Below are positions 1-55,389 of a stretch of 55,389 nucleotides of DNA, piece after piece. Positions within the stretch are counted from its first letter, which is position 1. Each line of letters starts with the position of its first letter. Origin of the DNA: Acholeplasma sp. (GTDB taxonomy: Bacteria > Bacillota_I > Bacilli_A > Acholeplasmatales > Acholeplasmataceae); the NCBI GenBank assembly GCA_003605085.1, contig QZKD01000015.1, positions 1-55,389 of the forward strand, given 5' to 3'. Under the pieces are notes generated by a model, which did not search any database, had not been told where the DNA came from, and saw nothing but the letters and a program-made list of their open reading frames with translations. The translations under genes and the position numbers were made by a program.

Positions 1-537
1 GAAGAAGGTTTAACTACCTATTCATTTGCTGCAAACCGTTATTTATATTTAAATACGTTCGCACCATCTGAAAGCACGAAGACAACCGCAGCTGCATGGT
101 ATGCAGACGGTGTCCAAGCGATTCATGCTGCAGCCGGCGGTGCTGGTAACTCAGTCATGGCAGCTGCTCAAGAAACCACAGGTAAGTGGGTTGTTGGCGT
201 TGACGTTGACCAATCGAACCTTTCTGACAAAGTCGTCACTTCAGCTATGAAGGGCTTAGCAGTCTCCGTTCAAACCGCGTTAACTGACTACTATGCAGGT
301 AATTTTGACGGTGGTCAATCCATTACATTAGGCGTTGCTGAAAATGCAGTCGGTCTACCAACCGAAACCGCTTCATGGCGTTTTGTAAACTTCACTGTTG
401 CTGAATATAACACCATCCGTACCGCAGTTGGTAATGGTACTGTTGATGTTCCAACCGATGAAGCAACCTTTGTTGCATTCTTAACTGCACTCGGTTACAC
501 ACCAAGCCAAGCATTGCTTGACACCATTTGGCCATAA
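1..537 (+). CDS. BMP-family nucleoside/purine-binding lipoprotein, C-terminal part
   Basis: The reading frame is open from the first base of the window, so the gene starts upstream and only its last 178 codons are present. The visible part has the features of basic membrane protein (BmpA/Med/TmpC-like) substrate-binding proteins: a W-Y-A-D-G stretch, an A-A-G-G-A-G loop near residue 46 and the characteristic GVDVDQ segment near residue 71. Such proteins sit outside the membrane as lipoproteins and deliver nucleosides or purines to the ABC transporter encoded by the next three genes. The signal peptide and lipobox cannot be seen. The protein ends in a short acidic/alanine-rich tail rather than extra domains. 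Family and role are secure from motifs and context; the exact nucleoside is not. Confidence 0.88.
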   Translation, partial: EEGLTTYSFAANRYLYLNTFAPSESTKTTAAAWYADGVQAIHAAAGGAGNSVMAAAQETTGKWVVGVDVDQSNLSDKVVTSAMKGLAVSVQTALTDYYAGNFDGGQSITLGVAENAVGLPTETASWRFVNFTVAEYNTIRTAVGNGTVDVPTDEATFVAFLTALGYTPSQALLDTIWP

Positions 538-566
538 TATTTAACGATTAACACCATGGATAGATC

Positions 567-597
567 AAGGGGAAAGCACACACTTTCCCCTTATTTA
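567..597 (+). terminator. Hairpin between binding protein and ATPase genes
   Basis: A perfect 10-bp stem (AAGGGGAAAG / CTTTCCCCTT) with a CACACA loop is followed by ATTTAT. The T-run is weak, so it probably terminates only part of the transcripts, or protects the 3' end of the binding-protein message. This would give more binding protein than transporter, as is usual in ABC importer operons. Confidence 0.7.
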
Positions 598-616
598 TCA
601 TCAAAGGAGAAAACAT

Positions 617-2128
617 ATGACCTATAAAGTAGAAATGAAGAATATCACGAAGATATTTGGGTCTTTAGTCGCCAATGACGATGTGACCCTACAGGTCAAA
701 AAAGGGGAAATTCATGCTTTACTCGGTGAAAATGGCGCTGGAAAATCGACATTGATGTCGGTTTTATTTGGACTCTATCAACCTGAGCAAGGCGAAATTT
801 TTATCGATGGAAAACAAGTATTGATCCAAAATCCGAATGATGCGAATCGTTTAGGCATTGGGATGGTTCATCAACATTTTAAACTGGTGGATACATTTAC
901 TGTCTTAGACAACATCATTTTAGGTGCTGAAGAAACAAAAAATGGGATCATTCAATATGATCATGCCATTAAAAAATTAGAAAATTTGATTTCGATGTAT
1001 AAGCTGCATGTTGACATCAATGCGTATATTAAAGATATTACTGTCGGTCAACAACAGCGAGTTGAAATCCTTAAAATGCTTTATCGCGATGCAGATATTT
1101 TAATTTTTGATGAACCTACCGCTGTGCTTACCCCACAAGAGATTCATGAATTGATGAATATTATGCGTGGCTTTGCTAAAGAAGGCAAGACGATTGTCGT
1201 CATTACACATAAATTAAACGAAATTAAGGCTGTTGCTGATGTTTGTACCGTCTTAAGACGTGGGAAAAAGATTGGGACTGTGGATGTGAAATCAACTTCG
1301 ATTGAACAACTTGCCGAAATGATGGTAGGTCGCGAAGTTTTATTCTCAATCGATAAACCCGAAGTCACACGAGGTGAACCCATTTTTGAAGTGAGCCACT
1401 TAAATGTAAGTGGTCATGCCAAACATTCTGTCAAAGATGTCAGTTTTACGGTTCACCGTGGTGAAATCTTAGGGATTGCAGGGATTGATGGCAATGGACA
1501 GACCGAACTCATTCATGCACTGACAGGACTGAAACCTGTGCTCTCTGGGCATGTGACAATTCAAGGACAAGATATCACCCATTCCAATATCAGAAAGAAA
1601 TACCAAAAAGGGATGTCACATATCCCTGAAGACCGTCAAAAACATGGCGTCGTCATGGATTTTGACTTACAGAGTAATCTTATTTTACAAAACTATTATC
1701 AACCGCGTTTTCAAAAACATGCGTTCTTACGTTTTGATGTCATTAACGAGCATGCAGAAGAACTGATCAACCGCTTTGATATCAGAAGTGAACGCGGTGC
1801 GAAGACTATTGTTCGTCAGATGAGTGGTGGTAACCAACAAAAAGCCATCTTAGGTCGTGAAATCAGTCGTGAACACGAAGTGCTTATCGCAGTTCAACCG
1901 ACACGTGGACTTGATGTTGGGGCGATTGAATACATCCATGCTCAACTTATTTCTGAGCGAAACAATCAAAAAGCTGTACTTTTGATCTCCTTAGAACTCG
2001 ATGAAATCATGAATCTATCCGACCGAATTCTCGTGATGTATGAAGGTGAAATCGTAGGAGAACTTGATCCTAAGAAGACAACAGCCAATGAATTAGGTCT
2101 TTATATGTCTGGGGCAAAGAGAGGTTAA
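617..2128 (+). CDS. Nucleoside ABC transporter, double ATP-binding protein
   Basis: At 503 residues this has two fused ABC ATPase halves, as in the sugar/nucleoside (RbsA/NupO-YufO) family. The first half has a Walker A GENGAGKST near residue 37, a TVGQQQR signature and Walker B LIFDEPTAV. The second half has the degenerate P-loop GIDGNGQTEL and signature MSGGNQQK that are normal for this family, followed by VQPTRGLD. It powers import through the two permeases that follow and sits on the inner face of the membrane. The start is set by AAAGGAG placed 6 bases before ATG. The gene is 3 bases from the next gene, so the three transporter genes are one unit. Substrate (guanosine or other nucleosides) is inferred from the BMP-type binding protein. 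Confidence 0.93.
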   Translation: MTYKVEMKNITKIFGSLVANDDVTLQVKKGEIHALLGENGAGKSTLMSVLFGLYQPEQGEIFIDGKQVLIQNPNDANRLGIGMVHQHFKLVDTFTVLDNIILGAEETKNGIIQYDHAIKKLENLISMYKLHVDINAYIKDITVGQQQRVEILKMLYRDADILIFDEPTAVLTPQEIHELMNIMRGFAKEGKTIVVITHKLNEIKAVADVCTVLRRGKKIGTVDVKSTSIEQLAEMMVGREVLFSIDKPEVTRGEPIFEVSHLNVSGHAKHSVKDVSFTVHRGEILGIAGIDGNGQTELIHALTGLKPVLSGHVTIQGQDITHSNIRKKYQKGMSHIPEDRQKHGVVMDFDLQSNLILQNYYQPRFQKHAFLRFDVINEHAEELINRFDIRSERGAKTIVRQMSGGNQQKAILGREISREHEVLIAVQPTRGLDVGAIEYIHAQLISERNNQKAVLLISLELDEIMNLSDRILVMYEGEIVGELDPKKTTANELGLYMSGAKRG

Positions 2129-2131
2129 TCT

Positions 2132-3286
2132 ATGAAAGAAAATACGATAATCACCAAGATCACTGAGTTCTTCAAACGATTACCCAAACTCATCCTTAAA
2201 GGACTCGTGAAAGCATTTAATGTCTCCAAACCCAGTTTAATCTCGATCGGTGTTGGATTACTTATTGGATTTATCATTATGTTATTCTTTGATGCAGGGG
2301 ATGCATTTCCTGCATTAGGAACCTTATTGATCGGTGGTTTTAATGGTGGGCTGCGTGGCATTGGGAATACTCTTTATCAAGCAGCACCTATCATCCTCAC
2401 AGGTTTAGCGGTTGCGTTTGCCTTCCGTACTGGGCTCTTTAATATCGGTGCTTCAGGACAGATGATGATGGGTGCCTATGTCGCCATTCACATCGGTGTC
2501 CTATGGCAACTTCCCGCTGGAATTCACTGGATCGTGGGATTCTTAGCAGGAATGCTCGCAGGAGCTATTTGGGGATTCATCCCAGGTATTCTCAAAGCGT
2601 TATCCAATGTCAATGAGGTTATCACCTCAATTATGATGAACTATATTGCAGGAAATTTGCTCATCATCTTCATTATGGGAAATGTGTTTAATTCCAATTA
2701 TTCACGTTCCTTAAACATTCAAAAATCCGCTGAACTTCCCTTATTAACCTCTGTTTTCCCCGGTTCAACCGCCAATATTGGGATATTCATCGCGATTGCT
2801 GTCGTCATTATTGCCCATATCATCTTGCATAAGACCACTCTAGGATTCCAATTGAGAGCCTCTGGATTCTCAATGCCTGGTTCTAAGTATGCTGGTATGA
2901 ACACTAAAGCGAATGTTATTACAGCGATGACGTTATCTGGATCATTTGCCGGTATGGCAGGTGCGATTGCTTTCTTAGTCGTGGGTAAAAACATCGGGAC
3001 AGCCTTTGAAATTTTCCCTCAAGGATTTGATGGAATCTCCGTTGCTCTCCTTGGCTTAGGAGAACCTGTCGGTGCTCTGTTTGCTGGATTATTCTTATCC
3101 AACATGCGCATGGGAGGATTCTACATGCAGCGCTACAGTTTCGTCCCTCAAATAATCGATATGATCATCGCGGTCATCATCTATGTCACGGCGATTTCGG
3201 CTTCCTTACAAATTATCTTCAAACGCTATGGTAAAGACTTTAAAGCTTGGCGTCTTTCAAGAAAAGAAAAGAAGGGGGAGGTATAA
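2132..3286 (+). CDS. Nucleoside ABC transporter permease (NupP/YufP type)
   Basis: A 384-residue membrane protein with about eight to ten hydrophobic segments. It contains the FNIGASGQMMMGAY segment near residue 105 and a cytoplasmic coupling region (FQLRASGFSMPGSKYAGMN) near residue 245, both typical of BPD_transp_2 permeases of BMP-type nucleoside importers. It forms the translocation pore with the next gene product. Gene order ATPase-permease-permease matches the Bacillus nupNOPQ arrangement. The gene begins 3 bases after the ATPase stop and ends 3 bases before the next start. Confidence 0.92.
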   Translation: MKENTIITKITEFFKRLPKLILKGLVKAFNVSKPSLISIGVGLLIGFIIMLFFDAGDAFPALGTLLIGGFNGGLRGIGNTLYQAAPIILTGLAVAFAFRTGLFNIGASGQMMMGAYVAIHIGVLWQLPAGIHWIVGFLAGMLAGAIWGFIPGILKALSNVNEVITSIMMNYIAGNLLIIFIMGNVFNSNYSRSLNIQKSAELPLLTSVFPGSTANIGIFIAIAVVIIAHIILHKTTLGFQLRASGFSMPGSKYAGMNTKANVITAMTLSGSFAGMAGAIAFLVVGKNIGTAFEIFPQGFDGISVALLGLGEPVGALFAGLFLSNMRMGGFYMQRYSFVPQIIDMIIAVIIYVTAISASLQIIFKRYGKDFKAWRLSRKEKKGEV

Positions 3287-3289
3287 GTC

Positions 3290-4468
3290 ATGGATCTTCT
3301 CTATCTAATCATTCAAAATACGTACATCAGTATGACCGTTTTACTGATTGTCGCGTTAGGTGGACTCCTCGCTGAACGAAGTGGGGTCACGAATATTGCC
3401 CTTGAAGGGATCATGATTTTAGGTGCTTTCTTAGGTGTTTGGGCAATTCATGGACTTGAAATTATGCCTTATACACCTGTAACACGACTTGTAGTTCTCA
3501 TCGTGATGGTCGTCTTAGTCCTCTTTATCTTATTTGTCATCAATTTTGGATTATTCAAACTCGGCATAAAAAATTATGGCTTAGGTAAATTAAAACTTGG
3601 TAAACATGAGAATAAGGTATTCTACGGGATCAACTTAGTCATCGCCATCATCGTTGGCATTTTGCTTCAACAAATCATCATTCAAAATGCAATTCCTAAA
3701 CAGATGATTTTAGTTATGGGAATCGTCATTGGCGGTATCGTGGGTGGATTATATGCGATGATTCATGCGCATGCATCGATCTACATGAAAGCAGATCAGA
3801 TCATCTCTGCAACTGCGTTAAACTTATTCGCACCTGCATTTGCCATCTTTACCGCACGCTTTATTCAAAGAGGACAACAAATTCCTTTTAATTCGAGTTT
3901 CATGATTCAAAAGGTTCCTGTTCTTGGGGATATCCCTGTCATTGGTGATTTATTCTTTACCCGTGTGTTCTTAAGTTTTTATATCGGCTTAGCTTTACTC
4001 GCATTGATCTGGCTGATTGTCTATAAATCCAAATTTGGTTTAAGACTTAGAGCCTGTGGTGAAAATCCGCATGCAGCAGATTCACTAGGAATCAATATTT
4101 ATAAGCTTCGCTTTAAAGCTGTGACGTTATCGGGTGTATTCGCTGGTATGGGAGGGGTCATCTTCGTCATCTCGACTTCAACCGAGTTTAATGTCACCGT
4201 TGCTGGATTTGGGTTCTTAGCGATTGCAGTACTCATCTTTGGTAATTGGCGTCCTTCTGGAATCATCTTCGCCGCCTTATTCTTTGGCTTCATGAAGACC
4301 TTGGCTGCATCCTATACGACGATTCCATTTTTGGATAATTTGGGTCTTCAAAAGGAATATTATGAACTCATTCCTTATATTGCAACCATCATTATCCTAG
4401 CCTTTTTCTCCAAAAATTCCCGTGCTCCCAAAGCGCTTGGACAGATCTACGATCAAGGAAAACGTTAA
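3290..4468 (+). CDS. Nucleoside ABC transporter permease (NupQ/YufQ type)
   Basis: This 392-residue protein is the second, paralogous permease of the importer. The N-terminus carries the conserved LLAERSGVTNIALEGIMILGAF segment (split around residues 27-48), and LRACGENPHAADSLGIN near residue 255 is the coupling-helix motif of BPD_transp_2 proteins. An insert of about 60 residues with charged and hydrophobic stretches (near residues 75-130) lies between the first helices and makes it somewhat longer than the usual family member of about 320 residues. An AAGGGGGAGG ribosome site sits before the ATG. A hairpin terminator follows immediately, so this is the last gene of the importer operon. Confidence 0.91.
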   Translation: MDLLYLIIQNTYISMTVLLIVALGGLLAERSGVTNIALEGIMILGAFLGVWAIHGLEIMPYTPVTRLVVLIVMVVLVLFILFVINFGLFKLGIKNYGLGKLKLGKHENKVFYGINLVIAIIVGILLQQIIIQNAIPKQMILVMGIVIGGIVGGLYAMIHAHASIYMKADQIISATALNLFAPAFAIFTARFIQRGQQIPFNSSFMIQKVPVLGDIPVIGDLFFTRVFLSFYIGLALLALIWLIVYKSKFGLRLRACGENPHAADSLGINIYKLRFKAVTLSGVFAGMGGVIFVISTSTEFNVTVAGFGFLAIAVLIFGNWRPSGIIFAALFFGFMKTLAASYTTIPFLDNLGLQKEYYELIPYIATIIILAFFSKNSRAPKALGQIYDQGKR

Positions 4469-4476
4469 ATATGACC

Positions 4477-4508
4477 AAAACCTTCACACCTTGTGGAGGT
4501 TTTGTTTC
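4477..4508 (+). terminator. Terminator of the nucleoside importer operon
   Basis: An 11-bp stem, AAAACCTTCAC paired with GTGGAGGTTTT (one G-U pair), has an ACCTT loop and is followed by GTTTC. It lies 9 bases after the permease stop codon. The T-rich part lies mostly within the stem. Confidence 0.75.
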
Positions 4509-4566
4509 ATGGATGACAAAAATGAGCGAAAGTCATGATTTTTATGTGATTTCAAAACGATTTTTA

Positions 4567-4595
4567 TTGACTTTTCGGCTTAACTACGTTAAAAT
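4567..4595 (+). promoter_or_regulatory. Promoter of rplU-prp-rpmA
   Basis: TTGACT (4567-4572) and TAAAAT (4590-4595) are separated by exactly 17 bases, a near-consensus sigma-70/SigA promoter. Transcription would start near 4602, giving a leader of about 85 bases before rplU. Confidence 0.8.
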
Positions 4596-4601
4596 ACTTG
4601 T

Positions 4602-4680
4602 GTTGTACCACATAGAACAGGTCATAAATGCCATAGGCTACCTCAGTAGTGTGTCTTCAAGTCAAAATAAAAGGAGGTTA
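4602..4680 (+). promoter_or_regulatory. rplU 5' leader, possible L21 autoregulatory element
   Basis: The roughly 80-base leader between the promoter and the rplU ribosome site can form small hairpins, for example TGTG-TTGTAC-CACA near 4600 and CTAC-CTCA-GTAG near 4640. Ribosomal protein L21 leaders are known upstream of rplU in Firmicutes, but I cannot confirm a match to that family by eye. The position and size are what is seen; regulation by L21 is inference. Confidence 0.35.
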
Positions 4681-4685
4681 GCAAC

Positions 4686-4994
4686 ATGTATGCAGTTATC
4701 GTAACAGGCGGTAAGCAAGTAAGAGTCACTGAAGGTCAAGAAATCTACGTTGAAAAACTAGAAGTCGAAGCTGGTGAAACGTACACATTTACCGATGTAC
4801 TCATGCTCGGTGGTGAACAAACCATTATCGGTACACCGAATGTTGAGGGTGCGAAAGTCGTTGCCAAAGTACTTAAACACGGACGTGGTCCCAAAATCAT
4901 CGTCTTCAAGTACAAGGTCAGAAAGAACTATCGCCGTAAACAAGGTCATCGCCAATCATACACCAAGTTAGTGATCGAATCGATCCACGCGTAA
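4686..4994 (+). CDS. rplU: 50S ribosomal protein L21
   Basis: The 102-residue product has the complete L21 fold sequence: N-terminal [11 protein letters not shown], the EVEAG loop, and the basic C-terminal segment [16 protein letters not shown] that contacts 23S rRNA. Length is the family norm. A strong AAAAGGAGG ribosome site precedes the ATG. It is the first gene of the classic Firmicutes rplU-prp-rpmA cluster, separated from prp by a single base. Confidence 0.98.
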
Positions 4995-4995
4995 T

Positions 4996-5310
4996 ATGAT
5001 TACCGCGAAGTACCAAATCAAAGACGGTTTGATTCAAAAGATCACCGTCAGTGGACATGCCCACTATAAAAAAGCAGGTCAAGATATCGTATGTGCCGCT
5101 GTCTCAGCTGCCACGCTCGTGACCGCGAATGCCATTGAGCATTTAGGCTTAAATCAATTCGTTGATTTAGCTGTTGATGATGGATATTTCAAGATTGAGC
5201 TTAAAGAAGAAAATCAAACGATCCAAGCTCTATTCGAAAACTTGAAATATACGTTAACTGATTTTGAAAAACAATACCCAAAATATATGAAAAACCAAAA
5301 GGAGGGATAA
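4996..5310 (+). CDS. prp: Ribosomal-processing cysteine protease Prp (YsxB)
   Basis: The 104-residue protein matches the Prp/YsxB family, with the catalytic histidine in SGHAHY (residue about 22) and the catalytic cysteine in DIVCAAVS (residue about 33). Prp removes the N-terminal extension of ribosomal protein L27 in bacteria that lack the mature L27 start. The substrate is encoded directly downstream (2 bases after the stop codon), and that L27 carries the expected [11 protein letters not shown] cleavage sequence, so enzyme and target are produced together. Its ATG lies one base after the rplU stop, so translation is probably coupled. Confidence 0.95.
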
Positions 5311-5312
5311 CC

Positions 5313-5591
5313 ATGTTGAAATTAAACATTCAGTTATTCGCATCGAAAAAAGGTACAGGTTCATCTCGTAACGGTCGCGACTCCCACTCTAAACGTCTTG
5401 GTATGAAATTATCCGATGGTCAACTTGCGAAAGCAGGAGCAATCATCTACCGCCAACGCGGAACAAAAATTCACCCAGGCACAAATGTTGGACGTGGTGC
5501 CGATGATACATTGTTTGCGACAGTCACAGGAACTGTGAAGTACGAAAGACTCGGAAGAGACCGCACACAAGTTTCCGTCTACGAAGGATAA
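5313..5591 (+). CDS. rpmA: 50S ribosomal protein L27 with cleavable N-terminal extension
   Basis: The 92-residue product has the L27 core ([15 protein letters not shown], then the [10 protein letters not shown] and DDTLFA segments). Its first nine residues, MLKLNIQLF, form the extension that Prp cuts before ASKKG, exposing the N-terminus that reaches the peptidyl transferase centre. The ribosome site AAGGAGG is 5-6 bases before the ATG. The stop codon lies inside the stem of the following terminator, which closes the operon. Confidence 0.98.
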
Positions 5592-5609
5592 CCTCGTTAT
5601 CCTTTTTTT
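5585..5609 (+). terminator. Terminator of rplU-prp-rpmA, overlapping the rpmA stop codon
   Basis: AGGATAAC pairs with GTTATCCT around a CTC loop and runs into seven T residues. The rpmA TAA (5589-5591) is within the 5' arm. Some read-through into obgE, 45 bases downstream, is likely because no clear promoter is visible for obgE. Confidence 0.85.
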
Positions 5610-5635
5610 CTTCAAGAAAGAGGCTAAAAAATACT

Positions 5636-6892
5636 ATGTTTGTTGATGAAATTACCGTTGAAGTATATGGTGGAAAAGGTGGCGATGGTGTCGCTATTTT
5701 TCGCCGTGAAAAATATGTAGAGTACGGAGGTCCATGGGGTGGTAATGGAGGGAACGGTGGTTCTGTAATCTTCGTAGGAGATGAAGGTAAATCAACCTTG
5801 ATCGATCTGCGCTACATGAGACATATCAAAGCAAAACCCGGTGAACGCGGGATGACCAAAGGGATGCATGGAGCCAGTGCGAAGCATACGTATGTCAAAG
5901 TCCCCCTAGGCACAATTGTGTATACCGAAGATAAATCGTTTAAAATCGGGGAAATTACCAAGCAAGGTGAAGAACTGATCGTCGCTCAAGGTGGTAAAGG
6001 AGGACGAGGAAATATCGCGTTTGCGACCCACAGAAATCCAGCGCCTGACTATGCTGAAAACGGGGATCCTGGCGTTTACCGCAAGATCAGAGTTGAACTT
6101 AAAGTTTTAGCCGATGTCGGATTAATCGGATATCCATCGGTCGGTAAATCGACGATTTTATCCGTTGTTTCCAATGCGAGACCAAAAATTGCTGACTATC
6201 CTTTTACGACACTTCACCCACAACTTGGGATGGTTCAAGTCAAAGAAGAATCGTTTGTCTTAGCGGATCTACCTGGTTTGATTGAAGATGCCCACCAAGG
6301 CTTAGGACTAGGCATTCGTTTCTTAAAGCATATTGAGCGCTGCCGTATTTTCTTGCATGTCGTGGATTTGACCCGAGATGATCCTTATCAAGATTATCTA
6401 AAGATCAATCATGAACTCAAGATGTATGATGAAGAACTTTTAGAACGTCCTCAGATCGTCGTTGCGAATAAATCGGATATGCCAGGCAATGAAGAAAAAT
6501 ATGAATTCTTGAAAACGCATATCCAAGCACCTTTAATCGCGATTTCTGCCCATCAGAGAAAAGAAGTTGATCAACTTCTCTATATGACATTAGATGCCCT
6601 TAAAACAGCACCTAAAGTTTTTGAAAAGACACCTGATTTCATTAAAAATTATATCTTTGAAGATGATGAACCTGCCTTTATTCTTCATAGAGCAGAAGAT
6701 GGTGCTTTCGAACTGACGGGTGCGAAACTTAAACTCATCTTCGATCGGACCGATTTTACCAAAGATGAAGGCGTCAAACGCTTTGCTAGACAATTAAGAA
6801 GTTTAGGTGTTGATGAAGCCTTGCGCAAAGAAGGTGCGAAACATCATGACACCGTGCGTATCTTCACCTATGAATTTGAATTTATCGAATAA
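5636..6892 (+). CDS. obgE: GTPase Obg/CgtA, ribosome assembly
   Basis: A full-length Obg of 418 residues. The N-terminal glycine-rich Obg fold (to about residue 158) has the repeated GGxGG elements. The G domain has the P-loop GYPSVGKS (about 165-172), switch II DLPGLIE and the NKSD base-recognition motif. The C-terminal OCT domain (from about residue 335) is present, as in Gram-positive Obg. The protein binds the 50S subunit and links GTP/ppGpp levels to ribosome maturation. It commonly follows rpmA, as here. A GAAAGAGG ribosome site supports the ATG. Confidence 0.97.
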   Translation: MFVDEITVEVYGGKGGDGVAIFRREKYVEYGGPWGGNGGNGGSVIFVGDEGKSTLIDLRYMRHIKAKPGERGMTKGMHGASAKHTYVKVPLGTIVYTEDKSFKIGEITKQGEELIVAQGGKGGRGNIAFATHRNPAPDYAENGDPGVYRKIRVELKVLADVGLIGYPSVGKSTILSVVSNARPKIADYPFTTLHPQLGMVQVKEESFVLADLPGLIEDAHQGLGLGIRFLKHIERCRIFLHVVDLTRDDPYQDYLKINHELKMYDEELLERPQIVVANKSDMPGNEEKYEFLKTHIQAPLIAISAHQRKEVDQLLYMTLDALKTAPKVFEKTPDFIKNYIFEDDEPAFILHRAEDGAFELTGAKLKLIFDRTDFTKDEGVKRFARQLRSLGVDEALRKEGAKHHDTVRIFTYEFEFIE

Positions 6893-6920
6893 GATGCTAG
6901 TTCACTTAGCATCTTTTCTT
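6891..6920 (+). terminator. Terminator of obgE
   Basis: AAGATGCTA (6891-6899) pairs with TAGCATCTT (6907-6915), loop GTTCACT, followed by a T-rich run. The stem starts within the obgE stop codon. Confidence 0.85.
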
Positions 6921-6923
6921 TTT

Positions 6924-6957
6924 ATAAATAAAAAAACTAGGACAAATGTCCTAGTTT
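6924..6957 (-). terminator. Terminator of the minus-strand coiled-coil gene
   Basis: AAACTAGGAC (6934-6943) and GTCCTAGTTT (6948-6957) form a 10-bp stem with a four-base loop. The run of A residues at 6929-6936 gives the T-tract on the minus strand. The minus-strand TAG stop codon (6951-6953) is inside the stem. It lies back to back with the obgE terminator. Confidence 0.85.
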
Positions 6958-9900
6958 AAGTGTAGCATGCGCATCTTTGAATAATGGGATTTTCTTAAAA
7001 GGCGTAACTCTTTACTGAGTTCTCCATTCTGATCATTTCTGGTTTGATGCGTAAACCGGTTGACATGCACGATGATATTTTTAAGTTCTGCTTCACGTTT
7101 TTTGTTCATCCGTTTGACGGTCATCCGTTCGCTTAATAAACGCGATTGATAGTTTTCTGTGGATTTTGTCATCTCTGAGTCATAATGCGTGGCTTTTTGT
7201 TTGAGTGCAACCTGATATTTATCATAGGCTTGTTGGTATTTAAGGATAATCGCTTGATTTTTATTGGTCATCGATTCATCGGTGGATTGAAAGGACTTGG
7301 TTGCATTTTGTGTCGCTTGATCGATCGTGTATGTCTGTTTATCAAAGAGATTTTTCATTTCTGTGAGTTTGACCTGATGATCGCTTTGATATTGTTGCGC
7401 AATGGAGAGTTGATTTTCATTGAGCATCCGCAGTTCAACTTCATTTTTACGTCTGTTATCAGTGATCTTATCTTCAAGATTTTTTAAAACATTTTGTTCG
7501 ATCGACAAGGTTTTACGATAAGAGAGTTCTTCAAGCTCTTGTTTTTTCTGATGTTTAACCTTGAGTGTCTTGATTTGGTGATGATCACTGATCACTTTCT
7601 TTTGATGATCATTATCGATATCTTTAAGTTGCTTGGTGTAACTTTGATGAAGACTTCTGATCAAAGCGAGCGTGGATTGCTTAAAGCCTAGGGTGAGTTG
7701 TGATTGCTCATTTTTTTCTTTCATGTAGAAACTAAGCATCACATTCATCAGTCGTTGGTGAAGTAAAGTGAGTTGTGTTTCATGATGATGAAGCGCAGTA
7801 TTGAGCTTTTTCATTTCAATTTCTAGGAAGGCTTCGGTGACATACACTTCTTGATAAAGCGCTTGATAGAAGGTTTTTAGCGCTTCATATCGCTTGGTGA
7901 TCACTTGGGTCATCTTTTCATAAATCTGCTTATTTAAGCCAAGATAGCGGTAGAAGACACCTGCTTCATCACGCTTTTTATCGGCGAGTGAGGTCTCTTC
8001 CTCTTTTTGATGTTTCTTGATCTTTTCAATTTCAAGCTCAAGCGGTGTGATCTGCTGATGTTTTTGATCAATCTGTTTTTCGATTCGAGAAATCTGTTGC
8101 TTGATCCGTTTGATCTCATGCTCATGGTTGGAAACAAGTTTCTGATTTTCCTTCAAATCATGATGCTTCGTCCCGTGAGTTTTTTCAATTTTAATTGAAA
8201 CAGTAATCTTATCCAGTTGGTTGATAAAGAGATGATGACGTTCAAGTTCTGTTTGATTCGCAAAAAATTGTTCTTCAAGTGATTTGATATCTGCTTCAAT
8301 CGCCTGTTTCTTTTCAAGAATTTTTTGTAGTTCTGCATCAAAGGTATTCATCATATCCTCATGTTTGAGCATATATTTATACCCGGTGAGATCTTCAATT
8401 TTCTTTACATAGAATGCATGATCTTCGGCTTGAAAGATTTCTAATAGATTCATATTCGTTTCAATGAATGTCATCGATTTATCAATCAAAAGAAGAAGGA
8501 ATCCCTTAAAGACTTCAGGATGACTGGGAAGTTTATAAAGATCGATGACGTGATTCATGAATGTCTGGTCGTGGTGATGGTATAACCAAAGGGCATCCAT
8601 GAGACATTCTGTGGTGAGTTGGTTATGTTCGAGTTCATTTTGATATGTCTTTAAGAGTCGTGTGGCTTTCTCATTACTCATGCGCTGCTGATGTTTATAT
8701 CTGGCTTCACTGATGACAAATTCACGTTTGACTTCTTCGAGAAGTGCTTCAAGTTTGATGACATCGAGCGTTTTCTTATTTTCTAGATAGAGTACTTCAC
8801 GTTCATGATCAAGTTCATTGATTTGAAGCTGTAAATCATGCTTGATCAAGGCTTCTTGTTTCGTAAAAAGTGCATGGGAAAGTTCCACTCTTAAGTCTTG
8901 TTCCTGTAAAATAAAGTCGCGTTTGACTTTTTCTTTTTCAAGTTCAAGTTGGGTGGTCGCGTTTAATACTTTTAAATCAGCATCATACGTCGTTTTTAAA
9001 ATATCTTTTTGATATTGAATGTTGAGGAGTTCTTTCTTGTATTCACTTTCATCATGAATTTCTTTGAGTTTAAACGAAGCCACGGCCATATGGGCATCAT
9101 TGGCCAGAAGATTGAGTTCTCTTTCTTGGATGGATGCTCCAATCATGAGTTGATATTCAAGGGATAAAAGATCCTTATTATGTTGCATAAGAATCAGATC
9201 TTTCTTATATTGATAGGTTTGGATTTCAGAAGATTTTTGTAGTTCTGAAACACCTAAATTATGGTTAAAATTGAGATCTATTTTGGCGAAATCTTGTTTT
9301 TTCTCATAATCAAAAAGCACCTTTTTTAAACGCCATTCATTGATTTCTTTTAAGTGTTTTTGATCGAGATCATAGAGTCGTTTTTGTGTTTCTTTTTTCT
9401 TTAATTGGATATCTTTATTCGTTCTTATAATCTGCTTGTTGAGATCTGAATCAAATTGATTCATCATCGAGGTCAATTCGCGATTCTTTTTATCCTGTTC
9501 TTTTTCAGACTCTAAGGATTTAATCTCATCACGGATTTCTCGTGCTTTGATGAGTTTTTCACGTTGCGTGGTTTCACGATACGCAGAAAGTTTGGAATTC
9601 AGTAGCGTAATGGCTTCATTACCATCATGAATAATGCGTTCTTTTTTGATTTCATAATCTCTTTTTTGAACGTCAAAAATGACGTTTAAAGAAGACATTT
9701 TTTCCGTATAGTTTTGGAGTGCTTTACGCTGTGCTTCCGCATAATTCGCTTTCAAATCAAGGATGGCTTTTTCGATCGGATCCATTTTATCTTGATGATC
9801 CTTATCGAGCTCAAGAATGATCTGTTGATAACGTTTTTTGAGTTCATTAATCTTTTTATTGAGAATAATCGATAATTGTGAATAGGTGTTTTTTATGAGT

Positions 9901-10559
9901 AAATAGGAATCATCATTATCTTTGCTGACATTAAATGTCATCTGTTTATTTTCATCTTTGATCGCTTGATACACGTGATGGATTTTTTCTTCTTTGAGGG
10001 CAAGTTCAGCCATATCCTCATCAAAGTTTTTACCATAAATCTTTATGGAATCTTTTTGTTCAATGTCAATTGCCTGAGAAGCTTCCTGGTAGATGCGTCT
10101 AACTTCATTCATCACCTTTTGGATTTGAGCAAGTTCACGCTTTAATGCTTGATCAGCCTTACTGATCTTTTCCTTAGCATCCAAATTAACTTGAATCATT
10201 CTTTCATCGATGCCATCGAGTTGTGCTTTAAGGTTTAAGTTAAGGTCATGCGTTTGCTGAAGCTTAATCTTTTGATTTTTTTCGACTTCTTGGTGATTCT
10301 TTTCCACTAAAAGATTTAAAGAACGATGAAAATTTTCAAGGTTTTCAGCGTAGTTTTTATTGATCGCTAGAGACTCCTTAACAAAATCCTCTTCAGAACC
10401 TTCATGTTTCTTCTTGATTTTTTGTAATTCAGGATTCATAGAACGCAAAAGAGCAGCCAATGATTTTTGAATTGGCTGATATTTTTTATCGACGGACAAG
10501 AGTTGTTTAAATTCGGCATCCAAGGACTTTATATAGTCCAGTTTTATCATGTCTATCAC
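6951..10559 (-). CDS. Giant coiled-coil protein of unknown function (1202 residues)
   Basis: I do not recognise a named family. The protein is almost entirely charged helix rich in K, E, Q, D and L, with long heptad-like stretches and no signal peptide, membrane segment, P-loop or cysteine-rich motif. Coiled coil covers about residues 1-620 and 740-1150. In between (about 640-730) is a less charged, helical, probably globular island containing WLYHHHDQ and a run of leucines (FLLLLIDKS). The C-terminal 30 residues are basic. The architecture, coil-island-coil, recalls SMC or filament-forming proteins but there is no ATPase head. It is a single gene with its own divergent promoter opposite ruvA and its own terminator. 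A scaffold, cytoskeletal or nucleoid role is possible but only a guess. Confidence 0.75.
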   Translation of the reverse strand: MIDMIKLDYIKSLDAEFKQLLSVDKKYQPIQKSLAALLRSMNPELQKIKKKHEGSEEDFVKESLAINKNYAENLENFHRSLNLLVEKNHQEVEKNQKIKLQQTHDLNLNLKAQLDGIDERMIQVNLDAKEKISKADQALKRELAQIQKVMNEVRRIYQEASQAIDIEQKDSIKIYGKNFDEDMAELALKEEKIHHVYQAIKDENKQMTFNVSKDNDDSYLLIKNTYSQLSIILNKKINELKKRYQQIILELDKDHQDKMDPIEKAILDLKANYAEAQRKALQNYTEKMSSLNVIFDVQKRDYEIKKERIIHDGNEAITLLNSKLSAYRETTQREKLIKAREIRDEIKSLESEKEQDKKNRELTSMMNQFDSDLNKQIIRTNKDIQLKKKETQKRLYDLDQKHLKEINEWRLKKVLFDYEKKQDFAKIDLNFNHNLGVSELQKSSEIQTYQYKKDLILMQHNKDLLSLEYQLMIGASIQERELNLLANDAHMAVASFKLKEIHDESEYKKELLNIQYQKDILKTTYDADLKVLNATTQLELEKEKVKRDFILQEQDLRVELSHALFTKQEALIKHDLQLQINELDHEREVLYLENKKTLDVIKLEALLEEVKREFVISEARYKHQQRMSNEKATRLLKTYQNELEHNQLTTECLMDALWLYHHHDQTFMNHVIDLYKLPSHPEVFKGFLLLLIDKSMTFIETNMNLLEIFQAEDHAFYVKKIEDLTGYKYMLKHEDMMNTFDAELQKILEKKQAIEADIKSLEEQFFANQTELERHHLFINQLDKITVSIKIEKTHGTKHHDLKENQKLVSNHEHEIKRIKQQISRIEKQIDQKHQQITPLELEIEKIKKHQKEEETSLADKKRDEAGVFYRYLGLNKQIYEKMTQVITKRYEALKTFYQALYQEVYVTEAFLEIEMKKLNTALHHHETQLTLLHQRLMNVMLSFYMKEKNEQSQLTLGFKQSTLALIRSLHQSYTKQLKDIDNDHQKKVISDHHQIKTLKVKHQKKQELEELSYRKTLSIEQNVLKNLEDKITDNRRKNEVELRMLNENQLSIAQQYQSDHQVKLTEMKNLFDKQTYTIDQATQNATKSFQSTDESMTNKNQAIILKYQQAYDKYQVALKQKATHYDSEMTKSTENYQSRLLSERMTVKRMNKKREAELKNIIVHVNRFTHQTRNDQNGELSKELRLLRKSHYSKMRMLHLN

Positions 10560-10570
10560 GTCCTAAAATT

Positions 10571-10625
10571 ATTATAACATAATCAGGGTGCTGAATTAAA
10601 AAAGCCCCATAAATTATGTTATAAT
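10571..10625. promoter_or_regulatory. Back-to-back extended -10 promoters in a 13-bp inverted repeat
   Basis: ATTATAACATAAT (10571-10583) is the exact reverse complement of ATTATGTTATAAT (10613-10625), 29 bases apart. Each arm contains an extended -10 element, TGTTATAAT: the right arm points toward ruvA and the left arm toward the coiled-coil gene on the minus strand. No good -35 is visible for either. The same 13-mer occurs again at 27065-27077 in front of the second M42 peptidase. Confidence 0.7.
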
Positions 10626-10656
10626 AGAATGTAAAGAATATAAGTAGGGTGAACAT

Positions 10657-11211
10657 ATGTACGCATACATCGAAGGTATCATCACAGAAATTAAACCAAG
10701 TTATGTCGTGATTGAAGCTTACAGCGTAGGCTATTTAATTATAGTCCCCAATCCCTATAGCTATCATGTGGGCGAAAATTTAAGAGTGTATACCCATCAT
10801 TATGTTAGAGAAGACATCAACCATCTCTATGGATTTCGTAGTCTTGCCTCCAAAGAGCTCTTCATTAAACTCATTGGTGTCTCAGGAATTGGTCCTAAAA
10901 GTGCCTTGTCACTCTTAGCGACCGATCAAATCAACGATATTATTCTAGCGATTGAAGAAGGAAACGTCAAGCATCTCACCAAATTTCCCGGTATTGGTAT
11001 CAAGAGTGCACAACAAATCATTTTAGATCTTAAAGGAAAACTCGTGGATGCAGAAGAAGAACTTCTACCGACGCATAGTAATGATGTGGAAGATGCGCTT
11101 CACGCACTTGGCTATAGTAGTACAGAAATCCGCAAGGTCATGAAGAAGCTTGATCAAGATCAAACGGTTGAAGTCATGATCAAACAAGCCTTACAACTCT
11201 TAATCAAATAG
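10657..11211 (+). CDS. ruvA: Holliday junction DNA helicase subunit RuvA
   Basis: The 184-residue protein has the RuvA layout: N-terminal OB domain (MYAYIEGIITEI...VREDINHLYGF), two helix-hairpin-helix motifs (LIGVSGIGPKSALSLL near residue 72 and LTKFPGIGIKSAQQIILDL near residue 108), and a C-terminal domain III (DVEDALHALGYS) that contacts RuvB. RuvA tetramers bind four-way junctions and load RuvB. No ruvC is in the window, as in many Firmicutes that use RecU. The next gene, ruvB, starts within 10 bases. Confidence 0.97.
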   Translation: MYAYIEGIITEIKPSYVVIEAYSVGYLIIVPNPYSYHVGENLRVYTHHYVREDINHLYGFRSLASKELFIKLIGVSGIGPKSALSLLATDQINDIILAIEEGNVKHLTKFPGIGIKSAQQIILDLKGKLVDAEEELLPTHSNDVEDALHALGYSSTEIRKVMKKLDQDQTVEVMIKQALQLLIK

Positions 11212-11220
11212 GTGACATCG

Positions 11221-12240
11221 ATGGACAAAGAGCGAATCATTACCGCGATGTCCCTCAAAGAAGATGAAGATCAAACGTTGCGTCCGCAGACACTTGATCA
11301 GTATATCGGGCAAGACGATATCAAAGAAATGCTCGATGTCTATATCAAAGCTGCGCTTAAAAGAAAAGAAGCGCTCGATCACATTCTTCTTTACGGACCT
11401 CCAGGTTTAGGAAAAACAACGTTAGCACAAATCATCGCTAATGAACTTGGCGTACAAATAAAAATCACTTCCGGACCCGCAATCGAACGCAGTGGCGATC
11501 TTGCGGCTGTTTTGAGTTCATTAAATCCAGGAGATGTTTTATTTATCGATGAAATCCATCGACTTCCACGCTTTGTTGAAGAAGTCTTATATGCAGCGAT
11601 GGAGGATTATGTTTTGGATATCGTGATTGGAAAAGATCATGATTCACGTTCGATTCGCATTGACTTACCTCCCTTTACTCTGATTGGTGCCACGACACGT
11701 TTTGGTGACTTATCCGCTCCATTAAGAGATCGTTTTGGGGTTGTTATGCGGCTATCTTATTATGGTGTGGATGATTTGAAGAAGATTGTCGAGAGAACCT
11801 CTCGCGTCTACCAAAATCCCATTACTGCTGATGCAGTGATCTCATTAGCCAAGCGGAGTAGAGGAACACCAAGAATCGCGAATCGTCTTTTTAGACGTGT
11901 CAGAGATTTCGCAGAAATCATCGGGGATGGCAATATCACTGACCATATTACCAATCATGCTTTAACAAAATTAGGGATTGATCATAATGGTTTAGATCAT
12001 ACCGATTATCGTTATCTAAGAACCATTATCGAAAAATTTGGTGGTGGACCCGTAGGTATCGAATCGATCTCTGCATCGATTAGTGAAGAGATCACGACCG
12101 TCGAAGATGTGTATGAACCCTATTTACTTATGGAAGGTTATATCAAGCGAACCTCACGAGGAAGAGTTGCGACTCACAAAGCCTATGAAACTTTAGGCAT
12201 TAAATACTATAAAGGATTATTTGATGATGAAATTAAGTGA
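11221..12240 (+). CDS. ruvB: Holliday junction branch-migration ATPase RuvB
   Basis: A 339-residue AAA+ motor with Walker [10 protein letters not shown], Walker B LFIDEIHR, sensor segment [21 protein letters not shown], and a C-terminal winged helix ([19 protein letters not shown]). It pumps DNA through the RuvA tetramer. I use ATG 11221 because AGGTGA, which includes the ruvA stop region, is about 5 bases upstream; a GTG directly after the ruvA stop (11212) is the alternative. The end overlaps the start of queA by about 17 bases, indicating coupled translation. The stop is TGA. Confidence 0.96.
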
Positions 12241-13243
12241 TTTTGACTTTCATTTACCCAAAGATAGGATTGCACAGCATCCTTCAGATAAACGCGATCA
12301 CTCAAGATTGCTTATCTTAGATAAAACATCGAAAACAATGAAGCATCAGATGTTTTATGATATTTACGATGAACTTAGCGAAGATGATGTCCTGGTCATC
12401 AATGATACCAAAGTGATTCCTGCGCGTCTTTTAGGCATCAAAGAAAAAACGGATGCGACAATTGAAGTGCTCTTATTAAAAGAGACTTCTCCTCATCATT
12501 GGGAAGCGATGACCAAACCCGCAAGACGTGTTAAAATTGGAACCAAAATTCACTTTTCTGATCTCCTTGTGGCAGAGTGTGTGGAAGAAAAGGAAGAAGG
12601 CTTACGCATCTTTAAAATGCATTATGAAGGGCTTTTTATCGAAGTTTTAGAACGTCTTGGCAGCATGCCACTCCCTCCATATATCACAGAAAAGCTTTTT
12701 GAAAAGGATCGTTATCAAACCGTCTATGCCAAAGATCCAGGAAGTGCTGCTGCACCGACAGCAGGTCTTCATTTCACCAAGGAATTATTAATAAAAATTC
12801 AAACCAAAGGGGTAGAGATTATCCCGATTACACTTCATGTCGGTCTAGGAACATTTAAACCTGTACAAACAGAAAACATCTTAGAACATCCGATGCATGA
12901 AGAGACATATACCATCTCAAAGGAAAGTGCGGATCGTCTTAACCAAGCAATGTTTCATGGAAAAAAGATTGTCTGCGTCGGAACCACCTCCATAAGGACA
13001 CTGGAAAGCAATTACCAAAATGGATTTCATCCTGGAACTTTCGAAACTTCCATATTTATTTATCCAGGATATATCTTCAAGGTCGTAGATAAATTAATTA
13101 CGAACTTCCATCTACCAAAATCGACATTGATTATGCTCGTGAGTGCTTTAGCTGGACGTGAATTCATCTTAGATGCTTATAAGATAGCAGTGGATAAAGG
13201 GTACCGGTTCTTTTCTTTTGGTGACGCAATGTTTATCAAATGA
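12224..13243 (+). CDS. queA: S-adenosylmethionine:tRNA ribosyltransferase-isomerase QueA
   Basis: The 339-residue product makes epoxyqueuosine in tRNA wobble positions from 7-aminomethyl-7-deazaguanine and the ribosyl part of SAM. Family motifs include [14 protein letters not shown] at the N-terminus, [14 protein letters not shown] near residue 60, [15 protein letters not shown] near residue 167 and NFHLPKSTL near residue 296. AAAGGA lies 7 bases before ATG 12224; ATG 12227 is equally possible. The ruvA-ruvB-queA order is common in Firmicutes. No tgt gene or other queuosine gene is in the window. Confidence 0.96.
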
Positions 13244-13272
13244 TTGAAAAATGAGGAAAAAATCATTATAAT
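13244..13272 (+). promoter_or_regulatory. Promoter of the EIIB-like/ptsH operon
   Basis: TTGAAA (13244-13249) and TATAAT (13267-13272) are separated by 17 bases. The -35 starts directly after the queA stop codon. The ribosome site GGAGG follows closely, leaving a leader of only about 10 bases. Confidence 0.75.
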
Positions 13273-13289
13273 GATTGTGGAGGAAAACA

Positions 13290-13652
13290 ATGATCTATCT
13301 TTCGACAAATACATTTACCTTCTATCTCATAATAGGTCTTAGCCTATTCCTCGTTTTATCACTGGTTTTAACATTGATTCTTCTTAAGAAAAAAGAAGAT
13401 AAGAAGTTGCCTGCACTTGATTTTGATTTGTTATTGTCAAGTTTAGGTGGGGTTGAAAACTTCAGTAACCCCAAAAGAGAACATCAACGCTTAAAAATCG
13501 TCATCGTTGATGTTAAGAAAATTAACGCAAATACATTAAAAACTTTGGGCATTCCAGCCTTTTTAAAAGGTAGAGAATTAACCTTACTCATTAAACATCA
13601 TACGTCACATGTTCTTTCCTACCTAAGTGAAAGACAGAAAGAGGGACTCTAA
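13290..13652 (+). CDS. Membrane-anchored PTS EIIB-like protein lacking the phosphorylated cysteine
   Basis: The 120-residue protein has one N-terminal membrane helix (about residues 9-32) and then a cytoplasmic domain that aligns with the glucose-family PTS EIIB fold. LGGVENFSN matches the GGKENI motif, RLKIVIVDVKKIN matches TRLRVxVxD, and LKTLGIPA matches LKxLGAxG. Where EIIB has its phospho-accepting cysteine (DACITR in E. coli PtsG, recalled from memory) this protein has glutamate 64 (KREHQR). It therefore cannot pass phosphate by the normal route. It overlaps the HPr gene by one base (TAATG). A regulatory or HPr/EIIA-docking role is possible. GGAGG before ATG 13290 sets the start. Confidence 0.72.
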   Translation: MIYLSTNTFTFYLIIGLSLFLVLSLVLTLILLKKKEDKKLPALDFDLLLSSLGGVENFSNPKREHQRLKIVIVDVKKINANTLKTLGIPAFLKGRELTLLIKHHTSHVLSYLSERQKEGL

Positions 13653-13921
13653 TGGAACAAAATTTCCACATCACTTCTGAATATGGTATTCACGCAAGAC
13701 CAGCGACACGCTTAGTCAATCTTGCGATGTCCTTTCAATCGGATATCGATTTAACAGCCATGGGAAAAACCGTCAATCTTAAATCGATTATGGGTCTGAT
13801 GTCCTTAGGAATTTATAAGGGTGAAACCATCAAGGTGCATATCAGTGGACCTGATGCAGAAAAAGCGATGATCTCGATTGCTGACTTCTTGATCACTGAA
13901 GGCCTAGGAAAAACAGTTTAA
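13652..13921 (+). CDS. ptsH: Phosphocarrier protein HPr
   Basis: An 89-residue HPr with the EI-phosphorylated histidine 14 in GIHARPAT and the regulatory serine 45 in NLKSIMGLMSLG that HPr kinase modifies in Firmicutes. It carries phosphate from enzyme I to sugar-specific EIIA proteins in the cytoplasm. Translation is coupled to the preceding EIIB-like gene by a TAATG overlap. ptsI is not next to it, which is unusual for Bacillus but common in Mollicutes. A terminator follows at once. Confidence 0.97.
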   Translation: MEQNFHITSEYGIHARPATRLVNLAMSFQSDIDLTAMGKTVNLKSIMGLMSLGIYKGETIKVHISGPDAEKAMISIADFLITEGLGKTV

Positions 13922-13927
13922 CAACAT

Positions 13928-13955
13928 AAAAGTGGTAGATTCTACCGCTTTTTAT
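13928..13955 (+). terminator. Terminator after ptsH
   Basis: AAAAGTGGTAG pairs with CTACCGCTTTT (11 bp, one G-U pair) around an ATT loop, with the T-run partly in the stem. Confidence 0.8.
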
Positions 13956-13975
13956 AGTTTAGGGGTGAATTTTTT

Positions 13976-14596
13976 TTGAGACAGCGTCACATCAAAAATG
14001 CAACTGAAGAGAATATGACTTTGATGGGTGTCCAGTTTGAGGTTAAGCGAGTCTTCCTCTCACCTGAGAGAAAAGTTCATGTCGAGATTGGTTCTGGTAA
14101 AGGACAATTCATCACGTCTCTTGCCAAAGATTATCCAGAGATTCAATTTGTCGCTATCGAAAAAGATATTGATGTGTGTTACCGCATCGCTGAAAAAAAA
14201 GTACTTTATGAACTTGATAACTTAACGATCATTAATTTGGATGCTGTGCATCTTGATATGCTCTTTGAACCCAAGAGTATTGATCAAATCTACTTAAACT
14301 TTTCAGACCCCTGGCCTAAGAAGAAGCACCAGAAAAGACGCTTAACTGCAAAATTTTATATCAGTGTTTACCAACGACTTCTCAAACCTGGGGGAATCAT
14401 CCAATGTCGAACCGATCATTATGATTTCTTTATCGATAGTATGGATACCCTTGGTCAAGCTTTTCATCTCGAGAATGTTGATTTCAACTATCCTATCACA
14501 CCCTATATGACCGAATATGAAGAAAAAAAACGTGCCTCTGGGCCGATCTATCAATTAAGGGGGACACTTAATCATGATTCGCCAACTTTATCTTGA
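13976..14596 (+). CDS. trmB: tRNA (guanine-N7)-methyltransferase TrmB, UUG start
   Basis: The 206-residue SAM-dependent enzyme makes m7G46 in tRNA. Motifs are VEIGSGKGQFI (SAM loop, near residue 36), the FSDPWPKKKHQKRRL segment (near residue 107) and the C-terminal TEYEEKKRASGPIYQL. The family normally begins MR-R-, which here requires a TTG codon at 13976 (MRQRHIKNA); AGGGG lies 10 bases upstream and there is no in-frame ATG before residue 15. The 3' end overlaps the next gene by 23 bases. Confidence 0.93.
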   Translation: MRQRHIKNATEENMTLMGVQFEVKRVFLSPERKVHVEIGSGKGQFITSLAKDYPEIQFVAIEKDIDVCYRIAEKKVLYELDNLTIINLDAVHLDMLFEPKSIDQIYLNFSDPWPKKKHQKRRLTAKFYISVYQRLLKPGGIIQCRTDHYDFFIDSMDTLGQAFHLENVDFNYPITPYMTEYEEKKRASGPIYQLRGTLNHDSPTLS

Positions 14597-15632
14597 TCTA
14601 TTTGATTTGCAAGCCACTTCTGGGTATGAAAAACCCGTCCAATCCTACATGAGATTATTCATGGAAAAGTTTCCTAAATATACGATCGTAACCGATCGTT
14701 TGGGATCCATTTTTGCTGTCAAAAAGCATCGTGATGAGAACGCACCCATTGTGATGGTCGCTGGTCATATGGATGAAGTGGGATTAATGGTTGTGGGTAT
14801 TACCGATAAAGGTATGCTAAAACTCACCAATTTAGGTGGTTTGAATGGTGAAGTCTTTATCTCACAAGTGCTTTCTGTTCATACCAAAGAAGGTGTGATC
14901 AAAGGCGTGGTCGGTGCGATTCCACCTCATTTAAAGAAAGAACAACAATTATCGATCAGTGATCTCATCTTAGATATTGGCGCATCATCGAAAGAAGAAG
15001 CCCTGCAATTCGGTGTTGCTTTAGGCGATATGGTCCTTTTTGACAATCCTTTTACTTATACGAAACATCCCCATCGTCTAATCGCTAAATCGATTGATAA
15101 CCGCTATGGCTGTGGTTTAGCTTTAGAGGCCATCGAAGCCTTTCATGATCTCAACTTACCCTTCACTTTAGTCATTGGAGCAACCGTGCAAGAAGAAGTA
15201 GGTCTTCGTGGCGCTGAAACTTCTGTCAATATGATCAAACCTGATCTTTTCTTAGCTTTAGATGCGTCTCCCGTGAATGATGCCTTGGATAAAGAATCCT
15301 TAGCGGAACTCGGGAAAGGATTTCTCCTTAGAATGTATGACCCACGTAATGTCATGCATCAAGGAACTTTAAAGTTCTTTGTCGAATTAGCGAAAAAGCA
15401 TCAGATTCCCTTTCAATACTTTACCTCCCAAGGAGGTACTGATGCGGCCAAAGCTTTAGAGCTCAATGATGGGGTGATCGCCACCACAATTGGTCTTCCG
15501 GCTCGTTACATTCACTCAACTGCAGCCATGATGGACGTACGCGATTTAGAATCTGCTAAAACCATGTTATTTACGGTCTTGAATACGTTAAATCATGATA
15601 TTATCAAAGCTTTGAAGGAGGCAAACTCATGA
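14574..15632 (+). CDS. M42 family glutamyl/deblocking aminopeptidase
   Basis: At 352 residues this is a typical M42 (PepA/FrvX-like) metallo-aminopeptidase. Visible metal and catalytic motifs are AGHMDEVGLMV (near residue 63), SIDNRYGCGLALEA (near residue 172), VQEEVGLRGAE (near residue 205), LALDAS and the C-terminal RYIHSTAAMMD. These enzymes form tetrahedral 12-mers that degrade peptides in the cytosol. AGGGGG precedes ATG 14574, which is inside trmB; the stop overlaps the next start as ATGA. A second M42 gene is at 27103. The two are paralogous, sharing the GHMDEVGLMV and VQEEVGLRGA segments. Confidence 0.94.
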   Translation: MIRQLYLDLFDLQATSGYEKPVQSYMRLFMEKFPKYTIVTDRLGSIFAVKKHRDENAPIVMVAGHMDEVGLMVVGITDKGMLKLTNLGGLNGEVFISQVLSVHTKEGVIKGVVGAIPPHLKKEQQLSISDLILDIGASSKEEALQFGVALGDMVLFDNPFTYTKHPHRLIAKSIDNRYGCGLALEAIEAFHDLNLPFTLVIGATVQEEVGLRGAETSVNMIKPDLFLALDASPVNDALDKESLAELGKGFLLRMYDPRNVMHQGTLKFFVELAKKHQIPFQYFTSQGGTDAAKALELNDGVIATTIGLPARYIHSTAAMMDVRDLESAKTMLFTVLNTLNHDIIKALKEANS

Positions 15633-16468
15633 ATATTACCTTAGCCAATGGCGTCGTCATGCCACAGCTTGGACTCGGTACATTTTTAGTCCCTGATGGG
15701 AATGTTGCCTATGAAACCGTCTTACATGCTCTAAAGGTGGGCTATCGTCATATCGACACCGCACAGATGTATAAAAATGAAGAATCCGTCGGACAAGCCA
15801 TCATCGATTCAAAGATTCCCAGAGATCAAATCTTTATCACGACCAAACAACGCGGTCATTCGACTGTGGAAAACATGCTGAAAAGTTTTGAAGAATCGCT
15901 AATTAAATTAAAGACAGATTATGTTGATCTCTATTTAATTCACTGGCCGAATCACGACAAGAAAATCAATCAGCAGACGTGGTCACTTTTTGAAGCTCTT
16001 TATCGTGAAAAAAAGGTTAGAGCCATTGGTATATCCAATTTTCAACGTCATCAAATCGAAGATCTTTTAGAAACAGCAACCATCGTTCCGATGGTCGATC
16101 AAGTCGAACTTCATCCTGGATTATCGCAAGTTCCATTAAAGAAATACTTAGATAGCAAAAAGATTCAGATTGAATCGTATGGGCCCTTTATGAAAGGTGG
16201 CGTCTTTGAAGGTATTTGGGGTGAAGCACTAAGTCTGATTGCAAATAAACATCAAGCGACCATTGCTCAAGTGGTCATCGCTTGGGGGCTTAAAAAAGGC
16301 ATCCTCATGATTCCAAAATCTGTCACGAAAGAACGAATTGAAGAAAACTTCAAGGCGAAGGATTTACGCTTAGATGATAGTGATATCCAAACCATTGATG
16401 AACTTAACCGAGGCAAAAGAGTCTACACAGATCCTGATAATAGCCCTTGGGGACCTTACACAGAATAA
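15629..16468 (+). CDS. Aldo/keto reductase
   Basis: A 279-residue NADPH-dependent AKR with the complete catalytic tetrad: Asp43 and Tyr48 (HIDTAQMYKNE), Lys73 (ITTKQRGHS) and His105 (LIHWPNH). C-terminal IPKSVTKERIEENF binds the cofactor phosphate. Members of this group (YvgN/2,5-diketogluconate reductase-like) reduce methylglyoxal and other small carbonyls. The substrate cannot be read from sequence. ATGA overlap with the M42 gene shows cotranslation in the trmB-M42-AKR unit. Confidence 0.94.
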   Translation: MNITLANGVVMPQLGLGTFLVPDGNVAYETVLHALKVGYRHIDTAQMYKNEESVGQAIIDSKIPRDQIFITTKQRGHSTVENMLKSFEESLIKLKTDYVDLYLIHWPNHDKKINQQTWSLFEALYREKKVRAIGISNFQRHQIEDLLETATIVPMVDQVELHPGLSQVPLKKYLDSKKIQIESYGPFMKGGVFEGIWGEALSLIANKHQATIAQVVIAWGLKKGILMIPKSVTKERIEENFKAKDLRLDDSDIQTIDELNRGKRVYTDPDNSPWGPYTE

Positions 16469-16487
16469 CCTCTTATGGAGGTTTTTC
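16467..16487 (+). terminator. Terminator of trmB-M42-AKR
   Basis: AACCTC pairs with GAGGTT around TTATG, followed by TTTCTTTTT. It begins at the stop codon of the aldo/keto reductase. Confidence 0.8.
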
Positions 16488-16527
16488 TTTTTATCTATCT
16501 TGTATTATTTCTAATCTTGTACTATAC

Positions 16528-16557
16528 TATAATTACTTATGGGACCCTCATGGGCCT
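16528..16557 (+). promoter_or_regulatory. -10 element and small hairpin before the ECF S-component
   Basis: TATAAT at 16528-16533 is a good -10, but no convincing -35 is seen. A small GC-rich hairpin (GG-A-CCC TCAT GGG-CC, about 16541-16557) lies in the short leader just ahead of the AAAAGGAG ribosome site. A role for the hairpin is unproven. Confidence 0.4.
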
Positions 16558-16571
16558 AAAAAGGAGAATAT

Positions 16572-17342
16572 ATGAAAAAATTGAATTTACGAGATTTTGT
16601 GTTCACAGGGTTTCTATCTGCCATCATTATTTTGATGACCATAGTCCCTCAGGTCGGTTTTATTACGCTTACCCCACTCGTGGCTGTGACTCTTTTGCAT
16701 ATCCCCGTGCTCGTTGGCGTTTTTTTGTTGCCAAAACGGCTTTCTGTCATCTTAGGTTTAGTCTTTGGTGTCTCTTCGTGGATCCGATCGTTTGCCCCTA
16801 CGGGACCCCTTGATTTTGCCTTTCAGAATCCTTTAGTCTCTGTCTTACCTCGCATTTTGTTTGCCATTGCCGCAGCGTATGTCTTTGATGGACTTAAATG
16901 GCTCAATCAAAAGGTCAAATATGGAGATCTCATCACGTTTGTTTTAGTCGTTGTGATCACTTTATTTGGACTTTATTATGGTGCAGTGGCAATTAATTTA
17001 TTTACAGGTTGGTCATTATCGTGGCTAGTTCCTGTCGCCTTTGTCATTGAAGTGGTTTTCTTAGGTCTTTATTATGCCTTCATCCATAGTAAGCAAAAGA
17101 CCAATGTTTTCTTACCCTCATCGTTTATCTTAGGTACGGTCATTCATACACTTTTGGTTTTGATCATGCTGAGCTTAGTCTCCAGTGATCTTGTGCAAAG
17201 TTTTTTCCCCGATAAAACACTAGTAGGCATTATTTTAACCGTGGCTGCGACCAATGGGCTTATTGAAGCTGTGTTTGCAGCACTGATCGGTACACCTATT
17301 TTAGTTGCATTAAACGCATATATAAGTAAAAATGAAGCATAG
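16572..17342 (+). CDS. ECF transporter S-component, probably pantothenate (PanT-like)
   Basis: The 256-residue protein is very hydrophobic, with about six membrane helices, no signal peptide and no ATPase motif, as expected for a substrate-binding S-component that borrows the shared EcfA/A'/T module (not in this window). It lies 15 bases upstream of coaX, the type III pantothenate kinase, which argues for pantothenate as substrate. Family call rests on length, topology and the N-terminal helix pattern (FTGFLSAIIILMTIVP), so a different vitamin is possible. Confidence 0.7.
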   Translation: MKKLNLRDFVFTGFLSAIIILMTIVPQVGFITLTPLVAVTLLHIPVLVGVFLLPKRLSVILGLVFGVSSWIRSFAPTGPLDFAFQNPLVSVLPRILFAIAAAYVFDGLKWLNQKVKYGDLITFVLVVVITLFGLYYGAVAINLFTGWSLSWLVPVAFVIEVVFLGLYYAFIHSKQKTNVFLPSSFILGTVIHTLLVLIMLSLVSSDLVQSFFPDKTLVGIILTVAATNGLIEAVFAALIGTPILVALNAYISKNEA

Positions 17343-17357
17343 AAAGTAGGCAAAAAC

Positions 17358-18104
17358 ATGATTTTACTCTGTGATGTAGGGAATACCAATTTAAGCTTTG
17401 GTATCGCCGAAGAGAACTTAATCGTTGACACTTTTCGTTTGAATACGGATGTCTCAAAGACAGCCGATGAATATTGGATTCAAATGAAAAATTTAATCAA
17501 TCATCACCCCATCACTGAGATCGCTATCTCCTCTGTTGTGCCAAGGATCACTGAAAAGTTAAAAGATATTGCCAAAAAGCATTTCAATCTAGAACCTTTA
17601 ATCGTCGGACCTGGTGTGAAGACAGGGCTTAATGTCAAAACGGATCACCCAAGGGAAGTAGGTGCGGATTTGATCTGTGATGCAGTGTCTGTGGAAGACT
17701 TCCATAAACCAATGCTCATCGTCGATTTAGGGACAGCGATCAAATATATTTATGTGAAAAATAAAACGATTTTAGGTGTCATCATTACTCCAGGTGTGAA
17801 TATCTCGATCAAAGCTTTAGTAGGAAATACCGCTCTTTTACCGGATATTGATATCGAAGTCCCCAAAAAAGTCCTTGGTACCAATACGATTGCTTGCATG
17901 CAAAGTGGTGTGACCTATGGTGTTGCTGCTCAAGTCGATGGTTTAATTGAACGAATTAGTGAAGAGGTCAAAGAAGCTTTTGATGTGATCTTGACAGGGG
18001 GATTATCCCAGACGATTGCTCCACTGTGCAAACATCCCTTAACACGCGATCCTGATTTGGTTTTAAAAGGTTTACTCACAATTTTTTATCGTAATCAGAA
18101 ATAA
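17358..18104 (+). CDS. coaX: Type III pantothenate kinase
   Basis: The 248-residue enzyme carries out the first step of coenzyme A synthesis. It has the ASKHA-fold motifs of CoaX: DVGNTNLSFG at the N-terminus, DHPREVGADLICDAV near residue 96, DLGTAIKYIYV near residue 122, PGVNISIKAL and the C-terminal ILTGGLSQTI. It is cotranscribed with the putative vitamin S-component. CoA supply matches the large acyl-CoA cluster elsewhere in the window, though they are not linked. Confidence 0.96.
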   Translation: MILLCDVGNTNLSFGIAEENLIVDTFRLNTDVSKTADEYWIQMKNLINHHPITEIAISSVVPRITEKLKDIAKKHFNLEPLIVGPGVKTGLNVKTDHPREVGADLICDAVSVEDFHKPMLIVDLGTAIKYIYVKNKTILGVIITPGVNISIKALVGNTALLPDIDIEVPKKVLGTNTIACMQSGVTYGVAAQVDGLIERISEEVKEAFDVILTGGLSQTIAPLCKHPLTRDPDLVLKGLLTIFYRNQK

Positions 18105-18107
18105 ATG

Positions 18108-18146
18108 AAAATGGCGGTGAAAACCAGCCATTTTTTTGATATAATG
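18108..18146 (+). terminator. coaX terminator running directly into the pgm promoter
   Basis: AAAATGGC (18108-18115) pairs with GCCATTTT (18128-18135), with an inner GGT-GAAA-ACC hairpin and one bulged A. The T-run (to 18138) supplies the T of an extended -10, TGATATAAT (18138-18146), for the next gene. A canonical -35 is absent, so the promoter depends on the extended -10. Confidence 0.75.
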
Positions 18147-18176
18147 AAAACGATATGAAAGTGAGGTCGTCCAACC

Positions 18177-19841
18177 ATGTCATACATAAAAAAATATCAA
18201 TTTTGGATGCAACAACAAAACCTAGATCCCACATTACTTGCTGAACTTATCCGTCTTGATGAAAAAGAAATTCAAGAAGTTTTTCATTCGGATTTGACCT
18301 TTGGGACTGGTGGTCTCCGCGGTTTGATGGGGGCTGGTACCAATCGTGTGAATGTGTATACGATTCGTAAGGCAACGTTGGGATTTGCACGCTATATTAA
18401 ACGAGCTAAACTTACCGGTGGTGTTGCGATATCTTATGATAATAGACACCATTCCAAACAATTTGCTAAAGAAGCAGCAATGGTTCTTGCAGCTGAAGGC
18501 ATCGCTTCTTATGTCTTTGATGAATTGAGACCGACACCGATGTTATCTTTTGCTGTGCGTCATTTCCACTGCGCAGGCGGAATCATGATCACAGCGTCTC
18601 ATAATCCTAAAGAATATAATGGCTATAAAGTCTATGATCCCACCGGTTCACAGGTCAATTTAGTCACGGCTGAGCACATCATTCGTTTCATCGATTTGGT
18701 GGATAATCCCTTTGAAATTGATGTCGTGGATAACGATTTGATTCACACCATCGATGCAAACTTTGATGAAATCTACTTGCATCACGTCGAAAAAATTGCC
18801 TTAAATCCGAAAACACCGAAGATTAAGATCGTATATTCACCACTGCATGGGACTGGGGGTACCGTGATACCAAAACTCCTCAAAAAAGTAGGGTATGAAC
18901 TTTATCCTTATGAACCACAAATGATCATCGATCCCAATTTTTCCCATACAAAGTCTTCAAATCCTGAAGAAAAAGATGCCTATATTGAGACGATTAAGTA
19001 TGCAAAAGAAGTGGGTGCAGATCTCATTTTAGTCACTGACCCTGATGCCGATCGCTTAGGCGTGGCTGTTAAGCATCAAGGTGAATATCATTTGCTTTCT
19101 GGTAACCAAACCGCAGCTGTTGAACTCTACTACATTTTAGCTGAGTTACGTAAACAAGGAAAACTTACGCCAGAGGGCATGATTTATAAAACCATTGTCA
19201 CCACGGATTTAATCGATCAAATCGCGAAAGCATTTGATGTCGAAGTCACATCGACACTGACAGGATTTAAGTTTATTGGTGAAAAAGCAGAACAGAATTT
19301 AAAGAAACATCCTTATATCTTTGGCTGTGAAGAATCTTATGGGAGTTTAATCAGTGATTTTGTTAGAGATAAAGATGCGGTTCAAGCGGTCTTCATGCTA
19401 GCTGAAATCGCGAATACCTTAAGCTACTATAAGAAAACTTTGGTGGATTATCTTCATAATATCTATCAAATCTATGGCTATTTTTATGAATATACCAAAT
19501 CCATCACACTTCCAGGACTCGAAGGGCTACAAAAGATTAGTATCATCATGAACCACTTTCGCTTAAATCCTCCTATCGTGGAAGGAAAAGCACTCTTAAA
19601 GTATGATGACCTATCTAAAGGATATACCTATCAAAATGGACGTGCTCAAAAAATTGATCTTCCTTTATCCGATGTATTAAAGTATTATTATGAAGATCAA
19701 ACATGGATCGTCCTTCGTCCAAGTGGCACTGAACCCAAGATTAAAATCTATTTCCAAACGGCAGGAAAGACGATGGAAGATGCGAAGCATGTGATCGATC
19801 GTCTTGTTGATAAACTCACAGAGACGATTAGTCGTCTTTAA
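18177..19841 (+). CDS. Phosphoglucomutase/phosphomannomutase
   Basis: A 554-residue alpha-D-phosphohexomutase of the long PgcA type. GTGGLRG is near residue 42, the phosphoserine loop TASHNPKEYNGYK near residue 139, the metal loop DPDADRLG near residue 286, the sugar-specificity loop GCEESYG near residue 382 and the phosphate-binding loop RPSGTEPKIKIY near residue 517. It interconverts hexose-1- and hexose-6-phosphates, feeding glycolipid or polysaccharide synthesis. It is transcribed from its own extended -10 promoter and shares a unit with the peptidase that follows. Confidence 0.95.
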   Translation: MSYIKKYQFWMQQQNLDPTLLAELIRLDEKEIQEVFHSDLTFGTGGLRGLMGAGTNRVNVYTIRKATLGFARYIKRAKLTGGVAISYDNRHHSKQFAKEAAMVLAAEGIASYVFDELRPTPMLSFAVRHFHCAGGIMITASHNPKEYNGYKVYDPTGSQVNLVTAEHIIRFIDLVDNPFEIDVVDNDLIHTIDANFDEIYLHHVEKIALNPKTPKIKIVYSPLHGTGGTVIPKLLKKVGYELYPYEPQMIIDPNFSHTKSSNPEEKDAYIETIKYAKEVGADLILVTDPDADRLGVAVKHQGEYHLLSGNQTAAVELYYILAELRKQGKLTPEGMIYKTIVTTDLIDQIAKAFDVEVTSTLTGFKFIGEKAEQNLKKHPYIFGCEESYGSLISDFVRDKDAVQAVFMLAEIANTLSYYKKTLVDYLHNIYQIYGYFYEYTKSITLPGLEGLQKISIIMNHFRLNPPIVEGKALLKYDDLSKGYTYQNGRAQKIDLPLSDVLKYYYEDQTWIVLRPSGTEPKIKIYFQTAGKTMEDAKHVIDRLVDKLTETISRL

Positions 19842-19855
19842 GAAAGGAGATTCTC

Positions 19856-21118
19856 ATGTTAGAAAATAGACGTGAATCCTACATCAAACAGATTGAAGAC
19901 CAAAGTATGTCTATCTTTTTTTCCGGTCATGCACCCTTAAAGTCTGCAGACCAATTTTATCCTTTTGTCGTTAATAGAAATTTCTTTTATCTTACCGGAA
20001 TAACCCAAGAAAATGTGTGTCTTGTTCTTATGAAGGGTGCAGGAAAATCAGATGCTTATTTGTTTATAGATAAAATTGATCCCGTCAAAGCTCTTTGGGA
20101 TGGTGCTGGACTTACCTTTGCAGAAGCCGCAGAAAAAGCCCATGTCACACTTGAAAATGTGCGTGAAATGTCCACTTTGGATACATTTATTGCCCAGATG
20201 CTTTCCACTTCAAGACGTGCTCTCTATGGTGAATTAGAAGCTATTTATCTCGATTTAGAGCGCTTAAATGAAAAAGTACCTGCAACTGAAAGCATTCAGT
20301 TTGCTCATCACTTAAAAGCACTATATCCTCAAGTTTTAATCAAATCCAATCAGATGATTATGGCTGAGATGAGAACCATTAAAGATCAAACAGAAATAGA
20401 TGAGATGAAAAAAGCGATTGCCATTACCAAAGTCGGTCTTGAACGGATCATGAGTGAACTTAAAGTAGGTCGCTATGAATTTCAACTCGAAGCTGAGTTT
20501 AATTATGTCTTAAACTTACACCGTACATCACCATCGTTTAATACGATTGCAGCTCAAGGAAAAAATGCCACCGTTCTACACTATATCGAGAATGATTCTG
20601 CGATTGAACCTGGATCTCTTGTCTTATTTGATTTAGGTTGTCTATCCAATCATTATGCCTCTGATATTACGAGAACCTATCCTGCAAATGGTCGCTTTAC
20701 ACCTCGCCAAAAGGAAATATATGAACTAGTATTATCCGTCAATAAAGAAGCAATTAAATTCTTGAAACCTGGTATGACACTGAAGGAATTCAATGATTTT
20801 GGGAAACAAAAACTCACTGAAGGAGCAAAGAAACTTGGTTTAATCAAAGAAGATGATGAAATTACTCGCTATTATTACCACAGTTTAGGTCATTATCTCG
20901 GCTTAGATGTCCATGATGTAGGTAACTATACCAAGCCTATTCCTGAAGGAGCCATCATCACGGTGGAACCAGGTTTATACATCGCAGAAGAGGGCATTGG
21001 AATTAGAATCGAAGATGACATTTTAGTCAAAACTGGTGGAAACATCAATCTATCGAAAGAGATTATCAAAGAAGTAAGCGAGATCGAAGCTTATATGGAA
21101 GCTAAGAGAAGTCGCTGA
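19856..21118 (+). CDS. Xaa-Pro aminopeptidase (M24B)
   Basis: The 420-residue protein has an N-terminal creatinase-like (AMP_N) domain (about residues 1-130) and a pita-bread M24 catalytic domain. The dinuclear metal ligands are visible as LFDLG (Asp), SDITRTYPANG (Asp), HSLGHYLGLDVHD (His), ITVEPGLYI (Glu) and IRIEDDILV (Glu). It cleaves N-terminal residues next to proline in the cytosol. AGAAAGGAG sets the ATG, 14 bases after pgm. Its TGA stop is inside the terminator stem. Confidence 0.96.
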   Translation: MLENRRESYIKQIEDQSMSIFFSGHAPLKSADQFYPFVVNRNFFYLTGITQENVCLVLMKGAGKSDAYLFIDKIDPVKALWDGAGLTFAEAAEKAHVTLENVREMSTLDTFIAQMLSTSRRALYGELEAIYLDLERLNEKVPATESIQFAHHLKALYPQVLIKSNQMIMAEMRTIKDQTEIDEMKKAIAITKVGLERIMSELKVGRYEFQLEAEFNYVLNLHRTSPSFNTIAAQGKNATVLHYIENDSAIEPGSLVLFDLGCLSNHYASDITRTYPANGRFTPRQKEIYELVLSVNKEAIKFLKPGMTLKEFNDFGKQKLTEGAKKLGLIKEDDEITRYYYHSLGHYLGLDVHDVGNYTKPIPEGAIITVEPGLYIAEEGIGIRIEDDILVKTGGNINLSKEIIKEVSEIEAYMEAKRSR

Positions 21119-21129
21119 CTTCTTTTTTT
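21107..21129 (+). terminator. Terminator of pgm-Xaa-Pro aminopeptidase
   Basis: AGAAGTC pairs with GACTTCT around GCT and is followed by seven T residues. The TGA stop (21116-21118) is in the loop and 3' arm. Confidence 0.85.
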
Positions 21130-21178
21130 ATAAAGTAATTTGACTCTTATCCATCTATGATAGGGTAGGAGGGATAAG

Positions 21179-21802
21179 ATGAAGCTTTTAACATTTATGG
21201 TACTTTCGATCATGTTAGGGTGGTTTTTGTCAGTTAGTGTCAATGCAGGTACGTACCAAACCTATGAGTCCATTGAATTGGAAAGTGGGAAACTTTTAAG
21301 TGATTTTACCGATAAAGATTACCGACTTTATTACACGAAAGTGCATCGATTGAAATTTTCAGGTTGGCGTATTTATGTCGTTCATGATGATATTAAAGCA
21401 AGTTATATTTCAGAAACGATGTTTAGTTATTATAACGATGGCTATACCGCAATTAATTATGAATATACCTTAGAACGCAGTGCGAGTTCCAAGTTATCCT
21501 TATCCGCGACAGGTACGATTGGACTTAAGATGAACAAAGAGATTCCCACCTTTAAAAACGGTTTGGATGCATCGCTTAAGTTATCGGCTGAATATACGGT
21601 AAGTAGTACAGAAAAAGAGACCTATTATCTTAAGTTTTTGGTCGATCCTGGAACACAAGTGGATCTTTATGTCTATGGAGAAGGAAGAATCACCAATGGA
21701 GTTGCAGCTAGGTATTCCCTTTTCATCCGGGTGGAAAAAGGTGGTTTTGAAGTGTTTGTTGTCACGACTGAATATCAACGGTTGGAGAAGAAGAAAATAT
21801 GA
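21179..21802 (+). CDS. Secreted protein of unknown function, first gene of a four-gene ABC system
   Basis: I do not recognise the family. The 207-residue protein has a clear signal peptide (about residues 1-24, ending VNAG) without a lipobox cysteine, and the mature part is rich in beta-prone residues (YTLERSASSKLSLSATGTIGLK). It may be released or wall-less-surface associated. GGAGGG is a few bases before the ATG. The stop overlaps the next start as ATGA, and all four genes 21179-23781 overlap, so the products very likely act together. There is no clear promoter; TTGACT at 21140 lacks a -10 at the right distance. Confidence 0.7.
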   Translation: MKLLTFMVLSIMLGWFLSVSVNAGTYQTYESIELESGKLLSDFTDKDYRLYYTKVHRLKFSGWRIYVVHDDIKASYISETMFSYYNDGYTAINYEYTLERSASSKLSLSATGTIGLKMNKEIPTFKNGLDASLKLSAEYTVSSTEKETYYLKFLVDPGTQVDLYVYGEGRITNGVAARYSLFIRVEKGGFEVFVVTTEYQRLEKKKI

Positions 21803-22569
21803 GAAAGTTATTAATCTATCTCATTTTCTTGTTTGGAGCGTTAGGTTTAGGCTATTTTGCGCATCAAGTAAAGCCTGATGAGTTCCCTGAACTTCTCACC
21901 ATTGATACCGATTATGTCATCTCCTATCAAGAGGAAGGTCGCTTTGAGGTGATGATGTTTACCAATCAACCTTCACACGCATTATTTCAAAAAGAGGAAG
22001 TTTTGCGTGTGATTATGAAAGATCAGATCACAGAGGTCATGTTTGAACTTTCTTTACTCGATATCACTCAAGGGACGAAAGAAGTTTATCTTCATCAAGC
22101 ATGGACGAAAATGATCTTTGGGTTTCGCATTCCCTATTTTTCTGATGATATTTATTTAGAAGATATGACTCTATCCTTTGAACTCTTTGATCAACAAGAA
22201 TACCTTATTCGCTTGGGTAAATTCAGTTTATACGCTTCATATCCTTTACTAGATTGGACTCATTTAAGTGGAAACAAACAAGAAGGAGAATTATTGTCTC
22301 GTTTAGGGACAATTTATATTGGGGTATCGAGTGAAGAGTTTCAGATCAGATCGGTAGCTATTGGCTCTATGAACGATTTAAGATTCACCCACATGGAAGA
22401 TGAGTTGATGATTACAGTACCTAAAGAGTCGTTTCTGCTCTTTAACCCATCCATTCATATCACCACAGAAGATGGAAATGAATGGATAATTCATAACTTT
22501 TTATATGTTATCGATCATATGCTGTTAAAGGAGTCAGGTCCACTGATCAATCATTATGCACTATATTAA
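21799..22569 (+). CDS. Membrane-anchored extracytoplasmic protein, unknown function
   Basis: The 256-residue product has an N-terminal hydrophobic helix (about residues 4-22, LLIYLIFLFGALGLGYF) that is a signal anchor or signal peptide, then a beta-rich outer domain with many aromatic residues. No family is recognised. It overlaps the first gene by 4 bases and the ATPase gene by 14 bases. It probably acts as a surface accessory subunit of the transporter encoded next. Confidence 0.68.
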   Translation: MRKLLIYLIFLFGALGLGYFAHQVKPDEFPELLTIDTDYVISYQEEGRFEVMMFTNQPSHALFQKEEVLRVIMKDQITEVMFELSLLDITQGTKEVYLHQAWTKMIFGFRIPYFSDDIYLEDMTLSFELFDQQEYLIRLGKFSLYASYPLLDWTHLSGNKQEGELLSRLGTIYIGVSSEEFQIRSVAIGSMNDLRFTHMEDELMITVPKESFLLFNPSIHITTEDGNEWIIHNFLYVIDHMLLKESGPLINHYALY

Positions 22570-23110
22570 ACTCGAAGAAGCAGGAAAAAGATATCTTGCA
22601 AAACGCTTTAATCTTACGATTCAAGAAAATGAATTTTGGGTCATCAGTGGCGCGAATGGTTCAGGAAAAACGACATTGTTATTAATGATTTTAGGATTTA
22701 TTCGTCCTGATGTAGGGTTAATTGATAAAAAGAAATTAAAGATTGGGTATTTACCAGAAAAGATGATGTTACCTCCCTTTATCAAAGCTTTTGATTATTT
22801 AGAAACCATGGCAAGAATTAAGAAAGATCAAGTCAATATGGACTACATTTATCGGCTTGAGGTACCTTTAAATGCCTCAATTTATGAACTATCCAAAGGA
22901 AATCAACAGAAATTAGGCATCCTTCAAGCTTTCATGGGTCATCCAAAATTGATTGTCTTAGATGAACCATTCTCAGGGTTAGATGAAAAGAGTGCAGAGA
23001 TTGTGGTTGATATTCTCGAAGAAATCATGCAAGAGGGCGTATCATTTTTGATATCCACACATCAACCTGAACGCTTTCGTCATCTATGGACTGAGCATAT
23101 CGAATTATGA
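22556..23110 (+). CDS. Short ABC transporter ATP-binding protein
   Basis: At 184 residues this is a short but complete nucleotide-binding domain: Walker A GANGSGKTT (near residue 32), a Q-loop region (GYLPEKMMLP), a signature with a lysine variant, LSKGNQQK, Walker B LIVLDEPFSGLD and the switch histidine in STHQPE. It lacks about 30-40 residues of the usual ABC-2 exporter ATPase C-terminus. It pairs with the permease gene, which starts before its stop. Export or membrane-protective function is likely from the exporter-type layout, but substrate is unknown. Confidence 0.85.
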   Translation: MHYIKLEEAGKRYLAKRFNLTIQENEFWVISGANGSGKTTLLLMILGFIRPDVGLIDKKKLKIGYLPEKMMLPPFIKAFDYLETMARIKKDQVNMDYIYRLEVPLNASIYELSKGNQQKLGILQAFMGHPKLIVLDEPFSGLDEKSAEIVVDILEEIMQEGVSFLISTHQPERFRHLWTEHIEL

Positions 23111-23781
23111 TTCACTTGATGGATATTTTATGCTATTCCAAAAAAAAATTGAGTCTACTCATCGTATTACTTTTGGGTTACACCGCATGGATCACTTATG
23201 TCACCTATCAATTATGGATCAAACCCGATGAGCTCAATGAGCTGTTTCATTTTTATGACAAACTTACGCACCAGATGATCTTTTCAATGACACCGTTTTT
23301 TGTGGGGTGGTTATGGATGGATCTAGAGCAGCCACATGACAAAGTGTTTATATCGTTACATTATCCTCGCTATCATTGGGATATGAAGTGGCTCTATATT
23401 TCTTTGATGAGTGGTCTTTACATCATGATCTTTTATCTCTTATGGACGATAATTCCTGCCTTATGGATTCCTCATTTAACACTTAATATCCATCTTTTAG
23501 AACCTTTTCATCTCTGGCTTGATATGATGATCCTCTATCTTTTTTCTCATGGATTACTCTCGGATAAAACCAAGACGATGACGCTCATCTTTCCGTTACT
23601 TTATGTGCTTTTTGGACTTATGATGCAAGATCAAACATCACTTTCCCTTTTTTACTTTTTACCGCTCTATCAAAGGGAAATCATCACTTTTAGGCTTGCT
23701 CTTACGTACAAACTATGGTATATTGGATTAGGATTCATTTTGATCCGATATTTCTATGGAAAAACGGCTCGAAATGGATAA
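23107..23781 (+). CDS. ABC transporter permease-like membrane protein
   Basis: The 224-residue protein has about six hydrophobic segments, with tryptophan- and leucine-rich helices and short loops, fitting a half-size ABC permease. It starts with an ATGA overlap on the ATPase gene. There is no recognisable conserved domain. It is the last gene of the four-gene unit; the strong infC promoter begins 6 bases after its stop codon, and no separate terminator is visible. Confidence 0.75.
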   Translation: MIHLMDILCYSKKKLSLLIVLLLGYTAWITYVTYQLWIKPDELNELFHFYDKLTHQMIFSMTPFFVGWLWMDLEQPHDKVFISLHYPRYHWDMKWLYISLMSGLYIMIFYLLWTIIPALWIPHLTLNIHLLEPFHLWLDMMILYLFSHGLLSDKTKTMTLIFPLLYVLFGLMMQDQTSLSLFYFLPLYQREIITFRLALTYKLWYIGLGFILIRYFYGKTARNG

Positions 23782-23786
23782 TATGC

Positions 23787-23814
23787 TTGACATATCAAGC
23801 GCATATGGTATAAT
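23787..23814 (+). promoter_or_regulatory. Promoter of infC-rpmI-rplT
   Basis: A consensus TTGACA (23787-23792) and TATAAT (23809-23814) lie 16 bases apart, with TGG in front of the -10 (extended -10). It is one of the best promoters in the window, as expected for a ribosomal operon. Transcription should begin near 23821. Confidence 0.9.
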
Positions 23815-23821
23815 AACAAAG

Positions 23822-23983
23822 GAATTAAAGAAGTGAAAAGAAGAGTTACCCTCTCGCCTGATGAACGACTTCGTAGGCAAAATGTCACACAAACGAACCA
23901 ATTTATTTTTCGTGATGACAACAAGTGGGTACATATGGTACACACTTTTTCTTTTCTAAATTCTAAGAATGGAGGTGGACTAC
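23822..23983 (+). promoter_or_regulatory. infC leader with attenuator-like hairpin (L20-type regulation candidate)
   Basis: A 160-base untranslated leader precedes infC. Near its 3' end, AAGTG/GTAC (23929-23938) pairs with GTAC/CACTT (about 23938-23947) in a stem with a G-A mismatch, followed by TTTCTTTTC, which resembles an intrinsic terminator ahead of the ribosome site. In Firmicutes the infC-rpmI-rplT operon is controlled by L20 binding to such a leader with premature termination. I infer the same here; a covariance-model match is not available to me. Confidence 0.6.
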
Positions 23984-24514
23984 ATAAAACAAGTCAGATC
24001 AAAAAATACCGATCTAGTGAATGAATCAATCCCATATGGCGAATATCTCGTCATCGATGAAACCGGTAATAAAATCGGCACCATGAATCGTAAAGACGCG
24101 CTAAAATTTGCTATGGAACGTGAATTCGATATCTTCGTTGTATCACCAGATTCCAAACCGATGGTTGCTAAACTCATGGATTACTCCAAGTATCGTTATG
24201 AACAGCAACGTAAAGTTCGTGAAATGAAGAAAAATCAACACATCGTGGAAATCAAAGAAGTCAGACTATCACCAACGATTGATATCCATGACTTTGATAC
24301 CAAGCTCAAGCATGCGCTTAAGTTTTTGGAAAAAGGGGACAAAGTCAAGATAAGTATTCGTTTCTATGGTCGTATGATCACGCATAGTGATGTCGGTATG
24401 AAAGTTATGCTACGCTTCATTGAAGCGATTGGCGCTAAAGCGACAGTCGAAAGCAAACCGAAAATGGACGGTAAGAACATGGTTGCCATGCTCGCTCCAT
24501 CAAATAACATCTAA
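23984..24514 (+). CDS. infC: Translation initiation factor IF-3, probable AUA start codon
   Basis: The product is a complete IF-3: N-terminal domain ([29 protein letters not shown]), linker ([14 protein letters not shown]) and C-terminal domain ([41 protein letters not shown], split). It blocks premature subunit joining and proofreads start codons. The only in-frame ATG (23969) overlaps the GGAGGT ribosome-binding site, so it cannot be the start. ATA at 23984 is 7 bases after GGAGGT. Rare AUU/AUA/AUC starts are the rule for infC because IF-3 represses its own gene by discriminating against them. From ATA the protein is 176 residues, the family norm. Confidence 0.93.
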
Positions 24515-24532
24515 GAAAGAAGGAATACATTT

Positions 24533-24733
24533 ATGCCAAAACAAAAGACACACAGTGGACTCAAGAAGAGAATCAAAGTCACTGGAACAGGTAAACTCAT
24601 GAGAGGTCAAGCATACACTGGCCACTTAGCAGCATCAAAAACAACGAAACAAAACAGACAATTAAGAGGCGAAGCAACGGTTAGCGCATCCGACAAGAAG
24701 CGGATCAAACAATTGATTTCGAACTTAATGTAA
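24533..24733 (+). CDS. rpmI: 50S ribosomal protein L35
   Basis: The 66-residue basic protein has the L35 sequence pattern ([21 protein letters not shown] ... [16 protein letters not shown], in two blocks). It binds 23S rRNA. It sits between infC and rplT, 16 bases from rplT, as in nearly all bacteria. AAGAAAGAAGG is the ribosome site. Confidence 0.97.
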
Positions 24734-24749
24734 CAGGAGGACATCACAC

Positions 24750-25286
24750 ATGCCAAGAGTTAAGGGCGGAACTGTCGCTAGACGTCGTCGTAAGAAAATT
24801 TTAAAACTCGCCAAGGGTTATTTTGGTTCAAAACATGCGATTTATCGTACTGCACATGAACAAGTTATGCGTTCATTACGCTATCAATATCGTGATAGAA
24901 AACAAAGAAAGAGAATGTTTAGAAAACTTTGGATTACGCGTATCAACGCTGCAGCCAAGTTAAATGGAACCAAGTATTCACTACTCATTCATGGTTTAGC
25001 ACTTGCTAACGTACAGGTTAACCGCAAGATGCTTGCTGATCTCGCGGTCAACGAGCCACAAGCATTTACTCTGTATTGCGATTTAGCAAAACAAGCACTT
25101 GCAGGTAATTTACCTAAGAAAGTAGAAAAGAAAATCGTCGAAGTCAAGGTTGAAAACGTTGAAGTTGTTGACTATTCAAAAATGCTTGTCAAAGAATTAA
25201 AAGCACTTGCTTTAGAAAAAGGTATTGAAGGTGCTGACAAAATGTTAAAGGCAGATTTAGTTTCTGCACTAGAAGCATCGAACTAA
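24750..25286 (+). CDS. rplT: 50S ribosomal protein L20 with C-terminal SAP/Rho-N-like extension
   Basis: Residues 1-118 are a standard L20 ([16 protein letters not shown] ... [25 protein letters not shown]-type segments), the assembly protein of the 50S subunit and likely autoregulator of this operon. The protein is 178 residues instead of about 118. The tail has a valine/lysine/glutamate linker (about 120-141) and a helical hairpin unit at 143-176 ([19 protein letters not shown]...ADLVSALE) that resembles SAP or Rho N-terminal helix-extended-loop-helix nucleic-acid-binding motifs. A terminator follows. Confidence 0.95.
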
Positions 25287-25290
25287 TGAC

Positions 25291-25326
25291 AAAAGGGTGG
25301 TATGTTCCACCTTTTTTTTGTATAAT
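25291..25326 (+). terminator. Terminator of infC-rpmI-rplT abutting a -10 element
   Basis: AAAAGGGTGG pairs with CCACCTTTT (one bulged or wobble G) around TATGTT and is followed by eight T residues. TATAAT (25321-25326) follows one base after the T-run and probably serves the next gene; no -35 is obvious. Confidence 0.75.
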
Positions 25327-25347
25327 AAAAAGTGATGGGGGTACATC

Positions 25348-26805
25348 ATGAAACGGCGAATTGCGATTGCAGGATCACTGACCATCTTAATCTTCATTTT
25401 AATGCCGCTTGCCTTAATCCTTTTAAACTTAAGAGGGCAAGGCATTTTTATGATTTCTGCGATCGTTACTTTAGTCTTCGTAGGTATTTACCTTTTTGGT
25501 GGTGTTCCCAAATTAATCGTGGCAGTGATTTATGGAATGCTTACATTCATGTTCTTATTTTTCTTGGATGAAGCCTATCATTTACCATTCTTGATCGTTG
25601 GGACACTCATCTTCGTTTTAAATCCTTTATCGACTTTTGAAACCTATCTCACTTCCAAGATGAATGATGAAGATGTCTTACCGATTCGCTTTTCGCTTAG
25701 GGGTTCTTACTGGCCTTTTTTTAACTATCAAAAAGAAATGAAGAATTTCTATCACCTCCCTCAAGCAAGAAAACTTTATACCAAAAAATGGTATTTGCAC
25801 ACCAGACAAATCACGACACTTTCCTTAATCACGATGGGGATTTTCTTATTTTTGCTCGGTTTAAGCAATATTGCCAATACACTCGATAACTTTTCATGGT
25901 TTAATTTCTTCGTGTTCTATAATGTCATCATCATCTTTCTTTTGGCGTTTATGCTCTTTAAGAAAGGATTTACATCGACCTTTAGAACCTTCGTCATCAG
26001 TTTATTTCTCCCTGTCATCTATCTGATTTTTCGCTCCGATTTTCCAGATCCCTTGAAATATACGCTCGCAGCTTCGATGTTTTTTATCGGACTTGTCGTC
26101 TCGACCGTTGAACTCATCAAATTTTACCAAAGAGTTGCTTATGATAGTTATCATTACTATGACCCTGATTTACAAATGGAAGTGTTCGCCAATGCTCTGT
26201 TTGAACCTTTAGTCTATAATGAAACCTTCATCCTTTCTGGCCATTATCAAATCAAAGTCAAACCAGAAGTTTTTCAAAAAGTGCTTCATGACATTTTAGT
26301 TTATGCAAATCTGTTTAAAATAATCATCACTGCGTATACATTTAGTAAAGATACCGTGCATATTTATGCGGATTTTCATGAAAAAGATCATAAACGTGCG
26401 GAAAAGTTTAAAACCTTTTTAGAAGCCAAATTCAAAATGGGTATTAAGGCAGACATGTATGAAGATCCCAATAAAGAAGTCTATGAGAAGATGTTTTTCC
26501 ATCGACCAGAATACATCATTACCCGTGCCCAATCACTTGCAGGATTGCTCAAAGAATTAGAAATCAAAACCAGGATCATTATCAGCTTGATTATCTATTT
26601 TGAACTTGAAGAAGAACTCGAAGAATTTTCTAATGAATTTCCTGTTTCACGTTTAGAGGATTTGAGTGAAGAGGATTATTTAACGGTGCGTGTCGATCTT
26701 CCTTCGATCAATGTCGATTATATGATCGAAGCGAAAATCAGAGAAGTTCTCTTAGGCTTACTGATGCATCATGGAAAGTTCGTTCGTATCTCTGTCTATT
26801 ATTAA
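25348..26805 (+). CDS. Multi-pass membrane protein with large cytoplasmic C-terminal domain, unknown
   Basis: The 485-residue protein has about eight hydrophobic helices in its first 255 residues (two pairs near the N-terminus, then a soluble loop of about 45 residues, then four more). A charged domain of about 230 residues follows, with segments such as KTFLEAKFKMGIKADMYEDP and a glutamate-rich ELEEELEEF. I see no catalytic motif and do not recognise the family. GGGGG is 6 bases before the ATG. It is a single gene bounded by terminators on both sides. Confidence 0.75.
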   Translation: MKRRIAIAGSLTILIFILMPLALILLNLRGQGIFMISAIVTLVFVGIYLFGGVPKLIVAVIYGMLTFMFLFFLDEAYHLPFLIVGTLIFVLNPLSTFETYLTSKMNDEDVLPIRFSLRGSYWPFFNYQKEMKNFYHLPQARKLYTKKWYLHTRQITTLSLITMGIFLFLLGLSNIANTLDNFSWFNFFVFYNVIIIFLLAFMLFKKGFTSTFRTFVISLFLPVIYLIFRSDFPDPLKYTLAASMFFIGLVVSTVELIKFYQRVAYDSYHYYDPDLQMEVFANALFEPLVYNETFILSGHYQIKVKPEVFQKVLHDILVYANLFKIIITAYTFSKDTVHIYADFHEKDHKRAEKFKTFLEAKFKMGIKADMYEDPNKEVYEKMFFHRPEYIITRAQSLAGLLKELEIKTRIIISLIIYFELEEELEEFSNEFPVSRLEDLSEEDYLTVRVDLPSINVDYMIEAKIREVLLGLLMHHGKFVRISVYY

Positions 26806-26821
26806 TCATTCCAAAGGAATG

Positions 26822-26860
26822 AAGCGCTCATGGATTTTCCATGATAGCGCTTTCTTTTTT
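26822..26860 (+). terminator. Terminator after the 485-residue membrane protein gene
   Basis: AAGCGCT-CATGGA pairs with TCCATG-AT-AGCGCTT (13 bp with a two-base bulge) and is followed by TCTTTTTT. Confidence 0.85.
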
Positions 26861-26873
26861 AGTCGTAATTTTC

Positions 26874-26902
26874 TTGACAAGAATGCTAAGAAGTGATAAA
26901 GT
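26874..26902 (+). promoter_or_regulatory. Promoter of the structured RNA gene
   Basis: TTGACA (26874-26879), 17-base spacer, TAAAGT (26897-26902), with TGA just before the -10. No open reading frame with a ribosome site follows on this strand before the terminator at 27056, so it drives a non-coding RNA. Confidence 0.8.
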
Positions 26903-26908
26903 GAAAGT

Positions 26909-27056
26909 GAACCTAGGAAGCAGCCGTGGAACCCAAAATAGTAGTAAGAGGTGTCAAACAGTGTGGGTGTGAACCTTTTTGGAAATTCCCGAAGCATTGA
27001 CCAGTCGACGCCAGTGTTGAACATAACTCGTTCTCACAGCTTTCTAGGCTTTTTTT
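26909..27056 (+). ncRNA. Free-standing structured RNA with 6S-like architecture
   Basis: About 148 bases between its own promoter and a seven-T tail. The ends pair (CCTAGGAAGC 26912-26921 with GCTTTCTAGG 27039-27048), followed by a second helix (GTG-GAAC 26926-26932 with GTTC-T-CAC 27030-27037). Then comes a symmetric open bubble of 17 bases on each side (26933-26949 and 27013-27029), then an apical arm (GGTGTC 26950-26955 with GACGCC 27007-27012; AGTGT-GGG with CCC-GAA-GCATT; a small end hairpin). A long hairpin with one large central bubble is the shape of 6S RNA, which traps RNA polymerase. Identity as 6S is inference from shape; I see no SRP, tmRNA or RNase P signature. Confidence 0.65.
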
Positions 27057-27064
27057 ATGCCAAA

Positions 27065-27077
27065 ATTATGTTATAAT
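27065..27077 (+). promoter_or_regulatory. Extended -10 promoter of the second M42 peptidase
   Basis: ATTATGTTATAAT contains TGTTATAAT and is identical over 13 bases to the ruvA promoter element at 10613-10625. It begins 9 bases after the T-run of the RNA gene. Confidence 0.7.
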
Positions 27078-27102
27078 GTGAATAAATAAGGGGTATATGT
27101 AC

Positions 27103-28161
27103 ATGAAAAAAGAGTATGAATTATTAAAAGCACTTTCTGAGCTTCCAGGCATCCCTGCCAATGAGAAAGCGGTCAGTCGTTTTATCGCTGAAGAGATCAA
27201 TCATCACGCCAATCAGGTGATCTATGATAACTTAGGATCCGTGATTGGGATTAAAGGACAAAAGGGTCCTCGTATTATGATTGCAGGTCATATGGATGAA
27301 GTAGGACTGATGGTTACCCAAATTACTAAAGAGGGATTTGTTAAATTTCAAACCATCGGTGGCTGGTTTTCACAGGTGATGCTCGCGCAAGAATGGGAGA
27401 TCCACACTGCAAAAGGGATAGTGTATGCAGTGACTGGCGTTAAGCCACCGCATATCATTCCTCAAGATAAACGCAATGTCGCTATCGACATATCCACGAT
27501 GTATTTAGACTTAGGCGTTTCATCAAAGATAGAAGCTGAAAAACTCGGTGTAGAACCTGGGAACATGGTGGTTCCTCACACCTCATTTCGCGTTTTGGGC
27601 AATCCAAAGTATTTACTTGGTAAAGCTTGGGATAACCGTATCGGCAGTGCCGTGGTCATTGAAGTCTTAAAGCGTCTAAAAGACCATCCCAATCAACTTT
27701 TTGGAACATTTACCGTCCAAGAAGAAGTGGGTTTACGCGGTGCGAAAACGAGCAGTTTTATCGTAGAACCCGAGATTGCACTCGCGATTGATACGGGACT
27801 TGCCAATGATGTTCCAGGTGGAGAAGCTGAGGAACAATCCTTAGGTAAAGGACCTCAAATTCTTTTATATGATGCAGGACTCGTTCCCAATCAAGCATTG
27901 CGTCAATTCGTGATCGAGATTGCAAAAAAAGAAAATATTCCTTATCAGGAAGCCTTTATCACAGGTGGACGGACCGATGCAGGTCATATGCACTTAGCCC
28001 ATGGTGGCGCTGCTTCCCTTTCGATAGGTATCCCTACACGCTACATGCATTCGCACACTTCCATTATCCATTATGATGATTACGAAAATACCATAAAATT
28101 AGTGCTCGCCGTCATTAAAGCACTCGATCAAGAAAAGGTCAATCATTTACTCACGAATTAA
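27103..28161 (+). CDS. M42 family aminopeptidase, second copy
   Basis: A 352-residue paralogue of the protein at 14574, with AGHMDEVGLMVTQI (near residue 64), AWDNRIGSAVVIEVL (near residue 179), VQEEVGLRGAKTS (near residue 211), ALAIDTG and RYMHSHTSIIH. It is a co-catalytic metal aminopeptidase of the cytosol. I choose ATG 27103 because AAGGGG is 9 bases upstream; ATG 27097 would be only 3 bases from it. It stands alone between the RNA gene and a terminator. The SxHT ending resembles the Bacillus YsdC/YhfE group more than the first copy does. Confidence 0.94.
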   Translation: MKKEYELLKALSELPGIPANEKAVSRFIAEEINHHANQVIYDNLGSVIGIKGQKGPRIMIAGHMDEVGLMVTQITKEGFVKFQTIGGWFSQVMLAQEWEIHTAKGIVYAVTGVKPPHIIPQDKRNVAIDISTMYLDLGVSSKIEAEKLGVEPGNMVVPHTSFRVLGNPKYLLGKAWDNRIGSAVVIEVLKRLKDHPNQLFGTFTVQEEVGLRGAKTSSFIVEPEIALAIDTGLANDVPGGEAEEQSLGKGPQILLYDAGLVPNQALRQFVIEIAKKENIPYQEAFITGGRTDAGHMHLAHGGAASLSIGIPTRYMHSHTSIIHYDDYENTIKLVLAVIKALDQEKVNHLLTN

Positions 28162-28181
28162 CACCGCCAGCGGTGTTTTTT
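28161..28181 (+). terminator. Terminator of the second M42 peptidase gene
   Basis: ACACCG pairs with CGGTGT around CCAG and is followed by six T residues; it starts in the stop codon. Confidence 0.85.
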
Positions 28182-28278
28182 CATCATTTGTAAATTTTCG
28201 AATAGGTTATGTAAAGAATAAACAAGAATGACTCTCAGTCGAATTATAATAAAAGTATCCATATCAAGGAGAGAACAT

Positions 28279-28725
28279 ATGATCAAAGTCTTGTTTGTTT
28301 GTGTACATAACTCTGCGCGAAGCCAAATGGCAGAAACATTTTTAAATGATTTAGGACAAGGTCTTTTCCGTGCTGAAAGTGCTGGAATCGAAGCAGGGAT
28401 ACTTAATCCTTACGTGATTACTGTCATGAAAGAATTAGGATATGACATTTCTAATAATCAAACACATTCTGTTTTTGATTATTTTAAAGAGGGAAGATCG
28501 TATCAAGCAGTCATTAAGGTGTGTGATCAGTCACAAGCACAAAAGTGCCCGATATTTCCGCTCACACTCATTAATGAACAATGGGATTTTCCAGATCCAT
28601 CGACATTCGTTGGTACCGATGATGAGATTTTAGAAAGAACACGTGGTGTTAGAGATCGTGTCCTTGATAAAGTCAAACACTTTATCACAGAGCACAAGGA
28701 TTTTGCCTTAAAAAGAAAGGATTGA
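28279..28725 (+). CDS. Arsenate reductase/low-molecular-weight protein-tyrosine phosphatase family protein
   Basis: The 148-residue protein has the CX5R phosphatase P-loop CVHNSARSQ (near residue 9) and the aspartate loop FPDPSTFVGTDDE that characterises thioredoxin-coupled ArsC proteins. It either reduces arsenate or removes phosphate from protein or small molecules. The true start is ATG 28279 (AAGGAG 8 bases upstream); the frame is open further upstream but without a ribosome site. It is the first gene of a run ending in ppk, separated by only 4 bases from the SixA-CHAD gene. A phosphate/arsenate theme fits the polyphosphate genes. Confidence 0.85.
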   Translation: MIKVLFVCVHNSARSQMAETFLNDLGQGLFRAESAGIEAGILNPYVITVMKELGYDISNNQTHSVFDYFKEGRSYQAVIKVCDQSQAQKCPIFPLTLINEQWDFPDPSTFVGTDDEILERTRGVRDRVLDKVKHFITEHKDFALKRKD

Positions 28726-28729
28726 TCGC

Positions 28730-29974
28730 ATGTATCTTTTACTGATGCGTCATGCCATTGCCGTAAAAAAAGATGAGACCATTGAAGATGAAAAACGTGA
28801 ACTCACAGACAAAGGCCGACTTAAATTATCGGAAGTTGCTTTAGGACTAAACGCCTTGTTTCGTTCACCTTTTGTGTTATACTCATCTCCCCTGCTAAGA
28901 GCCTATCAAACCGCCGAAATTTTATCGAAAACGATTAAAGAGACGCCAATCCATTTGTCCGATGAACTTGCAAGTGGCGATTACAAAACATTTTTAGATC
29001 ACTTATCGAAAGATAAAATCCATCTTGCCATCGGTCATGAACCCTATCTATCGGAGTGGCTTTATGAACTTACCGGGATCGAACAAGCGTTTAAAAAGGC
29101 TTCATTTGCCTTGCTTGAAATCAATGAAAATAATGTTGCAACCTTTATCTCCTACGCGAAGGTAGATGATGTCGTTCGCTTTAACCAGAAAAAGGGATGG
29201 TTTGATCGGTTGTATCAATGGTTAGAACTGACGGATGACTTTGAAAACAAGACATATGATGAATCTCAGCTTCATCAATTTAGAACACTACTTCGAGCAT
29301 TCGATACACTCATCTTTACTGTCAAAAAACAACCAGGGATCATTGTTCCAGCAGGACTCGAAGCCACAATTCAAGCACTGATCGATGATACAAACACACT
29401 TCGTGATAAAGATGTTTTGATCAAGATCTTAATGTCTACATCGACCCTTGAACCTTTGAAAACTCGTTTGATTGAAGAAAGAGATAACGAATATCAAACG
29501 TTTAAACGCCACTTTAGTGAACAGCAGGATCAATCATCATTTGGATTATTGCTCTTTGGACTTATTGTCCAATTTGATCATAGCACTAAGAAAAAAAGTT
29601 GGTTATCTCAGCGTTATGAAGAACATGCAAAAAGCGTAAAAAAAGCGATAAGAAAACTTGATCATCAATCCATACAAGGTCTGCATGATCTCCGTTTACT
29701 CATCAAAAAAATGGTTTACATGGGCGAATGTCATCCAAAATATCTCACGGACAACCAATTAAAATTGACCAGTTTTGCCAAAGAGATCAAGGATTTTATT
29801 GGCGCTTATCTCGATTTTCATCAACAATGCACCTACTTTGATTCCTTGGTCGATCTCCATCCTGAATGGAAATCGACATTAGATGAATTCAAGGCTGTCC
29901 TTGATCAAAAAGTTCCTTCAAACTTTACCATTCATCAAATGTTGTTCAGACTCAATAAGCGTATCGGAGGTTAA
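28730..29974 (+). CDS. SixA-type phosphohistidine phosphatase fused to a CHAD domain
   Basis: The 414-residue protein has two parts. Residues 1-155 are a histidine phosphatase of the SixA type: LLMRHAIAV with catalytic His8, SSPLLRAYQTAEIL, and IGHEP with His103. Residues about 185-412 are a CHAD domain, an alpha-helical bundle with two half-repeats, recognised by LHQFRTLLRAFDTL, NTLRDKDVLIK, LHDLRLLIKKM and the histidine/lysine-rich helices. CHAD domains bind inorganic polyphosphate. The next two genes make and degrade polyphosphate (ppx 3 bases downstream, then ppk), so the CHAD part probably targets the enzyme to polyphosphate granules. The SixA substrate is unknown. Confidence 0.88.
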   Translation: MYLLLMRHAIAVKKDETIEDEKRELTDKGRLKLSEVALGLNALFRSPFVLYSSPLLRAYQTAEILSKTIKETPIHLSDELASGDYKTFLDHLSKDKIHLAIGHEPYLSEWLYELTGIEQAFKKASFALLEINENNVATFISYAKVDDVVRFNQKKGWFDRLYQWLELTDDFENKTYDESQLHQFRTLLRAFDTLIFTVKKQPGIIVPAGLEATIQALIDDTNTLRDKDVLIKILMSTSTLEPLKTRLIEERDNEYQTFKRHFSEQQDQSSFGLLLFGLIVQFDHSTKKKSWLSQRYEEHAKSVKKAIRKLDHQSIQGLHDLRLLIKKMVYMGECHPKYLTDNQLKLTSFAKEIKDFIGAYLDFHQQCTYFDSLVDLHPEWKSTLDEFKAVLDQKVPSNFTIHQMLFRLNKRIGG

Positions 29975-29977
29975 TGT

Positions 29978-30910
29978 ATGGTTGGAATTATTGACTTAGG
30001 TTCAAATACCGTTAGATTGAATATTTATCAATATAAAAATCAAGATTTAATCCCTTTTTCAACCCGCAAGGAAACATTAGGTTTAGCATCTTATGTCGAC
30101 CCTTATCAAAATTTAACACCTGAAGGTATACAAAAAGCGATTGAAGTGGTTAGACTCTTTCATCAGATGGCAAAACAGGCACGTGTTAAACAACTTTTTG
30201 TCATCGCAACCGCTTCTTTAAGAAACGTCAAAAATGGGATGCTTGTCAAGAAAATGATTGAAGATGCCACAGGAATCGATGTGGATTTACTTTCTGGTGA
30301 AGATGAAGCATTGGCCGACTTTTATGGTGTAAAAATGACCGAAGAGTTCAATGAAGGATTTGTGATTGATATCGGTGGTGCTAGTACCGAAATCGTTGAA
30401 TATGCGGATGGTGAGATCAAGCATGCATTTGCTCTTCCTATTGGTTCTTTAAGTGCATATATGCGACATGTCGAAAAAATCATTCCTAAAAAAGAAGAAC
30501 TGAACGAAATCAAAAATGAAGTGTTACTCCATTTAAAACACCTCAATATTGAATTTGGATCCCATGAAAAACTTTATGGTGTCGGTGGAACCCTGCGTGC
30601 GACAAAAAAACTCAATGCTCATTTTATGGGGGAACTGATCGAAAACCAAGTGATTTCAAGAAAAACTGTCAAACAGATCATGGATAAAGTCCTTTCTGAT
30701 GACAAAGATGCGATCGTGGATGTGATTCGTCTCATTCCCGAACGAATTCATACCATTTTACCAGGCATGACGATCTTGAAAACGATTGCCAAAGTGTTAA
30801 ATGTTGAACAGATTATCGTGGAAAACTATGGTGTCAGAGAAGGTTATCTCTACCAAAAGGTCATTTTACCTGACTTAGAAAAAGCGAAAGTTTATGAATC
30901 GATATCTTAA
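29978..30910 (+). CDS. ppx: Exopolyphosphatase Ppx/GppA family, short form
   Basis: The 310-residue protein has the ASKHA fold of Ppx/GppA: IIDLGSNTVRLNIY at the N-terminus, ATASLRNVKNG, the catalytic LSGEDEALADFYG (near residue 108), VIDIGGASTEIVE and LYGVGGTLRATKKL. It hydrolyses terminal phosphates of polyphosphate or pppGpp. It ends after the second ASKHA domain, without the C-terminal HD-like domains of E. coli Ppx (513 residues); short forms are common in Gram-positives. GGAGG precedes the ATG, and the end overlaps ppk by 17 bases. Confidence 0.94.
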   Translation: MVGIIDLGSNTVRLNIYQYKNQDLIPFSTRKETLGLASYVDPYQNLTPEGIQKAIEVVRLFHQMAKQARVKQLFVIATASLRNVKNGMLVKKMIEDATGIDVDLLSGEDEALADFYGVKMTEEFNEGFVIDIGGASTEIVEYADGEIKHAFALPIGSLSAYMRHVEKIIPKKEELNEIKNEVLLHLKHLNIEFGSHEKLYGVGGTLRATKKLNAHFMGELIENQVISRKTVKQIMDKVLSDDKDAIVDVIRLIPERIHTILPGMTILKTIAKVLNVEQIIVENYGVREGYLYQKVILPDLEKAKVYESIS

Positions 30911-32945
30911 TCCAATTATACGTTCCGATGGTCTGATGATCAATCGTGACCAATCGTGGTTACAATTTAATCTTCGCGTGTTAAGTGAAGCCAATGATCC
31001 ACATCATCCTCTTTTAGAGCGGTTTCGCTTTTTAAGTATTTCCAGCAACAATCTCGATGAGTTTTTTATGATCCGCATGGGAAGTCTTTATGATATCCTT
31101 TCCTTAAAAAAGGATGCTGTGGATGCGCGAACACTCATCCCTTTACAACAGATGGTAAAGACGTTATACAAAGATGTCGACCATTTTATGGTAAAGATGG
31201 AAGATGCATACCAAAATCTTTTGAATGAGATGCAGGAATTTAAAATTAAAATCGTGGATATCCATGATTTGTCCGGTGAGGAAAAGAATTTTGTGAAAGA
31301 GTATTTCCAAAAACGTATCAAGCCTTTTTTATCACCCCAAGTGATTGATGCCAATCATCCATTCCCGCATATACTTTCCAAAACTATCCATGTGGGATTA
31401 AAGTTGCAGAAAAAAGATAAAGATATGTTAGGCTTAATTCCTATTCCTAATACCCTTGCTGCATTGATTAGAATTAGCAAACACGATTATCATTATGTTC
31501 GTATCGATCAACTCATACTTCATGAAGCGGATCAAATTTTTAATATGTATCAAATCGATGAACGCACACTCTTTACGATTACGAGAAATGCGGATTTAAA
31601 TTATTACGATGAAGTCATTGATGATGCGACCAACACACGCATTAAAGTGAAACAATTATTAAATCAACGTAAATTGCAACAAGCTATTCGAATCGAATTG
31701 TCACACACCCTTTCAGATGGTTTTTTTAGTTACTTAATCGATCGTTTTGAACTCAAAAAATACCAATCAACCATTCATAAAGTCCCGATGCGCATTGAGT
31801 CTTTAAGGGAGTTCCTGGCTTCTGAGCTAAAAAACTATTCTCCTGACCTTTTATATACCCCCTATCAACCAAAATGGCCCAATCTATTGGATCGATCAGC
31901 CTCGATGATTGATACTGTTTTAAGTGAAGATATTTTACTTCATTTCCCTTATCAATCGATGGATCCCTTTTTAAAACTTATTAAAGAGGCAGCGGATCAT
32001 CCCGATGTCGCATCCATCAAAATCACCATCTATCGTCTTGCTAAAACGGCAAAATTGATTGAATATTTATCTAGAGCCGCTGAAAATGGAAAAGATGTCG
32101 TGGTTGTGATTGAGTTAAGAGCTCGATTTGATGAACAAAACAATATTGACTGGTCAGAAAGACTTGAACAGGCGGGTTGTAAGATTATGTATGGACTCGA
32201 TTATTTTAAAGTTCATTCGAAAATATGCTTGATCACCATGGTTAAAGATAAAGAAGTGCGCTATATCACTCAGGTGGGTAGTGGTAATTATAATGAGAGA
32301 ACTGTTGAACAATATGAAGATTATAGTTTGATGACCTCTCATCAGGACATCGGTGAAGATGCTTTAAACTTCTTTCAACAGCTTTTAATGAATGTACAAG
32401 AGGATGTCTATAAACATCTTTTAGTATCACCTAATCTCTTAAAGAAGCAGATTTTATCCTATATTGATCGTGAAAAAGCGAAAGGTGATCAAGGATTTAT
32501 CATGATGAAAATCAATGCGATTACGGATGTGGATTTCATTCAAAAGATTCATGAAGCATCTTTAGCAGGCGTGACCATTCGTTTACTTGTTCGAAGCATA
32601 TGTTGCATCCGCCCTCTTGTGGAAGGATTGACACCCACCGTTCATGCTAAGAGTATTGTAGGAAGATTTTTGGAACACAGTCGCGTCTATATTTTTGGTC
32701 AAGGTGATGAACAAAACATCTATCTTGGCTCAGCTGATATGATGACAAGAAATACAGAACGCAGAGTTGAAGTTGCAATTCCTGTCTATGATCCAAACAT
32801 TAAGAAAAGAATCGTGAATATTCTTGAGATGAGTTGGCATGATGCCTTTAAGGGGAAGATGATTCAATCCGATGGCACACATGCGAGTTACATCGATGAA
32901 CACCCGATCCACATTCAAGAGTATTTAATGCAGAATACACACTAG
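30894..32945 (+). CDS. ppk: Polyphosphate kinase 1
   Basis: The 683-residue enzyme polymerises the terminal phosphate of ATP into polyphosphate at the membrane. It has the N-terminal helical domain (SWLQFNLRVLSEA, then SNNLDEFFMIRMG), the phospholipase-D-like catalytic domains with the autophosphorylated histidine in YFKVHSKICLI (residue 441), GSGNYNERTVEQYEDYSL, and the second histidine in RFLEHSRVYIFG (residue 595). All motifs are intact. Start overlaps ppx, so synthesis and breakdown enzymes are made from one message. A terminator overlaps its TAG stop. Confidence 0.97.
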   Translation: MNRYLNPIIRSDGLMINRDQSWLQFNLRVLSEANDPHHPLLERFRFLSISSNNLDEFFMIRMGSLYDILSLKKDAVDARTLIPLQQMVKTLYKDVDHFMVKMEDAYQNLLNEMQEFKIKIVDIHDLSGEEKNFVKEYFQKRIKPFLSPQVIDANHPFPHILSKTIHVGLKLQKKDKDMLGLIPIPNTLAALIRISKHDYHYVRIDQLILHEADQIFNMYQIDERTLFTITRNADLNYYDEVIDDATNTRIKVKQLLNQRKLQQAIRIELSHTLSDGFFSYLIDRFELKKYQSTIHKVPMRIESLREFLASELKNYSPDLLYTPYQPKWPNLLDRSASMIDTVLSEDILLHFPYQSMDPFLKLIKEAADHPDVASIKITIYRLAKTAKLIEYLSRAAENGKDVVVVIELRARFDEQNNIDWSERLEQAGCKIMYGLDYFKVHSKICLITMVKDKEVRYITQVGSGNYNERTVEQYEDYSLMTSHQDIGEDALNFFQQLLMNVQEDVYKHLLVSPNLLKKQILSYIDREKAKGDQGFIMMKINAITDVDFIQKIHEASLAGVTIRLLVRSICCIRPLVEGLTPTVHAKSIVGRFLEHSRVYIFGQGDEQNIYLGSADMMTRNTERRVEVAIPVYDPNIKKRIVNILEMSWHDAFKGKMIQSDGTHASYIDEHPIHIQEYLMQNTH

Positions 32946-32964
32946 CCTGTTTACAGGCTTTTTT
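32944..32964 (+). terminator. Terminator of the polyphosphate operon
   Basis: AGCCTG pairs with CAGGCT around TTTA and is followed by TTTTTT; it begins inside the ppk stop codon, immediately ahead of the next promoter. Confidence 0.85.
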
Positions 32965-32965
32965 G

Positions 32966-33016
32966 TTGCATTCAATAAGGCAGTCATGTACAATATAGTT
33001 GAGCACTCACTCAACT
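32966..33016 (+). promoter_or_regulatory. Promoter and ArsR-family operator of the metal-efflux operon
   Basis: TTGCAT (32966-32971), 17-base spacer and TACAAT (32989-32994) form the promoter. Immediately downstream lies a perfect inverted repeat, AGTTGAG (32997-33003), CACTCA, CTCAACT (33010-33016), covering the transcription start. Its position and the TTGAG/CTCAA halves suit repression by the ArsR/CadC-type protein encoded next. Confidence 0.78.
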
Positions 33017-33030
33017 GAAAGGATGATTTT

Positions 33031-33402
33031 ATGAAACCCTGTGGCGAAAATTGTCAATGTACGATTTTTCATCAAGAAACACTCACGAAAGTGGAAAAAG
33101 CTTTGCATCCCGATGCTGAGTATCAAGCCCTCAATGAACTTTTTAAAGTATTCTCCGATTTAACACGCATTAAAATATTGGAAGCCATCAAAGATGATCA
33201 GCTTTGTGTCTGTGATCTATCTCATCTTGTGGGGATTTCCAAGAGTGCGGTATCGCATCAGATGACCTATCTTAAAAAGTATCATCTTGTCAAAAGCGCT
33301 AAAGTCGGTAAAATGGTTTATTATTCACTGAATGATCCCCATGCGATCGAGATCATTCAACATGCCTATAGCATCATGAAAGGACAACAAGCCCATGCGT
33401 AA
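33031..33402 (+). CDS. CadC-like ArsR/SmtB metal-sensing repressor
   Basis: A 123-residue winged-helix repressor with both metal sites of CadC. Cysteines 4, 8 and 10 (CGENCQC) plus 59 and 61 (LCVCDL) match the soft-metal site of S. aureus CadC (Cys7, 11, 58, 60). DPHAIEIIQHA in the last helix matches the alpha-5 zinc site. SKSAVSHQMTYLKKYHLV is the DNA recognition segment. It should repress its own operon through the inverted repeat at 32997-33016 and release on Cd, Pb or Zn. It overlaps the ATPase gene by 8 bases, although that ATPase looks copper-type. Confidence 0.9.
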   Translation: MKPCGENCQCTIFHQETLTKVEKALHPDAEYQALNELFKVFSDLTRIKILEAIKDDQLCVCDLSHLVGISKSAVSHQMTYLKKYHLVKSAKVGKMVYYSLNDPHAIEIIQHAYSIMKGQQAHA

Positions 33403-35557
33403 AAGCATTAAAGTAAGTAACATCACCTGTGCCCAATGTGCCAAATCCATCGAATCCTATTTTGGTGGACTCGAAGGTGTAGAAGCCAAAGTATTAGTCA
33501 CCTCAAAGAAAGTGATTTTTAATTACGATGAGAATCAATATGAGGAACAAAGCCTCGGGGACCATCTTCGTATCATTGGATACTATCCGATTTTTAATAA
33601 TGAAGAACAAGAGAAAGCGAAAAAAAGAGATCTCATTGATCTGATCTTAGCTGCCATCCTCACTTTTCCTTTACTATGGACCATGTTTGAGCATCTAGGA
33701 ATCTCTTTGAATGTACCTGATCTCTTAATGAATGGGTATGTCCAGTGGGCAATTGCCACACCGATTCTATTTTTTGTGGGAAGACGATTTTTTCAATCTG
33801 CATACCATCAATTAAATGGAAAAAATTTAGGGATGGATGTCCTTGTGGTTCTAGGAACATCCGCAGCCTACATCTTTTCAATCTATCAAACACTAACCTA
33901 TGACTCTCATGCGGGTCATGCTATGCCAGAACTTTATTTTGAAACAACTGCGGTCATTATCTTCATGGTCTTGATCGGTAACTTCTTTGAAAATCGTGTC
34001 AAAGAGAAAACGTCTCATGCTCTACAGTCTCTGATCAGCTTAGGTGCGAAAGAAGCGAGAATTAGACGGGATGGAAAAGAGGTTTTAGTTTCTGTTGATC
34101 AGGTCAAGGTTGGCGAAATCATGATTGTTCTTGCCAATGAAAAAGTCGCCTTGGATGGAATTATCTTAAAAGGTGAATCCTATATCGATGAAGCGATGAT
34201 TACAGGTGAACCGATGCCAGCGTTTAGAAAACCTGGCGATAAAGTCATTGGTTCAACGATGAATACCGTGAGTACACTAGAAATTGAAGTGACAGCGGTC
34301 GGGCAAGATACGATTTTGGCATCGATTATTCGTACCGTTGAAGATACCGCACTTATCAAGCCCAAAGCACAGCGTATCGCAGATAAAATCGCACAACTCT
34401 TCGTTCCTGTCGTCGTTTTCATTTCGATATTTACTTTTCTTGCGTGGACGTTTATCGTCGATGGGGGTCATCCTTTATCCCATAGTTTCGCTCCAGCGAT
34501 TGCTGTCCTTGTCATCAGCTGTCCGTGTGCACTAGGTTTAGCAACTCCTACCTCGATTTCTGTTGCTTCAGGTATCGCTTTTAGAGAAGGCATTTTATAT
34601 AAAGGTGGCGAATTCTTTGAAATCGCGAATAAAATTAGCGCGATTGCTTTCGATAAGACGGGCACGCTCACCAAGGGTCATCCTGAACTCACAGAAATCA
34701 TTGGAGATCAAGACGCGTTAAAATATGCGGCTTCTCTTGAGTATCATTCCAATCATCCGATCGCTAAAGCGATTGTTGATGCCTATGATGATGAACTCTT
34801 TGATGTGAGTGACTTTGAAGTCATCTTAGGCAAAGGCATTCAAGGGACTGTCGATGGAAAAAAAATTGTCGTTGGATCCAAAGCTTTGATGCAAGAATTG
34901 TCCATCGATCTCTCGTCATTTGATCCTAAACCTTATCTTCAACAAGGAAAAACGGTGTTTTTTACCGCAATTAATGATAAAATTGTTCAGATGCTCGCGG
35001 TTGAAGATCCACTTAAAGACACAGCTAAAGGCGTCATTCAAGAACTTAAACGCCGTGGAATAACCCCTTATATGATCACTGGTGATCAAAAGATGACTGC
35101 TGATTATATCGCGAGTGAACTGGGAATCGAGCATGTATTTGCTGAAGTTCTTCCTCATGAGAAAGCAGAAAAGATTCATGAGATCAGAAATGAAGGCCAT
35201 ATCGTCGCTTTTGTTGGAGATGGCATCAATGATGCACCTGCGTTAAAGATGGCTGATGTCGGCTTTGCTGTGGGATCAGGTTCAGATATCGCGATTGATA
35301 CCTCTGATGTAACACTGATGAGTCTTGATTTAGGTTTAGTCATAAAGGCGATTGATCTCTCCTTAGCGACACTAAAAAATATCTATTTAAATTTCTTCTG
35401 GGCATTTTCCTATAATGTGGTCATGATTCCCCTCGCAGCAATCGGATTACTCAATCCATCACTCGCTGGAATTGGGATGGGATTTTCAAGCATTATGGTT
35501 GTCTTGAACGCATTATCATTAAACTTATTTAAATTCAAAACATTCAAGGAGGAATAA
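33395..35557 (+). CDS. Copper-type P1B-ATPase (CopA-like)
   Basis: The 720-residue pump has one N-terminal metal-binding domain (NITCAQC, Cys12 and Cys15), eight membrane helices, the actuator motif TGEP, phosphorylation site DKTGTLTKG, the HP motif in EYHSNHPIAKA and hinge GDGINDAP. Helix 6 has CPCALG; helix 7 has SYNVVMIP; helix 8 has MGFSSIMVVLNALSLN. The CPC, YN and MxxSS set is that of Cu(I) exporters rather than Zn/Cd pumps. It expels Cu(I) (or Ag) from the cytosol. It sits between a CadC-like sensor and a CopZ-like chaperone. Confidence 0.93.
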   Translation: MRKSIKVSNITCAQCAKSIESYFGGLEGVEAKVLVTSKKVIFNYDENQYEEQSLGDHLRIIGYYPIFNNEEQEKAKKRDLIDLILAAILTFPLLWTMFEHLGISLNVPDLLMNGYVQWAIATPILFFVGRRFFQSAYHQLNGKNLGMDVLVVLGTSAAYIFSIYQTLTYDSHAGHAMPELYFETTAVIIFMVLIGNFFENRVKEKTSHALQSLISLGAKEARIRRDGKEVLVSVDQVKVGEIMIVLANEKVALDGIILKGESYIDEAMITGEPMPAFRKPGDKVIGSTMNTVSTLEIEVTAVGQDTILASIIRTVEDTALIKPKAQRIADKIAQLFVPVVVFISIFTFLAWTFIVDGGHPLSHSFAPAIAVLVISCPCALGLATPTSISVASGIAFREGILYKGGEFFEIANKISAIAFDKTGTLTKGHPELTEIIGDQDALKYAASLEYHSNHPIAKAIVDAYDDELFDVSDFEVILGKGIQGTVDGKKIVVGSKALMQELSIDLSSFDPKPYLQQGKTVFFTAINDKIVQMLAVEDPLKDTAKGVIQELKRRGITPYMITGDQKMTADYIASELGIEHVFAEVLPHEKAEKIHEIRNEGHIVAFVGDGINDAPALKMADVGFAVGSGSDIAIDTSDVTLMSLDLGLVIKAIDLSLATLKNIYLNFFWAFSYNVVMIPLAAIGLLNPSLAGIGMGFSSIMVVLNALSLNLFKFKTFKEE

Positions 35558-35560
35558 AAA

Positions 35561-35743
35561 ATGAAAGTCAATGTCAAAGATATGACATGTAATCACTGTG
35601 TCATGAAGATTCAAAAACAACTGATGGTCGATGGTTTAAAAGCTACCGTGGAATTATCAGATAAAAGTGTGACTTTTAAGAAGGATGAAGATCTTCCTAA
35701 AGTCAAAGCATCCATCGAAAGAGCGGGTTATACCGTTTTATAA
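35561..35743 (+). CDS. Short HMA-domain copper chaperone (CopZ-like)
   Basis: A 60-residue heavy-metal-associated domain with the metal motif MTCNHC (Cys10 and Cys13) and the C-terminal ERAGYTV. It is about 8 residues shorter than typical CopZ, missing part of the beta2-loop. It would hand Cu(I) to the ATPase encoded 3 bases upstream. AAGGAGG precedes the ATG. The stop overlaps the rsmD start as TAATG. Confidence 0.88.
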   Translation: MKVNVKDMTCNHCVMKIQKQLMVDGLKATVELSDKSVTFKKDEDLPKVKASIERAGYTVL

Positions 35744-36276
35744 TGCGTATTATTGGTGGAACTTACCGAGGAAGAATCATATCCAGAGTTGATAATAAAA
35801 GTACACGTGAAACCGCAGACATGGTTCGTCAAGCAGTGTTCAACATGCTTGGCGGGACCATGTTTGGGTCTGTTTTAGATCTTTTTGCAGGTTCTGGTGC
35901 CTATGGACTCGAAGCGATCTCAAGAGGTGCAAAGCGTGCAATTTTTGTCGATAAAGAAAAAGCTGCAATCAAAACCATCGAAAAAAATGCAGAATTGCTC
36001 AAGTGTCAATCGGTTGTGACCATTTACCAGATGGATTATCAGACTTACCTCAAATCGTTAACTTCAGATGCTATGTTTGATGTCATCTTTTTAGATCCGC
36101 CTTATCAGATGGATATCTATGTCGATGTGATCACACATCTTCGTTCTCATCTCCATCCTGAGGGCATGATTTTATGTGAATCTGCCAAAACATTGGTCTT
36201 GCCTGATGAGATTTTGGATCTAAAAAAGATCAAAGATAAAACGTATGGGATCAAGCGCGTCTCCATCTATCAATAA
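35743..36276 (+). CDS. rsmD: 16S rRNA (guanine966-N2)-methyltransferase RsmD
   Basis: A 177-residue SAM enzyme with MRIIGGTYRGR, the RETADMVRQAVFNML helix, SAM loop LDLFAGSGAYGLEA (near residue 42) and the catalytic FLDPPY motif (near residue 121) of N2-guanine methyltransferases. It is usually paired with coaD; here it is translationally coupled to the copper chaperone and so may be transcribed with the metal-efflux genes, with no separate promoter visible. Confidence 0.95.
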   Translation: MRIIGGTYRGRIISRVDNKSTRETADMVRQAVFNMLGGTMFGSVLDLFAGSGAYGLEAISRGAKRAIFVDKEKAAIKTIEKNAELLKCQSVVTIYQMDYQTYLKSLTSDAMFDVIFLDPPYQMDIYVDVITHLRSHLHPEGMILCESAKTLVLPDEILDLKKIKDKTYGIKRVSIYQ

Positions 36277-36300
36277 AAAAAGCTCAGATTGAGCTTATTT
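36274..36300. terminator. Bidirectional terminator between rsmD and the minus-strand membrane gene
   Basis: AAGCTCA pairs with TGAGCTT around GAT. A-run before (36275-36281) and T-rich stretch after (ATTTTAT) let it act on both strands; the stop codons of both flanking genes touch it. Confidence 0.8.
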
Positions 36301-37131
36301 TATAATTTTCTCTTTGCTATATTCTGCATGTCCCATCCGGTTTTCTTGAAACCAAATTCGCTTGATATGATACTTTTCATATCGATTTAAGTCTTCCTGA
36401 TAAGGAAGATTTTCTATTTTTATCAAGGGCATGTCTTTGACATCTATCTTATCTGAAGTGGCGACCCAATAGAGATAATCGATGGATTTTTGTTTTTGAT
36501 CATTGAGGATGATCGCTTCACCGATTCGGTCCACGATATAATTCTCATTTTTGAAAAAATCTGGGATATCTATAGAAAGTGCTTTGTTCACCTCAAAAAT
36601 ATAAATGTGTTCTTTTTCACGACCAATGAATAATACGATTCTCTCGAAGATAATCTTTGATTGCTCGATCCATAAAATGATGCCTAAAACGATAAATGCA
36701 GCTGATAGTATGACAACCACATAACGCATCACATCAGCGATCAAAAAATATCCTAAAAGACCAACAATTAATCCACCTGCAAAGACCATATAGGATGTTT
36801 GTACTTTAGAGCGCTTAGTAATCACTGCTGTGGAGAGATTTTTTAGTCTTGTCTTCCGTTTGATCTTGATCAATGGAATGCCACCTGTCAAAGATGAAAA
36901 GATCAAATAAGCAAAAAAAACGGGTCCGATTTCGATCACTCCAACCAAGATTAAAAGTGAAGTATTGTCTGTTAAGGGAATAAGTCTTATAAATTGGTAG
37001 ACGGTAGATAAAAAGATAATACCTAAGAGTCCATAGGCGATTTTCTTCTTATAACCAAAGATGCTATAGACAAAATAGGTGAGAATGAAATAACTGACAG
37101 AACCGAGGACAAAATCAAAGAAATATTGCAT
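36295..37131 (-). CDS. Membrane protein of unknown function
   Basis: The 278-residue protein has about five or six hydrophobic helices in the first 165 residues, with a basic loop (LIKIKRKTRLKNLSTAV) between helix groups, and then a soluble domain of about 110 residues. I see no known motif. On the minus strand AAAGGAGGGG lies about 8 bases before the ATG, so the start is well supported. It is a single gene that ends in the bidirectional terminator shared with rsmD. Confidence 0.72.
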   Translation of the reverse strand: MQYFFDFVLGSVSYFILTYFVYSIFGYKKKIAYGLLGIIFLSTVYQFIRLIPLTDNTSLLILVGVIEIGPVFFAYLIFSSLTGGIPLIKIKRKTRLKNLSTAVITKRSKVQTSYMVFAGGLIVGLLGYFLIADVMRYVVVILSAAFIVLGIILWIEQSKIIFERIVLFIGREKEHIYIFEVNKALSIDIPDFFKNENYIVDRIGEAIILNDQKQKSIDYLYWVATSDKIDVKDMPLIKIENLPYQEDLNRYEKYHIKRIWFQENRMGHAEYSKEKIIK

Positions 37132-37208
37132 AGAAAACCCCTCCTTTTCGTCATATCTCTCTCATTATATTGAAAATATGTGATTATGTCAAACTTGTTT
37201 ATTTTTCC

Positions 37209-37237
37209 TTGTCTTTTCACTATAAATACTGTAAAAT
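37209..37237 (+). promoter_or_regulatory. Promoter of yneF
   Basis: TTGTCT (37209-37214) and TAAAAT (37232-37237) are 17 bases apart. The yneF ATG follows 26 bases after the -10. Confidence 0.65.
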
Positions 37238-37263
37238 AAAGATTGCATGAGTGAGGTGGAAAA

Positions 37264-37488
37264 ATGGTCAGTTTATTTTGGGTTTGGTTCGTCTTAATCT
37301 TGGTGGGTGTCCTTCTCATCGGTGGAGTTGTAGGTTTTTTCCTCGCCCGTCGTTGGTTTAAGAAGTACTTAGAAAAAAATCCACCGGTCAATGAAAAGAT
37401 GATCCGTGAAATGATGCGTCAAATGGGAAGAACTCCATCGGAAAAACAAGTACGTCAAATTCTCTCATCGATGAATCAATACAAATAA
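37264..37488 (+). CDS. yneF: YneF family (UPF0154) small membrane protein
   Basis: The 74-residue protein has one N-terminal membrane helix (about residues 5-27) followed by the conserved YneF segment, FLARRWFKKYLEKNPP, NEKMIREMMRQMGRTPSEKQ and the RQI motif. Function is unknown, but the family is conserved in Firmicutes and Mollicutes. GAGGTGG is the ribosome site. A terminator follows, so it is monocistronic. Confidence 0.93.
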   Translation: MVSLFWVWFVLILVGVLLIGGVVGFFLARRWFKKYLEKNPPVNEKMIREMMRQMGRTPSEKQVRQILSSMNQYK

Positions 37489-37496
37489 GGTTAAGT

Positions 37497-37527
37497 GACA
37501 TATCCTCTTGTGGTTATGTCCTTTTTC
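37497..37527 (+). terminator. Terminator of yneF
   Basis: GACATA-T-CC (37497-37505) pairs with GG-T-TATGTC (37512-37520) around TCTTGT, with one T-T mismatch, and is followed by CTTTTT. Confidence 0.75.
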
Positions 37528-37546
37528 TTAAACATGAGGTGTTTTT

Positions 37547-38467
37547 ATGAATCATGATGTCGTACACGATATTATCCATTACATGAATGATTATGGTCGA
37601 AAAATCGATCAAGCACGCTTGCGTTATTTAGTTCTTGGGGAAGGTTTAGATGACGTGATTAAACAACTTTCGACGTATCAAAATCCTGATGGTGGTTTTC
37701 ATTCGCTTGAACCTGATCTTTGGAGTCCTCATTCGAATGCACTTGCTACATGGACAGCGATCAATATTCTAAGAGAGATTCCATTTGATTCCCTGAGTCC
37801 TATGGTCTTGAAACTCTTTTATTACTTAGAAGAGTCGTTTGATCTTTCTAATAATCGTTGGATGTTGCTCGATCCAAGACATGACGATTATCCCCATGCT
37901 CCTTGGTGGACATACAAAAAAGAGACTCCATCTTTTAATCCCAGTGCATCCATCGCTGGTTTTATACTTAGATATTCGAATCCTTTAGGAAAAGCCTTTA
38001 AATATGCCAATAAAGTTGCCAGAGAAGCTATTGAGTACATCAATACTACAGAAGGACTCATTGAACCTCATGAACTTCGTTGTTTAGTGGAAATGATGCA
38101 AGATGTCTCTGATCTATTTGGCCATTATGCACCCTATAAAAAAGCAAAGAACCATATCATTTTACATATCGATCAAGCCTTAGAAAAAGATACAAACAAG
38201 TGGTTTACATCCTACTCCACTAAACCAACGCAACTGATCACGGGTCATCCAAGACTGGGATCACAGATTTATTTTGATCTTTTGGTAGAGGAATTAAATC
38301 TCGCGATGGAACATCGCAATGAATTAGGTGTATGGTCCATCACATGGGATTGGAGTAAGGAATATCCTGAAGCATATAAAGATGCAAAATTACAATGGCA
38401 AGGTATACAAGCACTTAATTATCTATCCTGGATGATTCAGCTTGGCATGGTAGAAAAAGATACATAA
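37547..38467 (+). CDS. Terpene-cyclase-like alpha/alpha-barrel protein
   Basis: The 306-residue protein has the QNPDGGFHS motif near residue 46, a variant of the QxxxGxF(W) repeats of terpenoid cyclase/prenyltransferase alpha-6/alpha-6 barrels, and conserved aromatic segments (HAPWWTYKK, VWSITWDWSKEYP). The catalytic DxDD of squalene-hopene cyclase and the zinc ligands of protein prenyltransferases are not seen. It may be a related carbohydrate- or lipid-acting barrel; I cannot name a reaction. It is a single gene between terminators, preceded by a short leader with an ATGAGG ribosome site. Confidence 0.65.
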   Translation: MNHDVVHDIIHYMNDYGRKIDQARLRYLVLGEGLDDVIKQLSTYQNPDGGFHSLEPDLWSPHSNALATWTAINILREIPFDSLSPMVLKLFYYLEESFDLSNNRWMLLDPRHDDYPHAPWWTYKKETPSFNPSASIAGFILRYSNPLGKAFKYANKVAREAIEYINTTEGLIEPHELRCLVEMMQDVSDLFGHYAPYKKAKNHIILHIDQALEKDTNKWFTSYSTKPTQLITGHPRLGSQIYFDLLVEELNLAMEHRNELGVWSITWDWSKEYPEAYKDAKLQWQGIQALNYLSWMIQLGMVEKDT

Positions 38468-38473
38468 AAGAAA

Positions 38474-38504
38474 AAAGTTTGACACTTGTCAAACTTTATT
38501 TTTT
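38474..38504. terminator. Bidirectional terminator between the barrel gene and plsY
   Basis: AAAGTTTGAC (38474-38483) pairs with GTCAAACTTT (38488-38497) around ACTT; A-rich upstream and T-rich downstream sides serve both strands. The plsY TGA stop is in the stem. Confidence 0.85.
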
Positions 38505-39169
38505 CTAGGTTTAGGTTTCGGATCAAATCGGTATTCAGTACCTTCACGAAGCCGTCGGTAATTGGCTTTGTGTCTGACAAAAATCAAGATTGCTAAAAGT
38601 GTCACAATCACTAAATCCATAATTCTCGTCGCTAGATTAAATAAGGGATGTTCGAAGAAGACACGAACAACAAAATAAAGTAATGCTGCAGAAGCAGCAG
38701 TGGTGGATGATAAAGAAACATAGCGTGTGATGGCAAAGATAATGAAGAATAAGACAATGACACCAACTGCGACCCAGGGTTCAATCGCAAAAATCATTCC
38801 CGCGGAAGTAGCGACAGCCTTTCCCCCTTTAAAGTTAATATAGATAGGGAAAACGTGACCTAAAACACCTGCAGCACCATAAATCGATGCAATATTGATC
38901 TGGTAATCACTGATCAAATATAAATCAGGATTTCCAATAATAAAGACGAGTAAGATCACGGCAGCACCCTTGAAGGAATCAAAGATGAAGGCGAAAACGC
39001 CATAACGAAATCCTAAGACTCGAACAGCATTGGTTGCTCCTGTGTTTTTGGATCCAAATTGACGAATATCAATGCCTTTGAAAACTTTTCCTATAATCAA
39101 TCCACTGGGGATAGAACCGAGGAAATACGAGAGAACCATGAGAAGAAAAATCCATACATATGTCATCAT
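38489..39169 (-). CDS. plsY: Acyl-phosphate:glycerol-3-phosphate acyltransferase PlsY
   Basis: The 226-residue membrane enzyme adds the first acyl chain to glycerol-3-phosphate in phospholipid synthesis. It has the three conserved PlsY loops: GSIPSGLIIGK with RQFGSKNTGATN (near residue 36), FKGGKAVATS (near residue 113), and VSLSSTTAA (near residue 150), with about five membrane helices. The basic C-terminal tail (KPKPRKNKV) is longer than usual. In Firmicutes plsY commonly lies divergently beside parE-parC, exactly as here. Confidence 0.96.
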   Translation of the reverse strand: MMTYVWIFLLMVLSYFLGSIPSGLIIGKVFKGIDIRQFGSKNTGATNAVRVLGFRYGVFAFIFDSFKGAAVILLVFIIGNPDLYLISDYQINIASIYGAAGVLGHVFPIYINFKGGKAVATSAGMIFAIEPWVAVGVIVLFFIIFAITRYVSLSSTTAASAALLYFVVRVFFEHPLFNLATRIMDLVIVTLLAILIFVRHKANYRRLREGTEYRFDPKPKPRKNKV

Positions 39170-39242
39170 AACACCTCATTACTTATACATTATATCACGT
39201 TTGAATTACATGTCAAAAGGAAAAGGAAAACACCGTCATTTG

Positions 39243-39271
39243 TTGTAGTTGACTATATTTTTTGATATAAT
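39243..39271 (+). promoter_or_regulatory. Promoter of parE-parC
   Basis: TTGTAG (39243-39248), 17-base spacer and TATAAT (39266-39271), with TGA just before the -10. A second TTGACT (39249) is too close to pair with this -10. Confidence 0.65.
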
Positions 39272-39299
39272 ATAGACACACATCAAGAGGAGTGATTAG

Positions 39300-41261
39300 G
39301 TGAATCAAACAAATAAACAATATGATGAGAAATCGATTCAAATCCTAGAAGGTTTAGAAGCAGTTCGTAAACGTCCTGGGATGTATATTGGATCGACGGA
39401 TCAACGCGGGTTGCATCATCTCGTCTGGGAAATAGTCGATAATGCGATCGATGAATCACTCTCTGGCTATGGGACTGAAATCACCGTAACGATCAAATCC
39501 GATAATTCGATTGAAGTTGTTGATAATGGACGTGGTATGCCTTATAAAATGCATGCTTCTGGACGGCCAACAACAGAGATTATTTTTACTGTTTTACACG
39601 CAGGTGGTAAGTTTTCAGACCAAAGCGGATACAAAGTATCCGGTGGTCTTCATGGGGTTGGATCCTCTGTGGTCAACGCCTTATCCCAATTCTTAGAAGT
39701 CACCATCTATCGTGACGGTGGTATTTTTAGACAACGCTTTAGCGAAGGTGGTTCGATAATCTCACCGATCGAGCGCATCGGAGATACAAAAAAAACGGGG
39801 ACTACGGTATGGTTCAAACCTGATCCGAAGATTTTCTCAACCACGATTTTCCAATACGATCTCATTAAAGAGCGCATTCGAGAATCAGCCTTTTTGATCA
39901 AAGGTTTAAAGATGAATTTAATCGATCAACGAAAATCTCAAAAGGAGTCTTTTCGTTATGATGAGGGTATTAAAGCCTATATTGACTTTTTAAATACTGG
40001 ACGCCATTGTCATCATGATACCTTCATGATGGAAGCACCTTTTGTTCTATCTTCTGGCAAGAAAAAGACCATTGAAATTGAAATTGCTTTACAGTTTACG
40101 GATAGTTATCAAGAAAACATTTTATCCTTTGTCAACAACGTCAGAACCAAAGATGGCGGAACGCATGAAATAGGGTTTAAATCTGCTCTTACGCGTGCTA
40201 TCAATGATTATGCGAGAAAATATACCCTACTCAAAGATAAAGATCCTAATTTGGATGGTGCAGATATCCGTGAAGGTCTCACGGCAGTGATCTCTTTACG
40301 TATTCCAGAAGATGTCTTGGAATTTGAAGGACAGACCAAAGGAAAACTTGGAACTCCAGAGGCGAGAAATGCGACAGATTTCGTCGTCTATGACAAGATA
40401 TCGACGTATTTAGAAGAAAATCGTATTATCGCTTCGCAAATTATCAACCGTGCACTCGCTGCACAGCGTGCCAGAGATGCTGCAAGAAAAGCACGTGATG
40501 AAGCACGTAATGGAAAATCAAAACAGAAAAAAGAAGTGTTACTATCCGGTAAGTTAACCCCTGCACAGGGAAAAGATAAAAATGTGAATGAACTCTTTTT
40601 AGTCGAAGGAGATTCTGCAGGTGGTTCAGCAAAACAAGGACGTAATCGTCGTTTTCAAGCAATTTTACCGCTTCGAGGAAAAGTCATCAATACCGAGAGA
40701 ACCACGATCGATATTCTTTTAAAAAACGAAGAAATATCGACCATTATCTACACGATTGGTGCGGATTTTGGTGCAGATTTTGATATTAAGAAATGCAACT
40801 ATAAGAAAGTCATCATCATGACGGATGCCGATACCGATGGTGCGCATATTCAAATCTTATTACTCACCTTTTTCTTCCGCTATATGCGTCCTTTAATTGA
40901 AGATGGAAGACTTTATATCGCACAACCTCCTTTATACAAACTCACCAAGAAAAAAGGCAAAAAAGAAGAGATTTTTTATGCCTGGAGTGATGAGGAATTA
41001 AAAGCAATGATCGATGATAATCCCTATAGTATTCAGCGTTATAAAGGGCTTGGTGAAATGAACGCGAGCCAACTTTGGGATACGACGATGAATCCTGAAT
41101 CACGTGCCCTAATTCAAGTGAAAATTGAAGACTTAGGTGCATCAGACAAACGTATATCTGTCCTGATGGGCGATGATGTTTTACCACGTCGTACGTGGAT
41201 TGAAGATAATGTCGATTTTGAAATCAGTGATGATTTTGATCTGCAGAAAGGGGTGGAATAA
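39300..41261 (+). CDS. parE: DNA topoisomerase IV subunit B, GUG start
   Basis: The 653-residue ATPase subunit has the GHKL motifs ([31 protein letters not shown]), the transducer lysine region ([12 protein letters not shown]), the TOPRIM motifs [17 protein letters not shown] and [10 protein letters not shown], and the C-terminal RYKGLGEMN. With ParC it decatenates daughter chromosomes. ParE rather than GyrB is indicated by the partner's ParC features and by the plsY-parE-parC order. Start is GTG 39300, 7 bases after AAGAGGAG. Its stop overlaps the parC start (TAATG). Confidence 0.95.
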
Positions 41262-43852
41262 TGGCGAGTACCATCATTAAACAAGTCAACGAATACGTTG
41301 AAAAAGTCATTGAATCCACACTTGAAGATATTGTCTCTGAACGTTTTGCACGCTATTCAAAATATATCATTCAAGATCGTGCACTCCCAGACGCCAGAGA
41401 TGGGCTAAAACCGGTACAGCGTCGTATTTTATATGCGATGCAACAACTGGGTATGCTTCATAATAAACCCTATAAGAAGTCAGCGAGAATCGCTGGGGAA
41501 GTCATGGGGAAATATCACCCTCATGGCGATTCATCGATCTACGAAGCGATGGTCAGACTTTCCCAAGATTTTAAAATGCGCGTGCCTTTGATCGACATGC
41601 ATGGCAATAATGGTTCGATCGATGGTGACTCCGCAGCTGCAATGCGTTATACAGAAGCTCGATTATCCAAAGCAGCTGAAGCTTTGCTTGCGGATATCGA
41701 TAAACGTACGGTTCCTTTTGTTCCTAACTTTGATGACGAGGAACTTGAACCCGTGGTTTTACCGGCAAAATTTCCTAATTTACTCGTCAATGGAGCTAAA
41801 GGGATTTCCTCTGGTTATGCCACAAACATTCCTCCTCACAACTTAAAAGAAGTGGTGAATGCAACCCTTGCCTATATCGATAACGAGAATATCACCTTAA
41901 ATGAACTCTCTAAAATAATCCTTGGTCCTGACTTCCCGACAGGTGGTATTGTCCAAGGGCATCAAGGCATACTTTCAGCTCTAGAAACAGGTGCGGGTAA
42001 GATTGTCATCCGTGCGAAGAGCATGATTGAAGAAATCAGTAAGTCACAAGATCGTATCGTCATCACCGAGATTCCTTATGAAGTCAATAAAGCGGAACTC
42101 GTCAAAGCGATGGATGTTTTAAGAATCGATAAAAAGGTCGAAGATATCTTAGAAATCAGAGATGAATCGGACCAAGAAGGGCTTCGTATTGCGATCGACT
42201 TAAGAAAAGGTGCTGATGTTCAACTCATCTTAAACTTACTTTACAAGAGTACAGATTTACAGGTAACCTATAACTACAATATGGTCGCGATTATGAATCA
42301 TCGTCCTGTATTAGTCGGTGTGATTCCCATTTTAAAGGCATATGTGGACCATCAAAAAGATGTCATTACCAATCGTTCTAATTTTGAACTTACACGTGCC
42401 AATAAACGTCAACATATCGTCTTAGGACTTATCAAGATGGTCTCGGTGATTGAAAAAGTGATTGAGATTATCAGAGGTTCCCAAAACAAACAAAACGCGA
42501 AAGAAAACATTATGCAAGCGTTTGATTTTTCAGAAGCACAAGCCGAAGCGATTGTGACATTACAGCTCTATCGTTTATCCAATACCGATGTGGTGGCGCT
42601 CGAACAGGAATCTTTGAGTTTATCAGAAAGAATTAAAGAACTTGAGCATATTTTATCCTCTGAAGCACAGCTTCGTCGTGTGATTAAAAAAGAACTTTCT
42701 GAAATGTCGCAACTTTTAGGTGAGGAGAGAAAATCAGAAATTGAAGCTGAGATCGAAACGATAAAGATCGATCAAAAAGATCTCGTCACGGATGAGAAAG
42801 TCATGATTGGTATCACGAAAGATGGCTATATCAAGCGTGCTTCAACACGTTCATATCAAGCATCTCAAAGTATTGGTTTAAAAGAAAATGATGCCTTGAT
42901 GTTTGAAAAAGAACTGAATACTTTGGATACCCTACTGATCTTTACTAATATAGGAAATTATATCTTCCTTCCCGTCTATAAGATCGATGAACAAAAATGG
43001 AAAGATTTGGGGATCTATATCAACAATATTACCCCGATTGAGAAGAATGAACGAATCGTTAAAGTGCTTGCAGTATCTTCGTTTACAACCGATGAAACTG
43101 TCTTAATCGCGACTAAGGAAGGGATGATGAAACAAGCTAAGCTTTCAGATTTTGAAGTATCCCGCTATAATAAGTCCTTAAAAGCGATGAAACTTTCCGA
43201 TTCTGATGAAGTCATTTGTGTCGATGATCAACCTAAGTCCAATATCCTTTCCATCTCTCATAAGGGATATGCTTTACGTTTCAAGACAGAAGAACTTCCC
43301 CTTTATGGCCTTCAAGCGGGTGGTGTGAAGTCCATGTCACTTCAAGATGGTGATCATCTTGTGAGTGCACTTTATGTCAAGCCAAATGATGACTTTGTCA
43401 TGCTCACCAACCGTGGACATATCATCAAAGATGTGGTGGAAGAACTCCCCATCTATAATCGAAATCGCCGTGGTATTTTGATCATCGAACATCAAAAAGC
43501 TAATCCACATTTAGCGGTTTCAGCCGCACGACTATCTCGTGCGCAACAAAAAGAAAATGTCGGTGTCCGCATCCTCACAGAAAAAACAGCTGTCATGATG
43601 ACCGTTCAAGACTTGAAGTATACCGGCAATAAGTTTGGTAAAAAACTCTATGACGATGCAGACCTTGGCAGAGGGTATGCCATTGAACTTTTTGAAGCCA
43701 ACGAAGAAAAAGAAGAAGCGATTCAAAGAAAAGTGACGAAAAAGCCAAAAGAACAAGTTGAACCCATCGATTTGGTGAAAGAAGAAGTCATAGAAATCAA
43801 AGATAAGAAAATTCACCTGAGTAGATTTGATCTATTCGATGAAGATGAATAG
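41261..43852 (+). CDS. parC: DNA topoisomerase IV subunit A
   Basis: The 863-residue breakage-reunion subunit begins with the ParC-type [21 protein letters not shown], has [17 protein letters not shown] (quinolone-resistance region, with Ser and Glu at the usual positions) and the catalytic tyrosine in [11 protein letters not shown] coiled coil (about 450-495) and a beta-propeller C-terminal domain follow, without the GyrA-box QRRGGKG. An acidic/lysine-rich tail of about 45 residues ends the protein. Cotranslated with parE; the following TGS/kinase gene is 9 bases away. Confidence 0.95.
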
Positions 43853-43861
43853 GAGAAAATC

Positions 43862-45502
43862 ATGAGATTAACCATCGAAGGTCAAACAATACGCTATGAC
43901 CAACCTGTGCAGCTCACAGATGTATTACGCGATTTAAAATTAGACAATAAGCTTGCTGCTACTGTCAACGGACGTTTAAGAGAGCTTACCTACATTGAAA
44001 CCAAAGATGCAGACATTGAATTTTTAGGCTACGAACATTCCGATGCGATCAGGGTCTATGAATCCACCTTACGCTATGTTGTCGCCATGGCGATTTATCG
44101 TCTGTTTCCCCATGTCAAAGTCAAGTTTAATTATTCCATTTCACGATCCATTTTAGCGATTCTCGAGCATCATCAAGGACCGATCAATCCATCACTTGTT
44201 GAAACCATTAAAGCGGAAGTGATCTCGATTATCAAGAAAGATTTACCCATTGACCGTAAACGTGTATCCGTTGGTGAAGCCGTTAAAGTCTACTCAGAGC
44301 GTCAAATGAATGATAAGATTGCCATTTTAGAATATCGTGAAGAAGACTACGTGAACACCTATGAATGTGATGGATACATCAACTATATGTTTGGCTACAT
44401 GTTACCGTCTACGGGTTATTTAAAGACATTTCATATGTTTTCGTATAGCCCAGGATTTATCATTCAATATCCCAGAGCAGAAGCAGGTGGCATCATCCCA
44501 GAGTTTGTCGATGAACCTATCTTTGGACAGGCTTTGAAAGAAGTTGCTAAGTGGGGAAAGATTATTCAAGGGAATACCATTCCTAAAATAAATGAGTATG
44601 CCAAAGATGAACGCTCTTCGGTGGATTTTGTCAATATGTGTGAAACCAAGCATTTTCATCAACTCAATGAACTGGGAACCATTATTCAATCCAATATTGA
44701 AAGCATTCGCTTAATTGGGATTGCCGGACCTTCATCCTCAGGAAAGACGACATTTTCTAACCGTTTGCGCGTGGAACTCATGTCGCGTGGACTTCGTCCA
44801 TTGATGATTTCGATTGATGATTACTACTTAGGGAAAGAACATGCGCCTAAAAATGAGGATGGCAGTCCTGATTTAGAACACATTGATGCCCTTGATGTGG
44901 CACTTTTTAACCACGATATGCTCGCACTTATTCAAGGTCAAACCGTCACTTTACCTAAATTTAATTTCAAATCCGGTCAAAGAGAACAGGGGAAGACGGT
45001 GAGTATCAATGAAGATACTCCGATTATCATTGAAGGCATTCATGCTTTAAACGAGAAGCTTACCAAGAGTATCCCTAAGCATCAAAAATTTAAAATATAT
45101 ATCGCACCTCAAACACAACTCCACATCGATGACCATAACCCAATCAGTATTACTGAACTGAGACTTCTTAGACGAATCGTAAGAGACCAAAAATATCGTG
45201 GAACATCGGCGTTAGATACGATGAATATGTGGTCTTCTGTCAGAAGAGGAGAATTCAGATGGATCTATCCTTTCCAAAAAGAAGCGAATTATACATTTAA
45301 TTCAGAGCTGACCTATGAACTTGCTGTCCTCAAGACACACGCGACAGCACAGCTTTTAGCCATTCCCAAAGATAGTAAACACTATATTACAGCCAACAGA
45401 CTGCTCAAATTCTTAAAATATTTCAAGACCATCCATGATGATCTTGTTCCATGCAATTCGTTATTACGTGAGTTTATCGGCGGTTCAAGTTTCCACGATT
45501 AG
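43862..45502 (+). CDS. TGS/SAD-uridine kinase fusion (nucleoside kinase-like)
   Basis: The 546-residue protein joins a TGS domain (about 1-60) and a threonyl-tRNA-synthetase-like second-additional-domain region (about 70-230) to a C-terminal uridine kinase/phosphoribulokinase P-loop domain (about 283-490). The kinase has P-loop GIAGPSSSGKTTF (287-299), SIDDYYL and IIEGIHALN. Such fusions are widespread in Clostridia and Thermotogae, but the physiological substrate is not established. The editing-type histidines of ThrRS are not clearly conserved. It is in the parE-parC unit, 9 bases after parC; the next gene starts 13 bases downstream. Confidence 0.88.
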   Translation: MRLTIEGQTIRYDQPVQLTDVLRDLKLDNKLAATVNGRLRELTYIETKDADIEFLGYEHSDAIRVYESTLRYVVAMAIYRLFPHVKVKFNYSISRSILAILEHHQGPINPSLVETIKAEVISIIKKDLPIDRKRVSVGEAVKVYSERQMNDKIAILEYREEDYVNTYECDGYINYMFGYMLPSTGYLKTFHMFSYSPGFIIQYPRAEAGGIIPEFVDEPIFGQALKEVAKWGKIIQGNTIPKINEYAKDERSSVDFVNMCETKHFHQLNELGTIIQSNIESIRLIGIAGPSSSGKTTFSNRLRVELMSRGLRPLMISIDDYYLGKEHAPKNEDGSPDLEHIDALDVALFNHDMLALIQGQTVTLPKFNFKSGQREQGKTVSINEDTPIIIEGIHALNEKLTKSIPKHQKFKIYIAPQTQLHIDDHNPISITELRLLRRIVRDQKYRGTSALDTMNMWSSVRRGEFRWIYPFQKEANYTFNSELTYELAVLKTHATAQLLAIPKDSKHYITANRLLKFLKYFKTIHDDLVPCNSLLREFIGGSSFHD

Positions 45503-45515
45503 GAGATCGATTGAT

Positions 45516-46568
45516 ATGAAAGCTTTAAGCAACATGGAGCGTATCCAAATTCATCAAGAAGTCATGATGTTACTTTTATCCCTCTATGAATCCAAAGGAA
45601 AGTCATTTTATTATGATGACCTTTTTGAACGCGATCTTCATGCGTTTGAAAAGAAGACAATGGAGCATAATTTAATCGCGATTGCCCATTATTTAAATCT
45701 TGAAATGACCGATGCTCGAATTCGTCTATTTTCCAAAAAACCGATGACGCCAAGAACCAAAGATGAACATCTCCTTCAGAACGTGAAAACCGCGTTGAAT
45801 CAACTTCATCGTCATCCAGAACATTTTGAACTTTTAGTGAATGAAGTGGGAAATTTGCTCAAACTTTTAAGTAAAAATGCCGATCCCATCCTTTTTAACA
45901 CCTACGATAAAGATGAAGAAGGCATGCTTAAACAAAAGAAGGTTTCCAAAAAGGATGATTTAGAGAAATTGATGCAGTTATATGAACGTCATGTCAAATC
46001 GAAGAAATTCGAATTGACCCAACTGATCGTCAATTTCTATATCGATTTTTTGAACATGAATATCGTGTCTAAACATCAGGAACTCGTCGCTTTAGTCTTG
46101 CTTTATGGACTGATTGCTAAAGACTTCTCCGTCTTTAAATACGTCTCATTCTTCAAGTATTTCTTAAAAGAAAAAGAAGGATGGCATAGTGGTGTCATCA
46201 CAGCCTCCTATTACTGGGCATCAGGTTATGCCCAAACGGATATGCTATCAAGAATTTTACTTAATCTCTTGATTAAGGCGTACGAAGAAGTCGATGATAT
46301 GGCCCATGAGTATGTCTTTGAAAAAGAACTCAATAAATCGAATAACATTGAAAATAGCATTTTAAAACTCGATGAGATCTTCTCAAAAGAAGACTTGAGA
46401 AAGCGTCATCCCAATGTCAGTGATGCCACGATTGATCGAACATTAAAGCGTTTGAAAGACGAAGATAAGATTAGACCTTTAGGAAAAGGTCGCAGTTCTA
46501 AATGGCAACGCATTGTTCAAGGAAATCGCAAGTTTGGTGTTGAACAATTATCCTTATTTAACGATTGA
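45516..46568 (+). CDS. Helical protein with C-terminal winged-helix domain, unknown function
   Basis: The 350-residue product is mostly alpha-helical. Its last 70 residues contain a helix-turn-helix of the type found behind Fic domains or in DeoR/MarR-like regulators (FSKEDLRKRHPNVSDATIDRTLKRLKDEDKIRPLGKGRSSKW, split around residues 286-327). The rest (about 1-270) has no recognisable motif and no Fic HPFxxGNG. ATG 45516 has AGGAG 7 bases upstream; an open frame before it lacks a ribosome site. It is the last gene of the parE unit and could be a DNA-binding regulator. Confidence 0.68.
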   Translation: MKALSNMERIQIHQEVMMLLLSLYESKGKSFYYDDLFERDLHAFEKKTMEHNLIAIAHYLNLEMTDARIRLFSKKPMTPRTKDEHLLQNVKTALNQLHRHPEHFELLVNEVGNLLKLLSKNADPILFNTYDKDEEGMLKQKKVSKKDDLEKLMQLYERHVKSKKFELTQLIVNFYIDFLNMNIVSKHQELVALVLLYGLIAKDFSVFKYVSFFKYFLKEKEGWHSGVITASYYWASGYAQTDMLSRILLNLLIKAYEEVDDMAHEYVFEKELNKSNNIENSILKLDEIFSKEDLRKRHPNVSDATIDRTLKRLKDEDKIRPLGKGRSSKWQRIVQGNRKFGVEQLSLFND

Positions 46569-46587
46569 GGGCATGAGCCCTTTTTTG
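46567..46587 (+). terminator. Terminator of the parE-parC unit
   Basis: AGGGC pairs with GCCCT around ATGA, followed by TTTTTG; it starts at the stop codon. Confidence 0.8.
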
Positions 46588-46655
46588 TTAAATTTAAGCA
46601 TTTTCTAAATAAATACTCATCCTATATGCTATGATTAGGGTGAGTGGAGGACACT

Positions 46656-47510
46656 ATGGACATTAAAAAAATCAAACAACTTAGAGAAGAAACAGGTTTA
46701 GGCATGCTCGAGGTGAAAGATGCTTTAGAAAAAGCGAAAGATGATCTTGACCAAGCACGACAATTCCTAAAAGAACTCAATCAAAAACAAGCTCCCTCAG
46801 TGCGTGTTGCCTCCAAAGGGATGACGCATCTTGTGATTTTAAATGATCAAGCCATACTCTTTGAAGTGAATGCTGAAACCGATTTTGTAGTTAAAAATCC
46901 TGCTTTTGTGGAGATGGTTCATCGGATTGGGCAAGCATTGATTCAAAGCCAAGCGATTACAGTCAAAGATGCACTTCATGTCTCAATCGATGGAAAACGT
47001 ATCGAAGATATCATTGCTCTTACCGGAATCGTCGTCAAAGAAAACATCTATTTGCGTCGTTTTCATCGCATTCGTAAACAATTTTCACAAGGCTTTGGCT
47101 CTTATATCCATCAAGCAGGAAAACTCTCCATTTTGGTTATTTTAGCTAACCCCAATCCAGAATTAGGTAAAGATCTAGCTATGCATATCGCATCCCATGC
47201 ACCGACATACTTATCCTTAGCATCACTAGATCCAGAGACAATAGCGTATGAACGTTTTATGTATGAAAAACAACAAGGACCACAAAGTGATGTATCCTTT
47301 CATCATCATTTAGCAAGCTTATGCCTTTATCAACAACCCTTTATTAAAAATCCTGATCTTTTCGTAAGTGAACTCGTCAAAGACAACCCTGTGATCGATT
47401 TCTATCGTTTTGAACTCGGTCAAGGGATTGAAAATAAACTGAATTGTCGTTTAGATATTCCCTGTGATGGATCAAAAATCTCTGTCACACCAATCTATGG
47501 AAAGGAGTGA
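46656..47510 (+). CDS. tsf: Elongation factor Ts, divergent and away from rpsB
   Basis: The 284-residue protein has the EF-Ts layout: N-terminal UBA domain (IKKIKQLREETGLGMLEVKDALEKA), the EF-Tu contact motif ETDFVVKN (near residue 76) and two core subdomains. It recycles EF-Tu-GDP. Several normally fixed residues differ: GLGM replaces GAGM, VVKN replaces VARN, and the middle region (SFHHHLASLCLYQQPF) is atypical. It is not behind rpsB, where tsf nearly always lies. ATG 46656 has GGAGG 5 bases upstream; a GTG inside that site cannot be the start. A TGCTATGAT extended -10 lies at 46627-46635. It may be the only EF-Ts or a paralogue. Confidence 0.85.
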   Translation: MDIKKIKQLREETGLGMLEVKDALEKAKDDLDQARQFLKELNQKQAPSVRVASKGMTHLVILNDQAILFEVNAETDFVVKNPAFVEMVHRIGQALIQSQAITVKDALHVSIDGKRIEDIIALTGIVVKENIYLRRFHRIRKQFSQGFGSYIHQAGKLSILVILANPNPELGKDLAMHIASHAPTYLSLASLDPETIAYERFMYEKQQGPQSDVSFHHHLASLCLYQQPFIKNPDLFVSELVKDNPVIDFYRFELGQGIENKLNCRLDIPCDGSKISVTPIYGKE

Positions 47511-47516
47511 AATAAG

Positions 47517-47723
47517 ATGAAATTGAAGAAAAACGTGGGTAAAGTTGACCAAATCGTACGTTATGTGCTCGCTTTAGTTTTGGTTGTGCTTGCGATTGTC
47601 TTACCCTTATGGTGGTTAGTCATCCCTGCAGCTGTCTTAGTCTTTACCGCAATCTTTAGTTTTTGTGGGCTCTATACACTTTTTGGCCTCAACACCTGCA
47701 AGATTGAAGAAGAAAAAAAATAA
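47517..47723 (+). CDS. DUF2892-type small membrane protein (YgaP-like domain)
   Basis: The 68-residue protein has the N-terminal KKNVGKVDQIVRYVLAL that is typical of DUF2892, two membrane helices and the C-terminal CGLYTLFGLNTCK with two cysteines. The family occurs alone or attached to rhodanese domains and its role is unclear. It follows tsf by 6 bases with AAGGAG overlapping the tsf end, so both are cotranscribed. Confidence 0.85.
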   Translation: MKLKKNVGKVDQIVRYVLALVLVVLAIVLPLWWLVIPAAVLVFTAIFSFCGLYTLFGLNTCKIEEEKK

Positions 47724-47754
47724 TCAAGCTCCGGCTTGATTTTTTTGTTATAAT
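47723..47754 (+). terminator. Terminator after tsf-DUF2892, merged with the next promoter
   Basis: ATCAAGC (47723-47729) pairs with GCTTGAT (47734-47740) around TCCG, followed by T residues to 47746. The last T is the first base of an extended -10, TGTTATAAT (47746-47754), for the next gene. Confidence 0.78.
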
Positions 47755-47785
47755 AGAGTTAAATATGATCCTTAGGGGGGAACCT

Positions 47786-48481
47786 ATGATTCATTCATCT
47801 GAATATCGTCTTGCGCGATATGGAATGATTGCTCTAGCAATACTTTATATTCTTTTGTTTTTAATGAGTATTTTGATCAGGAATCCATTTTTTCAATTTC
47901 CAGGATATTTGCTCTCATCTGTAGCGATGATCATTTTCTTAATATTGATCATCTTCGTTCATCCACTCAATCGTCGCTTGATGATTATTCCATATGTTTT
48001 AAGTCAAATTGGCGTGATTATCTATTCCTATGAACCGACGCGTTTTATACTCAATGCACAGATAAACACTCCTATGTCTTGGATCGGTTTTGGATTTCAT
48101 CTCATTTCGATCGCATTAGGACTATTAGCCATGATTTTACCATTGTTCATTTTTCTTAGAAAAGATATCTACCAAAAACCTTTTATCATACTCGCAATTT
48201 CAGCTTTTATTTTTCAAATGATGTCACGCATGTGGTATGGCGTATTTCTTTTAACCAATATAGAGTGGATCTTATTTTATGTGAATTCGATTCGCTTCAT
48301 ATTGTCTTTCATTCCCTTTGTCTCGATTATTCTTTATGCGATCGATGCTAAAAAGATCCATCAAGTTCTTAATCCAACCGATCACTTAAAGGAAGACTCA
48401 GATGATGATGAACTCTTCGGTTGGTTGACACTTGGCATTTATACCATTTATCTTGCTGTAACAAAACCCTATAAAAAATAA
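47786..48481 (+). CDS. Multi-pass membrane protein, unknown function
   Basis: The 231-residue protein has about six hydrophobic helices and a short acidic linker near the end (DHLKEDSDDDELFGW) followed by a last amphipathic segment. No motif or family is recognised. ATG 47786 follows AGGGGGG by 4 bases; an upstream in-frame ATG (47765) has no ribosome site. It is a single gene with its own extended -10 promoter. Confidence 0.7.
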   Translation: MIHSSEYRLARYGMIALAILYILLFLMSILIRNPFFQFPGYLLSSVAMIIFLILIIFVHPLNRRLMIIPYVLSQIGVIIYSYEPTRFILNAQINTPMSWIGFGFHLISIALGLLAMILPLFIFLRKDIYQKPFIILAISAFIFQMMSRMWYGVFLLTNIEWILFYVNSIRFILSFIPFVSIILYAIDAKKIHQVLNPTDHLKEDSDDDELFGWLTLGIYTIYLAVTKPYKK

Positions 48482-48503
48482 AGCAGACGACGTCTGCTTT
48501 TTT
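48481..48503. terminator. Bidirectional terminator between the membrane gene and the TetR gene
   Basis: AAGCAGAC pairs with GTCTGCTT around GAC, with T residues after and A residues before, so both converging genes can use it. Confidence 0.8.
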
Positions 48504-48505
48504 GT

Positions 48506-49120
48506 TCATTTTTTGGTGACAAACATACCATCACGTAAGATTTTCATGACTTGATCGGTGATGAAATCCAAATCTTTTTCCGTGAGGGTTTCTCTAAAGA
48601 GCACTTGTAAACCGACGAAATTTGAAATTCCCATGAGAACATAAGAAAGTGTTTCTAAATCGAGATCATTTCTTACCTCACCTTTATTCACGGCAGAAGA
48701 TAATTGTCTTACATAATCATGGCTAAAGGTGACATAATATTCTCTAAAAAGTTCTTTATCGGCAAACATGGATTCCCAAATGATTCGATAGGCAAGAGGA
48801 TCCTTCCAGGCAAACTTAAGAAACGCCTTTATTCCTAAACGTTCTTTTTCTTCTCTAGTTTCAGCCCCTTTGATGCCTTCAGAGATCGCACGGCGGATAA
48901 AATGACGGTATTGGGTGAGTAAATACGAATAAAGGGCAAATTTATCGTCAAAATAGATATAGAACGTACCCGTAGCTATACCTGCTTTTTCGATAATTTC
49001 ATTGATCGATGTCGCTTGATAACCATTTTTGGAGAAAAGCTTACGCGCGGTTTCGATAATATGTTCAAATGTTTTTTGGCCATCTTTTCGTTTGGGAAGT
49101 CGATAGTTCGTTGGATTCAT
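48506..49120 (-). CDS. TetR-family repressor, probable regulator of the acyl-CoA cluster
   Basis: The 204-residue protein has a typical TetR N-terminal helix-turn-helix (HIIETARKLFSKNGYQATSINEIIEKAGIATGTFYIYF, in residues about 20-58) and a helical ligand domain. It is transcribed away from the thiolase operon. Two palindromes of the TGAATA-NN-TATTCA type in the intervening DNA (49243 and 49500) are the likely operators; the FadR repressor of Bacillus fatty-acid degradation binds a similar TGAATG-type palindrome. An acyl-CoA inducer is therefore plausible. AGGTG is 7 bases before the start. Confidence 0.88.
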   Translation of the reverse strand: MNPTNYRLPKRKDGQKTFEHIIETARKLFSKNGYQATSINEIIEKAGIATGTFYIYFDDKFALYSYLLTQYRHFIRRAISEGIKGAETREEKERLGIKAFLKFAWKDPLAYRIIWESMFADKELFREYYVTFSHDYVRQLSSAVNKGEVRNDLDLETLSYVLMGISNFVGLQVLFRETLTEKDLDFITDQVMKILRDGMFVTKK

Positions 49121-49139
49121 GAGGTATCACCTATCTATA

Positions 49140-49168
49140 AGTGTATACGAAAAGATTAAAAAAGACAA
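49140..49168 (-). promoter_or_regulatory. Possible promoter of the TetR gene
   Basis: On the minus strand TTGTCT (49168-49163), a 17-base spacer and TACACT (49145-49140) lie 20 bases before the start codon. The -10 is weak. Confidence 0.4.
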
Positions 49169-49203
49169 CCATCAATATTTTTGTATCAAATCTCGATCCC
49201 TAC

Positions 49204-49256
49204 TTGACGAATCATAAAAAATGATTTAAGATATAGTTAATGTGAATATTTATTCA
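49204..49256 (+). promoter_or_regulatory. Promoter with TetR operator 1, heading a short orphan transcript
   Basis: TTGACG (49204-49209), 17-base spacer, TAAGAT (49227-49232), then the palindrome TGAATA-TT-TATTCA (49243-49256) over the expected start site. It reads toward a terminator at 49379-49404, not into the thiolase gene. Confidence 0.72.
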
Positions 49257-49404
49257 TATTGAGGTTCTTTGGATGTGGAAGAGTCATAATCCCTTTTGAT
49301 GGTGACATCGAAGATCCCTTTCATTTTTTTCATATTTAACTCCCAAACCTAGTGAAATGCAGCTAGCTGCAAGTAAAGAAGGATGACTCTTCCCATCCTT
49401 TTTT
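49239..49404 (+). ncRNA. Candidate small RNA under TetR control
   Basis: About 165 bases from the operator-1 promoter to a terminator hairpin (AAGGATG 49379-49385 with CATCCTT 49394-49400, then TTTT). Inside, GGAAGAGTCAT (49277-49287) is an exact complement of ATGACTCTTCC (49383-49393), which overlaps the 5' arm of the terminator and could act as an antiterminator. TTTGATG-GTGA-CATCGAA (49297-49314) is a GNRA-capped hairpin, and TGCAGCTAGCTGCA is a 14-base palindrome. Two tiny frames (8 codons from 49273, then 17 codons overlapping as TGATG) exist, so a leader peptide is an alternative. Confidence 0.5.
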
Positions 49405-49458
49405 ATTTCAAACGATGACAGCGCAGTGACTCAAGTCATACTTTTGATTCAAACCTAA

Positions 49459-49513
49459 TTGACAAAGCGCTTTCTTAGTGATATAATATCATCGTAACAT
49501 GAATAAGTATTCA
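49459..49513 (+). promoter_or_regulatory. Promoter with TetR operator 2, acyl-CoA operon
   Basis: A full consensus TTGACA (49459-49464), 17-base spacer, TATAAT (49482-49487) with TGA in front. The palindrome TGAATA-AG-TATTCA (49500-49513) covers the start region, 12 bases after the -10; operator 1 is 10 bases after its own -10. Confidence 0.85.
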
Positions 49514-49528
49514 TATTTATGACATCGG

Positions 49529-49586
49529 ATTACATTATATAAAATAACGTAACAAAGCCATTAACTTTGTTTTTATATAATGTGAT
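49529..49586 (+). promoter_or_regulatory. Large leader hairpin before the thiolase gene
   Basis: ATTACATTATATAAA (49529-49543) pairs with TTTATATAATGTGAT (49572-49586) through 15 bp, and AACAAAG (49551-49557) with CTTTGTT (49565-49571) through 7 bp, with a seven-base bulge on the 5' side. The top part followed by TTTTTATA could terminate weakly. It lies in the untranslated leader between operator 2 and the ribosome site. Confidence 0.6.
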
Positions 49587-49637
49587 ATGTTTTTTATGTA
49601 AATAATGAAAACGCTTTAGTTGAAGGAGAACAAAAGA

Positions 49638-50846
49638 ATGAACAAGGTTTATATGATCGGTGCAAAGCGAAGCGCCATCGGCTCATTTATGGGAACACTT
49701 GCCCCATTGCATCCTGCAGAGTTTGGTTCGCAGGTACTTAAGAATTTGCTTAAAGAAAAAAATATACATGTCAATGACATCGATGAAGTATTAGTAGGTA
49801 ATATCTTACCTGCTGGACTCAAACAAGGTCTTGCCAGACAAATCTCCATATTATCCGGGATTCCAGCAAGCATTCCAGCCTATGGTGTCAATATGGTCTG
49901 TGGTTCTGGGATGAAGACCGTGATGAATGGCTATACCAATATTGCCTTAGGTTTGCATCAATTGGTTGTTGCAGGTGGTGCTGAGTCGATGACAAATGCA
50001 CCTTATTTAGTCCCTGCTCAAGTAAGAACTGGGCTAAAGATGGGTGAACAACCGATGCGTGATCATATGCTCTATGATGCATTAACCGATGCGTTTGAAG
50101 GATATCACATGGGAATTACAGCGGAACATATCGTTGAAAAATATCAAATATCTCGAGAAGATCAAGATCGTTTTGCCTGGGAATCACAAAAGAAAGCCAT
50201 GGTTGCACAAGATCAAGGACGTTTTAAAGATGAGATCGTTCCTGTGATTATTCCTAATCGTAAGGGAGATATCGTGTTTGAAAATGATGAATTTATCAAC
50301 CGTACGACTTCTTACGAAAAACTATCTCAACTTCGTCCTGCATTCAAAAAAGATGGTAGTGTCACTGCGGGAAGTTCTTCAGGGATTAATGATGGCGCTA
50401 GCTTCATCCTTTTAGCGAGTGAAGCCTATGTTAAAGAACACGAACTCACCCCTTTGTTTGAAGTGATTGGTATCGGTCAAGGCGGTGTAGACCCATCGGT
50501 GATGGGACTTGGACCCACCCCTGCGATTAAACAAGCATTAAAGCATGCCAATCTATCAATTAATGATATCGATATCTTTGAACTCAATGAAGCTTTTGCT
50601 GCACAATCGCTTGGTGTGATTAAAGAACTGACCGATGCTTTCGGTATTACGAAAGAAGAGATTTTATCGAAGACAAACTTAAACGGTGGTGCCATTGCTT
50701 TAGGACATCCCGTTGGCGCATCAGGCAATAGAATCTTAGTTACCTTAATTCATGAAATGTTAAAACAACCCAGCTTCACCTATGGCTTAGCAAGTCTTTG
50801 TATTGGTGGCGGTATGGGAACTGCGGTTATATTAAAGAAAGTTTAA
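49638..50846 (+). CDS. Acetyl-CoA acetyltransferase (thiolase)
   Basis: A 402-residue thiolase with the nucleophile Cys88 (NMVCGSGMKTV), His357 (ALGHPVGASG) and the acid/base Cys388 (LCIGGGMG). It either condenses two acetyl-CoA to acetoacetyl-CoA or cleaves 3-ketoacyl-CoA. ATG 49638 has AAGGAG 9 bases upstream. It is the first gene of a six-gene operon behind the TetR-controlled consensus promoter; the reductase gene follows in 12 bases. Together they could make 3-hydroxybutyryl-CoA, a synthetic direction suggested by a FabG/PhaB-type reductase rather than a degradative dehydrogenase. Confidence 0.94.
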   Translation: MNKVYMIGAKRSAIGSFMGTLAPLHPAEFGSQVLKNLLKEKNIHVNDIDEVLVGNILPAGLKQGLARQISILSGIPASIPAYGVNMVCGSGMKTVMNGYTNIALGLHQLVVAGGAESMTNAPYLVPAQVRTGLKMGEQPMRDHMLYDALTDAFEGYHMGITAEHIVEKYQISREDQDRFAWESQKKAMVAQDQGRFKDEIVPVIIPNRKGDIVFENDEFINRTTSYEKLSQLRPAFKKDGSVTAGSSSGINDGASFILLASEAYVKEHELTPLFEVIGIGQGGVDPSVMGLGPTPAIKQALKHANLSINDIDIFELNEAFAAQSLGVIKELTDAFGITKEEILSKTNLNGGAIALGHPVGASGNRILVTLIHEMLKQPSFTYGLASLCIGGGMGTAVILKKV

Positions 50847-50858
50847 AGGAGAAAAATC

Positions 50859-51581
50859 ATGAAACGTTTAGAAAATAGAGTTGCTGTCATCACTGGTGGC
50901 GCACGCGGTTTAGGTCAAGCAATGGCAGAAGCATTCGCCAAGGAAGGTGCAACCGTGGTTGCTGCTGATATGGGAGAAGCTGCTTATCAATGTGAGAATG
51001 TTCATTTTTATAAGCTTAATGTCACCGATGTTGAAGGTGTGCAAACCTTCTTCAATGATGTTCTAGCGAAATTTGGCAAAATCGACATCTTAGTCAACAA
51101 TGCAGGGATCACTCGTGATGCCATGACACGTAAAATGACTGATGAACAATGGAATTTAGTCATCGATGTCAATTTAAAAGGTGTCTTTAACATGACACGT
51201 TTGATCGGTCCACACATGGAAGTTAACGGTTATGGTTCAATTATCAATATATCTTCTGTCGTAGGAGTCTTTGGAAATATCGGACAAGCTAATTATGCTG
51301 CAACTAAAGCAGGTGTCATTGGATTAACCATGACATGGGCCAAAGAATTTGCACGTAAAGGTGCGAATGTCAGAGTCAATGCTATCGCGCCAGGTTATAT
51401 CATGACAGATATTTTAAAAACTGTGCCACAAGAGTTACTTGATGGCTTTGCTAAGCAAACCATGCTCGGCCGTCTCGGTCAACCTCATGAAATTGCAAAT
51501 GCAGCTTTATTCTTAGCATCAGAAGAATCATCCTATGTGACAGGGCAAACCTTAAACGTCAATGGCGGCATGCGCTTATAA
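50859..51581 (+). CDS. FabG/PhaB-type 3-oxoacyl reductase (SDR)
   Basis: The 240-residue short-chain dehydrogenase has the NADP(H) loop TGGARGLG (residues 12-19), NNAG (80-83), and the catalytic Ser133, Tyr146 and Lys150 in SSVVG and YAATK. LNVNGGM ends it as in FabG. Next to a thiolase, an acetoacetyl-CoA reductase (PhaB-like) role is likelier than fatty-acid elongation. AAAGGAG is the ribosome site. Confidence 0.92.
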   Translation: MKRLENRVAVITGGARGLGQAMAEAFAKEGATVVAADMGEAAYQCENVHFYKLNVTDVEGVQTFFNDVLAKFGKIDILVNNAGITRDAMTRKMTDEQWNLVIDVNLKGVFNMTRLIGPHMEVNGYGSIINISSVVGVFGNIGQANYAATKAGVIGLTMTWAKEFARKGANVRVNAIAPGYIMTDILKTVPQELLDGFAKQTMLGRLGQPHEIANAALFLASEESSYVTGQTLNVNGGMRL

Positions 51582-51615
51582 AGCTCTTATGTTGAAAAGA
51601 AAGTAGGTGTTCCTT

Positions 51616-52641
51616 GTGAACAAAGTGAATGTAGGCATCGTTGGAACAGGGATTTATCTTCCTCAAGGACGAATGACTGCACGGGAGATTTCAGAAGCCA
51701 CGCTTGGCCTCTGGAGCGAACAAGCAGTGATCGATAAACTAGGGATACGCGAAAAAACCATTCCCTTAGTGCTCCCGCAAGATGGAACTCAAGAGATGGG
51801 TGCACTTGCAGCCATCGATGCGATAAAAAATACTGGGATTGATCCTAAAGATATCGATGTGATCTTGAGTGTCACTGAAGAATGGAAAGAGTACCCCTTA
51901 ACCACATCTGCACTCTATATTCAAGACCGAATCGGTGCGATCAATGCTTGGGGAATCGATGTCCAAAATCGTTGCTGTACCACGGTTTCTGCTTTAAAAA
52001 TGGCCAAAGATATGCTGATCGCTGATGATGACATCCATCTCATTATGATTGTCGGGGGATATCGTAATGGTGATTTCGTTGATTTTACTGATAAAGATAT
52101 GTCGATGATGTATAACCTAGGAGCGGGTGGTGGTGCCATGATTCTTAAAAAGAATTATGGAAAAAACTTACTGCTCGGTTCACATGTCATCGCCGATGGT
52201 TCACTTTCTAGAACAGCGGGTGTAGAAATCGGTGGATTATGTAATCCCATCACACTTGCTAATGCCGATGAAGCGAAAAAATCACTGCGACTCATGGATC
52301 CTATCAAAATGAAAAACCGTTTAAATGAAGTCTCGATGCCCAATTGGTACAAATGTATCGATGAAGCATTGCGTAAGTCTAATATGACACGCAGTGATAT
52401 CGGGTATTTGGATATTCTTCATATTAAACGAAGTGGTCATGAGGCGATGCTTGAAGAATTAAATTTAAACAAAGAACAATCCATTTACTTAGAAGATTAC
52501 GGTCACATTGGACAAATCGATCAAATACTCTCGTTGCACCTCGCCTTAAAGTCCGGTCAGGTCAAAGAGGGTACCGTCGTATGTATGCTTGCTGCTGGCA
52601 TTGGTTATGTCTGGGCAGCGAACATCGTCCAATGGGGCTAA
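51616..52641 (+). CDS. KAS III/HMG-CoA synthase-like condensing enzyme
   Basis: The 341-residue thiolase-superfamily protein has the KAS III N-terminus (VGIVGTGIYLPQGRMTAREI), a catalytic cysteine at about 120 (VQNRCCTTVSAL, where KAS III has DLSAAC) and a histidine in HIKRSGHEA. The asparagine motif GNTxAAS of KAS III is replaced by YGHIGQIDQI, so the triad is not the standard one. It may join acyl-CoA units rather than acyl-ACP. I choose GTG 51616, 7-8 bases after AGGTG; GTG 51607 lies inside that site. Product is unknown. Confidence 0.78.
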   Translation: MNKVNVGIVGTGIYLPQGRMTAREISEATLGLWSEQAVIDKLGIREKTIPLVLPQDGTQEMGALAAIDAIKNTGIDPKDIDVILSVTEEWKEYPLTTSALYIQDRIGAINAWGIDVQNRCCTTVSALKMAKDMLIADDDIHLIMIVGGYRNGDFVDFTDKDMSMMYNLGAGGGAMILKKNYGKNLLLGSHVIADGSLSRTAGVEIGGLCNPITLANADEAKKSLRLMDPIKMKNRLNEVSMPNWYKCIDEALRKSNMTRSDIGYLDILHIKRSGHEAMLEELNLNKEQSIYLEDYGHIGQIDQILSLHLALKSGQVKEGTVVCMLAAGIGYVWAANIVQWG

Positions 52642-52666
52642 ATAGATAATAGAGTGAGGACCCTTT

Positions 52667-53968
52667 ATGCCTAAAGTCATTACTGCTGAACAAGCCGTTC
52701 AACTAGTCAAATCCAACGATCATATCGTGGTCGGTATGACAGCTGCAGAACCTCAAAATTTTATGAGGATTTTACATACTGTTGCCGATCAAGTCAATAA
52801 TGTCGTCGTATCCAACTGCTTACCGATCTTGGAAGCCGAATTTTTTACCAATCCTAAATATATCGATTCGTTTAAGGTCGCTGGATGGTTTTACACCAAC
52901 ACGTTACGAAAATATCATAAAAATGGCAACATTTCGTTTATCCCCAATCATCTTCATTTAGCAGGGAAAAAGCGATTCGAACATATGCCGCCCGATATCT
53001 TCATCACAGCAGCATCAGAGCCTGATGAACATGGTTATATCTCATTATCGATTCAAAATGTCTATGAACGCGATGCTGTCGATGTTGCAAGACTCGTGAT
53101 TGTTGAAACGAATCCAAACTTCCCTAGAACCTATGGAGACAATCAGATCCATATCAGTCAAGTGGATTATATCATTCATGCAAATTATCCAGTTCCTACG
53201 ATTAGCAATCCAGAACCCAATGAAAAAGATATGAAGATTGGCGAAGAGATTGCTAAACACATTCCTGATGGTGCAACCATCCAACTGGGGATCGGTGGTA
53301 TCCCGAATGCTGTATCATACTTTTTGAAAGATAAAAAGGATTTAGGTATTCATACGGAAATGTTCACCAATGGGATGATGGATCTCATCAAACATGGTGT
53401 GGTTACGGGAAAAAAGAAAAATTTCATGCCAGAAAAACATGTCTGTGCTTTCGCGTTTGGTTCCAAAGATTTGTACGATTTTCTCCATGAAAATAAAGAT
53501 GTTTATTTCATGAGAGGTATCGAAGCCAATGATCCACATGTGATTGGCAATAATGACCATCAAGTTTCAATCAATACAACCATTGAAATCGATTTGACAG
53601 GTCAGGTATGTAGTGAATCGATCGGACATGTCCAATTCTCTGGTACAGGTGGTCAAGCAGATACCGCGATTGGTGCACAGAATGCGAAATATGGAAAATC
53701 ATTTATTGCACTTTATTCCACAGCGATGGTTAGAAATCCACAAACAGGTGAAAAGGAAGAAATTTCAAAGATTGTTCCAACCCTTAAACCTGGTGCAGCG
53801 GTGACTCTATCCAGAAGCGATGTGGATTACGTCGTTACAGAACATGGTTGTGTGTGTTTAAGAGGAACGACGATTGAAGAAAGAGTGAAGTTACTGATTT
53901 CAATCGCACATCCTAAATTTAGGGATGAACTCTATAGAGAAGCTAAAAAATTGGAGTGGATCTTTTAA
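52667..53968 (+). CDS. Acetyl-CoA hydrolase/CoA-transferase family (4-hydroxybutyrate CoA-transferase-like)
   Basis: The 433-residue protein has the class I CoA-transferase layout, with GIGGIPNAV near residue 208, the catalytic glutamate in HTEMFTNG near residue 230 and SGTGGQAD near residue 327. It moves CoA between acetate/acetyl-CoA and another acid such as butyrate or a hydroxyacid. In this cluster it may load a carboxylic acid or release the product while saving CoA. Its stop overlaps the next start (TAATG). Confidence 0.92.
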   Translation: MPKVITAEQAVQLVKSNDHIVVGMTAAEPQNFMRILHTVADQVNNVVVSNCLPILEAEFFTNPKYIDSFKVAGWFYTNTLRKYHKNGNISFIPNHLHLAGKKRFEHMPPDIFITAASEPDEHGYISLSIQNVYERDAVDVARLVIVETNPNFPRTYGDNQIHISQVDYIIHANYPVPTISNPEPNEKDMKIGEEIAKHIPDGATIQLGIGGIPNAVSYFLKDKKDLGIHTEMFTNGMMDLIKHGVVTGKKKNFMPEKHVCAFAFGSKDLYDFLHENKDVYFMRGIEANDPHVIGNNDHQVSINTTIEIDLTGQVCSESIGHVQFSGTGGQADTAIGAQNAKYGKSFIALYSTAMVRNPQTGEKEEISKIVPTLKPGAAVTLSRSDVDYVVTEHGCVCLRGTTIEERVKLLISIAHPKFRDELYREAKKLEWIF

Positions 53969-54789
53969 TGCCCATCTTAAATTTTAAAGGAAGAAACATC
54001 TATTACCATGTTCAAGGAAGCGGTAATCCAATCCTGCTTTTAAATGGAATTATGATGTCAACAAAGTCATGGGAACCCTTCATGACGACATTATCTCAAA
54101 ATAATCAACTGATTCGTATCGACTTTTTTGATCAAGGACAATCTGATCGATTGAATAATAGTGTTTATACACAACAAATTCAAGTCGATGTCTTAGTTGA
54201 ACTCATGAGAGAACTTAAATTGCACAAAATTAACGTCGTCGGTATTTCCTATGGAGGCGAAGTGGCTGTTTTGTTTGCATGCCAGTATCCAGAGTTAGTC
54301 CAACGGTTGGTGTTATTTAATACGACACCTTATACCTCTCCTTGGTTATTAGAAATAGGTAAATCTTGGAAGAGTATCGCGAAGACTAGAAATGGTGAAA
54401 GTTATTATCAAGCAACCATTCCTGTCATCTATAGTCCAAAATTCTTTACCTCAAAACTTGAGTGGATGAAAAAACGAGAATCCTATCTCATTCCCATCTT
54501 CTCCAATCCTGAGTTTCTCGATGCGATGGACCGTTTGATCACATCGGCTGAGTCTTATGATGCAAGAGACATCCTTAAGTCCATCCAAGCTCAAACCTTA
54601 ATTGTGTCAGGAGATGAAGATTTTCTTACCCCACTGGCTGACCAAAAAACCTTGCACAGCATGATTAAAAACGCTTATCATGTTATTTTGCCAGGTGTTG
54701 GACATGCCTCGATGTATGAAGTCCCTCATTTATTTACGACCTTGGTGTTAGGGTTCATTAACACGAAAGATGAACAATATCAAATTTAA
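53968..54789 (+). CDS. Alpha/beta hydrolase
   Basis: The 273-residue protein has the nucleophile elbow GISYGGEVA (Ser about 97), an acidic residue in SGDEDFLTP and the histidine in GVGHAS, so the catalytic triad is complete. N-terminal GSGNPILLLNGIMM is the oxyanion region. It resembles small-molecule esterases, enol-lactonases or haloperoxidase-like hydrolases. ATG 53968 overlaps the CoA-transferase stop; an upstream in-frame ATG (53956) lies inside that gene without a ribosome site. Ester or thioester hydrolysis of the pathway product is a possible role. Confidence 0.88.
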   Translation: MPILNFKGRNIYYHVQGSGNPILLLNGIMMSTKSWEPFMTTLSQNNQLIRIDFFDQGQSDRLNNSVYTQQIQVDVLVELMRELKLHKINVVGISYGGEVAVLFACQYPELVQRLVLFNTTPYTSPWLLEIGKSWKSIAKTRNGESYYQATIPVIYSPKFFTSKLEWMKKRESYLIPIFSNPEFLDAMDRLITSAESYDARDILKSIQAQTLIVSGDEDFLTPLADQKTLHSMIKNAYHVILPGVGHASMYEVPHLFTTLVLGFINTKDEQYQI

Positions 54790-54822
54790 AATCGCTTTTG
54801 ATAAAAAGACAGGGGTGTATTC

Positions 54823-55389
54823 ATGAATTTTATCAATGACTTTCAAAGTGTATTATTTAGCGCACTCATCGGTTTCTCCTTTTTATCTTTAGCTACGTTT
54901 GGGATTGTCCTGATCTTTAAGACCAGTTCGACCACAAACTTTGCCCAAGGATCTTTAGGGATTTTAGGCGCGTACACGACAAGTTATTTAATTGATAAAC
55001 AAGGTGTAGTCGATTTAACAGGTCTTCCCAGTGTCACGATCACGAGCCCATATCAATTACTTTTACCGATGTTGGGTGGGATTGCTGTTTCCTTTATCGC
55101 TGGTTTACTGATCGATACGGTGATCTTTCGTAGAGCGAAGTATACCAATGCGGCAACCAAACAGATTATTACGATGGGTTTAGTGATTATAATCACAGGT
55201 ATGATTCCTATTGTATTTGGTGGAACAATCACACGTGTTAGCTTCCCGTTTTCAAGAGAAAGTACCACGATTTTAGGTTTACCTATGCCGATTCACCAGT
55301 TGGTAACATTAATCATTTCCTTCATTCTCATCATCTCCATCTTTATCCTTTTGAAATATACAAAATGGGGATTAGGTGTCCGTTCAGTG
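54823..55389 (+). CDS. Branched-chain amino-acid-type ABC permease (LivH-like), cut by the window end
   Basis: From ATG 54823 (AGGGGTG upstream) the frame stays open to the last base, giving 189 codons without a stop. The product is a membrane protein with FKTSSTTNFAQGSLGILGAY near residue 33, the LivH signature (normally INFAHG), then helices and LLKYTKWGLGVRSV at the edge, the start of the coupling loop (GxRxRA). LivFGHM-type importers are often found next to acyl-CoA and acyl-CoA synthetase genes and may import small carboxylic acids. It is 33 bases after the hydrolase gene and probably in the same operon. Confidence 0.9.
   Translation, partial: MNFINDFQSVLFSALIGFSFLSLATFGIVLIFKTSSTTNFAQGSLGILGAYTTSYLIDKQGVVDLTGLPSVTITSPYQLLLPMLGGIAVSFIAGLLIDTVIFRRAKYTNAATKQIITMGLVIIITGMIPIVFGGTITRVSFPFSRESTTILGLPMPIHQLVTLIISFILIISIFILLKYTKWGLGVRSV

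Follow-up and report, generated by a model that had tools for sequence, protein, structure and literature searches.

A probable stand-alone gene for a short and divergent 6S RNA in an Acholeplasma genome

6S RNA has been described as present in nearly all bacteria (PMC8414754), and its length is given as about 200 nt (PMC8876501). For 6S-1 of Bacillus subtilis, product-RNA synthesis is reported to begin in the 5′ bubble, at nt 40, and to unwind helix P2; for the 6S RNA of Escherichia coli, the same source describes a freed strand that makes a 3′-bubble hairpin (PMC8876501). Streptococci are said to have a second product-RNA start on the 3′ side, and the conserved mark reported for lactic acid bacteria is a GG that occupies product positions 4/5 or 5/6 (PMC8414754). 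Here, we analyzed a window (the whole stretch of DNA examined, 55,389 nt, from Acholeplasma sp., contig QZKD01000015.1), which very probably carries a free-standing gene for a compact and diverged 6S RNA at positions 26909–27056 of the forward strand, the strand of all features given below. The RNA has the closing stem, the central bubble with CC on its 5′ side, and the apical arm with the core GGUGUGAAxGCC...GGAAUCC(C)GAA in common with the Bacilli-type 6S RNA (SsrS; Rfam model RF00013). It is 148 nt long as read, with the 5′ end placed from the promoter and the 3′ end from the T run, which is short for a 6S RNA, although a length of about 200 nt is usual rather than defining. The RNA lies beyond the reach of the current Rfam 6S model, and its proposed function is that of the 6S family. 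By description, it is also like Ms1 RNA of Actinobacteria, which is polymerase-binding and structurally related to 6S RNA, but Ms1 binds core polymerase and comes from another phylum (PMC9130861).

The locus sits between a gene at 25342–26805 and an M42 aminopeptidase gene at 27103–28161. The former is without a Pfam match and encodes a protein of 487 aa, whose first half appears hydrophobic by eye. These neighbors differ from rarA and uspA, which are reported next to 6S RNA genes of lactic acid bacteria (PMC8414754). A sigma-70-type promoter at 26874–26902 consists of TTGACA (26874–26879), a 17-base spacer, and an extended −10 element, TG-A-TAAAGT (−10 at 26897–26902). The original prediction had named this promoter, TTGACA-N17-TAAAGT with extended −10, and it is not only present but fixed: across 46 loci of the same order, such a promoter lies 2–5 bases before the model match in every case, with 8–11 of the 12 consensus letters, a spacer of 17 (43 loci) or 18 (three loci), and TG in 41. 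When the upstream DNA was shuffled (200 rounds), a site of at least eight letters fell at the promoter place in a mean of 2.0 and a maximum of 5 of the 46 loci. At the other end, the predicted stem and T run were borne out by the DNA letters CTTTTTTT at 27049–27056, which follow the closing helix as the U run CUUUUUUU, a probable terminator. TTTT occurs near the RNA end in 39 of the 46 loci, and a simple terminator scan of this sequence found none. At the level of sequence, the RNA gene thus has a promoter and an end of its own.

The RNA lies 46 bases before the M42 peptidase gene (27103–28161), and in L028 an M42-like gene, judged by protein likeness, occupies the same place downstream, as would be expected if the element were a structured leader or an antisense element controlling that gene. 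We consider this extremely improbable. In L027 (family f3), the RNA precedes what we take to be an rsmD-like gene instead of M42, and since the downstream gene differs in this way, the RNA stands as an independent gene. Its own promoter and terminal U run also speak against a leader, as does a TATAAT box that follows the RNA at 27072–27077. This box, directly past the U run and at the same position in many relatives, probably serves the M42 gene as its own promoter and overlaps the RNA end.

We found the anatomy derived by hand folding in the original prediction (a closing helix, a bulged second helix, a 17/17 bubble, and an apical arm) to be right, and its pairs covary. The RNA is a rod with a closing stem, a large central bubble, and a bulged apical stem. 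In an alignment of the 46 loci (A5), the closing helix P1 (26912–26921 with 27039–27048) was paired in 97.6% of cells, with double changes in 6 of 10 pairs, and helix P2 (GUGGAAC, 26926–26932, with GUUC-U-CAC, 27030–27037, U27034 bulged) in 96.9%, with double changes in 3 of 7. The two sides of the central bubble, each of 17 nt, lie at 26933–26949 and 27013–27029. In the apical arm, all six pairs of P3 (26950–26955 with 27007–27012) and all six of P4 (26959–26964 with 26994–26999) showed double changes, with 72.8% and 97.1% of cells paired, respectively; P3 is the weakest helix, we think because of register shifts. The apical core, GGGUGUGAA...AAUUCCC (26965–26990), matches the 6S core GGUGUGAAxGCC...GGAAUCC.

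Single-sequence folding of the window RNA was not significant (z = −1.15; 27 of 200 shuffles as good). The minimum-energy fold (−38.8) keeps the closing helix and the apical arm, with a 3′-bubble hairpin replacing the second helix, whereas the comparative structure evaluates to −36.4; with both outer helices forced, the value is −37.9 and the inner arm differs. The weak energy z and a promoter scan of this one sequence, which gave one promoter-like site against 1.3 expected and is therefore at chance level, are what one would see if the element were a chance hairpin between two genes. That explanation has next to no probability, because it is refuted by covariation, and conservation and the fixed promoter also speak against it. 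By DNA similarity, 31 of the 61 genomes searched, the own genome included, had a match, as did 18 of the 19 other genomes of the same genus; one of the 31, a 24-base match in G047, lies away from the RNA locus that our model R2 (below) finds there. In 26 own-family sequences (A2), aligned with MAFFT without structure and tested against the hand structure of 36 pairs, 89.4% of cells were paired and 16 of the 36 pairs showed double changes, with none of 500 shuffles as high. The corresponding values for A5, which was aligned to R2 and hence leans towards the tested structure, were 90.7% of cells paired and 26 of 36 pairs, with 210 cells carrying double changes and again 0 of 500 shuffles as high. 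When the partners in A5 were slid by 1–3 columns, pairing fell to 27–49%. The compensatory changes that the original prediction had asked for in relatives were thus found. The observation is real, and it is conservation, not single-sequence statistics, that decides it.

The sets behind these values were defined as follows. L022, which is cut by a contig, was excluded from A1, A2, and A5; A5 further excludes twelve repeat-place loci (L032–L034, L037–L040, L042, L043, L052, L056, and L057), L031 (SRP), and L061 (outside the order), and L132 and L133 are in no model. The model match spans 148–163 bases in the 46 loci. RNAalifold on the wider alignment A1 gave 11 pairs only, and the order-level sequences there looked misaligned; model R1, built from this 11-pair consensus, was dropped because the underlying set was poorly aligned.

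The original prediction had also proposed running the Rfam 6S model on 26909–27056, and this check came out negative: RF00013 reported no match in the window or in its own genome, either at the gathering score (46.4 bits) or at E up to 10. The RNA therefore falls short of the RF00013 threshold, which is a property of one model, not of the molecule. Among 296 genomes of the class, RF00013 matched in 114, and in none of the 40 genomes of the window's order within this sample (order members were counted from the rows of the R2 scan, and both class scans used stricter filters). Rfam matches to CRISPR-DR65, ST7-AS2_1, and snoR118 (E 2.5–9.5) were dismissed as chance. Likewise, SRP RNA was rejected: the letters GGAAGCAGCC (26916–26925) resemble what we take to be the SRP core, but the SRP RNA of this genome lies elsewhere (G000:C14:4952–5046). 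We class the window RNA as 6S on the strength of its homology, without counting it as a match to RF00013.

Homology to accepted 6S RNAs was found in both directions, and it supports, together with covariation, the 6S assignment that the original prediction had offered. In the forward direction, model R2, for which only 26 own-family sequences were used, matched 34 of the 296 class genomes: 29 of the 40 that belong to the order and 5 of the 256 that do not. In each of these five genomes (G308, G229, G244, G123, and G228), the R2 match falls within the RF00013 match and has the same orientation; the RF00013 match reaches the gathering score in three and stays below it in G229 and G244. Common to the bridging alignments are GAACC.AA on the 5′ strand, CCAC, and the apical core GGUGUGAAxGCC...GGAAUCCCGAA; the closing stem is covered in part or poorly in all five. 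R2 reaches 5 of the 114 RF00013 genomes, and when eight other RF00013 loci were searched directly it gave no convincing 6S match; one of the eight, L062, nevertheless had a weak match (9.7 bits, E 0.67) that coincides with a further 6S copy of G103. In this direction, the link to the RF00013 loci is thin.

In the reverse direction, we used a 6S-only model, R3, whose 11 source loci are RF00013 matches of family f19 that all exceed the gathering score (alignment A4: the 12 f19 loci less L125, which has an insertion); two of its source genomes, G308 and G123, are R2 matches too. On the 55-kb window, R3 matched 26907–27054 end to end (24.0 bits, E 1.5e-4), the second-best match there reaching 7.6 bits (E 2.3). 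Of 30 loci searched, 26 yielded the RNA (18.0–59.1 bits), and two further matches had E 0.4–0.5; R3 missed L002, L005, L006, and the contig-truncated L022. When the genomes of 40 relatives were scanned, 27 had an R3 match with E no higher than 1 and 25 had one with E ≤0.02, of which 22 were at RNA places already known and three were new (G037, G038, and G041). The scan found nothing in 13 of the 40, including the window's own genome (G000) and eight others known to carry the RNA. Its first look scores only some candidates and dropped G001, yet a direct R3 search of the G001 locus gave 43.7 bits; since direct searches find the RNA in both G000 and G001, the first look of the genome scan loses members. 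Compared with the f19 6S RNAs, the window RNA lacks the internal loop that parts the closing helix from P2 (in the R3 alignment, 11 and 10 bases).

These results bear on a further explanation, namely that an unrelated small RNA of this order, with another function, has converged on a 6S-like rod. It would account for RF00013 not reaching the window RNA, for the shorter length, and for the few accepted 6S loci reached by R2. However, shape alone would not yield a shared sequence core in register, all five out-of-order R2 matches fell on 6S loci, and a model made of 6S RNAs only finds the RNA in reverse. We therefore regard convergence as very unlikely and read the RNA as a probable 6S RNA in what follows.

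The original prediction placed the product-RNA start in the 3′ bubble (27013–27029), which is probably the wrong strand, as B. subtilis 6S-1 uses the 5′ bubble; the second start reported for streptococci leaves that placement some probability. Because the 6S-1 product starts there, the likely template in the window RNA is GUGGAACCCAAA (26926–26937), the P2 5′ strand and the next bases. The 5′ bubble contains CC, which would give GG in the product. GAACCC is present in 44 of the 46 loci, the exceptions (L059 and L060) carrying GAGCTCAAA, and GTGGAACCCAAA is present in 33. The GG mark reported for lactic acid bacteria at product positions 4/5 or 5/6 (PMC8414754) fits the CCC in these 44 loci; since the CCC of GAACCC would be its equivalent, the start is predicted at about 26937–26939, as placed by alignment to RF00013 loci. 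The template letters vary among families: CCGAAC is invariant in f19 (11 loci; L120–L131), in contrast to CCCAAA in the window and in most f1 loci, and five f5 loci (L049, L051, L053, L055, and L058) have CCCAAC. The series CCGAAC, CCCAAC, and CCCAAA may represent a stepwise change at the predicted product-RNA start itself.

By analogy with the 6S family, the RNA would accumulate as growth slows, and its bubble would imitate a melted promoter and hold the RNA polymerase that carries the primary sigma factor. Once nucleotides become available again, the enzyme would copy the 5′ bubble and the P2 5′ strand into a product RNA of about 5′-(A)UUUUGGGUUCCACGG. This synthesis would open P2 and free its 3′ strand, which could then fold with the 3′ bubble in most sequences (in the window RNA, GAAC at 27019–27022 can pair with GUUC at 27030–27033 once P2 is open), and the polymerase would be released. 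With the 5′ strand blocked, a 3′-bubble hairpin of at least four pairs formed in 33 of the 46 loci and one of fewer pairs in 13; in 40, a fold with P1 and P2 forced lay no more than 3 kcal/mol above the minimum. Given these counts and a minimum-energy fold of the window RNA without P2, a P2-release switch is plausible, not universal. By description, the likeness to B. subtilis 6S-1 lies in a P2 that adjoins the bubble and is opened by product-RNA synthesis, and in a possible 3′-bubble hairpin; the hairpin of the window RNA, in contrast, would use P2's own 3′ strand, which is nearer to the release scheme described for E. coli (PMC8876501). A broader reading, which we offer tentatively and with some doubt, is that the order has its own 6S sub-class, a minimal RNA of about 150 nt with a new conserved template GUGGAACCCAAA (product UUUGGG or A/G-UUUGGG) and a release switch made of the freed P2 strand and the 3′ bubble, which the small-genome genus g7 lost.

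We investigated the distribution of the RNA with a pattern scan of named genomes, which gave 45 stretches, 39 of them confirmed by R2. The other six (L079, L082, L098, L100, L108, and L115) were not confirmed and bear unrelated organism labels. The labels of the confirmed stretches were Acholeplasma, Acholeplasmataceae, or Acholeplasmatales (24), Tenericutes, Mollicutes, or Mycoplasmatota (six), Peloplasma (one; L106, on a contig of Peloplasma aerotolerans), and Anaeroplasmataceae (one); the remaining seven were Bacillota, Bacillales, Erysipelotrichaceae, or unnamed bacteria. Within the same family, the five genomes of genus g7 (0.7–0.9 Mb) gave no match with R2 or RF00013. The scope of Mollicutes in the original prediction thus narrows to the window's order (29 of 40 genomes by R2), less these five. 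In the accessible parts of the open-access literature on 6S RNA with Acholeplasma, Mollicutes, or phytoplasma, we found no report of this RNA, and by term count "non-coding RNA" and "ncRNA" are absent from PMC5138195. The RNA would fill a 6S gap in an order of wall-less bacteria where RF00013 sees none (40 genomes sampled), and the outcome is a search model that works and a 6S RNA that is compact by nature. It also becomes possible to test if polymerase is still parked in wall-less bacteria whose genomes are reduced.

Two observations concern possible regulation. At 26842–26855, 18 bases before the −35 element, the letters TGATAGCGCTTTCT form a cre-like box by what we take to be the consensus of the catabolite (cre) box; by eye, it lies within a hairpin ending the upstream gene, which the simple scan did not detect. 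Such a box occurs at −54 to −67 in 12 of the 46 loci and anywhere in up to 120 upstream bases in 15, and the window contains 27 cre-like matches, so the box is only a lead. In lactic acid bacteria, cre sites are reported before the 6S promoter (PMC8414754), and Acholeplasmatales are described as possessing CcpA (PMC5138195). Sigma-70 region 2 was found in four frames of the window's genome (C2:45288–45500, C6:53217–53417, C9:22820–23011, and C40:10404–10589), one a sigma-70-like frame of 430 aa and three of 169–178 aa. The 430-aa frame is consistent with the 6S reading. The four may comprise one primary sigma factor and three alternative ones, whose balance a 6S RNA could then shift.
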